Assembly (NCBI RefSeq): GCF_000312365.2
Contig: NZ_HG003686.1
Span: 1-64,000 of the forward strand
Direction of reading: 5' to 3'
From: Anaerococcus provencensis
Lineage (GTDB): Bacteria; Bacillota; Clostridia; Tissierellales; Peptoniphilaceae
Length of the DNA: 64,000 bases
Positions 1 through 64,000 of the stretch are shown piece after piece; the first letter of the stretch is position 1, and every line of letters begins with the position of its first letter. The position numbers were made by a program, and so were the translations under genes. A model generated the notes under the pieces. That model ran no database searches and was not told the origin of the DNA. It was given only the letters and a program-made list of their open reading frames with translations.

Positions 1-165
1 CTAAAGGATACTAAACTTTATATCTTGACTGGAAATATTGATTGCTATTTGAGAGTCCTATCCCATTTTAGCAAAGCTAAAATGATGGAAGGACCTTGTT
101 CAGAATGTCCCAAGGTGCAAAGCAGCTTGGATGACATTTACGAACAGTTTGAGGTTCATAAATAA
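1..165 (+). CDS. C-terminal end of an unrecognised protein (partial)
   Basis: An open frame runs in from the left edge and ends at a TAA at 163-165, giving 54 codons. The visible part is mixed charged and hydrophobic and contains a C-S-E-C pair of cysteines (residues 33-36 of the visible fragment) followed by an acidic tail. I do not recognise the family. It ends 7 bases before the 5S rRNA gene, so the two are unlikely to share a function. Reading frame and stop are seen directly; that it is a real gene is inferred from the clean frame. Confidence 0.5.
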   Translation, partial: LKDTKLYILTGNIDCYLRVLSHFSKAKMMEGPCSECPKVQSSLDDIYEQFEVHK

Positions 166-172
166 AATAATA

Positions 173-284
173 CAGTAGCGATAGCGCTAGGGATACACCT
201 ATCTCCATACCGAACATAGAAGTTAAGCCTAGCAACGCCGATGGTACTCGGAGGGCGACCTCCCGGTAGAGTAGGAAGCTGCTG
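173..284 (+). rRNA. rrf: 5S ribosomal RNA
   Basis: The segment contains the conserved 5S core CCATACCGAAC and the downstream GTAGAGTAGG-type block. Its ends pair as a terminal helix (CAGTAGC at 173-179 with GCTGCTG at 278-284, one G-T wobble). The length of about 112 nt fits 5S rRNA. No 23S or 16S sequence lies on either side: an unrelated coding end precedes it and IS debris follows, so this is a solitary copy. Ends are set from the helix and may be off by 1-3 bases. Confidence 0.92.
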
Positions 285-292
285 AATAAAAT

Positions 293-344
293 AAGCCCGT
301 CCGGATCAAGGAGGACCCTCCATGGAATGGTCGAGCATAGTGAG
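293..344. repeat. GC-rich repeat unit downstream of 5S rRNA
   Basis: Nine bases after the 5S gene comes a GC-rich block. Its first 25 nt (293-317) match the repeat behind tRNA-Leu at 53833 and the motif inside the transposase at 8780. A GACC...GGTC inverted repeat follows, which resembles the hairpin at 53915-53928. The block ends where the IS1182-type remnant begins. It looks like a degenerate copy of the structured repeat described at 53734-53935. Confidence 0.55.
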
Positions 345-750
345 AGGTGATGTTGCAGAATAAGTAAATCTATTCTGCTCATCACTTTGTTTCTTAGGCG
401 GCTTTGTATTTTATGATGTTTAAATCTTTATTTTCTATTTTTGATGCTAGTTTATTTATGTTTAGTACTATTGATAAGAGGCATATTTTGCTTATTATAT
501 TTTCTTTTCCTCTATGATGGGATCTATTGTAGTTTAGTCCTGACTTTATTTTTGAAAATGCTCCTTCAGCTTGGATTGATCTATTTAATCTTTCTTCTAT
601 TCCTTGGTCAGATATTATGTTTTCTAATGATTCTTTCCTATACTTTTGGAAGGTTTTCGCTATGTAGATTCCTTTAGTTTTTTGACCATCTTTGTTCCAG
701 TCGAAAGATCTGTAGACTTTTGTTATTGTTATGTATCAATTTTTCTTTCC
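345..750 (-). mobile_element. 3' remnant of an IS1182-family element (truncated transposase)
   Basis: Read on the minus strand, this matches the right end of the element at 7839-9666. The terminal sequence and its gcagaata...tattctgc hairpin lie at 345-375. The transposase stop is at 394-396, and the C-terminal coding part extends to about 750. The 110-130 bases that separate stop and hairpin in the longer copy are absent here. Only about 110 codons remain, and the catalytic core upstream is missing, so it cannot move by itself. It abuts the truncated LacI-type gene, which suggests its insertion or a later deletion removed that gene's 5' end. Confidence 0.8.
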
Positions 751-752
751 AG

Positions 753-1591
753 ATGATTGGTATAATGGTCCCTGACATTAGAGGGTATTTTGAAAGCCAA
801 TCAGCCTATGAGCTTGAAAAAAAGCTTTATGAGTTTGGTTATACTACACTTCTTTGCGTTACAACTGACACCTATGAAAAAAGGTCTCCTACCCTGATGT
901 CTTGGTTGAAAGCAAGGTTGAAGCAATTATTTGTGTGGGTTCTACCTATGAAGAAAAAAGATTTTAGGAAAATCTAAAAAATATGTCGGTTCTTATTCCC
1001 ATGCCGATTTTAAATGTTAAAACAACTGACGAAAACGAAAAAATTGTAAACGTCTATATAGATTAAATTGAAGCTATAGACCAGACTGTCAAGCTTTTTA
1101 AGGATAATTCTTACAAGAAACCCCTCTATGTGTCTTTGGATACTAGTTATATGTCTAGGTCCTATATTGCCAAGAAATCAGGTTTTGTTGAGGCTCTTTA
1201 TAAGTATTATGACGATGCGAATTTTGTTGAATTTAAAGTAAAAGACCCAGAGGAAGACCTCTTGAAATTAATCGATTTTCTAAGGAAAAACGTAGAATTT
1301 GACTCAATCCAATTTGAGTTAGATAGGCTTGCTGTAAATACCTATAAACTTATGGCAAATGAAGAAATAAAAATCCCTGAAGACCTTGGCATTATAGGTT
1401 TTGACAATATCCATGCAAGAGACTTTACCGACTAAGCCATAACTTCCATAGATCAGAGAATTTCCGATCAGATAAATTTTGCAATTGATAATCTTCTTAA
1501 GATTTTAAATGATGAAGAAGCTCAGATAAATATTGCCCTCGAGGCAAAATTAATTGAAAAGGAAACAACTCTTAGGGGTATTAATATATAA
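753..1591 (+). pseudogene. LacI/GalR-family regulator, N-terminally truncated and frameshifted
   Basis: Joined across frames, the translation reads as the sugar-binding (periplasmic-binding-protein-like) domain of a LacI-family repressor. It begins at the typical IGIMVPDI strand and ends with the usual IPEDLGIIGFDN...IDQ segment. The helix-turn-helix DNA-binding domain is missing because the IS fragment starts just upstream. Damage seen: a frameshift near 885, then in-frame stops at 965-967, 1064-1066 and 1433-1435. The product cannot bind DNA and is not expected to be made. Which operon it controlled is unknown; the downstream hydrolase is one candidate. Confidence 0.85.
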
Positions 1592-1647
1592 TAAGCTTTT
1601 GTTTAGGAAAGCAAATATTTGATATAGAAAAAATTGGAGGAATGATC

Positions 1648-2451
1648 ATGACAAATTTTATTGAATCTTTCGATGGCACAGCTTTATTTTACAACAAGGA
1701 AGAAGTAAAAAATGCCAAGGCTGCAGTTGTTATTGTCCATGGATTGGCAGAACATTCTGGTAGGTACGATTATGTGGCTGAGAAATTTCACAATGCAGGT
1801 TTTTCGACCTATAGGTTTGACCACAGGGGCCACGGCAAGTCTGAAGGCGAGAGGGGATATTACAAGGACTACGAAGACATGCTAGAAGATGTAAATGTAG
1901 TTGTAGATAATGCTATAGAAGAAAATCCTGATAAGCCAGTATTCTTGCTAGGTCATTCTATGGGTGGTTTTGCAGTAAGCCTTTACGGGGCAAAGTATAG
2001 GGATAAAAACCTTGTTGGAGTCATAACTTCTGGTGGTCTTACCCACGATAATAATAAGATAACTGAAATGGTAGGTCCTGGCCTTGACCCACACACAGAA
2101 CTTCCAAACGAGCTTGGCGACGGGGTTTGCTCTGTAAAAGAAGTTGTAGAAGCCTATGTTGCTGACCCATTAAACCTTAAAAAATACCAACTGGGTCTTT
2201 TATATGCATTAAAAGACGGAATAGCTTGGTTTAAGGAAAATGAAAAAGACTTTTCTTACCCAGTTTTAATTCTCCACGGCAGGGACGATGGCATAGTTAA
2301 TTTCAAAGATTCCTTTGACTTTTTTGAAAACAACTCTTCTAAAGACTGCCAAATTAAAATCTATAAGGGTCTTTACCATGAAATCATGAATGAATATGCC
2401 AAAGACGAAGTAATTGGCGATATCATTACTTGGATAGATAATAGGCTATAA
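1648..2451 (+). CDS. Alpha/beta hydrolase, lysophospholipase / monoacylglycerol lipase type
   Basis: The 267-aa protein has the serine-hydrolase pattern of the PldB/monoglyceride lipase group: an oxyanion HGLAEHSGRY segment near residue 32, the nucleophile elbow GHSMGG near residue 100, an acid in HGRDDGIV near 210, and the catalytic His in LYHEIM near 241. No signal peptide is visible, so it probably acts in the cytoplasm on lipid-derived or similar esters. An ATG at 1642 lies only 1 base after the GGAGG; the ATG at 1648 has a normal 7-base spacing and is preferred. The gene stands alone behind the broken LacI gene. The substrate cannot be told from sequence. Confidence 0.85.
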   Translation: MTNFIESFDGTALFYNKEEVKNAKAAVVIVHGLAEHSGRYDYVAEKFHNAGFSTYRFDHRGHGKSEGERGYYKDYEDMLEDVNVVVDNAIEENPDKPVFLLGHSMGGFAVSLYGAKYRDKNLVGVITSGGLTHDNNKITEMVGPGLDPHTELPNELGDGVCSVKEVVEAYVADPLNLKKYQLGLLYALKDGIAWFKENEKDFSYPVLILHGRDDGIVNFKDSFDFFENNSSKDCQIKIYKGLYHEIMNEYAKDEVIGDIITWIDNRL

Positions 2452-2526
2452 GCAAAAAATTAACATTAAAAACGCTAGGGGAAATTGAGCTGAACCCGTA
2501 AACACGGAATAATTTAATAATATTTT

Positions 2527-2575
2527 AAACGGAATGTAATCTGTACATAACAGGAGACATTCCGTTTAATTTTGT
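2527..2575 (+). terminator. Probable terminator after the hydrolase
   Basis: AAACGGAATGT (2527-2537) pairs with ACATTCCGTTT (2557-2567), an 11-bp perfect stem with a 19-nt loop, followed by AATTTTGT. The weak T-run makes termination plausible but not certain. Confidence 0.6.
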
Positions 2576-2730
2576 CTTAATCATTGTACCATTTAATATA
2601 TTTTTCTATCTCTTTTCTTAATTATTTATAATTCTAAATTACTATAAGTAAATCAATGTAAACTTATATTAGTTTGAGTAAAAATATAAAATAAAGGCAA
2701 TAATAGCTGTTTACGTATTATAAAAAATAC

Positions 2731-2759
2731 TTGACAAGATTGGTTTACAAGAGTAAACT
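2731..2759 (+). promoter_or_regulatory. copY-copB promoter
   Basis: A perfect -35 TTGACA (2731-2736) is separated by 17 bases from a -10 TAAACT (2754-2759). The first cop box overlaps the spacer and -10, so bound CopY would block RNA polymerase. Base pattern seen directly; use inferred. Confidence 0.8.
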
Positions 2760-2789
2760 TATTTTAAGCATTGAGTCTACAATTGTAAA
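2744..2789 (+). promoter_or_regulatory. Two CopY operator (cop box) sites
   Basis: Box 1 at 2744-2757 and box 2 at 2776-2789 each match the known cop box pattern TTTACANNTGTAAA with one mismatch. Box 2 contains the strict TACANNTGTA core (2778-2787). They are 32 bases apart, lie between the promoter and the copY ATG, and box 1 overlaps the -10. Paired cop boxes of this kind are known upstream of enterococcal copYZAB. Confidence 0.82.
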
Positions 2790-2808
2790 CGACAAGGAGG
2801 GAAAGAAA

Positions 2809-3258
2809 ATGGATGCAATAGTATATAATACTCATATCACAGATGCTGAATGGGAAGTCATGCGTGTAGTTTGGGCAAATGATCGAGTAACTAGTAAAAA
2901 AGTCATCTCCGTATTGAAAGAAAAAATGGACTGGACACAATCTACTATCAAAACGATCTTAGGTCGATTAGTTGAGAAAGGCGTACTAAATACAGAGCAG
3001 GAAGGTAGAAAGTTTATTTACACTGCCAATATTGAAGAGAAAGAAGCCGTAAGGGATTATACAGAGGATATTTTTAACCGTATCTGCCGAAAGAAAGTCG
3101 GAAATGTAATAGGAAACATCATTGAAGATCATGTCTTAAGCTTCGATGATATAGATCGATTAGAAGAAATATTAGAGAAGAAAAAAGCTTTCGCAGTAGA
3201 AGAAGTGGATTGCAATTGTCCAGAAGGACAATGCGAGTGTCATTTACATCATCATTAA
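2809..3258 (+). CDS. copY: CopY-type copper-responsive repressor (BlaI/MecI/CopY family)
   Basis: The 149-aa protein has the N-terminal winged helix of the penicillinase-repressor family (about residues 8-80, with TDAEWEVMRVVW and SQSTIKTILGRL-like segments). It ends in C-N-C-x4-C-E-C, the CxCxxxxCxC motif that binds zinc or Cu(I) in CopY, plus a histidine tail. In the family, Cu(I) displaces zinc and releases the cop boxes. The start at 2809 follows AAGGAGG by 8 bases; an upstream in-frame ATG at 2731 falls inside the -35 and is rejected. It sits 19 bases before the ATPase and very probably represses both genes. Confidence 0.92.
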   Translation: MDAIVYNTHITDAEWEVMRVVWANDRVTSKKVISVLKEKMDWTQSTIKTILGRLVEKGVLNTEQEGRKFIYTANIEEKEAVRDYTEDIFNRICRKKVGNVIGNIIEDHVLSFDDIDRLEEILEKKKAFAVEEVDCNCPEGQCECHLHHH

Positions 3259-3277
3259 GAATAAGGAGGTATTTAAA

Positions 3278-5374
3278 ATGAACAATAACAACAAACATTC
3301 ATCCCACAGTCACCATAATCATGGCGACATGGATCATTCAAAACATGAGCACGTAAGCACGGAAGAACATGGAGACCATAAGGATCAACATTACGACCAT
3401 CATGCCCACCATGACCACAGTGGGCACGGTGGGCATGAGCATCATCATCACGGTAACTTTAAGGAACTTTTCTTAAAGTCATTACCACTAGGAATCATTA
3501 TTATGCTCTTATCCCCTATGGCTGGGTTTGACCTACCATTCCAGTTTACTTTTCCATATTCTGATATTGTAGTAGCTATTTTATCTACTATATTAATTAT
3601 TTATGGTGGACGTCCATTCTATCAAGGTGCAGTTGACGAATTTAAACAAAAAGAACCTGGAATGATGGCTCTCGTTTCTTTAGGTTTAAGTGTTTCATAT
3701 TTATATAGTATTTATACTGTAATAGCAAGCTACGTAACAGGTGAACAAATTATGGATTTCTTCTTTGAATTTGCTTCATTACTATTAATCATGTTATTAG
3801 GTCACTGGATTGAGATGAAAGCTATTGGACAAGCAGGAGATGCACAAGAAGAACTGGCTAAGCTGGTACCAAAAGATGCTCATGTTGTATTAGAAGATGA
3901 TTCAATTGAAACACGTCCAGTTGCTGACTTAAAGGTAGGTGATTTAATTCGTGTTCAAGCTGGGGAAAATGTGCCAGCAGATGGAACTATCGAGCGTGGC
4001 GAATCACGTTTAAATGAAGCTCTTCTAACTGGGGAGTCAAAAGCAGTTAAAAAAGGTCCTGGCGATGAAGTAATCGGGGGCTCAACAAATGGAGAAGGGG
4101 TTCTTTATATTAAAGTGCGAGAGACAGGTGATCAATCCTTCATCTCTCAAGTACAGAATCTAATCAGCCAAGCTCAAAGTCAGCCTTCCAGGGCAGAAAA
4201 TATTGCTCAAAAAGTTGCAGGGTGGCTCTTCTATATTGCGGTAACTGCCGCACTAATAGCTTTTGTAGTATGGATGCTTATAGCGGACATCCCAACGGCA
4301 GTAAAATTTGCTATCACAACATTAGTTATAGCTTGTCCTCACGCCTTGGGTCTGGCTATTCCATTGGTAACCGCCCGTAGCACAAGCTTAGGAGCTAGTC
4401 GTGGCTTACTAGTAAAAGACCGCCAAGCCTTAGAAATAGCTCAAGATGCAGATGTGATGATTTTAGATAAAACAGGTACTTTAACAACTGGTGAGTTTAA
4501 AGTATTAGATGTAAAACTTCTTAATGACAAATATACAAAAGAGGAAATCATTGCCTTACTGGCAGGTATTGAAGGAGGATCTAGCCACCCAATTGCTCAA
4601 TCAATTATTAGTTTCGCTAACCAGCAAGATATAAGTCCAGTATCTTTTGATTCAATTGATGTGATTTCCGGTGCTGGAGTAGAAGGCAAAGCCAAGGGCC
4701 ATAGTTACCAATTAATCAGTCAAAAAGCATATGGACGTAATTTGGATATTGATATTCCAAAAGGAGCTACTCTCAGTATATTAGTAGAAAACGATGATGC
4801 CATTGGTGCTGTAGCTTTAGGAGACGAATTAAAGCCAACCAGCAAAGAGTTAATAAAAGCTCTTAAAAAGAACAATATACAACCAATTATGGCAACAGGT
4901 GATAATGAAAAAGCGGCTTTAGGTGTATCAGAAGATTTAGAGATTGAATATAAAGCAAATCAATCTCCACAAGATAAATATGAGTTAGTAAAAGCACTTA
5001 AAGATGAAGGAAAAAAAGTTATCATGGTAGGTGACGGTGTCAATGATGCCCCTTCTCTTGCCTTGGCAGATGTTGGTATAGCTGTTTGTGCTGGGACTCA
5101 AGTTGCATTGGATTCAGCAGATGTCATATTGACTCAATCCGATCCAGGAGATATTGAATCATTCATTGAATTAGCGCACAAAACAACTCGTAAAATGAAA
5201 CAAAACCTCTTTTGGGGAGCCGGCTATAACTTTATAGCTATCCCTCTAGCTGCGGGAATTTTGGCCCCTATCGATATAACATTAAGTCCTGCATTAGGAG
5301 CAATTCTAATGTCTTTGTCAACAGTCATAGTCGCAATTAATGCAATTTTATTAAGATTAGACCCAAAAAAATGA
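3278..5374 (+). CDS. copB: Copper/silver-exporting P1B-type ATPase, CopB type
   Basis: The 698-aa protein has a very histidine-rich N-terminus (about residues 8-60), then membrane helices and an actuator domain with LLTGES. The intramembrane metal site is CPH (about residue 351), typical of CopB (P1B-3) pumps rather than the CPC of CopA. The phosphorylation loop DKTGTLT is near 395 and the hinge GDGVNDAP near 585. No N-terminal heavy-metal-associated CxxC domain is present. It would export copper (Cu+ or Cu2+) or silver across the membrane with ATP. AAGGAGG precedes the ATG. Codon use (CGT, CCA, GCT, TTA in Bacilli style) differs from the neighbouring genes, which suggests the copY-copB pair arrived by transfer. 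Confidence 0.93.
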   Translation: MNNNNKHSSHSHHNHGDMDHSKHEHVSTEEHGDHKDQHYDHHAHHDHSGHGGHEHHHHGNFKELFLKSLPLGIIIMLLSPMAGFDLPFQFTFPYSDIVVAILSTILIIYGGRPFYQGAVDEFKQKEPGMMALVSLGLSVSYLYSIYTVIASYVTGEQIMDFFFEFASLLLIMLLGHWIEMKAIGQAGDAQEELAKLVPKDAHVVLEDDSIETRPVADLKVGDLIRVQAGENVPADGTIERGESRLNEALLTGESKAVKKGPGDEVIGGSTNGEGVLYIKVRETGDQSFISQVQNLISQAQSQPSRAENIAQKVAGWLFYIAVTAALIAFVVWMLIADIPTAVKFAITTLVIACPHALGLAIPLVTARSTSLGASRGLLVKDRQALEIAQDADVMILDKTGTLTTGEFKVLDVKLLNDKYTKEEIIALLAGIEGGSSHPIAQSIISFANQQDISPVSFDSIDVISGAGVEGKAKGHSYQLISQKAYGRNLDIDIPKGATLSILVENDDAIGAVALGDELKPTSKELIKALKKNNIQPIMATGDNEKAALGVSEDLEIEYKANQSPQDKYELVKALKDEGKKVIMVGDGVNDAPSLALADVGIAVCAGTQVALDSADVILTQSDPGDIESFIELAHKTTRKMKQNLFWGAGYNFIAIPLAAGILAPIDITLSPALGAILMSLSTVIVAINAILLRLDPKK

Positions 5375-5436
5375 CAGTTAACGCATAGAATAATTGAAAC
5401 TCTTTAAAGAATAAAATACCATAATTTTACAGAAGA

Positions 5437-5479
5437 GGAAGAGATGTAAGTACTTTAAAAATCATCTCTTCCTTTTTTT
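5437..5479 (+). terminator. Intrinsic terminator of the copY-copB operon
   Basis: GGAAGAGATG (5437-5446) pairs perfectly with CATCTCTTCC (5463-5472), followed directly by seven T residues. Confidence 0.9.
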
Positions 5480-5893
5480 ATTGTTTATAAAGACCTTATT
5501 TATAATGAATAAAGACCATTAGACTGATTATTTTAGCTTTGTCCGAATTTCGAAAGTTAATAAATTAGGGGAAAAGTACCAGTGCTCACTATTTCAACTA
5601 GCAAAATATTACGAAAAACAGACAAGGAGAAGGATACATTTGAATTCAAAGTGAAAGTATAAATGGATAAGGAGGGATATTTCCTGATAAGTGGATTGTA
5701 AAAAGAGGTTTTGATAATCCATAAATATATGTTTTACTATATCTAATATAGAAAATAAGCCAGTATATATTGTGGAAGAAAGTATCCCTTATATATGTAG
5801 ACTTCATGGATGTCGAGTGAAACTAGACTTAGTCATTTGAATGAGTTTTTTAGTATCTAATTTATATGTGATAAACAATACTCAATTTATTGA
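5480..5893. other. Gene-free stretch with possible coding debris
   Basis: About 410 bases between the copB terminator and the lysozyme promoter hold no convincing gene. A 30-codon open stretch at 5748-5840 (+) reads like protein (KPVYIVEESIPYIC...) but has no start or ribosome site, and a 12-codon ATG frame with no recognisable product lies at 5662-5700. I read this as eroded sequence at the edge of the transferred copper cassette. No RNA gene or repeat was recognised. Confidence 0.4.
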
Positions 5894-5922
5894 TTGAATT
5901 TTTACATAGATTAATCTATAAT
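5894..5922 (+). promoter_or_regulatory. Promoter of the GH25 lysozyme gene
   Basis: TTGAAT (5894-5899), a 17-base spacer, then a perfect TATAAT (5917-5922), about 55 bases before the start codon. Confidence 0.7.
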
Positions 5923-5976
5923 GATTATGTAATTATTTTGTAATAATTTATTTACTTATTTTTGAAAGGATTATCT

Positions 5977-7092
5977 ATGGCTAGTTTTAAAAATAAATTA
6001 TTGGCTCTTACTTTTTGTTTTGCCTTTGTTTCTTCTTCTACTTCTTATGCATCAGATCTTGTTAGGTATAATGATATAAATCTTGACGAGGTTTTGGATG
6101 ACAATGGTATTTATTATGATAAAAAAGAAGTAGAAAATAGGATTAAGGAATATATAAATAATCCAAGTGAGGATGTTGTTCCAGATTTTAAGCCTATTGA
6201 AGAAACAGTTACTGAGGAAACTACAGTGAAAGACAATGGTGAAGTTGATATTACAGAAACTACTGAGACCACATATGAAGATCAAAAAAAGGAACCTATT
6301 TATTCTAAGACACCAGTTTATAAAAAAGTTGTAGATATTTCGGAGCACCAAAATCCTAGTTTGATTAATTATGATAAGTTTGCCAAAAGTATCGATGGTG
6401 CAATCCTACGTACTTCTATTATGGATGCAGACACCTTAAATATCAGGACTGATTATCATCTAGAAGAACACTATAGGCAGCTTAATAGTAGGGGAGTTCC
6501 TTTGGGATTCTATCACTATTCTCGCGCTATCAACCCTAGAGAGGCTATAAGAGAAGCTGAATATGTAAGTAGAGTTTTAAAAAATAAAAATGTATCTTAT
6601 CCTGTTTATATAGACATAGAGGATGACAAAAGGCAAGCAAAGGCGTCTAAGGCCGACATTTCTGAAGCTGCTGAAGCCTTTATACTAGCCATGAGAAGAA
6701 ATGGCTATGTATCTGGTATATATTCATATCCTTGGTTTGCCAATAACTATTTGACCAAAGATGTGAGAAATAAATACGAATTTTGGATAGCTGATTACGC
6801 ATCAAAGAACTTTACCAAATATAATGGTTCTGATTTTGACTCTTGGCAGTTTACTGACAAGGGGTACTATAATGGATATAAATATAATGTAGATACAAGT
6901 GTAGTCTATAAAGATTATCCTTTGATTATTAAGGGTAGATCTAAAAAGAGCATGGATAAGCTTGTAAGTGAAATAATAGCTGGCAGATGGGGTACAGGTG
7001 CCGAGAGGAAAAAACGCCTCACCTATGCAGGTTATGATTATAATATCGTACAAAAAGCCGTTAATGAAAGATTAAAAATTACTAGAGCTTAA
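5977..7092 (+). CDS. Secreted GH25 lysozyme with C-terminal CW_7 wall-binding repeat
   Basis: The 371-aa protein starts with a Sec-type signal peptide (KNKLLAL, hydrophobic core, then SYAS). A Thr/Glu-rich linker runs to about residue 105. The catalytic domain (about 108-300) shows the GH25 acids: DISEHQ at its start and YIDIEDD in the middle, with WQFTDKG...VDTSVVY near its end. Residues about 322-360 (IAGRWGTGAERKKRLTYAGY) match the Cpl-7/CW_7 repeat that binds peptidoglycan. It would cleave the MurNAc-GlcNAc bond outside the cell, for wall turnover or competition. GAAAGGA lies 6 bases before the ATG at 5977; a TTG at 5962 overlaps this site and is rejected. One CW_7 copy is fewer than in phage Cpl-7. 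Confidence 0.9.
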   Translation: MASFKNKLLALTFCFAFVSSSTSYASDLVRYNDINLDEVLDDNGIYYDKKEVENRIKEYINNPSEDVVPDFKPIEETVTEETTVKDNGEVDITETTETTYEDQKKEPIYSKTPVYKKVVDISEHQNPSLINYDKFAKSIDGAILRTSIMDADTLNIRTDYHLEEHYRQLNSRGVPLGFYHYSRAINPREAIREAEYVSRVLKNKNVSYPVYIDIEDDKRQAKASKADISEAAEAFILAMRRNGYVSGIYSYPWFANNYLTKDVRNKYEFWIADYASKNFTKYNGSDFDSWQFTDKGYYNGYKYNVDTSVVYKDYPLIIKGRSKKSMDKLVSEIIAGRWGTGAERKKRLTYAGYDYNIVQKAVNERLKITRA

Positions 7093-7102
7093 GGAGGAAA
7101 TT

Positions 7103-7324
7103 ATGGCAGAATTAAAATTTGATATAGTTGAAAATCTTGGAGTACTTTCTACAAATGCTAAGGGATGGACAAAGGAACTTAACCTTGTTTCTTGGAATGA
7201 AAGGGATCCAAAATATGACATTAGAGATTGGAATGAAGATCACACTAGAATGAGCAAGGGTGTAACTCTTACTAAAGAAGAAGCAGAAGTACTAAAACAT
7301 ATCCTTGCAGAGGAGGAATTTTAG
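7103..7324 (+). CDS. YdbC-like PC4/PUR-domain protein
   Basis: This 73-aa protein has the compact pattern of the YdbC/PC4 group: an N-terminal beta-sheet region, WTKELNLVSWNERDPKYDIRDW, then GVTLTKEEAEVLKHIL as the C-terminal helix. Relatives such as lactococcal YdbC bind single-stranded DNA through a PC4-type dimer, so a nucleic-acid role is likely but unproven here. It begins 10 bases after the lysozyme stop with AAGGAGG upstream. Its TAG overlaps the GTG start of the next gene by one base, suggesting co-translation. Confidence 0.75.
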   Translation: MAELKFDIVENLGVLSTNAKGWTKELNLVSWNERDPKYDIRDWNEDHTRMSKGVTLTKEEAEVLKHILAEEEF

Positions 7325-7830
7325 TGAGCGATAGGGATAAGCTATTTGAAATATTTGATGAGCTTGATATCAAATATGATATGGTAGAGCATCCAGCTGC
7401 TGAAACCACAGAAGAAGCTGATAGGTATATAGAAGGCAAGGAAGGTGCTAGGACTAAGAATCTTTTCATGGCCAATAGAAAGGATAGGCAATACTATCTT
7501 ATCGTTATGGACGATCAAAAGATGATTAGTATAAAAGATTATAACAAGCTTTTGGATGAAAAAGGCATGCACTTTGTTCAACCGGAAAAGATACTGGAAA
7601 TATTGGACCAAGAAGTTGGTATAATCTCAGTGTTTGGTCTTATTAATACTGATGAAGATATCAAAGTTATCTTTGACAAGGATATGATCGACGAAAATGA
7701 AATTATGACCTTCCATCCAGATGACAATACGAAGACAGTCTTTTTAAAGAATGAAGATGTATTCAAATTTGTTAAAAATGCTGGTTATGATTATCAAATA
7801 TTTGACTTCCAAGCAATTCCAGAATTTTAA
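7324..7830 (+). CDS. Prolyl-tRNA editing protein, YbaK/ProX (PrdX-like)
   Basis: The 168-aa protein matches free-standing ProRS editing domains, which hydrolyse wrongly charged Ala- or Cys-tRNA(Pro). Visible features are MVEHPAAETTEEAD near residue 19, the conserved lysine region GARTKNLFM near 45 (this lysine contacts substrate in the family), and GIISVFGLINT near 100. The GTG start is preceded by GGAGG inside the end of the YdbC-like gene. Which aminoacyl-tRNA it edits cannot be read from sequence. An IS element begins 9 bases after the stop and has probably replaced or split the gene's terminator. Confidence 0.85.
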   Translation: MSDRDKLFEIFDELDIKYDMVEHPAAETTEEADRYIEGKEGARTKNLFMANRKDRQYYLIVMDDQKMISIKDYNKLLDEKGMHFVQPEKILEILDQEVGIISVFGLINTDEDIKVIFDKDMIDENEIMTFHPDDNTKTVFLKNEDVFKFVKNAGYDYQIFDFQAIPEF

Positions 7831-7865
7831 AAAATAAGGGGGCTGTTGCAAAAGTCCTAACATAG

Positions 7866-7901
7866 AAAAAAGACGAGGAAACTAAACATCCTCGTCTTTT
7901 T
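7866..7901 (+). terminator. Terminator hairpin inside the IS left end
   Basis: AAAAAGACGAGGA (7867-7879) and TCCTCGTCTTTTT (7889-7901) form a 13-bp perfect stem with a 9-nt loop, bounded by A and T runs, so it can work in both directions. It would stop outside transcription from reading into the transposase, and may also now terminate the prolyl-tRNA editing gene. Confidence 0.85.
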
Positions 7902-7917
7902 CTGATACAATGTATTT

Positions 7918-9498
7918 ATGAAAACCGTTACAAATACATCATCACTAACTAATTTTACACTAGTTAATGATACAATTCAATTAAAATTAAACTTTAATAC
8001 AGAAATATACATTCAAAATGATGTTAAACTAAGGCTTGTAAAAAAATATAAATTGAAAGGATAGATCTAGCAGAATTAAAAAAAGTACTCATCATTTGGA
8101 AGAAAACCTACTGTAAATCCAGTAACTATGCTGGAAATAATAATATTCTGCTATTCAGAAGGAATATTCTCATCAAGGGAAATAGAAAAATCATGCAAAT
8201 ATGATCTAAGAATAAAATATTTACTAGATGGACAAAACCCACCAGATCATTCTACCATAAACAGATTCAGACAAAAAATAGTAGAACTAACACCCAATCT
8301 ATTAAATCAAATGGTCCAAATACTAATAGAAGAAAAACAAATAGACCTATCAAGCATATACATAGACGGAACAAAAATAGAAGCCTACGCCAACAGATAC
8401 AGTTTTGTATGGCGAGGAAGCATAGAAAAATGGCAAGAAAAACTAAGAGTAAGAATAATAAAGCACTTCGATTTAAGTAATGAATTAACCCCATCCCAAG
8501 TATTAGAAATAGTAAAAATAGTATTTAATCAAGTAAGTAAAGAATGTAAAGAAAAAAAGATAAACTTTGTACATGGGCAAGGCAAAAGAAAACACCAACT
8601 TCAACGAGACTATGAACAATTAAAAGATTGGAAAAACAAACTAGAAACTTACAATAAACATTTAGAAATAATGGGCGATTACAGAAACTCCTACTCAAAA
8701 ACAGACTATGATGCAACCTTCATGAGAATGAAAGAAGACCACATGAGAAATGGTCAACTAAAACCAGCCTACAAAAAATTAGCCCGTCCGGCTCGTGGAG
8801 GACTAGCAAGTGCATCAGGCTTCATCATAGGAGAAAATGTATCACACCATCCATCCGATATGTACACCCTAAAACCATTCTTAAAAAAACTACAAGAAAA
8901 CTATCCAAACAAACTAGACAAAATAGTAGCAGATGCAGGATATGAAAGTGAAGAAAACTATGTATATCTAGCAGAGAACAATCTAACATCCTACATAAAA
9001 CCATCAAACTATGAAAAATCCAAAACACGGAAATATAAAAAAGAACAAGCATTTAAGGAAAGCTTAAACTATGATGAACATCAAGACAAATACATATCAG
9101 AAGAAGGTAAAGAATTCGTAAGATGTAAAGATAGATATAGAAAAAGAAAAAGCGGATATGTAACAACAACTAAAGTCTACAGGTGTTTCGACTGGAACAA
9201 AGATGGTAAAAAAACCAAAGGAATCTACATATCAGAAACATTCCAAAAATATAGAAAAGAATCCTTAGAAAACATAAGATCAGCCCAAGGAATAGAAGAA
9301 AGATTAAACAGATCAATCCAAGCAGAAGGAGCATTTTCCAAAATAAAATCAGGACTAAACTACAATAGATTCCACCACAGAGGAAAAGCAAATATAATAA
9401 GTGAAATATGCCTATTGTCAATGGCACTAAACTTAAACAAATTATCATCAAAAATAGAAAAAAGAAACTTAGAAATCATAAAATATAAAGCTGCCTAA
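7918..9498 (+). pseudogene. IS1182-family DDE transposase, frameshifted at the 5' end
   Basis: A continuous 456-codon frame (8128-9498) carries the three catalytic acids of the family: Asp in IYIDGTKIEAYA, Asp in IVADAGYESEENY, and Glu in AEGAFSKIKSGLNYNRFHHRG. The natural start appears to be the ATG at 7918. From there the N-terminus reads correctly for about 40 codons, stops near 8062, resumes in another frame (IDLAELKKV, about 8058-8085) and shifts again near 8086 before GRKPTVNPVTML. At least two frameshifts therefore separate the start from the catalytic part. A 25-nt GC-rich motif interrupts the usually conserved KPxYNxQ region (see 8780). I judge the gene inactive, though translation from 8128 is possible. 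Confidence 0.8.
8780..8804 (+). repeat. GC-rich dispersed motif inside the transposase frame
   Basis: This segment matches the motif after the 5S gene (293-317) at most positions: TAGCCCGTCCGG, then CTC..GGAGGAC. In the protein it encodes LARPARGGL, between LKPAYKK and ASASGF. IS1182-type transposases usually have Asn-x-Gln directly after the LKPAY-like residues. The motif keeps the reading frame open. Confidence 0.65.
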
Positions 9499-9673
9499 GA
9501 AAAAAATATTAAAATGAGGAGCTCTATTACTTGAACCTAATTTTAAAGAAAATGTGGAAAAATTTATCCTCATGTTTAAAAACTGTACAGAATATTATGG
9601 CTTGATATAAATATACAATAAAAAAAGTGATGAGCAGAATAGATTTTCCTATTCTGCAACACCACCTATTTTT

Positions 9674-10453
9674 TTATTTATCAAATTTTTCCTTATTGAT
9701 TTCAAATACTTTACTTAGACCTATAAGGCTTAGTGATGGTATTTGTGTAGATGTAGATTTTGCCAAAAAGTTTGCATATTTGCCTGTAATAATTATTTCA
9801 GGTTTTTCATTATTTAATTTTCGTTCATCAATTATATCTTTTACGATTCCCCAGCAAGCGTTTTGATAGGCGTGGAAAATTCCACTTTGGATTGATTTTG
9901 TTGTGTTATTTCCTAGGATTTTCTCAGGTCTTAGAATTTCTACTTGGGGAAGTTTGGCACTTTCTTGGTGTAGAGATTTTTCAAAAAGGTCAATTCCAGG
10001 AAGGATTACTCCACCTAAGAATTCTTTTTTCTCATTAATATAATCAATGGTAGTAATAGTTGAAGCTGATATAATTATGATGTTTTTATCATAGAAATCA
10101 CTTGCTCCAACAGCTCTGATTATTCTATCTGTGCCGACTTCTTTTGGATTTTCACATTTTATATTTATTCCTGTCTTTACACCAGGAGAAATTATTATTG
10201 GATTTTTATTAGTAATTTTTTGTGAAATTTTACTGTAGCTTTCTAATAATTCTGGGACAACTGTAGAAATTATTACATGATTAATATCAGAAAAATTAAT
10301 TTCCTTATCCATTAGCATTAGCTTTATGATGAGGTAAATCTCATCTACCGATTTATTTTTGTCAGTTGTTATTTCAAAATTTCCTATTAGCTTTTTATTT
10401 TCAAATATTCCTACATTTGTAATTTTGTTTTCAATATCAATTGCAAGTAACAT
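9674..10453 (-). CDS. CoaX-like (type III pantothenate kinase) paralogue with lost active-site motifs
   Basis: The 259-aa protein aligns by eye along its length with the CoaX encoded at 46460, but the key motifs are altered. The phosphate loop DIGNTNT is DIENKIT here; GADRI is GTDRI; the ATP/metal motif DMGTAITFD is SASTITTID, which loses the leading Asp. The fold core (ISTVVPE, GGVILPGI, SGIFHAY) is kept, so the frame is under selection but kinase activity is doubtful. Its ATG lies one base after the stop of the ECF S-component gene, so the two are translated together. A role as pantothenate or CoA sensor, or transporter partner, is my inference. Confidence 0.75.
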   Translation of the reverse strand: MLLAIDIENKITNVGIFENKKLIGNFEITTDKNKSVDEIYLIIKLMLMDKEINFSDINHVIISTVVPELLESYSKISQKITNKNPIIISPGVKTGINIKCENPKEVGTDRIIRAVGASDFYDKNIIIISASTITTIDYINEKKEFLGGVILPGIDLFEKSLHQESAKLPQVEILRPEKILGNNTTKSIQSGIFHAYQNACWGIVKDIIDERKLNNEKPEIIITGKYANFLAKSTSTQIPSLSLIGLSKVFEINKEKFDK

Positions 10454-10454
10454 T

Positions 10455-11201
10455 TTACCTTCTCGTATTCTTTACAGCTTTTACTACTGATGTTGCAAGA
10501 ATGACAGAAAGTATTGCTTCTGGAATACCTGATGTGATTGATACTCCTAGTATTGCTGATTTGGCACTTTCTAGTGGAATATTTACTGCTTTTACGTATT
10601 TTTCAGCATAGATTACATATATGCCACCTAGGACAAGTATGGTATTTGTCATAGATCCTACAAAGGCACCTATAGCTACTGGGAAGTCTAGGGTAGGTGT
10701 TTTTTGTGAATAAATAAGTAAGCCAATTGTAATTATAAGTAGAATTACAACTAAGACTATGTTTAGTGTTGATGCACCAGTTTTTATATTTCTATATAGT
10801 AAGTAGGCTAGTCCAAGTAAGATTAGTGTCCACAATACTTTTGTTAGTACTTTTAATGTTTTTTCATCTTTGCCTTTAAGGGCGCTGTAAGCATAATATG
10901 AAGTAATACCTATAAGTATCCTTGGGACTATTGATATAAGTGGGTTGTAGAATACAAAAGATACCGGATTAGGTCTAATGATAGCATTAGCTAGGGATGA
11001 TATACCAAATATCAAACCTACTAGTGCGCCTACTAGTGGTCCTTCTACAATGGCTGCAATGATTACTGGAATATGCATGGTTGTAGCATTGATTAGGCCA
11101 AGTGGTATTAGACCTAGTGGTGTAAGGGAAAGTACCACTGTTATAGCACCGAGAATGGCAGCTGTAACAAGTTTTTTGCTCGTTAGTTTTTCTTTTTTCA
11201 T
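10455..11201 (-). CDS. ECF transporter S component, possibly pantothenate-specific (PanT-like)
   Basis: The 248-aa membrane protein has about six hydrophobic segments. Near the N-terminus is the LVTAAILGAITVVLSLTPLG type segment of ECF S components, whose Ala-rich first helix docks to EcfT. S components bind a vitamin and work with a shared EcfA-EcfA'-EcfT module, which is not encoded in this window. An insert of about 60 residues (about 105-165) with extra hydrophobic stretches makes it longer than the usual 170-200 aa. Coupling to a CoaX-like gene suggests pantothenate as substrate; this is inference from context. AGGAGG precedes the ATG. Confidence 0.75.
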   Translation of the reverse strand: MKKEKLTSKKLVTAAILGAITVVLSLTPLGLIPLGLINATTMHIPVIIAAIVEGPLVGALVGLIFGISSLANAIIRPNPVSFVFYNPLISIVPRILIGITSYYAYSALKGKDEKTLKVLTKVLWTLILLGLAYLLYRNIKTGASTLNIVLVVILLIITIGLLIYSQKTPTLDFPVAIGAFVGSMTNTILVLGGIYVIYAEKYVKAVNIPLESAKSAILGVSITSGIPEAILSVILATSVVKAVKNTRR

Positions 11202-11311
11202 TTTTACCTCCTGATACGGTTCATATTGATATCGTTCTTTCTTTGTTCACTAACTTTGCTTTTATTTTGCTAGGATCAGTTAAGTATCCTGCCTTTAAAT
11301 AAGCTATATAA

Positions 11312-11339
11312 ATTATAGCATAAAAAATCAGATAGTAAA
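11312..11339 (-). promoter_or_regulatory. Promoter for the ECF/CoaX-like pair, with a leader of about 100 nt
   Basis: On the minus strand, TTTACT (11334-11339), 16 bases, then TATAAT (11312-11317). The following leader (about 11305-11202) is longer than usual here and could hold a regulator, but I could not match it to a known riboswitch class. The uppS gene is transcribed divergently from the same 226-base gap and has its own TATAAT at 11395-11400. Confidence 0.55.
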
Positions 11340-11427
11340 GTTATTAGTTATAAATATAACGAGTAATATTTAAGTGTCTTATCTTTAAAAACGGTATAAT
11401 ACTTCTAGACTTTATGAAGAGGGAATT

Positions 11428-12126
11428 ATGGAAGATATAAAAACACCAAGTCACGTTGCTATAATACTTGATGGGAACGGGCGTTGGGCTCAAAAAAGAA
11501 ATATGCCAAGGACTTTTGGCCACAAAAATGGAGCGGAAAATGTAGTCGATATAGCTATCCACGCCAAAAAACGTGGAGTAAAATATTTGACCCTATATGC
11601 ATTTTCTACCGAAAATTGGAAAAGACCAAAAAAAGAAGTTGACTATTTGATGAAACTTCTTATTAAGTTTGTAAATGATAAAATTGATCAACTTATGGAA
11701 GAAGATTGTAAGCTGAACTTTTTGGGAGATTTGTCTGCTATTCCTGACCAAACTAGAAAGGCAGTCGAATTAGCACTTGATAGAACAAAGGATAATAAAT
11801 CTCTGTTTATAAATATTGCTTTAAACTATGGTGGTAGGGACGAGCTAGTCCACGCTTTTAAAAATATTGTTAACGATGGGTACAAGGCAGAAGATATAGA
11901 TGAAAAACTCATTTCTGAATATTTATATACTAAAGATATACCAGACCCAGATTTATTAATAAGACCTGGTGGTGAGCTTAGAATATCAAATTTTTTGATT
12001 TATCAAATTGCCTATAGCGAGCTATATTTTACTGATAAGCTATGGCCAGATTTTTCTTATGAGGACTTTGATAAGGCCATAGAAGAATATTCTAGACGTA
12101 ACCGCCGCTTTGGAGATGTCAAATGA
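11428..12126 (+). CDS. uppS: Undecaprenyl diphosphate synthase (isoprenyl transferase)
   Basis: The 232-aa protein carries the cis-prenyltransferase signatures: HVAIILDGNGRWA near residue 9 (the Asp binds Mg and diphosphate), YLTLYAFSTENWKRP near 50, and RPGGELRISNFLIYQIAYSE near 175. It condenses isopentenyl units onto farnesyl diphosphate to make the C55 lipid carrier for peptidoglycan, and is cytosolic. It heads a block with cdsA, rseP, ispG and polC, an order common in Firmicutes. A TATAAT at 11395-11400 is its likely -10; the -35 is weak. Its stop overlaps the cdsA start (ATGA). Confidence 0.96.
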   Translation: MEDIKTPSHVAIILDGNGRWAQKRNMPRTFGHKNGAENVVDIAIHAKKRGVKYLTLYAFSTENWKRPKKEVDYLMKLLIKFVNDKIDQLMEEDCKLNFLGDLSAIPDQTRKAVELALDRTKDNKSLFINIALNYGGRDELVHAFKNIVNDGYKAEDIDEKLISEYLYTKDIPDPDLLIRPGGELRISNFLIYQIAYSELYFTDKLWPDFSYEDFDKAIEEYSRRNRRFGDVK

Positions 12127-12899
12127 ATTTGCTAAAGAGAACTTATGGTGGAGCTATAATCCTACTTGTGATATTTGCCATAACATATTTTGGTCACATA
12201 TCATTAAGTATTGGATTTACAATATTTTCCCTTATAGCAATAAGGGAGATTACGGAAGCTTTTGCCAATATTGATATAAAACTTCCAAAAACTTTGTTAT
12301 ATATTTGTGATTTAGCCATAATGGGGGCTGCATACTGGCAAGATAAAGATGCTTTTATTTTGGCAATTATTTTTTCTGTCATAGCGCTACTAATTTATAT
12401 GATATTTAAGGAAGATGTATCTTTTTATACAATTAGTATTGGGATTTTTATCCTTATGTATATCCCTACTTTGATGGGGACTATTATTAGAATCAGAGAC
12501 ATAAAATATATTTGGCCTTTATATATCACAGCTTGGGGATCTGATACTTTTGCTTATCTAGTGGGTTCTATTATTGGCAGGAGTAAAATCAAATCAATAG
12601 CTCACATTAGTCCAAAAAAGACTATCGAAGGCTGTATAGGTGGTATAATTGGAGCTTTGGTTTTAAATTTGATTTATCATAAATATAATTTAGTTGGTAT
12701 TAATACATCTTATGTTATAATTTTTTCAGTATTTGGAGCTATCTTATCTCAAATTGGGGATTTGGTGGCAAGTTTTATAAAGAGAAAAACGGGAATAAAA
12801 GATTTTGGCAATATAATCCCAGGCCATGGGGGCATTCTAGATAGGTTTGATTCTATGATTTTTATTGCGCCAATCCTTTATCTTTTTTCCATCATGTAA
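12123..12899 (+). CDS. cdsA: Phosphatidate cytidylyltransferase
   Basis: The 258-aa integral membrane enzyme has about seven to eight hydrophobic segments and ends with the CDP-DAG synthase signature: GDLVASFIKRKTGIKDFG and IPGHGGILDRFDS (about residues 205-245). It makes CDP-diacylglycerol from phosphatidic acid and CTP, the substrate used by PgsA encoded at 39267. It overlaps uppS by 4 bases and ends 9 bases before rseP. The dxr gene that often sits between cdsA and rseP in Firmicutes is absent here. Confidence 0.95.
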   Translation: MNLLKRTYGGAIILLVIFAITYFGHISLSIGFTIFSLIAIREITEAFANIDIKLPKTLLYICDLAIMGAAYWQDKDAFILAIIFSVIALLIYMIFKEDVSFYTISIGIFILMYIPTLMGTIIRIRDIKYIWPLYITAWGSDTFAYLVGSIIGRSKIKSIAHISPKKTIEGCIGGIIGALVLNLIYHKYNLVGINTSYVIIFSVFGAILSQIGDLVASFIKRKTGIKDFGNIIPGHGGILDRFDSMIFIAPILYLFSIM

Positions 12900-12908
12900 G
12901 GAGAATAA

Positions 12909-13922
12909 ATGGGAACAATTATTATAGCTATTGTGATGTTCTTACTTTTGGTAACAATCCACGAGTTTGGACATTTTATAGTGGCAAAATTATCCGGCAT
13001 AAAAGTAAATGAATTTGCCGTAGGTATGGGACCAGAGATAGTCTCAAATCAGAAGGGAGAAACAAAGTATTCTCTAAGGCTTCTACCAATTGGTGGATAT
13101 TGCGCTATGGAAGGGGAAGACGACGAGTCAAATGATCCAAGAAGCTACGACAACGCACCTGCTTACAAGAGATTTTTGACAATCCTTGCAGGGCCTCTTA
13201 TGAATCTGATACTTGCAGTTATTGTGTTTACTATAGTTGCCTTTAACAGTGGAACTGCTACAAATTCTGTTGGTGGATTTACTGACGATTCAAAGGCAAA
13301 AGAAGCTGGAATTATCTTGGATGATGAGATCTTGAGTGTTGGAGATAGGGAAATTAAAGATTTTACTGATATTTCAAAGAATCTAACAAGTTTCTATGAG
13401 GCTAATCCAAAAGATAAGCCAGTGACTGTTAAGGTTAGAAGAGATAATGAAGAGAAGTCCTTTGATATCATCCCATCATTTCAAGATGATATGGCCTATA
13501 TTGGTGTAACGGCCAAGATGCGCGATGTGGGATTTTTGGAAGCTATTGGACTGGGTTTTAAAGAAACAGGTCGAAATATTAAACTTATTTTTACTGTTTT
13601 GGGCAATCTATTTACGGGCAAACTTTCCTTTGGAGCCCTAAGTGGACCAGTTGGCGTAGTAAAGGAAATTGGCAATCAAGCTCAAAATGGAGTGATGAAT
13701 GTCCTATACTTTTTGTCATACATCAGCGTTAACCTTGCAGTTTTCAATTTGATACCATTTCCAGCCCTTGATGGATCAAAGATATTTACAAATCTCTATG
13801 AGATGATTACAAAAAAAAGGGTCAACAAGAAAATAGAAGAAAAGGTGACTATTGCAGGATTTATAATCCTCTTATCTTTGATACTAATAGTCACAATAAA
13901 AGACATATTTACACTTTTTTAA
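12909..13922 (+). CDS. rseP: Site-2 zinc metalloprotease RseP/RasP
   Basis: The 337-aa membrane protease has the zinc motif HEFGH in the first transmembrane helix (about residues 18-22), a PDZ domain in the middle (about 120-195), and the second active-site motif NLIPFPALDGS (about 278-288) that supplies the third zinc ligand Asp. Members cut membrane-spanning anti-sigma factors or signal-peptide remnants inside the bilayer. The substrate here is unknown. AAGGAG precedes the ATG, 9 bases after cdsA. Confidence 0.94.
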   Translation: MGTIIIAIVMFLLLVTIHEFGHFIVAKLSGIKVNEFAVGMGPEIVSNQKGETKYSLRLLPIGGYCAMEGEDDESNDPRSYDNAPAYKRFLTILAGPLMNLILAVIVFTIVAFNSGTATNSVGGFTDDSKAKEAGIILDDEILSVGDREIKDFTDISKNLTSFYEANPKDKPVTVKVRRDNEEKSFDIIPSFQDDMAYIGVTAKMRDVGFLEAIGLGFKETGRNIKLIFTVLGNLFTGKLSFGALSGPVGVVKEIGNQAQNGVMNVLYFLSYISVNLAVFNLIPFPALDGSKIFTNLYEMITKKRVNKKIEEKVTIAGFIILLSLILIVTIKDIFTLF

Positions 13923-13931
13923 GGAGATGTA

Positions 13932-14993
13932 ATGAGAAAAAATACTAGAAAAATTTATGTGGGAGAAGTTGCAATTGGAGGTGACTCTCCTATTTCTATC
14001 CAATCAATGACAACAGCTAAAACTAGCGACATAGATGCTGTAGTAAGGCAAATCAACGCCCTAGAAAAAGCAGGCTGTGACATATCTAGATCAGCTGTAA
14101 ATGATATGGATGATGCAAAAGCAATCCCCGAGATTAAGAAGAGAACCAATCTACCTTTTGTAGCAGACATACAATTTGACTATGAGCTAGCCCTTGCTGC
14201 TGTAGAAAATGGGTGTGACTGCCTAAGATACAATCCAGGAAATATTGGTAGTGAGGATAAGGTTCGCGAAATTGTCGAAGCTTGCAAGAACAAGGATATT
14301 CCTATAAGAATTGGTGTAAACTCTGGCTCTATTTCTAGAGAAATTGTGGACAAATTTGGAGGAGTGAATGCTGATTCTCTTGTGGCAAGTGCCATGGCAG
14401 AGATAAAAATCCTAGAAGATATGGATTTTTATAATATGAAAATATCTGTCAAATCCTCTGATGTAAACACTATGATAGATGCTTACAGGAAGCTATCAGA
14501 TCTTGTAGACTATCCACTTCACCTTGGTGTAACTGAGGCTGGTCCTTTGTACCAAGCCCTTGTGAAATCATCAATCGGCATAGGATCTTTGCTTAAAGAT
14601 GGGATAGGAGACACTATCAGAGTTTCCATAACAGGAGATCCTGTAGAAGAGGTAAAGGCCGCAAAGACAATTCTAAAGGCACTAAACCTACGTCGCGATG
14701 GCCTTGACATAGTATCATGTCCAACTTGTTCAAGAACAACAGTAGATTTGGAAAAAATCGTAGCAGAAGTAGAAGAAAAGTCAAAAGGCATGGGTGTAAA
14801 TGCCAAGGTTGCAATCATGGGCTGTCCTGTAAATGGACCTGGTGAATCAAAGGAAGCTGACTATGGAATTTCTGCAGCAAATGGCATGGGATTCCTATTT
14901 AAAGATGGAAAGACAATCAAAAAGGTAAAAGAAGAAGAAATAGTGGACACACTTTTGGAAGTTTTAAAAGAAAGCCATCTAAATGAAAATTGA
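13932..14993 (+). CDS. ispG: 4-hydroxy-3-methylbut-2-enyl diphosphate synthase (IspG)
   Basis: The 353-aa iron-sulfur enzyme converts MEcPP to HMBPP in the MEP isoprenoid pathway. Visible are the TIM-barrel start IQSMTTAKTSD, the SCPTCSR pair of cysteines (about residues 260-263) and the MGCPVNGPGE block (about 296) with the third cysteine and the Glu that complete the [4Fe-4S] site. It feeds precursors for the UppS reaction encoded upstream. Nine bases follow rseP, and its end overlaps the polC start by 11 bases. Confidence 0.95.
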   Translation: MRKNTRKIYVGEVAIGGDSPISIQSMTTAKTSDIDAVVRQINALEKAGCDISRSAVNDMDDAKAIPEIKKRTNLPFVADIQFDYELALAAVENGCDCLRYNPGNIGSEDKVREIVEACKNKDIPIRIGVNSGSISREIVDKFGGVNADSLVASAMAEIKILEDMDFYNMKISVKSSDVNTMIDAYRKLSDLVDYPLHLGVTEAGPLYQALVKSSIGIGSLLKDGIGDTIRVSITGDPVEEVKAAKTILKALNLRRDGLDIVSCPTCSRTTVDLEKIVAEVEEKSKGMGVNAKVAIMGCPVNGPGESKEADYGISAANGMGFLFKDGKTIKKVKEEEIVDTLLEVLKESHLNEN

Positions 14994-17900
14994 TTTAAGT
15001 AAGTTCGTAGAAATCAAAGAAAATGAATATACTATAACAAATGCCATATATTTTAAAGAAAATAATGAGCTAAAATTAACCATAGAATCGAACCTCGACC
15101 ATCTTGATGAAAAGATAAGGTCATCTTTAGACGAGTATTTTTCTTATGTGACACTCACAATTGAATTTATAAAATTATCTCCAGCTGTGGAAGAAGATTC
15201 TGCTGGCAATGATACTACAGAAAATATAAATGAAGTAGAAATCATAGAAGATCAGGACTTGGAAATAGAAATTCGTGAACCTTACAAGGAAGATGAAGAA
15301 GATAGTGAGAGTGATTCTTGTGATGATCTCCTAAAGAAAAAGGAAGAAGAGCTAAATGCGCGCATAAGCCATGCCATTGATAACAGCAAGAAAGAGGAGA
15401 AAAAGCAAGAAGAGCCAGTTGACGGTTTAAATTTTGGTAGAAAGATTAGGGAAGATGTGATTCCTATTTCAGAAATTTATTCCAAAAAAGGTCTAAGAGT
15501 TTCACTTATCGGAACTGTCTACGGCCTAGATGTCTTCCAAACCAAAAACAATTACTTTATTTATACCTTTGACTTAGAAGATGAAAGTGATGCCATAGCT
15601 TGCAAAATATTTGCATCTGAAAAGACTAATCCTAAGCTTGCTGATCTTAAAAATGGTATAGGGATCCAAGTAGAGGGAGTACTAAATTACGATGACTACG
15701 CCCACGATGAGGTCTTTACAGCCAATTCAGTAATTCCTGCAACAATTTCCAAAAAAATCGACACTGCTATAGACAAGCGCATTGAACTAGAAGTTCACAG
15801 CAAGATGACAAACCTAGATGGCTTTGTGGACAATGCTGACATTGTAAGAGTTTTAAATGATTGGAATTGGGATGCAATTGGCATCACAGATACGGCTACT
15901 CTCCAAGGCTTGCCAGATCTTTACGAAGCTATAATAAAAACTGGCAAAAAGATGCTGCCGGGTGCTGAACTTTTGCTAGTAGAAGATGAACTAAGGATAC
16001 TAACTAACCTATCTGAAAACCCTGTTCCTAGAATCAAATATATAAGAGACCAGGAATTTGTAGTTTTTGACTTGGAAACTACAGGACTTTCTAGATTTGC
16101 TGATAAAATCACAGAAATTGGCGCTGTAAGAGTAGTTAATGGAGAGATTACAGAAATCTTTAATGAGCTAGTAAATCCAGAAAAGCTCATTCCTGATAAA
16201 GTCATAGAGTTAACAGGAATTACCAATGAAATGGTCATGGATAAGGATAATATTGATGAGGTTTTACCAAGATTTCTTGATTTTGCAGGAGATGCCATAC
16301 TAGTTGGCCAAAACTCTGACTTTGATATTGGATTTGTAAGGGAAAATGCAAGGAATCTTGGCTACGAATTTTCTCCGATTTACATGGATACTCTACCTAT
16401 GGCTCGAGCCTTGTTTGACGATATGGGTAGATTTTCTCTTGATAAAATAGCTAGAAAGTTAAACATACCAGCCTTTAACCACCATAGGGCCAGTGACGAT
16501 GCTAGAGCAACTGCTCAAATTTTCATAAAGATGTTTGATATGATAATGGAACAAGATGTTGATTTAGCTAATATTAATAAGCTTACCACACATTATCCAA
16601 AGGCTAAATTCGAAACATTTTCTGCCATAGTCTTTGCCAAAGACCAAGTTGGCTTAAAAAATCTATACAAGCTTATTTCCAAATCAAGGATGGAAAATTT
16701 TGCCAACGAGGGCAAAACTCCTATTTCCCTACTCAAGGAACACAAAGAAGGCTTGTTAGTTGGAAGCGGGGGCCATGAAGGCTTACTTTTTAACTATCTT
16801 TTAAATGGATATCCACAAAGTAAGGTAGATAGCGCCCTGGAACTTTTCGATTTTCTCCAGGTAGAGCCTCTTGAAATCTTTGCGGATGAAGTTAACAATG
16901 GAAAGATAAGAAGTTTTGACCAAGTAAAAGAGATAAATACCAGGATAATAAACCTTGCCAAAGAAAACGGCAAGCTATCTGTTGCAACAGGCGGGGTGAG
17001 ATATCTTAAGCCAAGTGATTATATCTTGAGAAATATCCTCCACAAGGGCCAATATTTTAGATACCACGAGAATAGGCCACTTTATTATCTGAGAACTACA
17101 AAGGAAATGCTAGATGGATTTTCTTATCTAGATAGGGATTTGTCCGAAGAGATTGTAATTAAAAATCCAAAACTGATTGCAGAGCAAATCGAAGATATAA
17201 GGCCGATTCCTCCTGGAACTTTCCCACCAAAAATTGAAGGATCTGATGAAAAGCTCAGAGATGCTTGCTTTACAAAAGCCAAGTCAATCTATGGTGATCC
17301 TTTGCCACAAATTGTAGAAAATAGGCTAAATCGTGAGCTAAATTCCATAATTTCAAATGGATATGCAGTTTTATATATCATAGCCAAGGAGCTAGTAGGT
17401 AAGTCAAACAGAGATGGCTACCTTGTTGGCTCCAGGGGTTCTGTTGGGTCATCATTTGCAGCTACTATGGCTGATATTACAGAAGTTAACCCACTTTGCC
17501 CTCACTATGTGTGTCCAGAGTGTAAGCATAGTGAATTTTTTGAAGAAGATAGGCTAGGGGCAGGAATTGACTATCCAGATAAGAATTGTCCAGTCTGTGG
17601 AAGTCCTATGAATAAAGATGGTCACAACATACCATTTGAAGTTTTCCTAGGATTTGAGGGAGACAAGGAACCAGATATAGACCTAAACTTTGCTGGAGAA
17701 TACCAACCTACAATACACAAATATACTGAAGAGCTTTTTGGTGAGGGCAAAGTATTTCGTGCTGGAACCATAGGTGCTATCCAAGATAACACGGCCTTTG
17801 GCTACATCAAAAAATACAGCGAAGAATACAATGAAACATTCACCAATGCCCAGATTAGGAAACTTCAGAGGGGACTTAAAGATGTCAAAAGAACAACTGG

Positions 17901-19107
17901 CCAGCACCCGGGTGGACTCATTGTTGTGCCAAATGACATAGAAATATTTGACATAACACCCATCCAATATCCAGCAGATGACCCAAAAGATGACATCAAG
18001 ACAACCCACTTTACTTACAATATGATGCACGAGACCCTGCTAAAACTTGACTTGCTTGGCCACGATGTACCATCTATCATCCGTGCCCTCCAAGACCTGA
18101 CGGGAACTGATCCCCTTAAGATAAAGATGGGCGATCCAGAAGTTATGAAGATATTCTCAAACACTGAGCCACTTAATATCAAGCACGACTTTTCCAATAA
18201 TGAGATTGGAACTCTTGGAATACCAGAATTTGGAACTAACTTTGTGCGAGGCATGTTAAAAGAAACATTTCCAACCAAGTTTTCTGAAATGACTAGGATA
18301 TCAGGCCTATCTCACGGAACAGACGTATGGAACAACAATGCTCGTGACATAATTGCAGCAAAAACTGCTGGATTTGATGAGATTATATCAACTCGTGATG
18401 ATATCATGAACTCACTGATTCAAAAGGGCCTTGATAAGAAAAAGTCATTCCAAATCATGGAAATTGTAAGGAAGGGAAGATCCCTATCTGAAGAGCAATT
18501 GGCCTATATGAGAGAAAATGGTGTGCCAGAATGGTATATAGAATCATGTCTTAAGATAAAATACCTATTCCCTAAGGCTCACGCTGTAGCATATTGTTTG
18601 ATGAGTTATCGTATAGCATATTATAAGGTTTATTATCCAAGGGCCTTTTATGCCACATATTTTAATACCAAGGTCAATGATTTTGTCTACTCAATAATCA
18701 TAAATGGTCTAGAATCTATACAAATGGCTCTCAAATCCTACCAAGAAAGGTATGATCTCACGGCTCGCGATGAAAACATAAGAAAAGTGTTGGAAGTAGC
18801 TGAAGAGATGTATGCCAGGGATATTATGATTGATAAGGCCGATCTGTATAAATCTGAAGCAACAAAGTTTATCCTAAGTGAAAAAGAAGGCTACATATTG
18901 CCACCACTTAGCTCAGTAGACAATGTTTCAGAGGCTATGGCCATAGATATAGTAAATGAACGAGAAAAAGGCGAATTTATATCTATTGAGGATCTAAATT
19001 CTAGGACTTCCATAAACAAAAACGCTATGGATTCACTAAAGAATTTTGGAATCATAGATAATATGGGCGAAGAAAATCAAATAAGTCTATTTGATGGAAT
19101 TTTCTAA
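14983..19107 (+). CDS. polC: DNA polymerase III PolC, alpha subunit
   Basis: At 1374 aa this is the size of Gram-positive PolC, the main replicase. Order seen: N-terminal region and acidic linker (to about 150), OB fold (about 160-245), first PHP part (about 265-345), inserted 3'-5' proofreading exonuclease starting FVVFDLETTG (about 359-520), rest of PHP, a CxxC...CxxC zinc finger (about 835-870), the polymerase catalytic PDIDLNFAGEYQ (about 895), and a C-terminal clamp-binding motif QISLF. The PHP part lacks the usual His/Asp metal ligands (LEVHSKM, GITDTATL, TGGVRYL). No strong ribosome site is seen, so translation is probably coupled to ispG. Confidence 0.96.
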   Translation: MKIDLSKFVEIKENEYTITNAIYFKENNELKLTIESNLDHLDEKIRSSLDEYFSYVTLTIEFIKLSPAVEEDSAGNDTTENINEVEIIEDQDLEIEIREPYKEDEEDSESDSCDDLLKKKEEELNARISHAIDNSKKEEKKQEEPVDGLNFGRKIREDVIPISEIYSKKGLRVSLIGTVYGLDVFQTKNNYFIYTFDLEDESDAIACKIFASEKTNPKLADLKNGIGIQVEGVLNYDDYAHDEVFTANSVIPATISKKIDTAIDKRIELEVHSKMTNLDGFVDNADIVRVLNDWNWDAIGITDTATLQGLPDLYEAIIKTGKKMLPGAELLLVEDELRILTNLSENPVPRIKYIRDQEFVVFDLETTGLSRFADKITEIGAVRVVNGEITEIFNELVNPEKLIPDKVIELTGITNEMVMDKDNIDEVLPRFLDFAGDAILVGQNSDFDIGFVRENARNLGYEFSPIYMDTLPMARALFDDMGRFSLDKIARKLNIPAFNHHRASDDARATAQIFIKMFDMIMEQDVDLANINKLTTHYPKAKFETFSAIVFAKDQVGLKNLYKLISKSRMENFANEGKTPISLLKEHKEGLLVGSGGHEGLLFNYLLNGYPQSKVDSALELFDFLQVEPLEIFADEVNNGKIRSFDQVKEINTRIINLAKENGKLSVATGGVRYLKPSDYILRNILHKGQYFRYHENRPLYYLRTTKEMLDGFSYLDRDLSEEIVIKNPKLIAEQIEDIRPIPPGTFPPKIEGSDEKLRDACFTKAKSIYGDPLPQIVENRLNRELNSIISNGYAVLYIIAKELVGKSNRDGYLVGSRGSVGSSFAATMADITEVNPLCPHYVCPECKHSEFFEEDRLGAGIDYPDKNCPVCGSPMNKDGHNIPFEVFLGFEGDKEPDIDLNFAGEYQPTIHKYTEELFGEGKVFRAGTIGAIQDNTAFGYIKKYSEEYNETFTNAQIRKLQRGLKDVKRTTGQHPGGLIVVPNDIEIFDITPIQYPADDPKDDIKTTHFTYNMMHETLLKLDLLGHDVPSIIRALQDLTGTDPLKIKMGDPEVMKIFSNTEPLNIKHDFSNNEIGTLGIPEFGTNFVRGMLKETFPTKFSEMTRISGLSHGTDVWNNNARDIIAAKTAGFDEIISTRDDIMNSLIQKGLDKKKSFQIMEIVRKGRSLSEEQLAYMRENGVPEWYIESCLKIKYLFPKAHAVAYCLMSYRIAYYKVYYPRAFYATYFNTKVNDFVYSIIINGLESIQMALKSYQERYDLTARDENIRKVLEVAEEMYARDIMIDKADLYKSEATKFILSEKEGYILPPLSSVDNVSEAMAIDIVNEREKGEFISIEDLNSRTSINKNAMDSLKNFGIIDNMGEENQISLFDGIF

Positions 19108-19187
19108 TGTCTAAAAAAATAATAATTGTAAGATATAATATGAAATTTGCCGAAAAAAGCTATAAGGATTGTAAAAATAATATAATA

Positions 19188-19229
19188 AAATGCCCTACAT
19201 TGGATTTTCCAATAGTTAGGGCATTTTTT
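19188..19229 (+). terminator. Bidirectional terminator between polC and the Cys-Cys protein gene
   Basis: ATGCCCTAC (19190-19198) pairs with GTTAGGGCAT (19215-19224), enclosing ATTGG...CCAAT, and is followed by TTTTT. A-rich sequence on the left gives a T-run for the minus strand, so it can serve both convergent genes. Confidence 0.85.
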
Positions 19230-19539
19230 ATGAGTTAAGCGGACTAAATTCTGTTTCTGTAAAAAATGATTTTTTATTTCTAAAACCAAATACTGAAATA
19301 ACCACTTGTGGGCAATTAACCAAAAGTGCTTCTAATCTAGGGTCATAGTAGGTTGTGACTAAATCAGACTCTTCTTTTTTGTAAATTTCTTCATTGCCAC
19401 CTTTAGTAGAAATGTTAAGCTTTATGGTAGAGATAGAACAGCAACCAATGGATGATTCTATATCTTCTCTGATAAATATCTTATCTATATTTTTTCTTTT
19501 TATATAGTCCTGTGCTTTTTTGTTATAAATAAATTTCAT
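19228..19539 (-). CDS. Small Cys-Cys motif protein, copy 1
   Basis: This 103-aa protein has a Cys-Cys pair in IGCCSISTIKLNI (about residue 33), a conserved TYYDPRLEALLVNCPQVVISVFG centre, and a TETEF ending. It is a paralogue of the protein encoded at 21464 (shared KAYIK-like start, CC pair, NxYxP, VVISVFG/IIITAVG and QTEFS tail). It resembles a short family sometimes named CC/Se-motif proteins, where a selenocysteine can replace one Cys; I am only moderately sure of that name. The preferred start (19539) has AAAGGAT upstream; a longer frame from 19569 runs into the cstA gap. It follows cstA by 45 bases, probably in one transcript. Confidence 0.65.
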   Translation of the reverse strand: MKFIYNKKAQDYIKRKNIDKIFIREDIESSIGCCSISTIKLNISTKGGNEEIYKKEESDLVTTYYDPRLEALLVNCPQVVISVFGFRNKKSFFTETEFSPLNS

Positions 19540-19584
19540 AAAATATATCCTTTTAAAAATAGGGGGCAAAGCCCCCTAAAATTA

Positions 19585-21039
19585 TTATTGCAATATAATT
19601 GCTGAAATTCTGTCTTTGTTTTTCTTTGATTTACTTACTACAAAATATGTGTAAGCTATTGCAATTACCGCACCAATTATTAGTGATAGATTGTAGTTCA
19701 TACCAAAACCAACTGCTGGATCGTATAGGATAAATGAAAATACTATAAATGTATAGAATATTCCAGGAATTAGAGCTATACGATAGTTTTTGCCGCCATA
19801 TAGTAAGTGGCTTGTTGCCATTGCTAGTGCAAATAGTGCTACTAATTGGTTTGTAAATCCGAAGTATCTCCAAAGCATATTAAATCCATTTGGATTTGAT
19901 TTTGCCCAGTAAAGTAAGAATATTGCAGGAACAAATAATACTGCAGCTACTCCAATTCTTTTTGCTGGTACTTTTTGATCTATATTTAATTCTTCAGCTA
20001 CAATAAGTCTAAGTGATCTAAATGCTGTGTCTCCAGATGTGATTGGTAGTGCGATTACACCTATGATAGCTAATAAACCACCAACTTTTCCCATGAAAAA
20101 TCTTGAAACTTCACCAACCATAAGGGTTGCACGAGTATCCATTGGAACAACACCTTGTGATAATAAAACTATAGCACCGGCAGCCCAAATCATAGCTATA
20201 AATCCTTCTGCAATCATTGTTGAGTAGAATGTTGCTCTGTTTTCTCTTTCAGAAGCTACTGTTCTAGAAACAAGGGTTACTTGGGAACCGTGGAAGCCAG
20301 AAAGGATACCACAAGCTACAGTTATGAAAAATGATGGGATGAATTTTTGTCCTGTTGGGTGCTCAGCAAGTAGGCCAGCTCCTTGGAAAGATAAGTGTCC
20401 AGCACCTCTAGTAAGAACACCTATTAAAACTCCTACAGCAGATACAATTAAAAATGCACCAAATAATGGATAAATTCTGCCGATTAGTTGGTCAATTGGT
20501 AGTACTGTTGAAAGTATGTAATATAAGAAAATAATACCATATATTACCCATATTGTATTTGAACCTTCTGGAAGGCTCATAAGGTCATTTGCAATCAAAT
20601 CTCCAGGTGTGTAAACAAATACAGTTCCTGTAAGAAGCAAAAGTACTGCGATAACTACATTATAGAATTTACGAGTACCATTTCCTAAATATTTACCAAC
20701 TAATTTTGGAACTTGAGCTCCTCCATTTCTCATAGAAATACTACCTACAAGAAAATCGTGTACTGCTCCAGCAAATACGCATCCAAGAGGGATAGCTATA
20801 AATGCAATTGGTCCAAATAAAATACCTTGTATTGGTCCTAATATTGGGCCAGTACCAGCTATGTTTAGTAAGTTTATAAGCCAGTTTTTCCATTTTGGCA
20901 TAGCAACAAAATCGATACCGTCAGCCTTGCTAACAGCTGGGGTTTCTCTATCATCTATACCTAGTTGATTTTCTACGTATTTTGAGTAGAAAAATCCACC
21001 AACTAGAAGGATGACTAAACCTATTAAAAATAATGCCAT
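19585..21039 (-). CDS. cstA: CstA/BtsT-family carbon starvation transporter, copy 1
   Basis: The 484-aa protein has about 12-13 hydrophobic segments and the CstA signature near the N-terminus: KWKNWLINLLNIAGTGPILGPIQG and CVFAGAVHDF. Characterised members (E. coli CstA, BtsT) import pyruvate by proton symport, and others are linked to peptide uptake; the substrate here is not settled. The length is typical of the shorter clade. It is about 70% identical by eye to the copy at 21834. AAGGAGG precedes the ATG. A MITE (21280-21453) lies about 240 bases upstream, between it and the second module. Confidence 0.92.
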   Translation of the reverse strand: MALFLIGLVILLVGGFFYSKYVENQLGIDDRETPAVSKADGIDFVAMPKWKNWLINLLNIAGTGPILGPIQGILFGPIAFIAIPLGCVFAGAVHDFLVGSISMRNGGAQVPKLVGKYLGNGTRKFYNVVIAVLLLLTGTVFVYTPGDLIANDLMSLPEGSNTIWVIYGIIFLYYILSTVLPIDQLIGRIYPLFGAFLIVSAVGVLIGVLTRGAGHLSFQGAGLLAEHPTGQKFIPSFFITVACGILSGFHGSQVTLVSRTVASERENRATFYSTMIAEGFIAMIWAAGAIVLLSQGVVPMDTRATLMVGEVSRFFMGKVGGLLAIIGVIALPITSGDTAFRSLRLIVAEELNIDQKVPAKRIGVAAVLFVPAIFLLYWAKSNPNGFNMLWRYFGFTNQLVALFALAMATSHLLYGGKNYRIALIPGIFYTFIVFSFILYDPAVGFGMNYNLSLIIGAVIAIAYTYFVVSKSKKNKDRISAIILQ

Positions 21040-21279
21040 ATAATACCTCCTTATTATGTATTAATTATAATGACTATTAAATTATAAACATTAAATATAA
21101 TAATTGCAAGTTTTATAGCAGAATAGAATAATAAGCAAGTTTATTTCTTTATAATGTATGCAATTTAGATAAATGTTATACTATTATTTTATGAGATTTG
21201 ATAAAAAATTATGGAATTATATAGGTGAATATAAGGAAATAAGTACTTTTTATCAACCATAAATGTTGGTAAAAAAAGT

Positions 21280-21453
21280 GGGGCTGTTGCAAATTGATAG
21301 ATATCTATCGTTCCATCATTGGAGTGCACTCCCAGAAAGTTTGAGGTTTAGCCCGCCGGCTCAGGGAGGTAATTAGCCCGTCGGCTGACAGAGACCTTTC
21401 TGGGAGGGTGCTCGAATGATATAGGAACGATTTATCTATTTTGCAACATCCCC
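21280..21453 (-). repeat. MITE-like repeat, copy 1 (174 bp, with a duplicated internal motif)
   Basis: It begins GGGGCTGTTGCAAA and ends TTTGCAACATCCCC. The two arms are imperfect inverted repeats of about 65 nt around a GC-rich centre, so the whole element folds into one long hairpin. It is inverted relative to copies 2 and 3, and is 21 bases longer because the central AGCCCGCCGGCT...GGGAGG motif (21349-21371) is repeated in variant form at 21374-21396. Flanks AAAGT and AACTTT are mirror images. It contains no reading frame of note. Confidence 0.88.
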
Positions 21454-21463
21454 AACTTTAATA

Positions 21464-21775
21464 TTAGTCAAGTTTAACTGACGAAAATTCTGTTTGAGAA
21501 ACTAATGTTTTCATATTGCCAATGCCAACAGCTGTTATTATTATTTCTGGTGAACTTTTTAAAAACTGGTTTATAGCTGGGTGATAATTTGTATTTATAC
21601 CATCAAAATAATCCTTGATATACTCCTTGTCATCTTTTACATGACTTTTTATATCAATTCTTACACCTCGGATTCCACAACATCTGCTGCCAGTTAGGAC
21701 TGGTTTTATATATACATTTTTAATATTTTTATCTTTGATATATTCTTTTGCAATGTCTGTATATACAACTTTCAT
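21464..21775 (-). CDS. Small Cys-Cys motif protein, copy 2
   Basis: The 103-aa paralogue of the protein at 19228 has SRCCGIRGVRIDIK around the Cys pair (about residue 33), then YFDGINTNYHPAINQFL and a VSQTEFSS ending. No membrane segment or signal peptide is seen, so it is probably cytosolic. The repeated pairing with cstA suggests a functional link to the transporter, for example in redox chemistry or metal handling near it, but this is only inference. AAGGAGG lies before the ATG. It follows cstA copy 2 by 58 bases. Confidence 0.65.
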   Translation of the reverse strand: MKVVYTDIAKEYIKDKNIKNVYIKPVLTGSRCCGIRGVRIDIKSHVKDDKEYIKDYFDGINTNYHPAINQFLKSSPEIIITAVGIGNMKTLVSQTEFSSVKLD

Positions 21776-21833
21776 ATTACCCTCCTTTATATTTTAAAGA
21801 AAAAGAGGCCGCTAGGGCCTCTAAATTATAAAA

Positions 21834-23291
21834 TTACTCAAGGATTATATGAGCTATTCTATCTTTATTTTTCTTACTTGCATGAAGTGTACCGTAGCCA
21901 TAAGCTGCTGTTAGTACTAAACCAATGATTAGTGCAACAGGATAGTTTACTCCAAATCCTACCTTTGGATCGTATAGGATAAATGATGATACTATAAATG
22001 TATAGAATAGGCCTGGTATAAATACTATTAAGTAATTTTTGCCCTTGTTCATCAAGTAGCTTGTTGCAGCTGCTAGAGCGAATATAGCAACTAGTTGGTT
22101 CATGAAACCGAAATATCTCCAAATCATGTTAAAGCCGTTAGCGTCTGATTTTGCCCATACTAGTAGTAAAATTGCTGGTATGAATAGAAGAACAGAAAGT
22201 CCTAATCTCTTTCCTGCTGCTTTTTGATCTAAGTTAAGTTCTTCAGCAACGATTAATCTTAGGGATCTAAATGCTGTATCGCCAGTTGTTATAGGAAGTG
22301 CTATAACACCGATAACTGCGATTACACCACCAACTTTGCCCATGAAGTATCTAGAAACTTCACCTACCATTAATGTAGCTGGTGTATCAAGTGCTGTATT
22401 TTGTGAGAATAATACCATTGCACCTGCTGCCCAAATCATAGCTATGAAACCTTCACAAATCATTCCTGAGTAGAATACTTGTCTGTTTTCTCTTTCGCTG
22501 CCAATTGTTCTTGAGATAAGAGTTGATTGTGTAGCGTGGAAGCCGGAGAGTATACCACAGGCTACCGTTACAAAGAATGCAGGGATAAATTTTTGTCCTG
22601 TTGGGTGTTCATATAACAATCCGCTTTGATTTGGCATACTTAAGTGTTGAAGATTGCCATTCATAAACAAACCTATAAATATACCAACTGCTGATATAAT
22701 AAGGAATGCGCCAAAGATAGGGTAGATTCTTCCTATTAATTGGTCAATAGGTAGCACTGTAGATAGTAGGTAATAAAGGAATATTATAGCATAGATAATA
22801 AACACTTTATTAGAAGCTGGGTCGATATGTAAGATATCGTTTGCAATTAAGTCGCCAGGTGTGTATACAAATACAGCTCCTACTAGAAGTAAAAGAACTC
22901 CCATTACAACGTTATAAATTTTACGGATATTATTTCCTATGTACTTTCCAATTACTCTTGGCATTTGTGCTCCACCATTTCTCATTGAAATAGTGCCCAT
23001 TACGAAGTCGTGAGTAGCTCCTGCAAGCACGCAACCGATTGGAATAGCTAAAAATGCAATTGGTCCAAATAAAATACCTTGGATAGGTCCTAAGATTGGG
23101 CCGGTTCCAGCGATATTTAATAAGTTAACAAGCCAGTTTTTCCATCTTGGCATTACAACAAAATCGATACCATCAGCTTTTTTTACTGCTGGTGTTGGAT
23201 TATCACCAATTTCAAGTTGTTTTTCAACATAACCTGAATATAGGTAACCGCCTCCAAATAGTATAATAAGTCCTACAAAAAATAATAGCAT
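21834..23291 (-). CDS. cstA: CstA/BtsT-family carbon starvation transporter, copy 2
   Basis: The 485-aa paralogue of the transporter at 19585 has the same signature blocks (RWKNWLVNLLNIAGTGPILGP, CVLAGATHDF, SGFHATQSTLISRT, LPITTGDTAFRSLRLI) and about 12 or more hydrophobic segments. It likely imports pyruvate or a related small metabolite, as known for the family. An upstream in-frame ATG would add 10 residues, but AAGGAGG sits 6 bases before the ATG at 23291, which I choose. With the Cys-Cys gene behind it, it forms the second copy of a two-gene module. Confidence 0.92.
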   Translation of the reverse strand: MLLFFVGLIILFGGGYLYSGYVEKQLEIGDNPTPAVKKADGIDFVVMPRWKNWLVNLLNIAGTGPILGPIQGILFGPIAFLAIPIGCVLAGATHDFVMGTISMRNGGAQMPRVIGKYIGNNIRKIYNVVMGVLLLLVGAVFVYTPGDLIANDILHIDPASNKVFIIYAIIFLYYLLSTVLPIDQLIGRIYPIFGAFLIISAVGIFIGLFMNGNLQHLSMPNQSGLLYEHPTGQKFIPAFFVTVACGILSGFHATQSTLISRTIGSERENRQVFYSGMICEGFIAMIWAAGAMVLFSQNTALDTPATLMVGEVSRYFMGKVGGVIAVIGVIALPITTGDTAFRSLRLIVAEELNLDQKAAGKRLGLSVLLFIPAILLLVWAKSDANGFNMIWRYFGFMNQLVAIFALAAATSYLMNKGKNYLIVFIPGLFYTFIVSSFILYDPKVGFGVNYPVALIIGLVLTAAYGYGTLHASKKNKDRIAHIILE

Positions 23292-23446
23292 ATAAACCTC
23301 CTTAGTCTCTATTATTTTCACCTTAATTATAAATCCTTTTATAAAAAAAGCAATAGGAAAATGTTTTTATAGTTTGCTTGAAATATTTCTTTTTAATGAT
23401 AATAAAAATTGAATAAATGAATGAAAAGAGTATAGTTATTTTTAGT

Positions 23447-23475
23447 AAAAGGGTGGGAGGATTTCCGCTCTTTTG
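23447..23475 (+). promoter_or_regulatory. Hairpin in the rimP leader
   Basis: AAAAGGGTGGGA pairs with TTTCCGCTCTTTT (G-T wobbles included) just before the first possible rimP start codons. Short stem-loops of this kind are common before the rimP-nusA operon. It ends before the TATGGAG ribosome site and could affect transcription read-through or initiation. Confidence 0.45.
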
Positions 23476-23493
23476 TATTGTATGGAGCAAAGG

Positions 23494-23958
23494 ATGGATA
23501 ATAAGATGGATTTAATAACAACACTTAAACAAACCTTTGAAGAAGATATTGAAAATCTGGGATATGAACTGGTAGAAATTGACTTTAGATCTACTAAAGA
23601 AGGCAGAATGCTTACCTTTTATATCTACAATGAAGATGGAATAACAGTAGACGATTGTGAGAAAGTTAGTAATTTCTTGGACGAAAAGCTTGATGAGCTT
23701 GACCTAATAAAGGGTCAGTATTATCTTGAGGTTTCAAGCCAAGACTTATCTAGACCTTTGAAAACTGACAGAGATCTGATTAGAAATTACCAGGAACTTT
23801 TGAAAGTCAAGCTAAAAACAGGAGACTTCTTCCTTGGATATATTGAAGAATTAAATGAAGATGACCTTGTTTTTAGAGTGGAAAGAGACAAAAAAGAAGA
23901 GAAAGTTTCAGTAAATAGAGAGGATATAAAAAAAATCAATATAGAGATTGTATTTTAA
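23494..23958 (+). CDS. rimP: Ribosome maturation factor RimP
   Basis: The 154-aa protein matches RimP, which helps assemble the 30S subunit (binding S12). The N-terminal part ends with LTFYIYNEDGITVDDCEKVSNFLDEKLDE, followed by the YYLEVSSQDLSRPLKTDRD core motif, and a C-terminal SH3-like part runs from about 95. It heads the rimP-nusA-ylxR-infB operon. The start is uncertain: TTG 23473, ATG 23482, 23494 and 23506 are in frame. I choose 23494 because GGAG lies 7 bases upstream. Confidence 0.92.
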   Translation: MDNKMDLITTLKQTFEEDIENLGYELVEIDFRSTKEGRMLTFYIYNEDGITVDDCEKVSNFLDEKLDELDLIKGQYYLEVSSQDLSRPLKTDRDLIRNYQELLKVKLKTGDFFLGYIEELNEDDLVFRVERDKKEEKVSVNREDIKKINIEIVF

Positions 23959-23967
23959 GGGGAAATT

Positions 23968-25212
23968 ATGAATGAAGAATTTATGCTAGCCTTAGATGAG
24001 CTAGAAAAGGATAAAAATATTGATAAGGATGTTATCCTTGAAGCACTTGAAAAAGCTTTGATTAAAAGCTACCAAAAAAACTACGACAATGCTGAAAATG
24101 TTGACGTTGTAGTTGATAAAGAAACTGGAAATATCGAAGTTTTTGCACTTAGAACTGTAGTCGATGAAGTAAATGACAATGTCAACGAAATATCATTAAA
24201 AGAAGCAAATGAAATTGACAAAGAACTTGGCATTGGCGATATTGCAAGGATAAAAATCGCACCAAAAAATTTTGGCCGCGTTGCAGCTCAAACTGCTAGA
24301 AATATTGTAATCCAAAAAATCAGAGATGCCCAAAGGGATTCTGTTTACGGAGAATATTTGGACCGCGAAAATGAAATGATAACTGGAACTATCCAAAGAG
24401 AAGATAAGTACAATGTATATATTAATCTAGATAAAATCGAAGGAGTAGTTCCACTAAAAGAACAAGTGGCAAGTGAGAAATACATTCCTAACGAAAGAAT
24501 GAAATTCCTTATTAAGGATGTAAAAAGTTCATCAAAAGAACCACAAATCATCTTATCTAGAGCAAGTGAGAATTTAGTAAAAAGACTTTTTGAACTAGAA
24601 GTTCCAGAGATAAATGATGGAACTATAGAGATATATTCTATAGCCCGTGAAGCTGGTTCTAGAACCAAAATTGCAGTTTTCTCTAATGATGATGCAATTG
24701 ATGCGGTTGGAGCTTGTATAGGTTACAAGGGAGTTAGGGTAAATTCTATAGTTGATGAACTTCAAAACGAAAAAATTGACATTATTAACTATGATAAGGA
24801 TATAAAAGTATTCATATCAAATGCTTTATCACCAGCTGATATAGTTGATGTTTTAATAAATGAGAAGAAGAAGCAATCACTAGTTGTAGTAAATGACTAC
24901 CAACTATCCCTTGCCATTGGTAAAGAAGGTCAAAACGCAAGACTTGCAGCAAGACTTACAAGCTGGAAGATAGATATCAAGTCAAAAGAAGATTTCGATA
25001 CAATGAGCCAAGAAGATATAGACCAGATACTTGGTCTAGTAGATGACGAAGAAGAGTCTAGCGAAAGTAAGGAAGAAGCATTAGCTGATGAAAATTTAGA
25101 AGAAGCTAGCGAAGAAAGCCTTGCTAATCTTGATGATGATCAAATTGAAGAACCATCAGATGAAGATCATGAATTAATTGATCAAGAAGATTTGTCAGAG
25201 GATGAAAAATAA
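23968..25212 (+). CDS. nusA: Transcription termination/antitermination factor NusA
   Basis: The 414-aa protein has the NusA N-terminal RNA-polymerase-binding domain (about 1-125), an S1 domain (ITGTIQREDKYNVYINL, about 133-200), and two KH domains (GACIGYKGVRVNSIVDEL near 250 and LAIGKEGQNARLAARLTSWKIDI near 315). A strongly acidic tail runs from about 350. The tail is longer than in B. subtilis NusA (371 aa) but is not the Proteobacterial AR2 repeat. NusA modulates pausing, termination and antitermination. It starts 9 bases after rimP. Confidence 0.95.
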   Translation: MNEEFMLALDELEKDKNIDKDVILEALEKALIKSYQKNYDNAENVDVVVDKETGNIEVFALRTVVDEVNDNVNEISLKEANEIDKELGIGDIARIKIAPKNFGRVAAQTARNIVIQKIRDAQRDSVYGEYLDRENEMITGTIQREDKYNVYINLDKIEGVVPLKEQVASEKYIPNERMKFLIKDVKSSSKEPQIILSRASENLVKRLFELEVPEINDGTIEIYSIAREAGSRTKIAVFSNDDAIDAVGACIGYKGVRVNSIVDELQNEKIDIINYDKDIKVFISNALSPADIVDVLINEKKKQSLVVVNDYQLSLAIGKEGQNARLAARLTSWKIDIKSKEDFDTMSQEDIDQILGLVDDEEESSESKEEALADENLEEASEESLANLDDDQIEEPSDEDHELIDQEDLSEDEK

Positions 25213-25213
25213 A

Positions 25214-25480
25214 ATGGCAAAAGCAAAGAAGATTCCCCAAAGGAAATGTATAGTTTGTGGTAATCTTTATGATAAAAACGACTTGCTTAGGATTGTAAAT
25301 AACAAAGACCTAGGCGTTGTGATAGATGAAACTGGAAAACTTAACGGTCGTGGGGCATACATTTGTAAAAACGAAGCCTGCCTTAAGGACGTTAGGAAGA
25401 ACAATAAGCTTAATCGAGTATTCAAACAAAAAATTGATGACAAACTTTATGAGGAGTTAGAAGCTTATGAATTAAAATGA
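25214..25480 (+). CDS. ylxR: YlxR / RnpM-type RNA-binding protein
   Basis: The 88-aa protein has the DUF448 pattern PQRKCIVCGNLYDKNDLLRIV, then GRGAYICKNEACLK. B. subtilis YlxR (RnpM) binds RNase P RNA and affects transcription. The ATG at 25214 begins 1 base after the nusA stop with AGAGGAT upstream. An upstream ATG at 25178 inside nusA would add 12 unrelated residues and is rejected. The L7Ae-like gene (ylxQ) that often follows in Firmicutes is missing, and infB comes next. Confidence 0.9.
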   Translation: MAKAKKIPQRKCIVCGNLYDKNDLLRIVNNKDLGVVIDETGKLNGRGAYICKNEACLKDVRKNNKLNRVFKQKIDDKLYEELEAYELK

Positions 25481-25490
25481 GGTGTTATAA

Positions 25491-27743
25491 ATGGCTGATA
25501 AAATGAGAGTATATGAACTAGCAAAGAAACACAATATGCCAGCAAAAGAAATGGTTGAATTTCTAAATGATGAATTTGGTCTAGCAATCAAATCCCACAT
25601 GTCAAATGTAAGTGGAGATGACCTAATTCTTATAAATGAGTATTTTGAAGAAGATAAAAAAGAAAAAACAGACAAAAAAAATAATACAAAAAAGAATAAT
25701 CAAAAGAAAGTAGAAGAGAATTCTTTAGATAAAAAACCAAATATGAGTAAACATAGCCAAATAAGAAATAATGATATAGATGATTTATACGATGACGAAA
25801 ATGTAGCGAAAAAAGAGAAATTTTCTAAATCAAATAAAAATAAAAGTCAAAAGAAATCTGACCAAGCTAAAAGCTACAACAACGAAGATTTTGTAGCAAA
25901 TAAAACTAAGAAGAACAGAAAGAAAAAGAATAAAAAGTCAAAAGGACCTAAGGCAAATAACCAAGCTGCAAATAACAAAGAAGAAGCAAATTCAAAGATA
26001 GAAATCCCAGAAGTTATTAATGTTGGAGCATTTGCAGAAAAAATCGGAGAAAACCCTAATGTGGTTATAGGCAAACTTATCCAACTTGGAGTTATGGCAG
26101 GCCTAAATGATCCAATAGAATTTGATCAAGCTGAACTTATTGCTATAGATTTTGGCAAGGAAATCACTCTTGAACAAGAATATTCTGCTATAGAAGAGCA
26201 ATCTCTAGACTTAGACTATGAAGACAATGACGAAGATCTAATCACACGTGCTCCAGTAGTTTCAGTAATGGGACACGTTGACCATGGTAAGACTTCTATC
26301 CTAGATTCAATCAGAGATACACATGTAACCCGTGGAGAAGCAGGTGGTATAACCCAACACATAGGTGCATACTCTGTTGACCTTGATGGTAGAATGATTA
26401 CCTTCCTAGATACCCCAGGACACGAAGCCTTCACAGAAATGAGAATGAGAGGGGCACAATCAACTGATATTGCAATCCTTGTAGTTGCAGCAGATGACGG
26501 TGTAATGCCACAAACCGTTGAAGCTATCAACCACGCTAAGGCTGCTGATATTCCAATAGTAGTAGCTGTAAATAAGGTTGATAAAGAAACAGCTGATCCA
26601 AACAGAGTAAAACAAGAGCTAATGCAATACGGTCTAGTTGCCGAAGATTGGGGTGGAGATACCATCACAGTAGATGTTTCTGCAAAAACAGGACAAAACA
26701 TTGACGAATTACTTGAAATGGTACTACTTGTTGCAGAAATGAAAGAACTAAAGGCAAATCCAAATAGAGCTGCAGTTGGTCTAATCATCGAAGCCCAACT
26801 TGACAAGGCAAGAGGTCCAGTAGCAACTGTTCTAGTGCAAAAGGGAACCCTTCACGAAGGGGATAATGTCCTAACTGGTTCTGCATCTGGTAGAATCCGT
26901 GCAATGTTTAACTCCAAGGGAGAAGCTATTAAAGAAGCTGGTCCATCTATTCCAGTACAAATCCTTGGTTTATCAGACGTAGCAGAAGCTGGTGATAAGC
27001 TATTTGCTGTAGAAGATGAAAAGACAGCCAGAGCCTATGCCGAAAAAGCAGAAGAACAAAAAAGAGAAGAAAGACTTATGGCCAAGGGTGCTAGTCTTGA
27101 AGACCTATCAGGCGAAGCATCAGAAGGCGAGCTAAAAGACTTAAATATCATTGTAAAAACAGATGTTAGAGGAACTGTAGATGCAGTTAGCCAATCATTA
27201 ATCAAGCTATCAAATGAAGAAGTAAAAGTTTCAGTTGTAGCTGGTGCAGTTGGTGGTATTACTGAATCTGACGTACTACTAGCTCAAGCATCAAATGCTA
27301 TTATCATAGGATTTAACGTTCGTCCAACTCAAGGAGCAATGGAAAGAGCAAAAGATAATAACATAGAAATCAGAACATATAGCGTAATCTATGAAGCTAT
27401 AGAAGATGTAGAGAAAGCTATAAAAGGTATGCTTGACCCAGAATTTGTAGAAGAAGTTCTAGGCCGTGCAGAAGTACGTGATACCTTTAGAGTGCCATCA
27501 GTTGGTACAATCGCTGGTGTAATGGTCACAAATGGCTCTATACCAAGATCTGCAAAAATCAGACTACTACGCGATAACATAGTAATCTTTGATGGTGATA
27601 TCACTTCTATGAAGAGATTTAAAGACGATGCCAAAGAACTTGCTTCAGGCTATGAGGGCGGTATCGGACTAAACAGATTTAACGACATCAAAGTTGGCGA
27701 TGAAATGGAAGCTTACCAAATAGTCGAAAAAGAGAGAGAATAG
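25491..27743 (+). CDS. infB: Translation initiation factor IF-2
   Basis: The 750-aa GTPase delivers fMet-tRNA to the 30S subunit. It has an N-terminal IF2_N helix bundle (about 1-50), a lysine/asparagine-rich low-complexity linker (about 55-165), a second IF2_N-like part, then the G domain: GHVDHGKT (about 260), DTPGHEAF and NKVD, followed by EF-Tu-like domains II, III and IV. Its size is typical of Firmicutes. It lies in the conserved operon 10 bases after ylxR. Confidence 0.97.
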   Translation: MADKMRVYELAKKHNMPAKEMVEFLNDEFGLAIKSHMSNVSGDDLILINEYFEEDKKEKTDKKNNTKKNNQKKVEENSLDKKPNMSKHSQIRNNDIDDLYDDENVAKKEKFSKSNKNKSQKKSDQAKSYNNEDFVANKTKKNRKKKNKKSKGPKANNQAANNKEEANSKIEIPEVINVGAFAEKIGENPNVVIGKLIQLGVMAGLNDPIEFDQAELIAIDFGKEITLEQEYSAIEEQSLDLDYEDNDEDLITRAPVVSVMGHVDHGKTSILDSIRDTHVTRGEAGGITQHIGAYSVDLDGRMITFLDTPGHEAFTEMRMRGAQSTDIAILVVAADDGVMPQTVEAINHAKAADIPIVVAVNKVDKETADPNRVKQELMQYGLVAEDWGGDTITVDVSAKTGQNIDELLEMVLLVAEMKELKANPNRAAVGLIIEAQLDKARGPVATVLVQKGTLHEGDNVLTGSASGRIRAMFNSKGEAIKEAGPSIPVQILGLSDVAEAGDKLFAVEDEKTARAYAEKAEEQKREERLMAKGASLEDLSGEASEGELKDLNIIVKTDVRGTVDAVSQSLIKLSNEEVKVSVVAGAVGGITESDVLLAQASNAIIIGFNVRPTQGAMERAKDNNIEIRTYSVIYEAIEDVEKAIKGMLDPEFVEEVLGRAEVRDTFRVPSVGTIAGVMVTNGSIPRSAKIRLLRDNIVIFDGDITSMKRFKDDAKELASGYEGGIGLNRFNDIKVGDEMEAYQIVEKERE

Positions 27744-27744
27744 A

Positions 27745-28128
27745 ATGAAAAAAATAAGAACAGAAAGAATAGGTGCAGAAGTCCAAAAGGAATTGTCAAA
27801 AATCATCAGAGATGACTTAAACGATCCTAGACTAGCTGACACCGCTGCTGTTTCTGTGATAGAAGTTAGGGTAACCAACGACCTATCCTTTGCTGATTGC
27901 TACATCTCTGTTCTAGGAGATACTAGCAAAAAAGATGATGTTATAGATGCTCTTAACCAAGCCAAAGGATATATCAAAGTCCTAATAGGTGATAGAATGC
28001 GCCTTAGATCTATGCCAGAATTTAGGTTCAAACTTGATGAATCTATAGAATATGGTGCATACATGGATAAGCTCATCAAAGAAACAATAGAAAAAGATGA
28101 AAGGTCTCATATAGAAGATGAAAATTAG
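27745..28128 (+). CDS. rbfA: Ribosome-binding factor A
   Basis: The 127-aa KH-fold protein has the RbfA pattern: RIGAEVQKELSKIIRDDLNDPR at the N-terminus, VTNDLSFADCYISVLG in the middle and RMRLRSMPEFRFKLDESIEYG towards the end. It assists late 16S rRNA 5' end maturation and cold adaptation. It starts one base after the infB stop and overlaps the nrnA start by 11 bases. Confidence 0.94.
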   Translation: MKKIRTERIGAEVQKELSKIIRDDLNDPRLADTAAVSVIEVRVTNDLSFADCYISVLGDTSKKDDVIDALNQAKGYIKVLIGDRMRLRSMPEFRFKLDESIEYGAYMDKLIKETIEKDERSHIEDEN

Positions 28129-29080
28129 CAAAGAAAAATTAGACCAATTAAAAAGCTTTATAGATGAGGCAGAAACTATTGCTATAGCTTCTCACGTAGA
28201 CCCAGATGGAGATAATCTGGGATCTACCCTTGGCTTTGCAAGGGCCCTTAGAAATTATGGCAAAGATGTCGATGTCATAGGCCATGATGAGATAGATGAT
28301 TATTTGAAATTTTTGCCTGACTTAGAATATTATTCAAAAAATCACAGAGATTCTTATGATCTATTTTTCGTCCTTGATGCGTCTGAGATGGAAAGAATTG
28401 GAACAGCACTACCAATAGCTCGAAATTCTAAAAAAACAGCAGTAGTTGATCACCATGTAGGTGGTGGAATCCAAACTGACCTAAATATCATAGTTGATGA
28501 TTCACCTGCTACCTGTGAGCTAATTTATGAAATCATAGATAGACTTAACCTTCCTCTAGATAAGATTACAGCAAGTTTATTATTTACAGGTATTGTCACA
28601 GATACTGGTAGATTTTTGTACACAAATGTAACAGAAAACACCTTTGTGACTGCTGGAAAACTTTCCACAGCTGGTGCTAACATGGAATATATTTACAGAA
28701 ATTTATACCAATCCAAGCCAATCAAAGTAATGCAATTTGAAAATGAAATGATTGCAAATGCTGAATTTATTGGCAATAAAGTTTTTGCTGTAGCATCTAA
28801 GGCTCTTGTTGAAAAACACGGAGTACAAATTGGCGATGCAGAAAATGTTGTAAACCAACTAAGAGATCTTGATGGTGTTGATGTTTCTATGATTATCAAA
28901 GAATACGGCCCAAATGAATTCAAGGCATCACTTAGATCAAAGGATGTTGATGTATCAAAAATAGCTCGTGAAAACGGTGGTGGAGGCCATATAAGAGCTA
29001 GTGGATTTACAATCTTTGCAGATGACCTAGATCAAGCAAGAGCTAAAGCCTTAAAGATTTTAGAAAGTATAAATGATTAG
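28118..29080 (+). CDS. nrnA: NrnA-type DHH/DHHA1 phosphoesterase (nanoRNase / pAp phosphatase)
   Basis: The 320-aa protein has the DHH metal motifs: SHVDPDGDNLGS (about residue 20), LDASEMERIG (about 85), VDHHVGGG (about 108) and a DTGRF motif (about 167), then the DHHA1 part ending GGGGHIRASGF (about 290). B. subtilis NrnA degrades 2-5-nt RNA and dephosphorylates pAp. Its place between rbfA and truB is conserved in Firmicutes. It overlaps rbfA by 11 and truB by 8 bases. Confidence 0.93.
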   Translation: MKISKEKLDQLKSFIDEAETIAIASHVDPDGDNLGSTLGFARALRNYGKDVDVIGHDEIDDYLKFLPDLEYYSKNHRDSYDLFFVLDASEMERIGTALPIARNSKKTAVVDHHVGGGIQTDLNIIVDDSPATCELIYEIIDRLNLPLDKITASLLFTGIVTDTGRFLYTNVTENTFVTAGKLSTAGANMEYIYRNLYQSKPIKVMQFENEMIANAEFIGNKVFAVASKALVEKHGVQIGDAENVVNQLRDLDGVDVSMIIKEYGPNEFKASLRSKDVDVSKIARENGGGGHIRASGFTIFADDLDQARAKALKILESIND

Positions 29081-29957
29081 CGGAATATTAAATGTAAACA
29101 AAGAAGTCGGCATATCTTCTAACAAATGTGTAGGCCTTGTTAAAAAAGCCTTAAACATAAAAAAAGTTGGACATACTGGCACCCTAGATCTAGAAGCAGG
29201 AGGAGTTTTACCAATTGTAATAGGCAAGGCAACTAGGGTTTCTGATTTTCTTATGGATGAGAAAAAGGAATACATCACAGAGGCTATATTTGGCTCTCGC
29301 ACCGATACCCTAGATTGGTCAGGCCAAGTAGTGGAAGAATCTGATAAGACTTTTACAAAAGATGAGCTTATAAGTGAGATGGAAAACTTCAAGGGTCAAA
29401 TCACCCAAATCCCACCTATGTATTCAGCCATTAAGATTAATGGAAGTAAGATGTATGACTTGGCTAGAAAGGGTATAGAAGTTGAAAGAAAGACTCGAAA
29501 TGTCACAATTTATGATTTTAAGCTCCTGGACTTTGACTTTCCAAAAGCTACTTTTGAAATCACTTGTTCAAAAGGAACCTATATTAGGACCCTTATAGAC
29601 GACTTGGGAGAAGCTTTGGGATCTTTTGCCTATGTAAATAAGCTCACTAGGTCAAAGGTTGGAGATTTTGTCATAGAAGAAGCCATAAGTTCAGCGGATT
29701 TGCTGGAAATGGATAAAGATCAAATATTAAAGCATATCAAGCCAGTTGACTATGCCCTTAAAGATTACAAAGAGATAAGGCTTGATAAATCTTACTTTAA
29801 ACAAGCGACAAATGGCATGACTATGAGACTTGATGCTTTATACTCTGATGATTTGCTAAGAGTTTATATAGAAGATCAATTCATAGGACTAGGAAAAAAT
29901 TTTAAAAATGAAGACCTATATTTCCTAAAAATGGAGAAAGTATTTTATGAGAAATAA
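29073..29957 (+). CDS. truB: tRNA pseudouridine-55 synthase
   Basis: The 294-aa protein has the TruB signature GHTGTLDLEAGGVLPIVIG (about residues 31-49) with the catalytic Asp in GTLD, then QIPPMYSAIKINGSKMYDLAR (about 110) and CSKGTYIRTLIDDLG (about 168). It converts U55 of the T-loop to pseudouridine in most tRNAs. The Leu-Glu after GTLD replaces the more usual Pro, an ordinary variation. It overlaps nrnA and ribF. Confidence 0.95.
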   Translation: MISGILNVNKEVGISSNKCVGLVKKALNIKKVGHTGTLDLEAGGVLPIVIGKATRVSDFLMDEKKEYITEAIFGSRTDTLDWSGQVVEESDKTFTKDELISEMENFKGQITQIPPMYSAIKINGSKMYDLARKGIEVERKTRNVTIYDFKLLDFDFPKATFEITCSKGTYIRTLIDDLGEALGSFAYVNKLTRSKVGDFVIEEAISSADLLEMDKDQILKHIKPVDYALKDYKEIRLDKSYFKQATNGMTMRLDALYSDDLLRVYIEDQFIGLGKNFKNEDLYFLKMEKVFYEK

Positions 29958-30885
29958 TATAAAAGTAGTAGACCTTGACCAAGGACTTACTGATGTAGAA
30001 GCTAAGGTAGTCTCCCTTGGCAACTTCGATGGAGTCCATATTGGCCATCAAAAACTAATGCAAACAAATATTGACCTGGCAAAATCTATGAATCTAGTTC
30101 CTTCGGTTTTGCTTTTTAAGGAAAATAGCAAGAAAACTCTAACTAAGGAATCCCTATATCTTACAAGTATAGATGATAAGATTGAGATGCTTGCAGATAT
30201 GGGTATAGAAGATTTTTGTATATTAGAATTTAACGACAAATTTAAATCACTTTCCCCATTAGAATTTATTAGAGATATCTTATATAAAAAGCTAAACACA
30301 AAAGCAGTGGTTGTTGGTGGAGACTACAAATTTGGCAAAAATGCTTCTGGCAATGTGGATGTGCTCAAAAAATATGAAGAAGAGTTTTCTTACAAGACCA
30401 AAGTAGTTGATTTTATCTATGATGGTGATGAAAAAGTATCTTCTGGAACAATAAGAGAACTTATAAAAGAATCTGACATTGCAAAGGCCAATGAGTATTT
30501 GGGTAGACCTTATCAAATAAGAGGAACTGTTACTCACGGCTACAAAAGAGGCAGAACATTAAACTTCCCAACTGCAAACCTAAAGCTAAATTACGACTAT
30601 GTAATACCAGCAGACGGTGTATATTTAACACGCGTTAATGTCAAAGGTAAAGCTCATTTTGCCCTAACCAACATTGGCAAAAACCCAACTTTTGAAAACA
30701 TGGATAGGAAAATCGAAACTTATATACTCGATTTCTCAGATGAAATATATGATGAATTGATTTCTTTAGAATTTTTGGAGTTTTTCAGAGGAGACTACAA
30801 ATTTAATAGTGCTGAAGAGCTTATAGAGCAGATGGAAACTGACAAAAAAATGGCCTACGATACTATAAAAAATAAGTATTTGTAA
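29947..30885 (+). CDS. ribF: Bifunctional riboflavin kinase / FAD synthetase
   Basis: The 312-aa protein joins an N-terminal nucleotidyltransferase domain (SLGNFDGVHIGHQKLM near residue 25, FGKNASGN near 132) to a C-terminal riboflavin kinase domain (RPYQIRGTVTHGYKRGRTLNFPTANL near 186-211). It makes FMN and FAD, which the Rnf complex encoded at 57990-62912 needs. It ends the rimP operon: an independent rpsO promoter begins at its last bases. Confidence 0.95.
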   Translation: MRNNIKVVDLDQGLTDVEAKVVSLGNFDGVHIGHQKLMQTNIDLAKSMNLVPSVLLFKENSKKTLTKESLYLTSIDDKIEMLADMGIEDFCILEFNDKFKSLSPLEFIRDILYKKLNTKAVVVGGDYKFGKNASGNVDVLKKYEEEFSYKTKVVDFIYDGDEKVSSGTIRELIKESDIAKANEYLGRPYQIRGTVTHGYKRGRTLNFPTANLKLNYDYVIPADGVYLTRVNVKGKAHFALTNIGKNPTFENMDRKIETYILDFSDEIYDELISLEFLEFFRGDYKFNSAEELIEQMETDKKMAYDTIKNKYL

Positions 30886-30887
30886 TC

Positions 30888-30916
30888 TTTACAAATGCTT
30901 TTTTTATTGGTATAAT
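30888..30916 (+). promoter_or_regulatory. rpsO promoter
   Basis: TTTACA (30888-30893), a 17-base spacer, TATAAT (30911-30916). The transcript has a leader of about 70 nt before rpsO with CCTAGGCTC...GGGCTTAAGG, which can partly pair. It may be an S15 autoregulatory leader, but I cannot assign it to a known class. Confidence 0.8.
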
Positions 30917-30993
30917 AGCTAAAGTACCTAGGCTCAGTGATTGAAACCTCGACTTTTACCGGGCTTAAGGCAAATATAATAACGGAGGAAATT

Positions 30994-31260
30994 ATGTTAA
31001 CATTAGAAAAGAAACAAGAACTAATCAAAGAATACCAATTAGAAGAAGGAGACACAGGTTCTCCAGAAGTACAAATAGCTATTTTAAGCTACAGAATTAA
31101 AGATTTAACAGAGCACCTTAAGGCTAATCCAAAAGACCACTCATCAAGAAGAGGACTTTTCAAAATGATTAGACGTAGAAGAGGTTTACTAAACTACTTA
31201 AGAGATAGAGATATTGATAGATACAGATCAATTATCGAAAGAGTAGGAATCAGAGGTTAA
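30994..31260 (+). CDS. rpsO: 30S ribosomal protein S15
   Basis: This is an 88-aa S15 of standard length, with [38 protein letters not shown] and the [13 protein letters not shown] block. It binds 16S rRNA helices 20-22 early in 30S assembly. GGAGG lies 6 bases before the ATG at 30994; an in-frame ATG at 30937 falls in the leader and is rejected. Promoter, leader and hairpin before pnp match the usual rpsO-pnp arrangement. Confidence 0.97.
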
Positions 31261-31263
31261 TTA

Positions 31264-31292
31264 TTGGCGGGGTTATACCCGCCTTATTTTTT
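31264..31292 (+). terminator. Hairpin between rpsO and pnp (terminator or RNase processing site)
   Basis: GGCGGG (31266-31271) pairs with CCCGCC (31278-31283), followed by TTATTTTTT. In other bacteria the rpsO-pnp gap holds a partial terminator and a processing site used in pnp autoregulation. Confidence 0.75.
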
Positions 31293-31303
31293 AGGGAGAA
31301 ATT

Positions 31304-33484
31304 ATGGAGAAAAATTACAAGTATAGTTCAAATCACGGCTTTGATCTAGATGTGACAATAGGAAAATTTGCGGAACAAGCCAACGGAGAATGTTACATAA
31401 AAAGTGGGGATACATCCCTTTTAGTAACAGCAGTAGCAAGCGAAAAACCAAGAGAGGGCATAGACTTTTTTCCTCTAATTTGTGACTTCCAAGAAAAGCT
31501 ATATGCTGTAGGGAAAATACCAGGTGGGTTCTTAAAAAGAGAAGGTAAGGCAAGTGATGAAGCAACCCTTATTAGCCGCCAAATGGATAGACCATTAAGA
31601 CCACTTTTCCCTGAAAACTACTATAACGACGTTCAAGTCATTGCAACAGTATTTTCTATGGATGAAGATAACAAGCCAGATTGCCTATCTACTATAGGTG
31701 CAAGCATTGCCCTTGGCATATCTGACATACCATTTAATGGGCCTGTAGCAGCAGTATCTGTAGGCTATGTGGATGGAGAATATATCATCAATCCAAACGA
31801 AGAACAAAGAGAAAAATCACTGCTTGAGCTTACAGTTGCAGGTAGCAAAGATGCTATAAATATGGTGGAAGCTGGAGCAAACGAGCTTACTGAAGATAAA
31901 ATGCTTGAAGCTATGCTTATAGCTCATGAAGAGATTGGCCATATTTGTGACTTTATCCAAACAATAATTGATGAAATAGGCAAAGAGAAAAATATGGTGG
32001 AAGTAATAGTTCCATCTGAGCTAGAAGAAAAAATAATAGCAGAGTATTCTGAAGCTATCAAAGGCTCTATCAGAACAACTGATAAAATGGAACGTGGTGA
32101 AGCTATCTTTAATATAGAAGAAGCTGCCAAAGAAAAATTCCTAGAAGACTATCCAGAAAGCGAAGATGAAATCCACAGAGTCATCGATGACATCATGAAA
32201 AAAGAAGTTCGTCGTATGATTTCTATTGATAAGATCAGACCAGATGGACGTCAAATGAAAGAAATCAGACCACTTTCAGCAGAAGTTGGTACACTACCTA
32301 GAGTTCACGGATCAGGTTTATTTAAGAGAGGTCAAACACAAGTATTATCTGTAGTAACCCTTGGTTCACCAGCAGATGTACAAATCATAGATGGCCTAAA
32401 CCGCAAAGAAATCCAAAAGCGCTACATGCACCAATACAACTTCCCACCATTTTCAGTAGGGGATATCAAACCACTTAGGGCTCCTGGCCGTCGTGAAATT
32501 GGACACGGTCGTTTGGCAGAGCGTGCACTTATTCCAGTTTTACCAGAATTAAGTGAGTTCCCATATACAATTAGAGTTGTTTCTGAAGTATTATCTTCAA
32601 ATGGTTCAAGTTCTCAAGCATCAATCTGTGGTTCAACCCTATCACTAATGGATGCAGGTGTTCCAATCAAAAAACCAGTAGCAGGTATAGCTATGGGTCT
32701 TATCAAAGAAGAAGATTCTATTTCAATCCTTACAGATATCCAAGGCCTAGAAGACCACTTAGGAGATATGGACTTTAAGGTTGCTGGAACTCGTGATGGT
32801 ATCACAGCTTTACAAATGGATATGAAAATATCAGGAATCACAAGAGAAGTCCTAGAAGAATCTCTAGCAAATGCCAAAGAAGCAAGGATGCAAATCCTTG
32901 ACCTAATAGAATCAACAATCGAAAATCCACGTGAAGACATATCTGACTATGCACCAAGACTATTTACCATAGACATAGACCCAGAAAAAGTTCGTGATGT
33001 AATTGGTTCTGGTGGAAAGACAATCAACAAAATCATCGATGAAACTGGAGTAACTATAGAAACAGAGGATGATGGACACATTACAGTTGCATCTGTTGAT
33101 GGTGAAAGTGGTAAACGTGCCATAGAAATGATCAAATCTATTGTAACAGATCCAAAAGCTGGAGATGTTTACACTGGCAAAGTTACAAGGATAATGAACT
33201 TTGGTGCCTTTGTAGAAATTGCTATTGGCAAAGAAGGCCTACTTCACATATCTCAAATAGACCACAAACGTGTTGGCAAGGTCGAAGATGTTCTAAGTGT
33301 TGGAGATGAAGTAAAGGTAGAAGTTACAGAAATCGACAAACAGGGTAGAATTAATCTTTCAAGAAAAGCTCTTCTTCCAAAACCAGAAAGAGATGAAAGG
33401 GAAGAAAGACAAGAAAGAAAAGAGAGACCAAGGAAACAAGAAGCTTGGCCAGCAGATGAAGATCCAAGAGATCACAATAATTAA
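31304..33484 (+). CDS. pnp: Polyribonucleotide nucleotidyltransferase (PNPase)
   Basis: The 726-aa phosphorolytic 3'-5' exoribonuclease has two RNase PH domains (about 10-220 and 310-540, the second with PGRREIGHGRLAERAL and GSSSQASICGS), a helical linker, a KH domain (VRDVIGSGGKTINKII near 566) and an S1 domain (GDVYTGKVTRIMNFGAFVEI near 622). A charged Arg/Glu tail follows. It acts in mRNA decay. GGAG precedes the ATG. Confidence 0.97.
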   Translation: MEKNYKYSSNHGFDLDVTIGKFAEQANGECYIKSGDTSLLVTAVASEKPREGIDFFPLICDFQEKLYAVGKIPGGFLKREGKASDEATLISRQMDRPLRPLFPENYYNDVQVIATVFSMDEDNKPDCLSTIGASIALGISDIPFNGPVAAVSVGYVDGEYIINPNEEQREKSLLELTVAGSKDAINMVEAGANELTEDKMLEAMLIAHEEIGHICDFIQTIIDEIGKEKNMVEVIVPSELEEKIIAEYSEAIKGSIRTTDKMERGEAIFNIEEAAKEKFLEDYPESEDEIHRVIDDIMKKEVRRMISIDKIRPDGRQMKEIRPLSAEVGTLPRVHGSGLFKRGQTQVLSVVTLGSPADVQIIDGLNRKEIQKRYMHQYNFPPFSVGDIKPLRAPGRREIGHGRLAERALIPVLPELSEFPYTIRVVSEVLSSNGSSSQASICGSTLSLMDAGVPIKKPVAGIAMGLIKEEDSISILTDIQGLEDHLGDMDFKVAGTRDGITALQMDMKISGITREVLEESLANAKEARMQILDLIESTIENPREDISDYAPRLFTIDIDPEKVRDVIGSGGKTINKIIDETGVTIETEDDGHITVASVDGESGKRAIEMIKSIVTDPKAGDVYTGKVTRIMNFGAFVEIAIGKEGLLHISQIDHKRVGKVEDVLSVGDEVKVEVTEIDKQGRINLSRKALLPKPERDEREERQERKERPRKQEAWPADEDPRDHNN

Positions 33485-33490
33485 AAAAAT

Positions 33491-33526
33491 AATCAGTTTT
33501 AAGCTATGAGCTTAGGCCGATTTTTT
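33491..33526 (+). terminator. Terminator of pnp
   Basis: AATC-AGTTTTAAGC pairs with GCTTAGGCC-GATT (wobbles and one bulge) around a TATGA loop, followed by six T residues. Confidence 0.75.
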
Positions 33527-33616
33527 AATTGTAAAATATTGGTTAATATAAAGTAAAATTTATGTAAATTTATAAAAATTATAAAATTTTTGGTATAATC
33601 TTTCTAGGAGGATCCT

Positions 33617-34555
33617 ATGGACAATATTATTGAAGTTAGAGGCTTGGTCAAGTCCTATAAAAAACTAAAAGCAGTCGACAATCTAGACTTAGATGTCAAA
33701 AAGGGAGAAATCTTAGGCTTGCTGGGTCCAAATGGCTCGGGTAAGTCTACAACGATAAATTGTATGCTTGCCTTACTTTCTAAGGACAGTGGGTCTATTA
33801 AGATTTATGGCAAAGAAATGACCCCGGAATCATATGAGATAAAGGCAAAAATTGGGGTAGTTTTTCAAGATGTAGGAGTTTATGATGAACTTAGCGTCTA
33901 TGAAAATATTGATTATTTTTGTGGCCTATACATAAAAGATAAGAGCAAGAGAAAGGCCCTAGTCAAAGAAGCGTGTGACCTGGTTGGTCTCAATGACTTC
34001 TTGAAATTTAAACCAAAAGAGCTTTCTGGTGGACTTTTACGAAGACTAAACATTGCCTGTGGTATAGCCCACAAGCCAGAAATCATTATTTTTGATGAAC
34101 CGACAGTTGCTGTCGATCCTCAATCTAGAAATAACATCTTGGAGGGGATCAAAAAACTAAATCAAGATGGAGCTACAATAATATACACTTCTCACTATAT
34201 GGATGAAGTAGAAGAGCTCTGTGATTACATAGTAATTATTGATAGGGGAAAGGTCATAGCCAAGGGTACAAAAGAAAGTCTCAAAGATTTGATAGATATC
34301 AATGAGAAAGTATCATTTGCAAGTGATAAGCTAAGTGATGATAATTTGGAGAAAATAAAGGCAATGGATCATCTTATAGATATAGAATACAGGGATGGTT
34401 ACTATCATTTAAACTTTGCTCACGGTAAAAATAACCTCATAAATTTGATTGATTTCTTTAATCAAAACTCTTTAGAATACGATGATTTGACTAGCCAATC
34501 TCCAAGCCTTAACGATGTATTTTTGTCTCTTACAGGCAAAGAATTGAGGGACTAG
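33617..34555 (+). CDS. ABC exporter ATP-binding protein (DrrA/NatA type)
   Basis: The 312-aa ATPase has Walker A GPNGSGKST (about residue 36), a Q-loop in VFQDVG, an LSGGLLRRL signature (about 137), Walker B IIIFDEPT and the switch His in YTSHYMDE. The C-terminal 80 residues resemble the regulatory tail of DrrA-type drug and lipid exporters. With the two permeases downstream it would form a heteromeric ABC-2 exporter. The substrate is unknown; drug, bacteriocin or lipid are candidates. AGGAGG precedes the ATG and a TATAAT lies about 20 bases upstream. Confidence 0.88.
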   Translation: MDNIIEVRGLVKSYKKLKAVDNLDLDVKKGEILGLLGPNGSGKSTTINCMLALLSKDSGSIKIYGKEMTPESYEIKAKIGVVFQDVGVYDELSVYENIDYFCGLYIKDKSKRKALVKEACDLVGLNDFLKFKPKELSGGLLRRLNIACGIAHKPEIIIFDEPTVAVDPQSRNNILEGIKKLNQDGATIIYTSHYMDEVEELCDYIVIIDRGKVIAKGTKESLKDLIDINEKVSFASDKLSDDNLEKIKAMDHLIDIEYRDGYYHLNFAHGKNNLINLIDFFNQNSLEYDDLTSQSPSLNDVFLSLTGKELRD

Positions 34556-34556
34556 G

Positions 34557-35654
34557 ATGTTTGCTCATGAATTTAAAAAGACTCTTAAGGTCTTTATGCG
34601 ACAAAAAGTAATGATTTTTTGGGCCTTAATCTTTCCTCTGGTTTTGGGAGTGTTTTTTAAACTTGCTCTAGGCAATGTTAAGGATTCCAATAATTTTGAA
34701 GCAATTAAAGTTGGGGTAAATGAAAACCTGCTTGATGATGAGTATTTTAAAAACTTTACTGATCAGATGAAAGAGGAAGACTTACTTGATCCAATAGCAT
34801 CTAAAGATGACAAAATTTTAAATCAAGATGACATAAGTGCATATATAGAAAAAAAAGATCAGGTCCTTTTAAAGAAAAATGGGGTTAGAGAAAGCATTCT
34901 TGTAAACATACTAAAGTATTATTCCATGAATGAAAATATGGTAAGAACTATTATGGAGAAAAATCCCGACACTGATATTTCAAATATTTTTGTCGATAAG
35001 ACTCATATAGAAAGTGATATACCAAATAAGGATATGGATCCTACTATGGTGTTCTTCTATGCACTAATTGGTTTTCAAATCATATATGGTTATTCCTGGG
35101 GGCTTTCTATAATCTACCAATATGAAGCAAATTTGACCACTATAGCAAAGAGAAATGCCATATCACCACTTAATAAAAGAATAAGTCTTTTGGCATCTAT
35201 GAGTGTAGGTTTTTTGTTAAACTTTTTAATTGCCCTATTTACAATGCTAATTTTTAATAAAGTGTTGGGCGTGGATTTTTCTAATAGAATTCCCCAATTG
35301 TTGCTGATAGTAGCCATAGGATCGGTCACAGGAGTAAGCCTTGGTATGGTAATCGGAGCAAGCAACAAGGCTGACATTGAGACAAAGCTTGGCCTAGGCA
35401 TAGGTATATCTCTGTTATTATCTTTTCTGGCTGGAATGATGGTTTCTAACATAAAAATCATCATAGCTGAGAAAGCACCTTTGATAAATAAAATCAATCC
35501 AGTGGCTTTAATCAGTGATGGCATATATTCCTTGTACTATTACCAAAGCTTAGATAGGTACTACAATAACCTTATTTGCCTAGTGGGAGTTACCCTAGGA
35601 CTAATCTTATTAACTTTTATATTTACTAGAGGTAAGCAATATGATAGTCTTTAA
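34557..35654 (+). CDS. ABC-2 type permease, subunit 1
   Basis: The 365-aa protein has one N-terminal membrane segment (MIFWALIFPLVLGVFF, about 20-35), a large extracytoplasmic region (about 40-170) and five C-terminal hydrophobic segments, the ABC-2 exporter plan. It begins one base after the ATPase stop and overlaps the next permease by 14 bases, so the three are one translational unit. It is related in layout to its neighbour, but sequence similarity is low by eye. Confidence 0.85.
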   Translation: MFAHEFKKTLKVFMRQKVMIFWALIFPLVLGVFFKLALGNVKDSNNFEAIKVGVNENLLDDEYFKNFTDQMKEEDLLDPIASKDDKILNQDDISAYIEKKDQVLLKKNGVRESILVNILKYYSMNENMVRTIMEKNPDTDISNIFVDKTHIESDIPNKDMDPTMVFFYALIGFQIIYGYSWGLSIIYQYEANLTTIAKRNAISPLNKRISLLASMSVGFLLNFLIALFTMLIFNKVLGVDFSNRIPQLLLIVAIGSVTGVSLGMVIGASNKADIETKLGLGIGISLLLSFLAGMMVSNIKIIIAEKAPLINKINPVALISDGIYSLYYYQSLDRYYNNLICLVGVTLGLILLTFIFTRGKQYDSL

Positions 35655-36741
35655 AAATTACTTTAAAATATTAAAAAGTCACAAGAAATCATTGATGCTT
35701 TACACAATTATATTTTTAGTTTTGATGTTTATATTTGCTGGAACCGGTGATCCAGTTGATAAATTTACAACAACTAAATTACCTATTTATGTAAAAGATG
35801 AGTCAAATACTGAAATATCTAAGGCTGTAGTTGATTTTATAGACAAAAATCACATTCTTGTTGATGTGGATGAAAACATGCTCGATGACAAATTATTTTA
35901 CGAAGAGATAGTCTGTGCCATAGATATACCAAAGGATTTTGAAAAAAATCGAATGTTAAAATTCAAAGAAGTTTACAATGACTCATTCACTCTATTTGCA
36001 AAAAATGATTTAAATTCTTACTTAAATCAAATAGAAGCTTTTGAAAATGCTGGATTTACCACAAGTGAGGCTATAGAAAATACAAAGGAAAATTTTGCTA
36101 AAGAAATTGATGTTAAGGTCAATTCCATCAGCAAAAACTACAAAAAAGATAGCCCATATTATTTTCAAATGATGGCGTATGTTATTATGAGCCAGATAAT
36201 TCTCGTAGTAGGAACTATCAATCTAACTTACAATAAGGAGATGACAAAAAAGAGAAATCTCATCTCGCCAATGAAAAAATCTAGCCAAGACCTACAGCTA
36301 ATCTTGGGCCATATTGTATCAGGCCTTGGAATTTGGCTAGTCTATGTTATTGTATACTGCCTATATTTTAAAGATTTTTCGTTTTCAAGGCAAGTTATCC
36401 AAATGATGGCAAATGCACTTTTATTTACAGCAACTATAGTTTGCTTTGCGGTCCTTGTATCAAAACTTGCAAAAAAAGAAAACACCATAACTGGGGTAAT
36501 GAACGTATTTTCCTTGGGATCATCATTTCTTACAGGAATATTTGTTCCCCAAGAACTTTTGGGAGACTTTGCTATCAAAATAGGCAAAATATTCCCTGCC
36601 TTTTATTACGTTTCAAATATAAAAGACATCATGAGCAAAGCTGATTATTCCTTTATAAATAAGAATAGCCTTATATTAATTGGTTTTTGCCTAGGATTTA
36701 TAATACTTACGATTTTAGCTAAGCCAAAGTTAGAAAAATAA
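35641..36741 (+). CDS. ABC-2 type permease, subunit 2
   Basis: The 366-aa partner has the same layout: a first hydrophobic segment at about 18-32, an extracytoplasmic domain to about 170, then about five membrane segments (including MAYVIMSQIILVVGTINL and IIFVPQELLGD-like parts). With the preceding gene it would form the membrane channel of an exporter. A MITE begins 4 bases after the stop and may act as its terminator. Confidence 0.85.
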   Translation: MIVFKNYFKILKSHKKSLMLYTIIFLVLMFIFAGTGDPVDKFTTTKLPIYVKDESNTEISKAVVDFIDKNHILVDVDENMLDDKLFYEEIVCAIDIPKDFEKNRMLKFKEVYNDSFTLFAKNDLNSYLNQIEAFENAGFTTSEAIENTKENFAKEIDVKVNSISKNYKKDSPYYFQMMAYVIMSQIILVVGTINLTYNKEMTKKRNLISPMKKSSQDLQLILGHIVSGLGIWLVYVIVYCLYFKDFSFSRQVIQMMANALLFTATIVCFAVLVSKLAKKENTITGVMNVFSLGSSFLTGIFVPQELLGDFAIKIGKIFPAFYYVSNIKDIMSKADYSFINKNSLILIGFCLGFIILTILAKPKLEK

Positions 36742-36744
36742 GAA

Positions 36745-36897
36745 GGGGCTGTTGCAAAATAGATAAATCGTTCCTATATCATTCGAGCACCCTCCCAGAA
36801 AGTTTGGCCTCCCTAAGCCGGCGGGCTAAACCTCAAACTTTATGGGAGTGCACTCCAATGATGGAACGATAGATATCTATCAATTTGCAACAGCCCC
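36745..36897 (+). repeat. MITE-like repeat, copy 2 (153 bp)
   Basis: It runs from GGGGCTGTTGCAAAAT to ATTTGCAACAGCCCC, with perfect 13-base outer repeats and imperfect inner pairing over arms of about 65 nt. The GC-rich motif lies at the tip (36808-36828, minus strand sense). Flanks ATAAGAA on the left and TTTCTATTT on the right are near mirror images. It is 153 bp, identical in length and close to identical in sequence to copy 3. It contains no gene and starts 4 bases after the permease stop. Confidence 0.9.
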
Positions 36898-36964
36898 TTT
36901 CTATTTAAGTCCTCGAGGTTTCTTTTTTTGCTCATTTCAGATATAATTTATAGGGAGGTAGATT

Positions 36965-39265
36965 ATGGCTAATAGTAAAAATCAAAATAGAATAAGAAAG
37001 ACATCTACTAGAAAGCCTCCTAAAAATTCTAAGAATAAAAAACGCACTCGGTCATTTGATTTTAATATTTTTTCATTGATAATGATGGCCCTTAGTGCAT
37101 TCTTGTTTATATTTATCCTATCAAGTAACACAGGAAAGCTCGGCAATGCCATAACTAATTGGTTTACAATAAGTTTTGGCAAGATTTCAATACTAATGCC
37201 TGTGATAATTTTTATAAGCTTTCTTTTTGCCTATAGGGACAAGTACAAAGAAAATATAGGGAAATTCCTGCTCTTGTACCTGGTATTTCTGCTAACACTT
37301 GGATTTTTGTCAAAGGACTTAGTAAGATATGATCTTTCATGGACTATTGATTATAACAAGGCCCATGCAAGTCTTGGTGGAGGAATACTTGGCGGATACA
37401 TAGCATATTACTTGGTAAGTTTTATTGGAACTTTGGGCTTAAACATCTTATATATTATCTCGGTATTTTTATTTTTGGTAGGGATTAGTCCCCTAACTTA
37501 CAGAGAGTTTTTTGTAAGATTTAGGAATTTAATAGTCTTTGTTGCAAATAAAATAAGTTCATTTGTAAAAGCTCAAAATGAAAAAATCAAAGAATCTAGA
37601 AGAGAAGATGAAGAAATTAGTGTCGATGTTTTACCAAATGATAGCAAAGTCTATGAGAATCCTATAGAAGATATAGTTCAAAGAAAAGATAAAGAAGACT
37701 TTGACCAAGCTTTTGACCAAGAGACAGTAGTAAAGAGGGCTCCTATCAAAGCTTATGATTTCGACAAGGATGAAGAAGTCGAAGTAAGAAGCTACAAATC
37801 AAAACAAATTGAGATGAAAGACTTGGATGAAGGCATCAAAAAAGAATTTGATAATTACAATTATCCGACCATAGACTTATTAGAAGATAGGACAAATGCA
37901 GGATCTATAGATGAAAAAGAGATCAAAAATAAGGCTCTTGCTATAGAGGAAACCCTTGAAAGCTTTGGCATAGGTTCAAAGGTAGTCCAAATTGATGTTG
38001 GGCCTACTGTAACTTGTTATGAGCTAAAACCACAAAGGGGAGTAAAGGTAAGCAAGATACTAAACCTATCTGATGACTTGGCCCTATCCCTTGCAACAAG
38101 TGGAATTAGGATTTTGGCGCCAATTCCAGGCAAAAGCCATGTAGGTATTGAAGTGCCAAACAAGAGCAAAGAAATAGTAGGGTTTAAGGAGATTATATCG
38201 ACATCTAATTTCCAAAATGCCAAATCAAAGATTCCCTTTGCCATGGGCAAGTCAATTTCAGGAGATCCAATAGTATCAGGCATAGAAAAAATGCCCCATC
38301 TTTTAGTTTCAGGAGCTACAGGATCTGGTAAGTCTGTTTGTATTAATACCATTATTATGAGCATTCTTTACAAGCATTCGCCAGATGAAGTCAAACTCTT
38401 GATGATTGACCCAAAGGTTGTGGAACTTTCTGTGTATAATGGAATTCCACATCTTATAATGCCAGTTATCACAGATCCTAAAAAGGCAAGTTCGTCGCTT
38501 TTTTGGGCAATATCTGAGATGGAAAAAAGATACAAGGCCTTCCAAAAGTACCATGTCAGAGATATAGAGGGCTACAAAGAGGCAGCTAAAACAGATGAAT
38601 CCATGGAAAATCTTCCATATATTGTTGTAATCATAGACGAGTTGGCCGACCTTATGATGACTGCGGCTAGTGAAGTAGAAGATTATATTATGCGCCTTGC
38701 ACAAAAATCTCGTGCTTGCGGTATCCACTTGGTCATTGCAACTCAAAGACCAACAGTAGATGTCATCACAGGAACTATAAAGGCAAATATTCCATCAAGA
38801 ATTTCCTTTGCTGTAACTAGTCAAACCGATTCAAGGACTATTCTTGATTCAGCTGGTGCGGAGAAACTCCTTGGTAAGGGAGATATGCTATTTGCATCAA
38901 GTGATTCTATGAGACCACTTAGGATTCAAGGAGCCTTTGTATCAGACAAAGAAGTACTAAATGTAGTTGAACACATCAAAAAAGAAAGCCAAGCAAGCTA
39001 TGATGAAAAAGCCATAGAAACTGTGGAAGAAAAATCAAAGGTAGCAGAAATTGGCGATGAAGATGAACTTTTAGATGAGGCTACAAGAATCATAATAGAA
39101 GAAAACACAGCATCAGTTTCACTCTTGCAAAGAAAACTTAGGATAGGTTATGCAAGGGCTGGCAGGATTATAGACCAGCTAGAAACAAAGGGTATAGTAG
39201 GCCCCTATGAGGGTAGCAAACCACGTAAAGTCTTGGTAGATAAATCTTATTTTGAAGGAGAGTAG
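36965..39265 (+). CDS. ftsK: DNA translocase FtsK/SpoIIIE
   Basis: The 766-aa protein has a basic N-terminus, four membrane segments (about 28-175), a charged linker, the FtsK alpha/beta motor with Walker A GATGSGKSV (about 449), Walker B VVIIDELADL, and RACGIHLVIATQRP, then a C-terminal winged-helix gamma domain (about 690-755) that reads KOPS/SRS-type DNA. It pumps chromosome DNA through the division septum. GGGAGG precedes the ATG and a TATAAT is at 36942. Confidence 0.95.
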   Translation: MANSKNQNRIRKTSTRKPPKNSKNKKRTRSFDFNIFSLIMMALSAFLFIFILSSNTGKLGNAITNWFTISFGKISILMPVIIFISFLFAYRDKYKENIGKFLLLYLVFLLTLGFLSKDLVRYDLSWTIDYNKAHASLGGGILGGYIAYYLVSFIGTLGLNILYIISVFLFLVGISPLTYREFFVRFRNLIVFVANKISSFVKAQNEKIKESRREDEEISVDVLPNDSKVYENPIEDIVQRKDKEDFDQAFDQETVVKRAPIKAYDFDKDEEVEVRSYKSKQIEMKDLDEGIKKEFDNYNYPTIDLLEDRTNAGSIDEKEIKNKALAIEETLESFGIGSKVVQIDVGPTVTCYELKPQRGVKVSKILNLSDDLALSLATSGIRILAPIPGKSHVGIEVPNKSKEIVGFKEIISTSNFQNAKSKIPFAMGKSISGDPIVSGIEKMPHLLVSGATGSGKSVCINTIIMSILYKHSPDEVKLLMIDPKVVELSVYNGIPHLIMPVITDPKKASSSLFWAISEMEKRYKAFQKYHVRDIEGYKEAAKTDESMENLPYIVVIIDELADLMMTAASEVEDYIMRLAQKSRACGIHLVIATQRPTVDVITGTIKANIPSRISFAVTSQTDSRTILDSAGAEKLLGKGDMLFASSDSMRPLRIQGAFVSDKEVLNVVEHIKKESQASYDEKAIETVEEKSKVAEIGDEDELLDEATRIIIEENTASVSLLQRKLRIGYARAGRIIDQLETKGIVGPYEGSKPRKVLVDKSYFEGE

Positions 39266-39266
39266 G

Positions 39267-39797
39267 ATGAATATAGCAAATAAGGTCACAACATTAAGAT
39301 TGATATTAATACCAGTATTCGTAGCCTTTTATTATTTCATGGGCAGAGATAACAATATTGCAGCAATTATATTTATAATAGCTTCTCTTACAGATGCCCT
39401 AGATGGTCACTTGGCAAGAAGTCGCAATCTTATCACAAACTTTGGTAAATTTGTAGATCCACTTGTAGATAAGGTACTCACTATGGCAGCTTTCATAGTT
39501 CTAGTAGAAGGTCAAATAATACCTTCTTGGGCAGTTATCATAATTATTGCTCGTGAACTAATAATCACAGGCTTTAGGACTCTTGCTGCAGACCAAGGTA
39601 TAACAATAGCTGCTAGTATGTGGGGCAAGGCAAAGACAACCAGCCAAATGGTAGCTTTAGTGTGTCTATTGCTAGATGTTGAAGTCTTAAACAATATTGG
39701 AATCTATATATTTTATATAGCCGTTGCACTAACAGTGATTTCTGGTGTAGATTATATAGTTAAAAATAAACAAGTTCTTGATTTAGAAAATATTTAG
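39267..39797 (+). CDS. pgsA: CDP-diacylglycerol--glycerol-3-phosphate 3-phosphatidyltransferase
   Basis: The 176-aa membrane enzyme has the CDP-alcohol phosphotransferase motif DALDGHLARSRNLITNFGKFVDPLVDK (given in two parts: DALDGHLARS and GKFVDPLVDK, about residues 43-72), whose Asp residues bind the metal. It makes phosphatidylglycerol phosphate from the product of CdsA. GAAGGAG lies 6 bases before the ATG at 39267; an earlier in-frame ATG at 39252 lies within ftsK. It is co-transcribed with ftsK and recA. Confidence 0.94.
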   Translation: MNIANKVTTLRLILIPVFVAFYYFMGRDNNIAAIIFIIASLTDALDGHLARSRNLITNFGKFVDPLVDKVLTMAAFIVLVEGQIIPSWAVIIIIARELIITGFRTLAADQGITIAASMWGKAKTTSQMVALVCLLLDVEVLNNIGIYIFYIAVALTVISGVDYIVKNKQVLDLENI

Positions 39798-39806
39798 GAG
39801 ATAAAA

Positions 39807-40853
39807 ATGGATGCAAACAAACAAAAGGCCTTAGACCAAGCCTTTAAAAATATAGAAAAAAAATATGGCAAAGGCTCTATAATGAAGATGGGAGAAGCAC
39901 CAAGAGTGTCTGTTTCTGCCATTCCAACAGGAGCAATAAACCTTGATATAGCTCTAGGTATAGGTGGTATACCAAGAGGTAGGGTTATAGAAATTTATGG
40001 ACCAGAATCTTCTGGTAAGACAACCCTAGCCCTCCATATGATTGCCGAAGACCAAAAACAAGGCAATATGTGTGCTTTTATAGACGCAGAGCATGCTATG
40101 GATGCAGACTACGCTAGAAACTTAGGAGTAGACATAGATAATCTTATCCTTTCTCAACCAGATACTGGAGAGCAAGGCTTAGATATAGCAGAATCCCTAG
40201 TTCGTTCTGGTGCAGTAGATCTTATAGTAATAGATTCTGTAGCAGCCCTAGTTCCTAGAGCAGAAATCGAAGGTGAAATGGGTGATAGCCACGTAGGCCT
40301 ACAGGCAAGACTTATGAGTCAAGCCCTAAGAAGGCTAACTGGTGTTATTGCAAAATCAAACACAACAGTAGTATTTATAAACCAACTACGTGAAAAAGTT
40401 GGAGTAATGTTTGGATCACCTGAGACGACAACAGGTGGCCGCGCCCTCAAATTCTACTCATCAGTAAGACTTGATATCAGAAGAATAAAGACAATAACCG
40501 AAGGAGACAATTCAATTGGATCTCGTACAAGAGTAAAGGTAGTAAAAAACAAGGTAGCTCCACCATTTAAAGTAGTCGAGTTTGATATAATGTATGGAAC
40601 AGGTATATCAAAATCTGGTGTAATCCTAGATACAGCTGTAGAAATGGACATAGTTGACAAGGCTGGTTCATGGTTTTCTTATGATGGTGAGAAACTAGGC
40701 CAAGGTAGGGAAAATGTAAAAACTTACCTAGAAGAAAACCAAGATATAATGAACGAAATCGAAGGAAAAATCAGAGCAACCCTTGCACCAGAACTAAAAG
40801 AAAATATGAATGAAAATGGGGAAGACACACAAGAAAGTCTGGATTTGGAATAG
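39807..40853 (+). CDS. recA: Recombinase RecA
   Basis: The 348-aa protein has Walker [10 protein letters not shown] (about residue 66), [11 protein letters not shown] as Walker B, the L1/L2 DNA-binding loops ([17 protein letters not shown] and [20 protein letters not shown]) and an acidic tail. It forms filaments on ssDNA for recombination and LexA-type cleavage. It follows pgsA by 9 bases. No LexA box is evident upstream within the operon. A MITE follows 16 bases after the stop. Confidence 0.97.
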
Positions 40854-40869
40854 TTTTATAAGAATAAAT

Positions 40870-41022
40870 GGGGCTGTTGCAAAATAGATAAATCGTTCCT
40901 ATATCATTCGAGCACCCTCCCAGAAAGTTTAGCCTCCCTAAGTCGGCGGGCTAAACCTCAAACTTTCTGAGAGTGCACTCCAATGATGGAACGATAGATA
41001 TCTATCAATTTGCAACAGCCCC
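40870..41022 (+). repeat. MITE-like repeat, copy 3 (153 bp)
   Basis: It has the same ends, size and orientation as copy 2, with the tip motif at 40933-40953. It lies between the convergent recA and dinB genes. The flanks form a clear interrupted palindrome, TTATAAGAA on the left and TTCTTATAA on the right. This suggests it landed in the stem of a bidirectional terminator. Confidence 0.9.
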
Positions 41023-41026
41023 TTTC

Positions 41027-42061
41027 TTATAAAAAACTAAGTTGGTTGGAATTTCTATCTAAAAGTTTTGATATTGAGATTCCAATTAGTCTAATGTATT
41101 CATTTTTGTAAGAGTCTTTGAGTAAGTCAGATGCTGCAAGATATATGTCATCTTTTTTGTAGACTGGTTCTTGAAGGGTTATGGCCCTTGTTATAGTTTT
41201 GAAGTTAGCATTTTTTAGCTTTAAATTGACAGTTTTGCCCTGCAAGTCTTTACTAGCCAAATCACTTTCTATTTTTTCTGAAATTTCTAATAAATAGTCA
41301 TTTAATGTATTTATATCATTAGTGTTATTTGCAAAAGTTCGCTCACGACCCAAAGACTTTCTTTGCCTAGTAGGATTAATTTCCCTATCATCTATTCCAC
41401 GAATCACATTGTAAACATATGTCCCATGCTTTCCAAAGAGCCCTATTAGAAACTCTTGGTCCAATTTCATCAAATCTCTGATAGTGTAAATGCCAATTTT
41501 TCTAAGTTTTTCTACTCCATGACTACCTAGACCGTGGACTTTTTTTATATCAAGATCTAATAGGATATCTGGCAGGTCATCTTTTGATATTTCCTTAATC
41601 CCATGAGGTTTGTTCCAATCGCTGGCAAGTTTTGCCAAAAATTTATTATAAGAAATACCTATAGAAACGTTGATTTGAGTTTTGTCAAAGACGTCGTTTT
41701 GTATAGTTTCAGCTAGCTTATAAGGATTATTGGAAGAAATTTGTAAATATGCCTCATCAATAGAAACTTGCTCAAAGCTTATTGCGTAATCTCTAATAAT
41801 ATCAAAGACTTCTTTTGATTTCTTCCTATAATAAGGATGGTCAACCTTAAGCAATATGAGATCTGGACAAAGCTCTTTTGCCATAAAAACAGGCATTGCA
41901 GAGTGGATGCCATATTTTCTAGCCTTGTAATTGGCCGTAGTTATTATTGACTTGTTGGAGAGACCTCCTACTGCAAGAGGGAAGTTTTTTAGTCTTGGAT
42001 TCCTAAGTTCCTCACAAGAAGCATAAAAGGCATCACAATCTATATGTAAAATATTGTTCAT
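41027..42061 (-). CDS. dinB: DNA polymerase IV (Y-family translesion polymerase)
   Basis: The 344-aa protein has the Y-family palm motifs ILHIDCDAFYASCEE (start) and SIDEAYLQI (about residue 103), helix-hairpin-helix parts (LDIKKVHGLGSHGVEKL), a little-finger domain and a C-terminal QLSFL-like clamp-binding motif. It copies damaged DNA with low fidelity. The longer frame from 42109 would place the start upstream of a minus-strand TATAAT (42077-42082), so the ATG at 42061, directly before NNILHID, is preferred. Confidence 0.94.
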   Translation of the reverse strand: MNNILHIDCDAFYASCEELRNPRLKNFPLAVGGLSNKSIITTANYKARKYGIHSAMPVFMAKELCPDLILLKVDHPYYRKKSKEVFDIIRDYAISFEQVSIDEAYLQISSNNPYKLAETIQNDVFDKTQINVSIGISYNKFLAKLASDWNKPHGIKEISKDDLPDILLDLDIKKVHGLGSHGVEKLRKIGIYTIRDLMKLDQEFLIGLFGKHGTYVYNVIRGIDDREINPTRQRKSLGRERTFANNTNDINTLNDYLLEISEKIESDLASKDLQGKTVNLKLKNANFKTITRAITLQEPVYKKDDIYLAASDLLKDSYKNEYIRLIGISISKLLDRNSNQLSFL

Positions 42062-42135
42062 ACTATCACCACTGCTATTATACGACATATATCTTGGGTA
42101 TAAATACAAGGAATAAGGGAAAGGACTTTTTTGAT

Positions 42136-42354
42136 ATGGATAAGATTAAAGATGAATACTTAGAAAAACTAAATAGAGGAGAAAAAATTGTGATACCCCT
42201 CCATGAAGAAAGGGTTATTGTCAGAAAAGAAAAAAGGGTTGTAGAAGAAATAATAATAAGACGTGAAAAATATATAGAGATGGAAACTATTCGCGTACCT
42301 GTTAGAAAGGAAGTCATTTCCATAGACGAAAGCAAAATAAATTACGAAGATTAA
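42136..42354 (+). CDS. Short DUF2382 (YsnF/AvaK-type) protein
   Basis: This 72-aa protein is essentially a single DUF2382 unit: KIVIPLHEERVIVRKEKRVVEEIIIRREK (key residues PLHEERV, then alternating charged beta strand), followed by RVPVRKEVISI. Such domains occur in stress-related proteins, function unknown. AAGGA lies 10 bases before the ATG; an in-frame ATG at 42094 has no ribosome site. It is divergent from dinB and 110 bases before a longer DUF2382 gene. Confidence 0.75.
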   Translation: MDKIKDEYLEKLNRGEKIVIPLHEERVIVRKEKRVVEEIIIRREKYIEMETIRVPVRKEVISIDESKINYED

Positions 42355-42387
42355 TAAAATATTTTGCTAAAAAATGATTATTTATAT

Positions 42388-42412
42388 GTTTAGGAGCTTT
42401 TAGCTCGGGTAT
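42388..42412 (+). promoter_or_regulatory. Possible alternative-sigma (sigma-B-like) promoter
   Basis: GTTTAG (42388-42393), a 13-base spacer and GGGTAT (42407-42412) resemble the Bacillus sigma-B pattern GTTTAA-N12-15-GGGTAT. The spacer is itself an inverted repeat, GAGCT-TTT-AGCTC. It is 53 bases before a stress-type gene. Whether this organism has a sigma-B is not shown by the window. Confidence 0.4.
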
Positions 42413-42464
42413 ATAAGAAATAGAAGATGGCAACCATGAATGCTTACATTAAAAGGAGATTATA

Positions 42465-43283
42465 ATGGCAAATTTTGAAACATTCAGAAGCGAAGAAGAA
42501 CTATTAGCAAGAATCGACCAACTTAGAGCACAAGGCTTTAAAGACAGCGAACTAGAAGTTATTTCTGCAAACGAAATCAAAAACAATGACACTCTCAGAT
42601 ACTACGGTATCTCAGATAGAGCAAGAAAAGAAGAATTAGATCCAGAATATAATGGAGTTTATGCTTATTATACAGGAGAAGATTTAGATCCAGCATACTT
42701 TGGTGATTTCGGCTTTGACAGTACAGTCTCTGATGAAGCAATTGGAGCAGTTGAAAATGGTAACTACGTACTAGCTATAGAAAGAGAAGGATACCTAGAA
42801 AATCCTGAATATATCGATGCTGCTTTTGAAAATAGAAAAGACTATATAGACAAAGATATTCTTGAAAGAGAAGACCTTTCTAAAGATGAAAAAATCCAAC
42901 TTCACGAAGAAAGACTAAGAGTAAATAAAGAAAGAGTTCAATCTGGTGAAATCGGACTTAAAAAACACGTTGTAACTGAAACTCAAGAGATTGAAGTTCC
43001 AGTTGAAAAAGAAAGAGTAACAATTGAACGTCACGCAGTAGATGGCGAAAAAGTTGCTGATGGATATAACTTCGATTCAACAGATGAAGAAATCAGAATT
43101 CCAATCCATGAAGAAAGAGTAACAGTTGATAAAGAAGCTTATATAAGCGAAGAAGTAGAAATCAACAGAGAAAATGTAACAGAAAATCAAACAGTTTCTG
43201 AAGAAGTTAGAAAAGAAAAACTTGACGTAGTTGAATCAGGTGATGTTAAAGAAGTTGATTCAGATAAAGACGGTCTATTATAA
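42465..43283 (+). CDS. YsnF/AvaK-type stress protein with N-terminal GsiB/YflT-like domain
   Basis: The 272-aa acidic protein has an N-terminal part (about 1-110) like general stress protein 17M/YflT (FETFRSEEELLARIDQLRAQG, ELEVISANEI). A DUF2382 region (about 140-265) follows with repeated IQLHEERLRVNKERV and IRIPIHEERVTVDKEAY units. Members are linked to general stress in Bacillus; the biochemical role is unknown. AAAAGGAG precedes the ATG. No signal peptide or membrane segment is seen. The short gene upstream is a lone copy of the same unit. Confidence 0.8.
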   Translation: MANFETFRSEEELLARIDQLRAQGFKDSELEVISANEIKNNDTLRYYGISDRARKEELDPEYNGVYAYYTGEDLDPAYFGDFGFDSTVSDEAIGAVENGNYVLAIEREGYLENPEYIDAAFENRKDYIDKDILEREDLSKDEKIQLHEERLRVNKERVQSGEIGLKKHVVTETQEIEVPVEKERVTIERHAVDGEKVADGYNFDSTDEEIRIPIHEERVTVDKEAYISEEVEINRENVTENQTVSEEVRKEKLDVVESGDVKEVDSDKDGLL

Positions 43284-43299
43284 AAAATTGTAAAGTGTT

Positions 43300-43323
43300 A
43301 GCCCAGGTTATCCTGGGCTTTTT
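43300..43323 (+). terminator. Terminator of the YsnF-type gene
   Basis: AGCCCAGG, loop TTAT, CCTGGGCT and then TTTT: an 8-bp perfect stem. Confidence 0.9.
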
Positions 43324-43360
43324 AAGTGGATAAAATTAGTAAATCAAGTAAAATTTACTT

Positions 43361-43606
43361 ATGAGAATAGATAAATTTTTAAAGAATTCAAGAATAATAA
43401 AAAGACGCCAAGTAGCAAAAGAAGCTTGTGAAAATGGCAGAGTAAGTATAAATGGCAATATTGCAAAAGCTGGTTCTGTTGTAAATGAGGGTGATGAGAT
43501 AGAAATCGTATTTGGCAAGAGCAATCTAAAAGTTCGCGTCAAGGACATCATAGACGGAGCCAAAAAAGCTGATGCTAATGAAATGTATGAGGTAATAGAT
43601 GGCTAA
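43361..43606 (+). CDS. rqcP: S4-domain protein RqcP (YabO/HslR)
   Basis: The 81-aa protein is one S4 RNA-binding domain: MRIDKFLKNSRIIKRRQVAKEAC at the start and GRVSINGNIAKAGSVVNEGDEIEI in the middle. RqcP works with RqcH in adding alanine tails during rescue of stalled 50S subunits. It begins a conserved Firmicutes string rqcP-divIC-tilS-hpt and overlaps divIC by 8 bases. Confidence 0.92.
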   Translation: MRIDKFLKNSRIIKRRQVAKEACENGRVSINGNIAKAGSVVNEGDEIEIVFGKSNLKVRVKDIIDGAKKADANEMYEVIDG

Positions 43607-43958
43607 AAAAAAGTCTTATGCAAAAAAAAGAAAGGCTAAAAATACTAGATTTTTTGCTATGATACTTATCTTGACACTGCTTTTTGCTGGCTTTATCTAC
43701 TACACAAATTCCAAGATGGATGCTGAGCTTAGAGAACTTGATCAAGAGATGACTTCAAACAAAAAGAAGATGCAAGAATTAGACGAAGAAATCACTAGCC
43801 TGGAAGAAGACTATGACATAAGAAACACAGATAAATTTAAGGAAAAGATAGCCAAAGAAAGGCTAGGCATGGTCAAAAAAGAATCTGATGAAAATGCTAG
43901 TGATGAGAATCCTCAGAATGTAGAAAATAACGAAGAGAATAATGACGATTCTAACTAG
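43599..43958 (+). CDS. divIC: Septum formation initiator DivIC/FtsB
   Basis: The 119-aa single-pass protein has a basic cytoplasmic start (KKKSYAKKRKAKN), one membrane helix (about 21-39) and a coiled coil (about 45-85) that ends in the KEKIAKERLGMVKK region typical of FtsB/DivIC. A Glu/Asn-rich tail follows. It belongs to the FtsL-DivIB-DivIC divisome subcomplex. It overlaps the tilS frame by 17 bases. Confidence 0.88.
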   Translation: MAKKKSYAKKRKAKNTRFFAMILILTLLFAGFIYYTNSKMDAELRELDQEMTSNKKKMQELDEEITSLEEDYDIRNTDKFKEKIAKERLGMVKKESDENASDENPQNVENNEENNDDSN

Positions 43959-45303
43959 ATTTAAAGATAATATAATTTCCCACAATCTTATAGATTATGG
44001 CGATACCATAATAGTTGGAGCAAGCGGAGGGCCGGATAGTCAGTTTTTAATTTACTTATTAAATCAAATAAAAGAAGAATATAAGATTAATATAGTCCTT
44101 GCTCATCTCAATCACCTACATAGAAAAGAAGCTATTAATGATGAAAATCTAGTAATAGAAACAGGCAAAAAGCTTAAGCTTGATGTGAGAGTTAAGAGAG
44201 CCAGCATGGATGATTTTGCAAAGGAGAAGAAAATCTCAGCTGAAGATGCAGGCAGAAGACTTAGGTATGAATTTTTTAGGGATATTGCTAGAGAATTTGA
44301 CCACGGGAAAATTGCTGTTGCCCACAACAAGGACGATCAAGCAGAAACCATCCTTATGAGAATGATAAGAGGCACGGGACTAGATGGCTTAAGAGGTATG
44401 GATTTTAGATCAGAAGATATTATAAGGCCTATTTTAACTTTTGAAAAAAAGGAAATTTTAGCATATCTTAATGAGAATAATATTCCCTACGCCCTTGATC
44501 AAAGTAATTTTTCCAATGACTACACTAGAAATTATATAAGAAATGAAATAATTCCAAGAATGGAAGAAATTAATCCAAGGCTTAAGGATAGTATATTCTC
44601 ACTTTCTGATTTAGTAAAAAATGATTTGGAAATTATAAATGACAATATGAAAAATCTTAGTGAGAATGTAATAAAAAGCACTTCAAATAATCAGCTTAGC
44701 TTGGATAAAGACAGATTTGAAAGCTTAACCTACCCTTATCAAGCAAGGATATTAAGATCTGCAATTGAGGATTTGAATGGGTCAACTAAGGATTTTAGCA
44801 AACAAAATATTGATGACTTTATAAATCTAACAAATCTTTCCAATGGCAAAAAAATCATCAAGGATGATTTGGAATTTTCAAAGTCTTACAAGTCATATGA
44901 TCTAAAAAAGATAATATGTGAGCAACTATCTGATGAAAAAATATACTTATCTTTGGGAGAGAAAAAATATTTCAATGGCTATATTATATCAGCAGACCTT
45001 GTAGATAAGGCTAAAGACAAAGCTAAAACTATAGGATATTTTGACTATGATAAGCTGAGCTTTCCCCTAGAGATAAGAACTCGCAAGAATGGGGATAAGT
45101 TCAATCCTCTTGGTTTGGGTCATAGTAAGAAGTTAAAAGATTTTTTTATTGATGAAAAAGTTGATAAAATAGAAAGAGATAAGATTCCCCTTATCTTATC
45201 AGATGGCAAGATAATTTGGCTAGTTTCTCATAGATTAGCAGAAGATGCCAAAATAGATCAGAGGACAAAAAAAATAGTGAGAATAGAGGTTACTAATGAT
45301 TAG
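43942..45303 (+). CDS. tilS: tRNA(Ile)-lysidine synthase
   Basis: The 453-aa protein has the N-type ATP-pyrophosphatase loop GASGGPDSQFL (about residue 28), AHLNHLHR, the VAHNKDDQAETILMRMIRGTGLDGLRGM block (key parts HNKDDQAET and RGTGLDGLRG, about 133-155), and a C-terminal domain ending LVSHRLAEDAKI. It changes C34 to lysidine in tRNA-Ile(CAU). It overlaps hpt by 8 bases. Confidence 0.94.
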   Translation: MTILTRFKDNIISHNLIDYGDTIIVGASGGPDSQFLIYLLNQIKEEYKINIVLAHLNHLHRKEAINDENLVIETGKKLKLDVRVKRASMDDFAKEKKISAEDAGRRLRYEFFRDIAREFDHGKIAVAHNKDDQAETILMRMIRGTGLDGLRGMDFRSEDIIRPILTFEKKEILAYLNENNIPYALDQSNFSNDYTRNYIRNEIIPRMEEINPRLKDSIFSLSDLVKNDLEIINDNMKNLSENVIKSTSNNQLSLDKDRFESLTYPYQARILRSAIEDLNGSTKDFSKQNIDDFINLTNLSNGKKIIKDDLEFSKSYKSYDLKKIICEQLSDEKIYLSLGEKKYFNGYIISADLVDKAKDKAKTIGYFDYDKLSFPLEIRTRKNGDKFNPLGLGHSKKLKDFFIDEKVDKIERDKIPLILSDGKIIWLVSHRLAEDAKIDQRTKKIVRIEVTND

Positions 45304-45859
45304 CGATACAAATTTAATGATAGAAAAAGTTTTAATAGACGAAGATAGTATTAATATTCGCATTAAACAACTTGCAAAGACGATAAACGAATATTATGCA
45401 GACAGCCAAGGGCCTTTGATAATGGTGGGTATCCTAAAGGGATCTGTTATGTTTATGTCTGAACTTGCAAAGTATGTTAAAGTAGACACGGCTATGGAAT
45501 TTATGGCGGTTTCTTCCTATGAGGGGACAACTTCAACTGGCAATGTCAAAATACTAAAAGATTTGGATACAGATATCAAGGATAAGAGTGTTCTTTTGGT
45601 TGAGGATATTATAGATACTGGCCATACCCTACTAAACTTAAAAAATAACCTATCAAAAAGAGATCCTAAGGATATCAAGATTGTGACTCTCCTAGACAAG
45701 CCAGAAAGACGAGTGGTAGATATCAAGGCTGACTGGTATGGATTTAAAATACCAAATGAATTTGTAGTTGGCTATGGTTTGGACTATAATCAATTAATGA
45801 GAAATATCCCATATATAGGTGTTCTAAAAAGATCTGTATATGAAAATGAGCAAGATTAG
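45296..45859 (+). CDS. hpt: Hypoxanthine-guanine phosphoribosyltransferase
   Basis: The 187-aa protein has the type I PRTase PRPP motif VLLVEDIIDTGHTL (about residues 99-112), an early GILKGSVMFMSELAKY and a hood region near the end, KIPNEFVVGYGLDYNQ. It salvages hypoxanthine and guanine. tilS-hpt is a conserved pair in Firmicutes; the ftsH that often follows is not here. Confidence 0.95.
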   Translation: MISDTNLMIEKVLIDEDSINIRIKQLAKTINEYYADSQGPLIMVGILKGSVMFMSELAKYVKVDTAMEFMAVSSYEGTTSTGNVKILKDLDTDIKDKSVLLVEDIIDTGHTLLNLKNNLSKRDPKDIKIVTLLDKPERRVVDIKADWYGFKIPNEFVVGYGLDYNQLMRNIPYIGVLKRSVYENEQD

Positions 45860-45878
45860 GGCTATCGGCCCTTTTTTA
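45858..45878 (+). terminator. Terminator of the rqcP-hpt operon
   Basis: AGGGC, loop TATCG, GCCCT and six T residues; the stem begins inside the hpt stop codon. Confidence 0.85.
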
Positions 45879-45895
45879 TTTAAGGAGGTTTTACT

Positions 45896-46390
45896 ATGAA
45901 TGGTAATATGGATATGTTTATTTTGATTTTATATGTAGCAATTATTTTGTTTTTTGCATATAGGATTTTTAAAAGCAAAAAGAACAAGTCACTATTAAGT
46001 GGTGAGGTAGGTGAATTTGGTAGAGAAATTTCAAAATTAGAAATCGGTCTTTTGGTAGTTTTGTTAGTTACAGGCATTATTAATTTTTACCAAGGATTCA
46101 AATTAAACGACAAAACTAGTATGGCAACTGCGGGAGTTATGATTGTTCTAGCTCTTATATTTGGCCTATATTCCAAAAACAAGATGTATATTGGGGAAAA
46201 TGGCATACTAGCAAATTCTAATTTTTATACCTACAAAGAGCTTAAAAAATGGGGATTTGATAAGGAAAGCTCAGACCTTGTTTTGCAAGTTAAAAAAGAC
46301 AATCAAAGTACAAATGAAATTGTAAAAGTAAAAAAAGAAGATATAGAAGCTATTAATAATCTAATTAGAAAATATAAACTAAATAAATAG
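45896..46390 (+). CDS. Unrecognised membrane protein (three helices)
   Basis: The 164-aa protein has hydrophobic segments at about 7-24, 48-65 and 76-92, then a soluble C-terminal part (about 95-164) with YKELKKWGFDKESSDLVLQVKK and DIEAINNLIRKY. The soluble end resembles short PH-like or DUF5673-type tails of small membrane proteins, but I do not recognise it firmly. AAGGAGG is 8 bases before the ATG. It lies alone between two terminated or promoter-bounded operons. Confidence 0.75.
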   Translation: MNGNMDMFILILYVAIILFFAYRIFKSKKNKSLLSGEVGEFGREISKLEIGLLVVLLVTGIINFYQGFKLNDKTSMATAGVMIVLALIFGLYSKNKMYIGENGILANSNFYTYKELKKWGFDKESSDLVLQVKKDNQSTNEIVKVKKEDIEAINNLIRKYKLNK

Positions 46391-46459
46391 CTTGATTTTA
46401 TCAGATTTTGCCGTATTATATTAGAGTTAAATTTTAGTGATTTACTCTAAGGAGAAAAG

Positions 46460-47245
46460 ATGTTACTTGTAGTAGATATAGGAAATACAAATACAGTTCT
46501 CGGTGTATTTGACAAAGATGAATTATTATTTAGGTATAGAGTGGCTACAAATTTAAAGCGAACTAGCGATGAATTAGTAGCTACCCTTTTTAATATGTTC
46601 GGCGTTCATAATGTAGATAAGGACAAGATTGAAGATACAATTATTTCTTCAGTTGTACCAGATATAATGTATAATTGGCAGTCTTGCAACAGGAAACTTT
46701 TTGGCAGAGAGGCTTTGATAGTTGATTATAAGACTGATACAGGAATAACAATAGACTATGACTCTCCAAGAGAAGTTGGGGCAGATAGAATTGTAGATTC
46801 TGTTGCTGTTTATAGTAAGTATGGCGGTCCATCTATTATAGTGGATATGGGCACAGCTATAACCTTTGATGTTATTACCGAAGATGGAGCATACCTTGGT
46901 GGTTCGATAGCACCGGGCATAAAGATTGCCCAAGATGGTTTGTTTGGATCAACTGCCCAATTACCAAAAATTGAGCTTAGGGAGCCAAAGAGTGCAATTG
47001 CCACAACCACATCAGAAAGTATGAATGCCGGTATAGTTTTTGGTTATATATCAATGATTGATGGTCTAGTTGAACAAATTATGAAAGAGCTTCGCAATGA
47101 CTATCATGTAGAAGATGATATAAATGTTATTGCAACCGGTGGATATTCTGAGCTTATTTCTGTAGAATCAAAATATATTAACATCATCGAGCCTGATTTG
47201 ATGCTAGATGGTCTAAGAATTATTTATGAGCGAAACAAGAAATAA
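46460..47245 (+). CDS. coaX: Type III pantothenate kinase
   Basis: The 261-aa enzyme keeps all CoaX motifs: VVDIGNTNTVLGVF at the N-terminus, GADRIVDSVA (about residue 108), VDMGTAITFD (about 129) and GGSIAPG. It phosphorylates pantothenate in the first step of CoA synthesis, is not feedback-inhibited by CoA in known members, and needs a monovalent cation. It lies in the common string coaX-dusB-greA-lysS. Compare the degenerate paralogue at 9674. It overlaps dusB by 20 bases. Confidence 0.95.
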   Translation: MLLVVDIGNTNTVLGVFDKDELLFRYRVATNLKRTSDELVATLFNMFGVHNVDKDKIEDTIISSVVPDIMYNWQSCNRKLFGREALIVDYKTDTGITIDYDSPREVGADRIVDSVAVYSKYGGPSIIVDMGTAITFDVITEDGAYLGGSIAPGIKIAQDGLFGSTAQLPKIELREPKSAIATTTSESMNAGIVFGYISMIDGLVEQIMKELRNDYHVEDDINVIATGGYSELISVESKYINIIEPDLMLDGLRIIYERNKK

Positions 47246-48203
47246 AGAAATAATGCTAGCTCCCCTTGCAGGAGTAACCGATGTTGCCTTTCGCATTATT
47301 TGCGAAAAATACGGAGCGGACAAAACTTTTACTGAAATGGTTAGTGTAAATGCCATGGCCTTTGACAATAAACAAACTGACGAGATAATGTTTATTTCAG
47401 ATAAGGAAAAACATGCCAATATACAAATTTTTGGTAGGGATCTAGAAAGAATTGAAAAGGCAGTAAAAGAAAAGATAAACCCACTGGATAATGTAAGTGA
47501 AATAAGTTTTAATATGGGCTGTCCTGCACCAAAAATTTTTAAAAATGGTGAAGGCTCTGCTCTCATGAAAGACCTAGACCAAGTAGACCGAATAACAAAA
47601 GCTTTGAGAAAATCAACTGATAAGATAATAAATGTAAAGTTTAGAACTGGAGTAGATGATAATCACAAAAATTACCTAGAAGTTGGCAAAATTTGTGAGG
47701 CAAATGGCATAGATTATGTCATTCTTCACGCAAGGACACGAGACCAACACTACCAAGGCAAGGCTAGCTGGGAAGATATAAGAATACTAAAAGAAAATTT
47801 ATCCATACCAGTAATAGCAAATGGCGATGTCTTTACAGTAGAAGATTTTATCAATATAATGGATGAAACAAAAGCCGATGGAGTTATGCTTGCAAGAGGG
47901 GCCATGGGCAATCCATTCTTGTTTAAGTATATCAAAGATTATTTGAAAAATGGTTCTTACCAAAAGGTTAGCCCAACTGAAATAGTTGATCAAATACGCG
48001 AACAATACGAGCTCTCCTTGCTGTATAAGGATGAGAGATTAGTTGTAAATCAAATGAGAAAGCACGTTGGCTGGTACATAAAGGGCCTTCCAAACGCTAC
48101 AAAAATTAGAGAAAAAGTAAATACACTAAAGACTAAAGAAGAAATATTTAGTTTGTTAGATGAATATAAGGATGTTTTAGAGGAAGAAAATGACAGAGAA
48201 TAA
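47226..48203 (+). CDS. dusB: tRNA-dihydrouridine synthase (DusB-like)
   Basis: The 325-aa FMN enzyme has the Dus pattern: [14 protein letters not shown] at the start, [21 protein letters not shown] with the catalytic Cys (about residue 98), [19 protein letters not shown], and VIANGDVF plus [13 protein letters not shown] at the second half. It reduces uridine to dihydrouridine in the tRNA D-loop. It overlaps coaX and greA. Confidence 0.93.
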
Positions 48204-48663
48204 AGAAGTAATTTTATCAAAAGAGTACCTAGAAAAGCTAGAAGATGAACTGGAATATCTTAAAACAAAAAGAAGACCAGAAATAGCAGAAAAAATCAAA
48301 ATTGCAAGATCTTTTGGAGACTTATCAGAAAATGCTGACTACGACGAAGCTAAAAATGAACAAGGTGAAGTTGAAAGTCGTATAGCAAAAGTTGAAGATA
48401 TGATTAGAAATGCAAAAACTATAGAGGTTGACCTAAACTCTGATGTAGTAGGAGTAGGCAATACTGTAACAGTTTTTGACGAAGAATTTGATGAAACATT
48501 GGACTACAAAATAGTAGGTACTGCAGAAAGTGATCCAGTAAAAGGATTTATTTCAAACGAATCACCTGTTGGCGCAGCACTATTGGGTAAGAAAGTAGAT
48601 GACAGAGTTGAAGTAGTTACTCCAAATGGGAAAATGTACTTCACTGTAAAAGGCATCAATTAA
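48190..48663 (+). CDS. greA: Transcription elongation factor GreA
   Basis: The 157-aa protein has the N-terminal coiled coil with the acidic tip ([20 protein letters not shown], about residues 40-59) and a C-terminal FKBP-like domain ending [18 protein letters not shown]. It stimulates RNA cleavage in backtracked RNA polymerase. It overlaps dusB by 14 bases and precedes lysS by 13. Confidence 0.95.
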
Positions 48664-48676
48664 AAAAGGAGCGAAA

Positions 48677-50569
48677 ATGACAGATCAAGATTTAAATGAA
48701 ATGCTACGAATTAAGAGGGAAAAGCTAGAAGAATTAAAAGCAAATGGCAAGGACCCTCATGAAATTGTCAATTTCAAAGACCGTACACCATCAAAAGAAA
48801 TCAAAGATAATTTTGACGAATATGAGGGCAAATCAGCAAGAATAGCTGGCCGTATTATGGCTAAACGTGGCCACGGTAATATGAGCTTTATGGATATCCA
48901 AGATGAAAGTGGAATAATCCAAATTGTAAACCGTAAAAATGTAATTGGCGATGAATTCAAAGAAGTTAAAAAATACGATATTGGTGATATAGTTGGAGTG
49001 GAAGGTGAAGTTTTCAAAACTAACCAAGGTGAAATATCAATAGAAACACACACACCTCAATTATTGACAAAGTCTTTGCAAATGCTTCCAGAAAAATGGC
49101 ACGGCCTAAAAGACCCAGATCTTCGTTACAGACAAAGATATCTTGATCTTATAGTAAATCCTGAAGTAAAAGAAGTTTTTGTACTAAGAAGTAAAATTAT
49201 TTCTGAAATTAGAAAATTCTTGGATAATAGAGGATTTTTGGAAGTTGAAACACCAATACTAAATACAATAGCAGGTGGAGCAACAGCTCGTCCATTTATC
49301 ACCCACCACAATACCCTAGATATAGATATGTATCTAAGAATTGCAAACGAGCTTTACCTAAAGAGACTAATAGTTGGTGGTTTTGATAAAGTATATGAAA
49401 TGGGCAGAATGTTCAGAAACGAAGGAATGGATGCAACTCATAACCCAGAGTATACAGCTATGGAATTATACCAAGCCTATGGTGATTATGACGACATGAT
49501 GGAAATTACTGAGCATTTGATTGAAACTGTTGCTACAAATGTACTTGGTAAAACAAGTATAGAATACGATGGCAAAGAAATCGAACTAAAGGCACCATGG
49601 AGAAGACTTCCAATGATTGATGCAATCAAAGAAGAAACAGGCGTTGACTTTAACGAAATCACAAGCTATGAAGATGCAGTCGCAATAGCTAAAGAGAAAA
49701 ATGTTGAAGTTAAGGAAAGCCGTGGCGAAATTATCGCAGAATTCTTTGAAGAATTTGTAGAAGAAAAACTTATCCAACCAACATTTATCATAGATTATCC
49801 AGTGGAAATATCACCACTTGCAAAAAGAAAGAATGACGACAAATCATTAACATACAGGTTTGAAGCCTTCATCAACGGAAAAGAAGTAGCAAATGCCTTC
49901 TCAGAACTTAACGATGCAGCTGACCAAAGAGAAAGATTTGAAGCTCAAGTAGCAAAACGTGAAAAAGGTGACGATGAAGCTCAAATGATGGACTATGACT
50001 TTGTAAATGCCCTAGAAGTAGGACTTCCTCCAACAGGTGGTCTAGGTATAGGCATAGATAGGGTTATAATGCTTCTAACAGGCCAACATTCAATCCGTGA
50101 CGTATTGCTGTTCCCAACAATGAAACCAACAGGCAAAAATGCTGTTGAAAACAAAGAGGCAAGCGTTCAAACTCTTGATCACGAAGAAGAAGTTATAGAC
50201 TTTACAGGTGTCACAACAGAAGAATTCTATGATGACATAGACTTTGATAATTTTGCAGCTTGTGACTTTAGAGTAGTTAAAGTTAAAAATTGTGAAGAAG
50301 TACCAAAATCTAAGAAACTATTAAAATTCACCCTAGATGATGGTAGTGGAGAAGATAGAATTATCCTATCTGGTATCAAACAATACTACAAGCCAGAAGA
50401 ATTAATAGGTAAAAACCTAGTAGCTATAGTGAATCTTCCACCAAGAGCTATGATGGGAGAAGAATCAAATGGTATGATTCTTTCAGCCATCCACGAGCAA
50501 AATGGCGAAGAAGGTCTAAATGTTCTAATGGTAAGCAATAGAATACCAGCAGGAGCAAAAATAGAATAA
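48677..50569 (+). CDS. lysS: Lysyl-tRNA synthetase fused to a C-terminal Trbp111/EMAP-II-like tRNA-binding domain
   Basis: The 630-aa protein contains a complete class II LysRS: an OB-fold anticodon domain (about 50-150), motif 2 [20 protein letters not shown] (about 252) and motif 3 [16 protein letters not shown] (about 455-470). Bacterial LysRS usually ends near residue 490-500. Here a linker (about 485-515) leads to about 110 residues matching Trbp111: [53 protein letters not shown]. That domain normally sits on MetRS and adds tRNA affinity. No frameshift is needed, so it is a true fusion. Confidence 0.94.
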
Positions 50570-50576
50570 TTAAAAC

Positions 50577-50612
50577 AAACTTCCTAGTCTTAAAAAGATT
50601 GGGAAGTTTTTT
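50577..50612 (+). terminator. Terminator of the coaX-lysS operon
   Basis: AAACTTCC (50577-50584) with GGAAGTTT (50602-50609), an inner AGTCTT/AGATTG pairing, then T residues. Confidence 0.85.
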
Positions 50613-50716
50613 AATATCCTATTCTAATAATCCTTTTTATCTAAATGTATAAATATTTTTAAGAAAAAATCTATAAATCAAATAAGCTGGGGTATAATTT
50701 CCTTAAAGGAGTTATT

Positions 50717-51232
50717 ATGGCAGATATTTCAAATTACAAGGATACAAGTGTAGCGAAAAAATTTATCAAAAATTATAATCTTGCAACATTATTTTTATCC
50801 ATAGGAATTTTATTAGTTATTATATCATTTATCCCCTTGCTTATTATTGAAAGTCAACAAGAAGAGAACAAATACATACCGACTATAATTATTGCAGCTC
50901 TTGGCTTATTGATGATAGTAGTAAGTAATTATAAGATAAGTTCACTTAAGCATGAAAATAAGACAAAATACACTGTTGCAGCTTATGACTATGTGGATGA
51001 TAGGTCCATAGAAGTTAAAAAGATTTTCAGACGTGATTTGATCATAGGAATTTTGATAATTGTATTAAGCTTGAGTTTTTATTTTTTATTCAAAACCAAT
51101 ACTATTATCCAAGAAGATTATCTCAAATACCTTAATTCTTTTCTCGTATTGTTATTTGCTATAGGAGTTTTTCTCATAGCTAACAGCAAGGGAAAACGCG
51201 ATGCTTTGAAGTATATAAAAGAAAACATCTAG
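50717..51232 (+). CDS. Unrecognised membrane protein (four helices)
   Basis: The 171-aa protein has four hydrophobic segments (about 22-44, 55-72, 108-126 and 139-156) in two pairs separated by a charged loop with AAYDYVDDRSIEVKKIFRR. No motif or family was recognised. AAAGGAG precedes the ATG, with a TATAAT-like box at 50694-50699. It is a single-gene unit that ends in a terminator shared with the minus-strand thioesterase. Confidence 0.75.
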   Translation: MADISNYKDTSVAKKFIKNYNLATLFLSIGILLVIISFIPLLIIESQQEENKYIPTIIIAALGLLMIVVSNYKISSLKHENKTKYTVAAYDYVDDRSIEVKKIFRRDLIIGILIIVLSLSFYFLFKTNTIIQEDYLKYLNSFLVLLFAIGVFLIANSKGKRDALKYIKENI

Positions 51233-51252
51233 ATTAATTCTAGATGTTTTTT
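51223..51252 (+). terminator. Bidirectional terminator
   Basis: ACATCTAGA pairs with TCTAGATGT around TTAAT, with an A-run on the left and a T-run on the right. It includes the stop codon of the membrane-protein gene and touches the stop of the thioesterase gene. Confidence 0.85.
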
Positions 51253-51670
51253 AGTATCTTTTATAATTTCCTGATTTTAAACTTTCTGTAAGTTTAGATG
51301 GCTTCTTATCTATATTATCAACTATAGCATATTCTGATCTATTAACAGCAGCGAGTTTTGTATCATCGGACCATATTTTGCAATCTACAGTAACAGTTCT
51401 TTTTCCTCTTTTAATTATTTCAGATTTAGCATAAATATATTCAGTATTAAGTATTGGTCTTAGAAAATTTGTATATGAGCTTTGTGTTGGAGCGGTATAT
51501 TTTACTTGGTTGGCCAAAAGACCAGTTGCAACATCAGCAAGAGCCATAATTATAGCTCCGTGTACAGCTCCAAGTTCATTTTTATATTCATCTTTTAAGG
51601 GGATTCTCATCTCCAAATATTGGTCATTCATTTCGTGTATTTCTACAGCTAAAGTATCGTTAAAAGTCAT
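51251..51670 (-). CDS. PaaI-type hotdog thioesterase
   Basis: The 139-aa protein has the hotdog-fold motif GAVHGAIIMALADVATGLLA (about residues 34-53), in which the His-Gly and acidic residue support acyl-CoA thioester hydrolysis. The strands YTNFLRPI, EIIKRGKRTVTVDCKIW follow. The substrate is probably an aryl- or acyl-CoA; which one is unknown. GGAGG lies 5 bases before the ATG at 51670; the ATG at 51682 is upstream of that ribosome site and is rejected. Confidence 0.85.
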   Translation of the reverse strand: MTFNDTLAVEIHEMNDQYLEMRIPLKDEYKNELGAVHGAIIMALADVATGLLANQVKYTAPTQSSYTNFLRPILNTEYIYAKSEIIKRGKRTVTVDCKIWSDDTKLAAVNRSEYAIVDNIDKKPSKLTESLKSGNYKRY

Positions 51671-51762
51671 AATCTCCTCCATACATTAGATACTTATACC
51701 CTTAAAGCGTAAAATGTTGTAGAATATATATAGTATAATATTTAGAATATTAGGAGCAATTA

Positions 51763-53058
51763 GTGAAAATAAGTAGAAAAATTTTTAGTGTATTATTCCT
51801 TAGTGTTTTTTTGGTAGCTTGTTCTAGCAAAGAAGCTGAACCTACTAGTGAAAAAGAAGTAGTTAGAACAGCTGATTTAATTGAAAATATCAATCAAAAC
51901 CAAAGAGATGAAAGCATTGATGAAAGTAATCAAAGCGAGGAAGTTATAGAAGAAAATGGTCAGGAAACTGATAAAAAAGAAGCTGAAGATAATCAAGAAG
52001 ACCAAGAAGATCGAAAACTGAATACAGTTAAGATAAAGACTTTTGGAGATATCATGGCCCACCTTGCACAAATCCAATATGCCTACAATAAGGGTGGCGG
52101 TGCCTATGATTTCTCAGATTCATTTGCTTATGTCAGTGACTATATTAGTGATGCAGATATTTCTATAGGAAATTATGAAACAACAACCAATCCAAACCTA
52201 GCATATGCTGGCTTTCCTAGATTTAATGCACCAAAGGAATACCTAGAAGCTATCAAAGATGCAGGCTTTGATGTTCTTTCAACAGCCAATAACCACTCAC
52301 TTGACACAGAGGTCGAAGGCTTATTTACAACAATTGAAGCTATGGATGAATTTGGCATTGACCATGTGGGTTCAAAAAAATCTGGCCAAAGCAGAATTTT
52401 GTATAAAAATGTCAATGGAATAAAATTAGCCTTTTTAGCCTATACTTATGGAGCAAATGGCCTAGTTGACCTAGTTCAAGTTAGAGAAGAAATACCAGAA
52501 TTAAACTACTTGCACCCAGAAGAAATACAATCTGACATCAAAGAAGCTAAGGCAAATGGAGCGGATTTTGTAATCGTCTATCCACATTGGGGCATAGAAT
52601 ATCATTCTGATCCAAGTGCTGATCAAGTAGATCTAGGTAGAGAGATGATTGAATGGGGAGCAGACCTTGTCATAGGCAACCACCCACACGTTGTTGAACC
52701 GTACGAATACTACGAAGCTAGTGATGGTAGGACTGGCTTTATAGCCTATGCTCTAGGAAACTTTATCTCTTTCCAAAACCTTGAAAACAACAACGATATT
52801 AGAACAGAACAAGCAGTAAGCTATGAAATAGAATTGGCTAAAAATCCTAAAAATGGATCAACATCAATTGAAAATATAGAAGCACACCCTATTTGGGTAG
52901 GCGTAAAATATAATGACTTTGGAACAAGTGTTCAAAGTCATGTGGCAGAAGATTTCCTAGATGGTGGAAAATACTATGACGAAGTTGATGACTACCAAAG
53001 ATCGAGAATCCAACAAGCTTATGATATGACTGTTGAAACCATAGATAAGGGAAATTAG
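51763..53058 (+). CDS. CapA-family lipoprotein (poly-gamma-glutamate capsule-type metallophosphatase)
   Basis: The 431-aa protein starts at a GTG with AGGAG upstream. It has a lipoprotein signal with lipobox LVAC (Cys at about 20), an acidic Glu/Asn-rich linker (to about 85), then the CapA/PgsA metallophosphatase fold: FGDIMAHLAQ, ISIGNYETT, STANNHSLD, VIVYPHWGIEYH and VIGNHPHVVEPYE. It is tethered outside the membrane. Characterised CapA/PgsA proteins take part in polyglutamate synthesis, but many relatives lack the CapBC partners, as here, so the substrate is open. Confidence 0.87.
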   Translation: MKISRKIFSVLFLSVFLVACSSKEAEPTSEKEVVRTADLIENINQNQRDESIDESNQSEEVIEENGQETDKKEAEDNQEDQEDRKLNTVKIKTFGDIMAHLAQIQYAYNKGGGAYDFSDSFAYVSDYISDADISIGNYETTTNPNLAYAGFPRFNAPKEYLEAIKDAGFDVLSTANNHSLDTEVEGLFTTIEAMDEFGIDHVGSKKSGQSRILYKNVNGIKLAFLAYTYGANGLVDLVQVREEIPELNYLHPEEIQSDIKEAKANGADFVIVYPHWGIEYHSDPSADQVDLGREMIEWGADLVIGNHPHVVEPYEYYEASDGRTGFIAYALGNFISFQNLENNNDIRTEQAVSYEIELAKNPKNGSTSIENIEAHPIWVGVKYNDFGTSVQSHVAEDFLDGGKYYDEVDDYQRSRIQQAYDMTVETIDKGN

Positions 53059-53059
53059 A

Positions 53060-53614
53060 ATGAATTCTTTTATAAGCTTTGAACTTTCTATACTAAATGC
53101 TATACAAAAAATAAGAAGACCATTTCTAGATGAATTTATGGTTGCCATATCTTCTCTAGGAAATGGAGCAATACTTTGGATATGTTTAATCATAGTATTC
53201 CTATCAACAAAGGAATACAAAAAAATGGCCCAAATAATGATTATTGCCTTTATAGGAAACTTAATAATTATAAACCTGGGCCTAAAAAACATAGTTGATA
53301 GGACAAGACCATATGAATATGTAAAAGGATTAGAATTATTAATACCAAAAGTAGGCAATGCCTCATTCCCATCAGGCCACAGCTCATACGCCACCACATT
53401 TGCGACAATTATACTATTTATGGGTAAATCAAAATTTCTAAGAATATTCACCTTAGTTTTGGCTATATTAATCTCATTTAGCAGGCTATACCTCCACGTC
53501 CACTTTCCTTCAGACATTCTAGCAGGTATAATACTTGGCATTGTAATAGGAATATTATCAATGAAATTTTATTTTTCGGGATATTATAAAAAACTGCGTT
53601 TACAAGGCAAATAA
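53060..53614 (+). CDS. PAP2-family membrane phosphatase
   Basis: The 184-aa protein has about five hydrophobic segments and the three PAP2 motifs: KNIVDRTRP (KxxxxxxRP), PSGHSS and SRLYLHVHFPSD (SRxxxxxHxxxD). It could dephosphorylate undecaprenyl diphosphate or phosphatidylglycerol phosphate outside the membrane; the window makes both lipids (uppS, pgsA). It begins 1 base after the CapA-like gene. The tRNA-Leu promoter lies in its last codons. Confidence 0.9.
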   Translation: MNSFISFELSILNAIQKIRRPFLDEFMVAISSLGNGAILWICLIIVFLSTKEYKKMAQIMIIAFIGNLIIINLGLKNIVDRTRPYEYVKGLELLIPKVGNASFPSGHSSYATTFATIILFMGKSKFLRIFTLVLAILISFSRLYLHVHFPSDILAGIILGIVIGILSMKFYFSGYYKKLRLQGK

Positions 53615-53627
53615 AATATGGTATACT
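53599..53627 (+). promoter_or_regulatory. tRNA-Leu promoter
   Basis: TTTACA (53599-53604), 17 bases, TATACT (53622-53627), 17 bases before the tRNA. It overlaps the end of the PAP2 gene. Confidence 0.85.
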
Positions 53628-53644
53628 ATCTTAGTAACCATTTT

Positions 53645-53731
53645 GCCGGTGTGTTGGAATTGGCAGACGAGACAGACTCAAACTCTGTTGTCCACCAGGG
53701 CGTGTGGGTTCGAGTCCCACCACCGGCACCA
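53645..53731 (+). tRNA. tRNA-Leu (anticodon CAA)
   Basis: An 87-nt class II tRNA with the CCA encoded. The acceptor stem is GCCGGTG with CACCGGC; the anticodon arm is ACAGA-CTCAAAC-TCTGT, giving anticodon CAA for UUG codons; a long variable arm and T-arm GGGTTCGAGTCCC follow. An extra-long, structured, GC-rich 3' trailer (see 53734) separates it from its terminator at 53963. Confidence 0.96.
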
Positions 53732-53733
53732 CA

Positions 53734-53935
53734 ACAAGCCTGGCCGGCTTCCTGAGAGGCCTCGCGACCAAAAGTCGCGAAACAACCGCAACGAAGTGAG
53801 GACCTAAAAACTGCCGAAGGCACAATATAAACAAGCCCGCCCGGCTAAGAGAGGACTAAACTCGCCTCCCCGGCGCAGAGAGGGGTCGTGCCCTATAGGC
53901 ACGAAACAACCGCAGACCCTTTAGGGTCGAGGACC
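53734..53935 (+). repeat. Two tandem structured GC-rich repeat units (possible ncRNA) behind tRNA-Leu
   Basis: Unit 1 is 53734-53804 and unit 2 is 53830-53935. Each begins AACAAGCC...CCGGCT..(A)GAG(A)GG, then has a 7-bp hairpin, the identical 13-nt CGAAACAACCGCA, a small inner hairpin, and GAGGACC. The 7-bp stems are TCGCGAC/GTCGCGA (53762-53780) and TCGTGCC/GGCACGA (53886-53904); two pairs differ and both changes are compensated. The inner hairpin is GACCCT-TT-AGGGTC in unit 2 and ACGAAGT in unit 1. No protein frame fits. It lies between the tRNA and its terminator, so it should be transcribed. Confidence 0.75.
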
Positions 53936-53962
53936 AAAAAAGCTTCAATACATATTAAAAAT

Positions 53963-53993
53963 GCTCATAATCAACAGATTATGGGCTTTTTTT
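53963..53993 (+). terminator. Terminator of the tRNA-Leu transcript
   Basis: GCTCATAATC, loop AACA, GATTATGGGC (one G-T pair), then seven T residues. Confidence 0.88.
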
Positions 53994-54002
53994 AATGCAA
54001 TC

Positions 54003-54031
54003 TTTAAAATATCAACCATATGCGTTATACT
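54003..54031 (+). promoter_or_regulatory. polA promoter
   Basis: TTTAAA (54003-54008), 17 bases, TATACT (54026-54031), 18 bases before the polA ATG. Confidence 0.7.
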
Positions 54032-54048
54032 ATTACTAAGGAGTTCTT

Positions 54049-56691
54049 ATGACAAAAACACTAATGTTAATTGATGGATCAAGTTTAATATTTAGGGCTT
54101 TTTTTGCTCTGCCTAATCTTACAAACAATGATGGGGTTATGACAAATGGTGTATATGGATTTTTGACCATGTACCAAAATGCCTTTGATACATATAAGCC
54201 AGATTCAGTACTTGTTGCTTTTGACAGGTCTGGCAAAACTTTCCGTCATGACGAATTTAAAGATTACAAGGCTACTAGAGATAAGATGCCATCAGAACTT
54301 TCTTATCAATTTGGAATTCTAAAAGACATCCTTGATTCAATGGGGGTACAATATACTGACCTTGATGGATACGAAGCTGATGATATTGTAGGAACCTATG
54401 CAAATATGGGCCAAGAAGCTGGTTATAAGGTCGTAGTAATCACTGGGGATAGGGACTATCTGCAGTTGGTTGATGAAAATATAACTGTCTATCTTACCAA
54501 AAAGGGTATTTCCGATATGGTGGAATACAATGTATCTACCATTAAAGAAGAATTTGGCCTAAGTCCAAAACAACTTATAGATGTTAAGGGACTTGAGGGT
54601 GATAAGTCAGATAATATACCAGGTGTAGATGGTATCGGTCCTAAAAAAGCTATAGGATTTATCAAAGACTATGGGTCAATAGAGGGGCTTTACGAGCATA
54701 TAGATGAGGTTTCTGGGAAAAAGACTAAGCAAAATCTGATTGACAGCGAGCACATTGCCTATATGAGCAAGAAAATCGGAACCATTGTCACTAATGCACC
54801 AGTAGAAATTGACTTAGATGATTTGAAATTAGGTCAAGTTGATGAGAAAAACCTTAGAGAGAAATTTTCTAAGTATAATTTTAATAAATTTATAGAAAAA
54901 CTTGATAAAAATAGCGATGTAGCAGTAGAAGAAAAATCTTTTGACCTAGATACAACAAATGACTTAAAAGCTTTAGTTGATAAGATAAAAAGTGGCAAAG
55001 AATTTACTTTTAAGGCCATATATGATGGGGATAACTACATCCACTCAAATATTTATAAGATTGCTATAAAAACAAAAGATTCAAAAACATTTATCGTAGA
55101 CCCAGATGAAGATTTTGTTGGAGATTTTAAAGAAATTTTTGCAGATGGGAAGATAATAAAGAACTCATTTGATATCAAAGAAGACATAGTCTTACTCGAT
55201 AAAATCGGCATAGATGTAGAATTACCTTACCATGACCTAATGCTCATGCACTATCTGATAGATCCTTCCAGATCATCATATGATGTAAAAACCTTAAGCC
55301 AAGATTACTCTGATTACGAAGTTATAAGTTCGGTTGATCTTATTGGTAAGGGAGCAAAAACTAAATCATATATGGATATCGACCAGGATGATTTGGGTAA
55401 CTACCTAGGATCTATCCTCTATACACTGGAAAATACAAAGGATAAGCTAGCTTACGAACTTAAAGATTATCAAATGTATGACCTTTATAAGGACATAGAA
55501 ATAAAATTATCCAAGGTTTTATCAGAGATGGAAATTGCTGGATTTGTGACAGATAGACAAGTTTTGGAAGGCTTAAAAGCTGAGATAGATGAGATTATAG
55601 AGACTCTTACAAGAGAAATATATGAAATGGCAGGATCAGAATTTAATATTAATTCTACCAAGCAACTTGGAGAAGTCTTATTTAAAGACTTGGACTTGCC
55701 TGTTATCAAAAAAACCAAAACAGGATATTCTACTGATGCATCAGTTTTGGAAAAACTTAGGGATAAGCACCAAATAATACCAAAAATCGAACAATACAGG
55801 GAAATGTACAAGCTGCGTTCAACCTATATCGAAGGACTTGAAAATTCTATAGATGAGGATGGTAGGATAAGATCTACTTTTAGACAAAATATTGCATCGA
55901 CTGGTAGACTTTCATCAACAGAACCAAATCTTCAAAACCTACCTATCAGGACTGAAGAGGGTAGAAAAATCAGAAAAGCCTTTAAAGCAAGTCCTGGTAT
56001 GATTTTGATAGATGCTGACTATTCTCAGATAGAACTTAGGATATTAGCTTCCCTATCAGAAGATCAAAATATGATAGATGCCTTTATAAATGGTGTAGAC
56101 ATACACACAAAGACAGCATCAGAAGTTTTTGATACGCCGCTTGAGGAAGTTACAAAAGTTCAAAGATACAATGCCAAGGCTGTAAATTTTGGGATAATAT
56201 ATGGTATAAGCGACTACGGTCTTTCTCAAAATCTAAATATTCCTAGAAAAGTTGCTAAAGATTATATAGAAAATTACAAGGCAAGTTATCCAAATATCAA
56301 AAAATATATGGATAATATTATCAAAGAAGCAAGAGATCAAGGGTATACTGAAACACTATTTCACAGAAGAAGATATGTACCAGAGATTTCATCAAGAAAT
56401 TTCAACGTCAGAAGTTTTGGAGAAAGAGTAGCCTTAAACACCCCAATCCAAGGGACAGCTGCTGATATCATAAAAATAGCTATGATAAAAACTTATGAAA
56501 AGCTCAAAGAAGCTGGCCTTGATGCTAGAATTATCCTGCAAATTCACGATGAGATTATCCTTGAATCAAGCATTTATGATAAGGAGCGTGCTATAGAAAT
56601 ATTAAGAGAGTCAATGGAAGAAGCCGCAAAACTTCCTGTACCACTATTAGTTGATATAGATACCGGAGAAAGTATGTATGAATCCAAATAA
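54049..56691 (+). CDS. polA: DNA polymerase I
   Basis: The 880-aa protein has an N-terminal 5' nuclease domain (LMLIDGSSLIFRAFFAL at the start, DGYEADDIVGTYA near 103, KGLEGDKSDNIPGVDGIGPKKA near 180-200) and a middle 3'-5' exonuclease-like region that appears degenerate. The polymerase domain has DADYSQIELRILA (about 655), RYNAKAVNFGIIYG (about 706) and QIHDEI (about 827). It works in Okazaki fragment maturation and repair. It overlaps coaE by 14 bases. Confidence 0.96.
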   Translation: MTKTLMLIDGSSLIFRAFFALPNLTNNDGVMTNGVYGFLTMYQNAFDTYKPDSVLVAFDRSGKTFRHDEFKDYKATRDKMPSELSYQFGILKDILDSMGVQYTDLDGYEADDIVGTYANMGQEAGYKVVVITGDRDYLQLVDENITVYLTKKGISDMVEYNVSTIKEEFGLSPKQLIDVKGLEGDKSDNIPGVDGIGPKKAIGFIKDYGSIEGLYEHIDEVSGKKTKQNLIDSEHIAYMSKKIGTIVTNAPVEIDLDDLKLGQVDEKNLREKFSKYNFNKFIEKLDKNSDVAVEEKSFDLDTTNDLKALVDKIKSGKEFTFKAIYDGDNYIHSNIYKIAIKTKDSKTFIVDPDEDFVGDFKEIFADGKIIKNSFDIKEDIVLLDKIGIDVELPYHDLMLMHYLIDPSRSSYDVKTLSQDYSDYEVISSVDLIGKGAKTKSYMDIDQDDLGNYLGSILYTLENTKDKLAYELKDYQMYDLYKDIEIKLSKVLSEMEIAGFVTDRQVLEGLKAEIDEIIETLTREIYEMAGSEFNINSTKQLGEVLFKDLDLPVIKKTKTGYSTDASVLEKLRDKHQIIPKIEQYREMYKLRSTYIEGLENSIDEDGRIRSTFRQNIASTGRLSSTEPNLQNLPIRTEEGRKIRKAFKASPGMILIDADYSQIELRILASLSEDQNMIDAFINGVDIHTKTASEVFDTPLEEVTKVQRYNAKAVNFGIIYGISDYGLSQNLNIPRKVAKDYIENYKASYPNIKKYMDNIIKEARDQGYTETLFHRRRYVPEISSRNFNVRSFGERVALNTPIQGTAADIIKIAMIKTYEKLKEAGLDARIILQIHDEIILESSIYDKERAIEILRESMEEAAKLPVPLLVDIDTGESMYESK

Positions 56692-57271
56692 AATAGTAAT
56701 AACAGGAACTATAGCCTCTGGCAAGTCTACCTTATCAAGGCTATTAGCCGATTTGGGTTTTACAGTCCTATCTGCTGATGAAACAAACAGGCGATTATTA
56801 GAAGTTGATGGTTTAAATTACCAGGCTATCAAGAATTCACCTTCCTTTACCGATGCCTTTGATGTTGACAACTTGGATAAGAAAAAATTAGCTAAAATTA
56901 TTTTTTCTGATAAAGATAAATTATTGGAATTAAATCAATTAACCCACAAAAATATAATTAACGAGCTAGAAAAAACTATTGATAGCCTGGATGAAAAAGT
57001 GGTTTTTGTAGAAATTCCTTTATATTTTCAAATGAAAGATAAATTTGCTTGTGATGAAGTTTGGCTTGTTACTGCAAAACATGATACCCAAGTAGAAAGG
57101 CTGATGGATCGAGATAATATAGATGCATCCTATGCCAAAGAAAAGATAGAAAAGCAAAAAGAGCAAATCCAAATGCAAGAGCAAAGCGATGTAGTTTTTG
57201 ACAATAGCGGTTCTGTAGCAGATTTGATTAAAGAATTAAAAATAGTTTTGGAAAAAAAGGATTTATTATGA
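56678..57271 (+). CDS. coaE: Dephospho-CoA kinase
   Basis: The 197-aa P-loop kinase has VITGTIASGKSTLSRLLADLGF at the N-terminus (P-loop GTIASGKST), LSADETNRRLL with the substrate-binding Asp, a LID region with RLMDRDNIDASYAKEKI and a final VVFDNSGSVADLIKEL. It performs the last step of CoA synthesis, the pathway that CoaX (46460) begins. polA-coaE is a common Firmicutes pair. The slt gene starts 4 bases before its stop. Confidence 0.93.
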   Translation: MNPNKIVITGTIASGKSTLSRLLADLGFTVLSADETNRRLLEVDGLNYQAIKNSPSFTDAFDVDNLDKKKLAKIIFSDKDKLLELNQLTHKNIINELEKTIDSLDEKVVFVEIPLYFQMKDKFACDEVWLVTAKHDTQVERLMDRDNIDASYAKEKIEKQKEQIQMQEQSDVVFDNSGSVADLIKELKIVLEKKDLL

Positions 57272-57924
57272 AAGTTTTAAAATTTATAGGAAAAGTCTTA
57301 GGCTTTATTCTTCTGACAATCCTTACCCTAGTGGCAGTAAGCTATGGGGTGATTGCCTACCAAACATCTAGAACTCAGATAAATTACCAAGATCAGATAA
57401 ATGAGTATTCAGATAAATACAATGTCGATCCCTTGCTTACAGCTTCTATTGTAAAGGTCGAATCAGATTTTGATAATGATGCACAATCTCACCAAGGAGC
57501 CAAGGGTTTGATGCAGTTATTAGATGAAACTGCCAAACACTCAGCAGAAGTAATTGGAGAGGACTACTATCCAGATAAGCTAAATGACATTGATTACAAC
57601 CTCAAACTTGGAGTTGGCTATTACAACTACCTATATAATTATTACAACAATAAGGAATTAGCCCTTGCAGCCTACAATGGTGGGGTAGGAAATGTCGACA
57701 AATGGATAGATCAAGGAATTCTTGATAAAGAAAATCCAGATATCTCAAAGATACCTTTCGATGAAACTAGACAATATGTGATAAAAGTTATGGCAAATTA
57801 TGAAGTTTACAAGACTTTTTACAAAGATGGACTGCCAACAAACTTTGACTTATCAGATTTGGGGCAACTAGCATATAATAATTTTATGGTTTTTTTGGGC
57901 AATATTATAGATGATATTGCCTAA
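57268..57924 (+). CDS. Membrane-anchored lytic transglycosylase (Slt/GH23)
   Basis: The 218-aa protein has an N-terminal membrane anchor (about 7-30) and a GH23 domain: VKVESDFDNDAQSHQGAKGLMQL (parts VESDFDNDA and GAKGLMQL, catalytic Glu about residue 65), LKLGVGYYNYLYNYYNN, and LALAAYNGGVGNVDKW. It cuts peptidoglycan to 1,6-anhydro products outside the cell. polA-coaE-slt is conserved in relatives. Confidence 0.92.
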   Translation: MKVLKFIGKVLGFILLTILTLVAVSYGVIAYQTSRTQINYQDQINEYSDKYNVDPLLTASIVKVESDFDNDAQSHQGAKGLMQLLDETAKHSAEVIGEDYYPDKLNDIDYNLKLGVGYYNYLYNYYNNKELALAAYNGGVGNVDKWIDQGILDKENPDISKIPFDETRQYVIKVMANYEVYKTFYKDGLPTNFDLSDLGQLAYNNFMVFLGNIIDDIA

Positions 57925-57928
57925 TTGG

Positions 57929-57957
57929 TTGCTCAATAGTTAAAACTAATTTATAAT
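57929..57957 (+). promoter_or_regulatory. rnf operon promoter
   Basis: TTGCTC (57929-57934), 17 bases, perfect TATAAT (57952-57957), 32 bases before the rnfC ATG. Confidence 0.75.
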
Positions 57958-57989
57958 AGTTAATGAAAGAAAATAAAAAGGAGATTTTT

Positions 57990-59321
57990 ATGGCCCAAGA
58001 TGTTTTAACATTTAAAAAGGGTGTACATATAGACGAGTATAAAGAGCTATCTGAAAATAGTGATTTATTAAAATTGGAAGTGCCAAAAACTGTGGTTATT
58101 CCATTGACTCAACACATAGGTGCCCCAAGCAAATGTTTGGTTAACAAAAAAGATGAAGTGGCAATAGGCGATTTAATCGGCCAGGCTGTTGGTAATTTCT
58201 CAGCAAATATCCACTCATCAGTAGCAGGTGTTGTAAGCGATATTATCGATATCCAAACTGCCTCAGGTAAAAACTCACAAGCAGTAGTGATTGATACTGA
58301 GGGATATGATCAAGCAAAAGAGTACATACTAAATGATAACGTTAGCTTACAAAAAGAAGAGATTGTAGCAAAAATCAAAGAAGCTGGAATAGTTGGTATG
58401 GGTGGAGCAGCCTTCCCAACACATATCAAATATACACCAGCAAAAGCTGTAGACACAGTTATAGTAAATGGTGCAGAATGTGAACCATATGTTACCTGTG
58501 ATGATTACATATTAAAAAATAGACCAGAAGCAATTGTAAAAGGTCTAGAGCTCTTAGTTACTGCAGCTGGAGCAAAAGAGGGAATCATAGCAATTGAAGA
58601 TAATAAGGCAAAGGCTTATGAAGTTATAGTAGCTTATCTTAAGGATTATGCAAACAATGCAACTAATATGCCAGGACTAAAAGTAGTAAAACTTGCTACA
58701 AAATACCCTCAAGGTGATGAAAAAAGATTAATTGATGCAACACTAAATAGAGTAGTGCCATCAGGTGGTCTTCCAATGGATGCTGGAGTAATAGTTTCAA
58801 ACGTATCAACTGTAAATGCAGTTTATGAAGCTATTTATTATGATAAGCCTCTAATCGAAAGAATTATGACAGTTACAGGACACAATGTAGCTAATCCTAC
58901 AAATATGCTTGTTAAAATTGGTACACCTTTTGAATTTGCCCTAGAAGCGGCAGGTGGAACTAAGGGAGAAATTGGTAAACTTATAAACGGTGGACCAATG
59001 ATGGGTATTGCCCAACCAAAAACTGACCTTCCAATAGAAAAAGCAACTAACTGTATACTAGTTCAAACAACAGAGGAAGCGATCCCACCAGTTACTGAAC
59101 CATGTATCAGATGCGCTAGATGTGTAGAAGTATGTCCAGTTAACCTATTACCTCTATATATCCACAAATATTCACTAAAAGAGAAATTTGACAAGGCAGA
59201 AGAGTTAAGAATTATGGACTGTATAGAATGTGGATCATGTTCTTATATTTGCCCATCAAAAAGACCTCTTGTGGAAGCAATTAGATTTGGTAAGAGACAA
59301 ATAAGACAAGCAGGTAGATAG
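57990..59321 (+). CDS. rnfC: Rnf complex subunit RnfC
   Basis: The 443-aa peripheral subunit has an N-terminal barrel-like domain, the NADH/FMN-binding GMGGAAFPTHIKY (about 137) and NGAECEPYVTCDD motifs, and two ferredoxin-type clusters near the end: CIRCARCVEVCP (about 370) and CIECGSCSYICP (about 409). It passes electrons between the ferredoxin branch and NAD. The ATG at 57990 follows AAGGAG; a start at 57963 would lie only 6 bases after the -10 and is rejected. Confidence 0.95.
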   Translation: MAQDVLTFKKGVHIDEYKELSENSDLLKLEVPKTVVIPLTQHIGAPSKCLVNKKDEVAIGDLIGQAVGNFSANIHSSVAGVVSDIIDIQTASGKNSQAVVIDTEGYDQAKEYILNDNVSLQKEEIVAKIKEAGIVGMGGAAFPTHIKYTPAKAVDTVIVNGAECEPYVTCDDYILKNRPEAIVKGLELLVTAAGAKEGIIAIEDNKAKAYEVIVAYLKDYANNATNMPGLKVVKLATKYPQGDEKRLIDATLNRVVPSGGLPMDAGVIVSNVSTVNAVYEAIYYDKPLIERIMTVTGHNVANPTNMLVKIGTPFEFALEAAGGTKGEIGKLINGGPMMGIAQPKTDLPIEKATNCILVQTTEEAIPPVTEPCIRCARCVEVCPVNLLPLYIHKYSLKEKFDKAEELRIMDCIECGSCSYICPSKRPLVEAIRFGKRQIRQAGR

Positions 59322-59331
59322 GAGGAGATAT

Positions 59332-60306
59332 ATGGAAGATACAAAAAAACTATTAGTAACATCTTCTCCACACGTGAGAAGTAATCGAAATGTTAGAAAA
59401 GAAATGCTAGATGTAATAATTGCCCTTATTCCAGCGGGAATTGCAGCATTTTATTACTTTGGATATAGGTCCTTAGTTTTAGTTCTAGCATCAGTTTTAA
59501 CTTGTGTGGCAACAGAAACATTATTTAACAAAGCAAGAAAGAAAGAAAATACAATACATGACTTATCAGCAGTTGTAACCGGCATCTTACTTGCCTACAA
59601 CGTGCCATTTACCCTACCAGTTTGGCAAATAGTAATCGGCGCAATCTTTGCAATTGTTGTTGTTAAAATGGCCTTTGGTGGGCTTGGACAAAATATTGTA
59701 AACCCAGCTCTAGCAGCTAGAGCATTTTTGCTAGCTTCATGGTCAAGCAATATGAGTAACTTCGTACCACCAGCAAGGGTAGCAACTCTAAAGCACGTTA
59801 GTGACATTGCATCAGTATCTGCTGCAACACCACTTTCTGATCCTAATGCATATTCTCTTATGGACTTATTTTTAGGAAATATACCAGGGTCACTTGGTGA
59901 GGTATCAGCACTTGCACTAATTATAGGTTTTATTTACCTATTAATCAGAAGAGTAGTAAGCTTCAAAATGCCACTTATTTACATAGCAACTGCTACCATA
60001 TTATCTGGACTATTCACAGGCTTTGACAATATCTTAAAAGATATTTTATCAGGTGGTCTATTACTTGGTGGATTTTTCATGTTAACTGACTACACAACAA
60101 GTCCTGTAACTCCGAAAGGACAAGTAGTATATGCAGTACTAGCAGGACTTATCACAGCTGTTATTAGAGCCTTTGGCGGATATCCAGAAGGGGTAAGCTA
60201 TTCAATCTTACTTGCAAACCTTGTAGTACCAATAATTGAAAAATACACTATGCCAAAGGTATTTGGTGTGGATTATAGCAAACAAAAAGGAGTAGCAAAT
60301 GAATAA
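59332..60306 (+). CDS. rnfD: Rnf complex subunit RnfD
   Basis: The 324-aa integral subunit has about eight or nine membrane segments, the FGGLGQNIVNPALAARAFLL motif (about 110-130) and MLTDYTTSPVTPKGQ (about 250), the region where RnfD/NqrB proteins carry a covalent FMN on Thr. It takes part in ion pumping. GGAGG precedes the ATG. It overlaps rnfG by 8 bases. Confidence 0.95.
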   Translation: MEDTKKLLVTSSPHVRSNRNVRKEMLDVIIALIPAGIAAFYYFGYRSLVLVLASVLTCVATETLFNKARKKENTIHDLSAVVTGILLAYNVPFTLPVWQIVIGAIFAIVVVKMAFGGLGQNIVNPALAARAFLLASWSSNMSNFVPPARVATLKHVSDIASVSAATPLSDPNAYSLMDLFLGNIPGSLGEVSALALIIGFIYLLIRRVVSFKMPLIYIATATILSGLFTGFDNILKDILSGGLLLGGFFMLTDYTTSPVTPKGQVVYAVLAGLITAVIRAFGGYPEGVSYSILLANLVVPIIEKYTMPKVFGVDYSKQKGVANE

Positions 60307-60838
60307 TTTTAAATTAGGTTTAAGATTATTTGTTATAACAGCAGTAGTAGCACTAGCTCTTGCATTTACAAATAGTCTGACAGCTCCAGTAGTTGCAGAA
60401 AATCAAGCACAAGAATTAAAAAAATCTCTATCTGTAGTGTATCCTGCAGATTCATATGAAGAATTAGAAGTAGATAAAGCAGAAACAGTAGAAAATGTTT
60501 ATAAAGCCATTACAGCTGATGGGGAAGGATATGTATTCCAAATCAATTCTCCTGGTGGTTATGGAGGGGACATTGAATACCTAATCGGTGTCGATCCAGA
60601 TCATAATATAACAGGATTTGCTCCATTAGTTCACTCAGAGTCACCAGGATTTGGTGCTGAAATGGAACAAGATTTCTTTAAAGAGGGAATGGTTGGAGTA
60701 AATATGGATAATGAAGTTGGCTATTCAGAAGCTGGTGGTGAAAATGAAATCGTAGGTATTTCTGGAGCTACTATTTCTACTACAACTATTGTAAAAGGAA
60801 TTAACGATGCTAGAGAAGTACTAGCTAGTCTAGAGTAG
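60299..60838 (+). CDS. rnfG: Rnf complex subunit RnfG
   Basis: The 179-aa subunit has one N-terminal membrane helix (about 8-25) and an extracytoplasmic FMN-binding domain with GYGGDIEYLIGVD (about 95), ESPGFGAEM and the flavinylation motif SGATISTTTIV (Thr about residue 161). FMN would be attached by ApbE, which is not encoded in this window. Confidence 0.94.
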   Translation: MNNFKLGLRLFVITAVVALALAFTNSLTAPVVAENQAQELKKSLSVVYPADSYEELEVDKAETVENVYKAITADGEGYVFQINSPGGYGGDIEYLIGVDPDHNITGFAPLVHSESPGFGAEMEQDFFKEGMVGVNMDNEVGYSEAGGENEIVGISGATISTTTIVKGINDAREVLASLE

Positions 60839-60846
60839 GAGTTATT

Positions 60847-61521
60847 ATGGAACAACAAATAGACAGACCTCTTGTAGACGAAAATACAAAGGTAGATAGT
60901 AAAAGAAAACAGAAAGTAAACCTAGGTAAGGTATTTTCCGATGGTATATTTAAAAACAATCCAGTATTTGTCCAATTAGTTGGGATGTGTTCTGTACTAG
61001 GGGTTTCATCAACTTTGCAAAATGCTTTTGGTATGGGATTATCAGTTATATTTGTATTAGTGATGAGTAACCTAGTAGTATCTTTACTTAGAAACTTTAT
61101 AAAAGATGAAATAAGAATCCCATCATTTATCGTAATTATTGCAGGCTTTGTAACTATAGTTGAGTTAGTACTTAGAGCGTATGTACCTTCTTTATATAAA
61201 TCTTTAGGTATATTTATTCCGCTAATTGTAGTAAACTGTGTAATCCTTGCTCGTGCAGAAGGATTTGCTTCAAAAAATGGTCCTGTAGCATCTATTGTTG
61301 ATGGATTAGGTCAAGGATTGGGATATACATTAGCAATATCTGTGCTAGCGTTTTTTAGAGAATTATTAGGAGCAGGAACAGTATTAGGAAAAACTATTAT
61401 TCCAGCAGAGTACACAATTGGATTCTTACAACAACCAGCATCATCATTTATAGTACTTGGTTTGTTATTTGCAGCTTATTCAGCTTATACTAACAAAAAA
61501 GAACGTAAATTAGCTAAATAG
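60847..61521 (+). CDS. rnfE: Rnf complex subunit RnfE
   Basis: The 224-aa integral subunit has about six membrane segments. The IFKNNPVFVQLVGMCSVLGVSSTLQNAFGMGL region (parts NNPVFVQLVGMC and LGVSSTLQNA) and IFIPLIVVNCVILARAEGFAS are typical RnfE/NqrD motifs; the Cys in the first part matches the inter-subunit iron ligand in RnfA/E. GGAG precedes the ATG. Confidence 0.94.
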   Translation: MEQQIDRPLVDENTKVDSKRKQKVNLGKVFSDGIFKNNPVFVQLVGMCSVLGVSSTLQNAFGMGLSVIFVLVMSNLVVSLLRNFIKDEIRIPSFIVIIAGFVTIVELVLRAYVPSLYKSLGIFIPLIVVNCVILARAEGFASKNGPVASIVDGLGQGLGYTLAISVLAFFRELLGAGTVLGKTIIPAEYTIGFLQQPASSFIVLGLLFAAYSAYTNKKERKLAK

Positions 61522-61529
61522 GAGTGTAT

Positions 61530-62102
61530 ATGTCAGAATTAATATCAATAATAATTGGTGCAATATTTGTATCAAACTATGTATTAGGACAATTCTTAGG
61601 AATTTGCCCAACTTTAGGGGTAACCAGTAAAGTTGAAACAGCTCGTGGTATGAGTTTTGCTGTAATATTTGTAATAACTCTAGCTTCTATAGTAACTTGG
61701 TTTATCCAATATTACTTACTAGAACCACTAAATATTGAGTATCTACAAACCGTAGTATTTATCTTAGTTATAGCATCTTTAGTACAATCAGTAGAGGCTG
61801 TAATGAAGAAAAATATGCCTAGCTTATATGGAGCTTTGGGGGTATTCTTACCACTAATTACAACTAACTGTGTAGTACTAGGTGTAGCAATCAAAACAAT
61901 TACAAACCAATATGATTTGCTTCAAACTATTGTTTATGCCCTAGCAGCATCATTAGGATTTATGCTAGCTATGATGATCCTATCATACATAAGAGAAAGA
62001 ATTGCAGAAAATGATACTCCAGAAGCCTTTAAGGGTGCGCCAATGAGTCTTATTACTCTAGGACTTATGTCAATAGCATTTATGGGCTTTGCAGGATTAT
62101 AG
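61530..62102 (+). CDS. rnfA: Rnf complex subunit RnfA
   Basis: The 190-aa integral subunit has six membrane segments. FVSNYVLGQFLGICPTLGVT (about 15-35) holds the Cys that, with RnfE, binds the membrane [2Fe-2S] iron in solved structures, and LGVFLPLITTNCVVLGVA is the second inverted-repeat motif. The ATG at 61530 is 6 bases after GGAG; the GTG at 61524 overlaps that site. Confidence 0.94.
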   Translation: MSELISIIIGAIFVSNYVLGQFLGICPTLGVTSKVETARGMSFAVIFVITLASIVTWFIQYYLLEPLNIEYLQTVVFILVIASLVQSVEAVMKKNMPSLYGALGVFLPLITTNCVVLGVAIKTITNQYDLLQTIVYALAASLGFMLAMMILSYIRERIAENDTPEAFKGAPMSLITLGLMSIAFMGFAGL

Positions 62103-62111
62103 GAGTCATTT

Positions 62112-62912
62112 ATGAATGAGATATTATTACCAGTTGTAGTTCTAGGGGCCTTAGGATTTTTATTTGCTATTGCTCTTGGTATAATAAGTACAAAATTTAA
62201 AGTAGAAACATCAGTTACAGAAGAAGCCGTAAGAAATGCCTTGCCAGGTGCAAACTGTGGTGCCTGTGGTTATCCAGGATGCGATGGATGTGCAGCAGCA
62301 ATAGCAAAAGGTGAAGCACCAGTAAATGCATGCGTAATAGGTGGACCTTCCACAACAAGCTTGGTAGCAAGTGCAATGGGAGTAGAAGCTACAGGAAGCG
62401 ACAACAGACAAGTTGCCGTTGTAAAATGTAATGGTGACTGCGACAGTGCTAAAGATATGTTTGAATATTCTGGACTTACCGATTGTAGAGCTCAAATAGC
62501 TTTATTTGGTGGTAAAAAAGAATGTAACTTTGGCTGCCTTGGCTGTGGAACTTGCGAAAATGTATGTCCATTTGATGCAATCCACGTACATAATGGAGTT
62601 GCCAAAGTAGATCGTGACAAATGTGTAGCATGTGGTAAGTGTGTCAAAGCTTGTCCAAAAGACATCATAACACTTGTACCATACGATCAAAAAGCTGTAG
62701 TTTTATGTTCAAACCAAGAAAAAGGTAAGGATGCTAGGAAAAAATGTGACAAAGCATGTATTGCTTGTACACTTTGCGCCAAAACTTATCCTGAAGGTTT
62801 TGAAATGAAGAAAAACTTATCAGTAGAAAATATCAATCCAGAATTGGACGTAGAATTATTAAAAGCAGCAGCAGAAAAATGTCCAAACAAATGTATTGAA
62901 GTTTTTAATTAA
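62112..62912 (+). CDS. rnfB: Rnf complex subunit RnfB (ferredoxin-type)
   Basis: The 266-aa subunit has an N-terminal membrane helix (about 5-25), the Fes-type cluster CGACGYPGCDGCA (about 51-63) and two ferredoxin clusters: CLGCGTCENVCP (about 142) and CVACGKCVKACP (about 172). A third site, CIACTLCAKTYP (about 218), has Tyr in place of the fourth Cys. It accepts electrons from reduced ferredoxin. It is the last gene of the operon and ends at a terminator. Confidence 0.95.
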   Translation: MNEILLPVVVLGALGFLFAIALGIISTKFKVETSVTEEAVRNALPGANCGACGYPGCDGCAAAIAKGEAPVNACVIGGPSTTSLVASAMGVEATGSDNRQVAVVKCNGDCDSAKDMFEYSGLTDCRAQIALFGGKKECNFGCLGCGTCENVCPFDAIHVHNGVAKVDRDKCVACGKCVKACPKDIITLVPYDQKAVVLCSNQEKGKDARKKCDKACIACTLCAKTYPEGFEMKKNLSVENINPELDVELLKAAAEKCPNKCIEVFN

Positions 62913-62918
62913 TTAGCA

Positions 62919-62949
62919 AAAATAAGCCGGTTATCCGGTTTATTTTTTT
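62919..62949 (+). terminator. Terminator of the rnf operon
   Basis: AAATAAGCCGG, loop TTAT, CCGGTTTATTT (one mismatch region), then T residues. Confidence 0.88.
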
Positions 62950-62969
62950 CCCTAGATTTGGCCTTAAAA

Positions 62970-62998
62970 TTGACATTAAATTATATAAAATGTAAACT
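62970..62998 (+). promoter_or_regulatory. Promoter of the NusG-II/Gx/radC group
   Basis: Perfect TTGACA (62970-62975), 17 bases, TAAACT (62993-62998), 20 bases before the start codon. Confidence 0.75.
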
Positions 62999-63017
62999 CA
63001 TATAATGAGGTATTTAT

Positions 63018-63398
63018 ATGAAATTTAAAAAAGGAGATATATTTATATCCCTAGGATTATTGATATTAAGTTTTTTGTTGGCCATTTATTTTCAAAGCTT
63101 TAATAGCAAAGAAGAAGGTCAATATATAAGGATAGAACACAATTCAAAACTTGTGGGAGAGTACCCACTTGATGTTGATAAAGAGATAGTGCTAGATGGC
63201 GATGGTAAGTATAACAAGGTTGTCATCAAAGATGGCAAGGCTTATATGAAAGAAGCAAATTGTAGGGATCAAATTTGCGTTCATATGAGACAGATTAATG
63301 TTGATGGTGAAACAATCATATGCTTGCCAAATAGAGTCTATGTAGAAGTAATAGATAAGTCAAAAGAAGATGATAGTATAGATAGGGTGAACCGATGA
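63018..63398 (+). CDS. NusG domain II-containing membrane-anchored protein
   Basis: The 126-aa protein has one N-terminal membrane helix (about 7-25) and an extracytoplasmic NusG-II-like domain with YIRIEHNSKLVGEYPL, then NCRDQICVHMRQINVDGETIICLPNRVYVEV (parts NCRDQICVHM and IICLPNRVYVEV), holding three cysteines. Such proteins often lie beside Gx-type membrane genes and near rnf or ApbE genes. The function is unknown. It overlaps the next gene by 4 bases. Confidence 0.85.
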   Translation: MKFKKGDIFISLGLLILSFLLAIYFQSFNSKEEGQYIRIEHNSKLVGEYPLDVDKEIVLDGDGKYNKVVIKDGKAYMKEANCRDQICVHMRQINVDGETIICLPNRVYVEVIDKSKEDDSIDRVNR

Positions 63399-63925
63399 AA
63401 GATATAAGAAATGTAACAAATATAGCCTTGCTTACAGCTATGGCTCTTGCCATATCTTTACTTGAGCATATGATTCCATTGCCAGTTCCAATACCAGGGG
63501 CAAAGTTAGGCTTTTCAAATATGATTATTCTAATCACCCTTTATATGTATGGTTTCAAATCAGCTTTACTGGTAGGGGTTTTAAAGTCTTTTCTATTGAT
63601 GCTAATAACAGGATCGGTTTCTGCATTTTTCTATTCTATAGCAGGAGCAATATTGTCAGCCGTAGCCATGGCAATCGCCCTAAAATACCTATCAAAAATC
63701 ACAAGTTTTATAGGTATAAGCGAGATTGGTGCGTTTTTCCACAATCTCGGTCAAATACTTGTTGCTATGGTCTTTATGGGCAATGTAAAGATGATAATAT
63801 ATTTCCCAGCCCTTGTAATAATGGGAGTTTTCACAAGCTTTTTTGTTGGACTTAGCGTAAATTACGTGACTAGTCATATGAAGAAATTAAATCTTGGAGA
63901 TATTAATAATGAGAAAGACGATTAA
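63395..63925 (+). CDS. Gx transporter family protein (heptaprenyl diphosphate synthase component I-like)
   Basis: The 176-aa protein has five or six hydrophobic segments and the motif LLEHMIPLPVPIPGAKLGFSNMI (parts IPLPVPIPGAKLG and FSNMIILI, about residues 25-50) typical of the Hpre_diP_synt_I/Gx family, whose fold is like ECF S components. In relatives it may pair with a polyprenyl synthase for quinone or lipid synthesis, or act as a transporter; this is not settled. It overlaps radC by 17 bases. Confidence 0.85.
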   Translation: MKDIRNVTNIALLTAMALAISLLEHMIPLPVPIPGAKLGFSNMIILITLYMYGFKSALLVGVLKSFLLMLITGSVSAFFYSIAGAILSAVAMAIALKYLSKITSFIGISEIGAFFHNLGQILVAMVFMGNVKMIIYFPALVIMGVFTSFFVGLSVNYVTSHMKKLNLGDINNEKDD

Positions 63926-64000
63926 AGATTTTGATTTATCAGATAGGCCAAGAGAAAAGTTAATCAAAGAGGGTTCAGATTCACTAAGCGATGAAGAACT
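63909..64000 (+). CDS. radC: RadC/JAMM-family protein (N-terminal part)
   Basis: The first 30 codons run off the right edge. The visible SDRPREKLIKEGSDSLSDEE matches the N-terminal helix-hairpin-helix start of RadC (consensus RPREKLL..G...LSDxEL). The catalytic JAMM domain lies outside the window. RadC's cellular role is unclear despite its name. Confidence 0.8.
   Translation, partial: MRKTIKDFDLSDRPREKLIKEGSDSLSDEE

Follow-up and report, generated by a model that had tools for sequence, protein, structure and literature searches.

Small, dispersed and structured repeats are already known, and several described systems resemble the sequences analysed here. The rtT repeats of the E. coli tyrT operon lie in tandem in the 3' part of the tRNA transcript and carry a piece of the tRNA 3' end. 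The REP, BIME and REPIN sequences that go with TnpA-REP (RAYT) are small, many-copy, mostly extragenic and folded repeats forming composite arrays, and a GTAG-type tetranucleotide before the palindrome is a REP feature according to PMC8266576 and PMC3733652. Repetitive (double) hairpin-forming elements of sponge and fungal mitochondria are small folded repeats situated by tRNA and rRNA genes; in PMC2800124 their mobility is inferred and the mechanism unsettled. Tandem H-type pseudoknots constitute the antitoxin RNAs of type III toxin-antitoxin systems (ToxI, CptI and TenpI), with a one-base first loop in the case of CptI (PMC4627078).

Two related units lie at 53733-53808 and 53859-53939 of the window (the whole stretch of 64,000 nucleotides that was analysed, from Anaerococcus provencensis), flanked by tRNA-Leu(CAA) on one side and a terminator-like hairpin on the other. 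A preliminary description of this DNA had recognized this position, the common layout with an identical 13-nt linker and a GAGGACC tail, and outer stems TCGCGAC/GTCGCGA and TCGTGCC/GGCACGA that differ at two positions on each arm with the pairing kept, all of which was confirmed in the sequence. In the following list class I is the design of the window units, class II is a second design presented below, and R1 and R2 are covariance models built from four and 48 copies, respectively.

53599 to 53627, + strand: promoter-like site of tRNA-Leu, TTTACA-17-TATACT (consensus match only)
53645 to 53731, + strand: tRNA-Leu(CAA) with the CCA encoded (ARAGORN, Rfam RF00005, sequence letters)
53733 to 53808, + strand: unit 1, class I, with pseudoknot head, hairpin, linker, inner hairpin and GAGGACC (R1 and R2 scores)
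53736 to 53761, + strand: H-type pseudoknot head of unit 1, stem 1 53736-53740/53746-53750, stem 2 53742-53745/53758-53761 (sequence, column covariation)
53762 to 53780, + strand: hairpin of unit 1, TCGCGAC-CAAAA-GTCGCGA, arms 53762-53768 and 53774-53780 (sequence, covariation)
53778 to 53790, + strand: 13-nt linker CGAAACAACCGCA of unit 1 (sequence match)
53786 to 53804, + strand: CC, inner hairpin AC-GAA-GT and GAGGACC of unit 1 (sequence, covariation)
53830 to 53856, + strand: remnant head of a third element, class II (sequence, comparison with genome G024)
53859 to 53939, + strand: unit 2, class I element (R1 and R2 scores)
53863 to 53885, + strand: pseudoknot head of unit 2, stem 1 53863-53866/53872-53875, stem 2 53868-53871/53882-53885 (sequence, covariation)
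53886 to 53904, + strand: hairpin of unit 2, TCGTGCC-CTATA-GGCACGA, arms 53886-53892 and 53898-53904 (sequence, covariation)
53910 to 53935, + strand: CC, inner hairpin GACCC-TTTA-GGGTC (53915-53928) and GAGGACC of unit 2 (sequence)
53963 to 53993, + strand: intrinsic-terminator-like hairpin (53963-53986) and T run (consensus match)

The second copy of CGAAACAACCGCA lies in unit 2 at 53902-53914. With one mismatch allowed, 0.03 matches to this linker are expected in the window, and two matches occurred in 0 of 100 shuffles. Unit 1 scored 90.4 bits with R1 and E 2.9e-14 with R2, and unit 2 scored 89.2 bits and E 5.4e-17, both models having been built with both units. The remnant head at 53830-53856 has one mismatch in stem 2, and a whole class II element occupies this place in G024. 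Promoter-like sites numbered 5 in the window (1.7 expected) and terminator-like sites 2 (0.8 expected); since these are consensus matches, the co-transcription of tRNA-Leu and the units is a prediction. The neighbours of the locus encode a PAP2 protein and DNA polymerase I (polA). The earlier remark that no named family has this layout was borne out, as no Rfam family matched at its threshold: among 4227 families only the tRNA and a distant 5S rRNA passed the gathering score in the window. The L10 leader (RF00557) reached 30.6 bits over unit 2 plus the terminator, below its 44-bit cut-off, and was rejected; the match is partly carried by the terminator, the neighbours are PAP2 and polA, and the window's own genome had no match at E<=0.001.

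The "GC-rich head" of the preliminary description is present but is not a plain GC-rich stretch, as in each unit four loop bases pair downstream (stem 2 in the list). The head was recognized as an H-type pseudoknot of 24-27 nt, in which stem 1 of 4 or 5 pairs encloses a loop of five bases, the last four of which pair with a four-base stretch past stem 1. Covariation, proposed earlier as a check, was found in alignment A3, made with MAFFT, not fitted to the structure, and judged against a structure itself drawn from some of the members: 90.5 % of cells were paired in comparison to 74.7 % in shuffles, and 17 of 23 pairs had changes on both sides. In the pseudoknot helix 97.4 % of cells pair and both-side changes were seen in 3 of 4 pairs; the loops GUCC, CUCC, GUGC, GCCC, GGCC, GCGC and CCCC are nearly always matched by their complement, with 5 failures in 192 cells. 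A3 comprises 47 of the 69 R1 matches and one hand-added unit (L001:1456-1537), and leaves out 22 matches that are duplicates, hybrids, long-insert copies or class II-like copies.

In the head scan, which by design requires a complementary second stem, the spacing increased with the length of stem 1. As tabulated for 165 of the 201 distinct heads, a four-pair stem 1 had one spacing in 116 heads and a spacing longer by two in 1, and a stem 1 of five or more pairs had either spacing (31 and 17 heads); because related copies share the feature, this rule represents few independent events.

Three designs have the head in common, the two larger ones as their 5' part. In class I it is followed by further hairpins, as in the window units. 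Class II has a short CCAC-GGA-GUGG hairpin and was found in rRNA spacers and in tandem arrays. The third design is the bare head of 24-27 nt, standing alone or, at several places, in tandem every 23-24 nt. In G007 and G015 (L185-L197 and L225-L234) many bare heads were seen by eye near the apex of longer recurrent inverted repeats. In the class I copies at L049, L076 and L071 the first hairpin has its loop enlarged by approximately 75 bases, which makes the loop look like a landing site itself. Another repeat, with TACGAAAAC...GTTTTCGGGGTAAATATGC stems, lies beside class I elements or is fused to them at L059, L065, L073 and L088, and some of the arrays shared by the two contain further repeats (GGCGTTTGAGCG and others).

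The units are not a private tail of tRNA-Leu but belong to a wider Anaerococcus family. Further copies in related genomes, the other check proposed earlier, were found with R1 in 17 of 31 Anaerococcus genomes (E<=0.01) and with R2 in 20 of 130 genomes of the family Peptoniphilaceae (E<=0.001), all 20 being Anaerococcus, one genus of 39; ten of these 20 contributed sequences to R2 and match by construction. The head pattern occurred at 220 sites in 24 of the 31 Anaerococcus genomes. Outside the genus, 2 of 99 Peptoniphilaceae genomes had a single site apiece and none of 119 further genomes from the order had any; a reversed-pattern control had 0 matches throughout. The two sites outside the genus (L179 and L180, in G078 and G095 by list order) have the wrong spacing and contain no proper head. 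In the fetched DNA 117 heads were counted per 253,503 bases in comparison to 6 in a shuffled control that preserves base content in 50-nt blocks, not dinucleotides; a part of the 117 stems from chance or from the opposite strand of an adjacent element. When named genomes were scanned with the pattern, copies appeared in A. octavius, A. nagyae, Anaerococcus sp. 9403502 and Anaerococcus sp. mt242. The same scan gave matches in Nocardia, Kitasatospora and a Thermoplasmata archaeon with R2 scores of 19.9, 22.5 and 11.9 bits, likely by chance; Anaerococcus copies there reached up to 84.9 bits, although some scored equally low. No DNA similar to 53732-53940 was found in the plasmid and phage collections, and 15 viral contigs with a single head-pattern match each, none repeated within a contig, were read as chance. 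Among the genomes searched, this dispersed family is restricted to Anaerococcus. No description of an Anaerococcus pseudoknot repeat family was met in the literature search, as far as the accessible parts of the sources extend.

The copies sit at gene edges. At 288 distinct tRNA loci, fetched because they hold elements or tRNAs, sense heads were found 3' of the gene at 38, and in 33 of the 38 stem 1 starts 3-7 nt behind CCA; the remaining ones start 58 and 93-95 nt behind it. These counts refer to a view of approximately 98 nt around the tRNA (a view of approximately 80 nt gave 33 of 34) and, as in all counts given here, related copies are not independent events. Owing to this choice of loci the share of tRNAs with elements is not a genome-wide figure; the distances should be unaffected. 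Antisense heads 5' of tRNA genes were found at ten loci, at 1-8 nt in nine cases and at 29 nt in one, among them tRNA-Arg(CCU), tRNA-Cys and tRNA-Asp. Heads in the opposite orientations (5 antisense 3' and 16 sense 5') were never nearer than 46 nt, and the 16 sense 5' heads are probably for the most part elements behind the preceding tRNA of an operon. A trend towards lower R1 scores farther from the gene within arrays did not appear when one G024 array was scored with R2, and no conclusion is drawn from it.

Edges of other genes are also occupied. Copies follow the stop codon of groEL (verified with Pfam in L070, and at four more loci by flank likeness) and lie between the 16S and 23S genes and between the 23S and 5S genes of rRNA operons. 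Antisense elements stand directly before the aptamer, at the 5' edge, of the FMN riboswitch (L045, L075, L079 and L215). At the FMN site of G024 there is no element, yet the letters of its first eight positions are kept, which fits insertion and deletion alike.

Occupancy differs between tRNA genes. Behind tRNA-Leu(CAA), judged by eye in 29 of 31 loci (that of G001 was not located and G014 lacks the locus), intact units were present in 4 of 29 species, degenerate ones in 2 and no clear element in 23, G011 being counted as empty in spite of a faint trace. Copies stand behind tRNA-Glu(UUC) in seven species and in an eighth where the locus is truncated at that point. This suggests landings that are old and have been retained; maintenance for some use would account for them as well. 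At L090:1462-1534 (G013, behind tRNA-Arg(UCU)) a class I inner hairpin runs straight into seven T and looks co-opted as an intrinsic terminator. The window's own genome has a second cluster, behind tRNA-Arg(CCG). In two tRNA operons of this genome (L042 and L043) tandem stretches behind tRNA-Met and tRNA-Asp end in apparent copies of a tRNA 3' half, reminiscent of the tyrT rtT repeats. The window units resemble rtT repeats in their tandem arrangement in the 3' part of a tRNA transcript and differ from them in being dispersed over the genome.

Signs of movement came from two comparisons. The first concerns a copy inside a transposase gene of the window:

8777 to 8803, + strand: bare pseudoknot head inside a DDE transposase open reading frame, 8128-9498 (empty sites in relatives)

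Of 28 loci with this gene in the genus, 20 were aligned, and 9 were filled and 11 empty, both kinds being present within G026. The filled site is 22 nt longer than the empty one (21 nt in the window's copy). CTAGC lies on both sides of it, a possible target-site duplication, but the event is not clean, since a few further bases of the site also differ. AACTAGC, present in the empty copies of G026, is also the sequence at the beginning of such heads. By this alignment the bare head entered the transposase gene as a DNA insertion, the empty site within one genome documenting one insertion only. As far as a single event allows, template switching with microhomology appears a better description of the route than clean transposition.

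The second comparison is that with G024. The head and first hairpin of unit 2 equal those of the first unit of G024, and unit 1 in the window has a different head on the same (old) tail as that first G024 unit. Because of this match the two window stems are taken to come from two modules and not from one stem repaired after a duplication. The compensatory changes pointed out in the preliminary description are real covariation, but neither unit is a plain duplicate of the other. Head modules were shown to have been swapped between neighbouring species (G000/G024).

Taken together, the units are most likely dispersed Anaerococcus repeats with a predicted pseudoknot core that spread as non-autonomous DNA and are not working parts of the tRNA, a conclusion held with reasonable, though not high, confidence. 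A mobile DNA hairpin had been one of the options offered earlier, and a mobile, non-autonomous structured DNA repeat is now the best reading. The fold would matter at the DNA level, and a folded single strand would produce a new copy by being joined into a neighbouring gap or copied there, through template switching or a putative single-strand recombinase. Gene edges may be occupied because landing is harmless there or because folded DNA attracts it, and tandem arrays would lengthen as more copies land and units exchange with one another. From their position, both units of the window are predicted to be part of the tRNA-Leu transcript, as a 3' trailer that tRNA maturation would remove. The excess on tRNA genes of sense 3' landings (33) over antisense 5' landings (9) counts against the DNA reading, as do the copies behind tRNA-Glu(UUC), the unclean nature of the single documented insertion and the fact that the search for a mobilising enzyme found none.

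The most serious competitor, although an unlikely one, is that the units act as RNA, either as a structured 3' trailer guiding or protecting tRNA maturation or as a released small RNA, with the fold kept by selection. The covarying structure, the 33 of 38 sense copies flush behind CCA and the location of the units between promoter-like and terminator-like sites would all be expected of such a role, as would the tRNA-Glu(UUC) copies in seven or eight species and those in rRNA spacers. The distribution behind tRNA-Leu(CAA) fits this role poorly, with intact units in so few species, and so does the copy in the transposase gene; at the antisense copies 5' of tRNA-Arg(CCU), tRNA-Cys, tRNA-Asp and the FMN riboswitch a transcript would carry the complement.

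Where selection keeps an RNA folded, G-U pairs are tolerated in the RNA's own strand whereas A-C pairs are not. In the fetched loci 87 G-U and 5 A-C were counted in the acceptor and T stems of 99 distinct tRNAs, in comparison to 12 G-U and 9 A-C in the element stems (p 5.6e-5); the latter count omits two end pairs that many sequences lack (columns 5-19 and 37-43), and with them there are 13 G-U and 34 A-C. The earlier argument from the paired changes to selection on structure was not supported as far as an RNA is concerned, there being no overall G-U excess while antisense copies and the transposase copy exist. When the copies were split, on small numbers and after the data had been inspected, the 33 in sense behind tRNAs had 11 G-U and 3 A-C, a bias of the kind that RNA selection would give, and the 15 others 1 and 6. 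Because of the former ratio a weak RNA-level constraint behind tRNAs is possible.

It was also considered, and held improbable, that template switching plus unit exchange produced the covariation without selection, the elements having neither a mover nor a function. Template switching in replication can create paired changes in hairpins and has been proposed for RNA genes (PMC8794818), so covariation alone is not decisive. Double changes with few G-U intermediates and the G000/G024 head swap agree with such an origin. Taken alone it leaves the position at tRNA edges and the arrival in the transposase gene unexplained, and the interleaved stems of a pseudoknot would be harder to maintain than a plain hairpin.

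That the units are REP-type palindromic repeats, mobilized in folded single-stranded form by a Y1 transposase (RAYT or IS200-type), is quite doubtful. In size, dispersal, extragenic position, folded core and composite arrays the elements are like REPs and BIMEs, and Y1 (IS200-type) transposases are present in 21 of the 31 genus genomes. However, the presence of Y1 copies does not track the elements across these genomes, so that Y1 was rejected as the mover: the element-rich G008 and G012 (9 and 8 class I matches) have no Y1 match, and G009 and G010, with 5 and 8 Y1 copies, contain bare heads (4 and 8) but not a single class I match. GTAG was found just before (within 16 nt of) 13 of 201 heads, with approximately 10 expected by chance, and CGTC before 1 of 201. 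In contrast to REP/RAYT systems the core is a pseudoknot, not a simple palindrome, and it abuts tRNA edges. Terminal inverted repeats of the MITE kind were not found in an ungapped comparison at the model's ends, in which the outer 10 nt of 48 class I copies were on average complementary at 3.3 of 10 positions (best 7), and no candidate for a mobilising enzyme was found. Integron attC sites and group II introns were considered only in passing and set aside. For the mitochondrial hairpin elements, compared by description and not by sequence, neither a pseudoknot core nor an edge rule is described in the available part of PMC2800124.

That the units are antitoxin repeats of a type III toxin-antitoxin system is scarcely credible, as in spite of the tandem pseudoknots, whose first loop is a single base like that of CptI (PMC4627078), and the bare heads recurring every 23-24 nt, there is no toxin gene beside the array in the window (PAP2 and DNA polymerase I), the copies are dispersed, not every one in a tandem array, and composite units carry extra hairpins.

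In its pseudoknot core, its edge rule and its bare 24-27-nt form the family departs from the small dispersed structured repeats already known. A bolder proposal, offered as a tentative possibility, is that the bare 24-27-nt pseudoknot is a gene-less mobile element that would spread as folded single-stranded DNA, its 5' end docking on the 3' foot of a folded strand, which might be a tRNA, the opposite strand of a tRNA or riboswitch, or a copy already in place; the arrays behind tRNAs might then seed larger structured RNAs by module exchange. If this is true, the bare pseudoknot would be among the smallest known mobile elements.

A covarying fold commonly passes as proof that an RNA is functional. 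In this family covariation is strong and extends to the pseudoknot, although the copies look like mobile DNA. The family therefore calls for caution where RNAs are identified from covariation alone, and it offers a natural setting in which to study how paired changes arise without RNA selection. The tRNA edge rule is a target in the search for a new insertion mechanism. The tRNA and rRNA spacers of Anaerococcus, which is encountered chiefly in humans, are long and variable, and part of them would be explained by the family.
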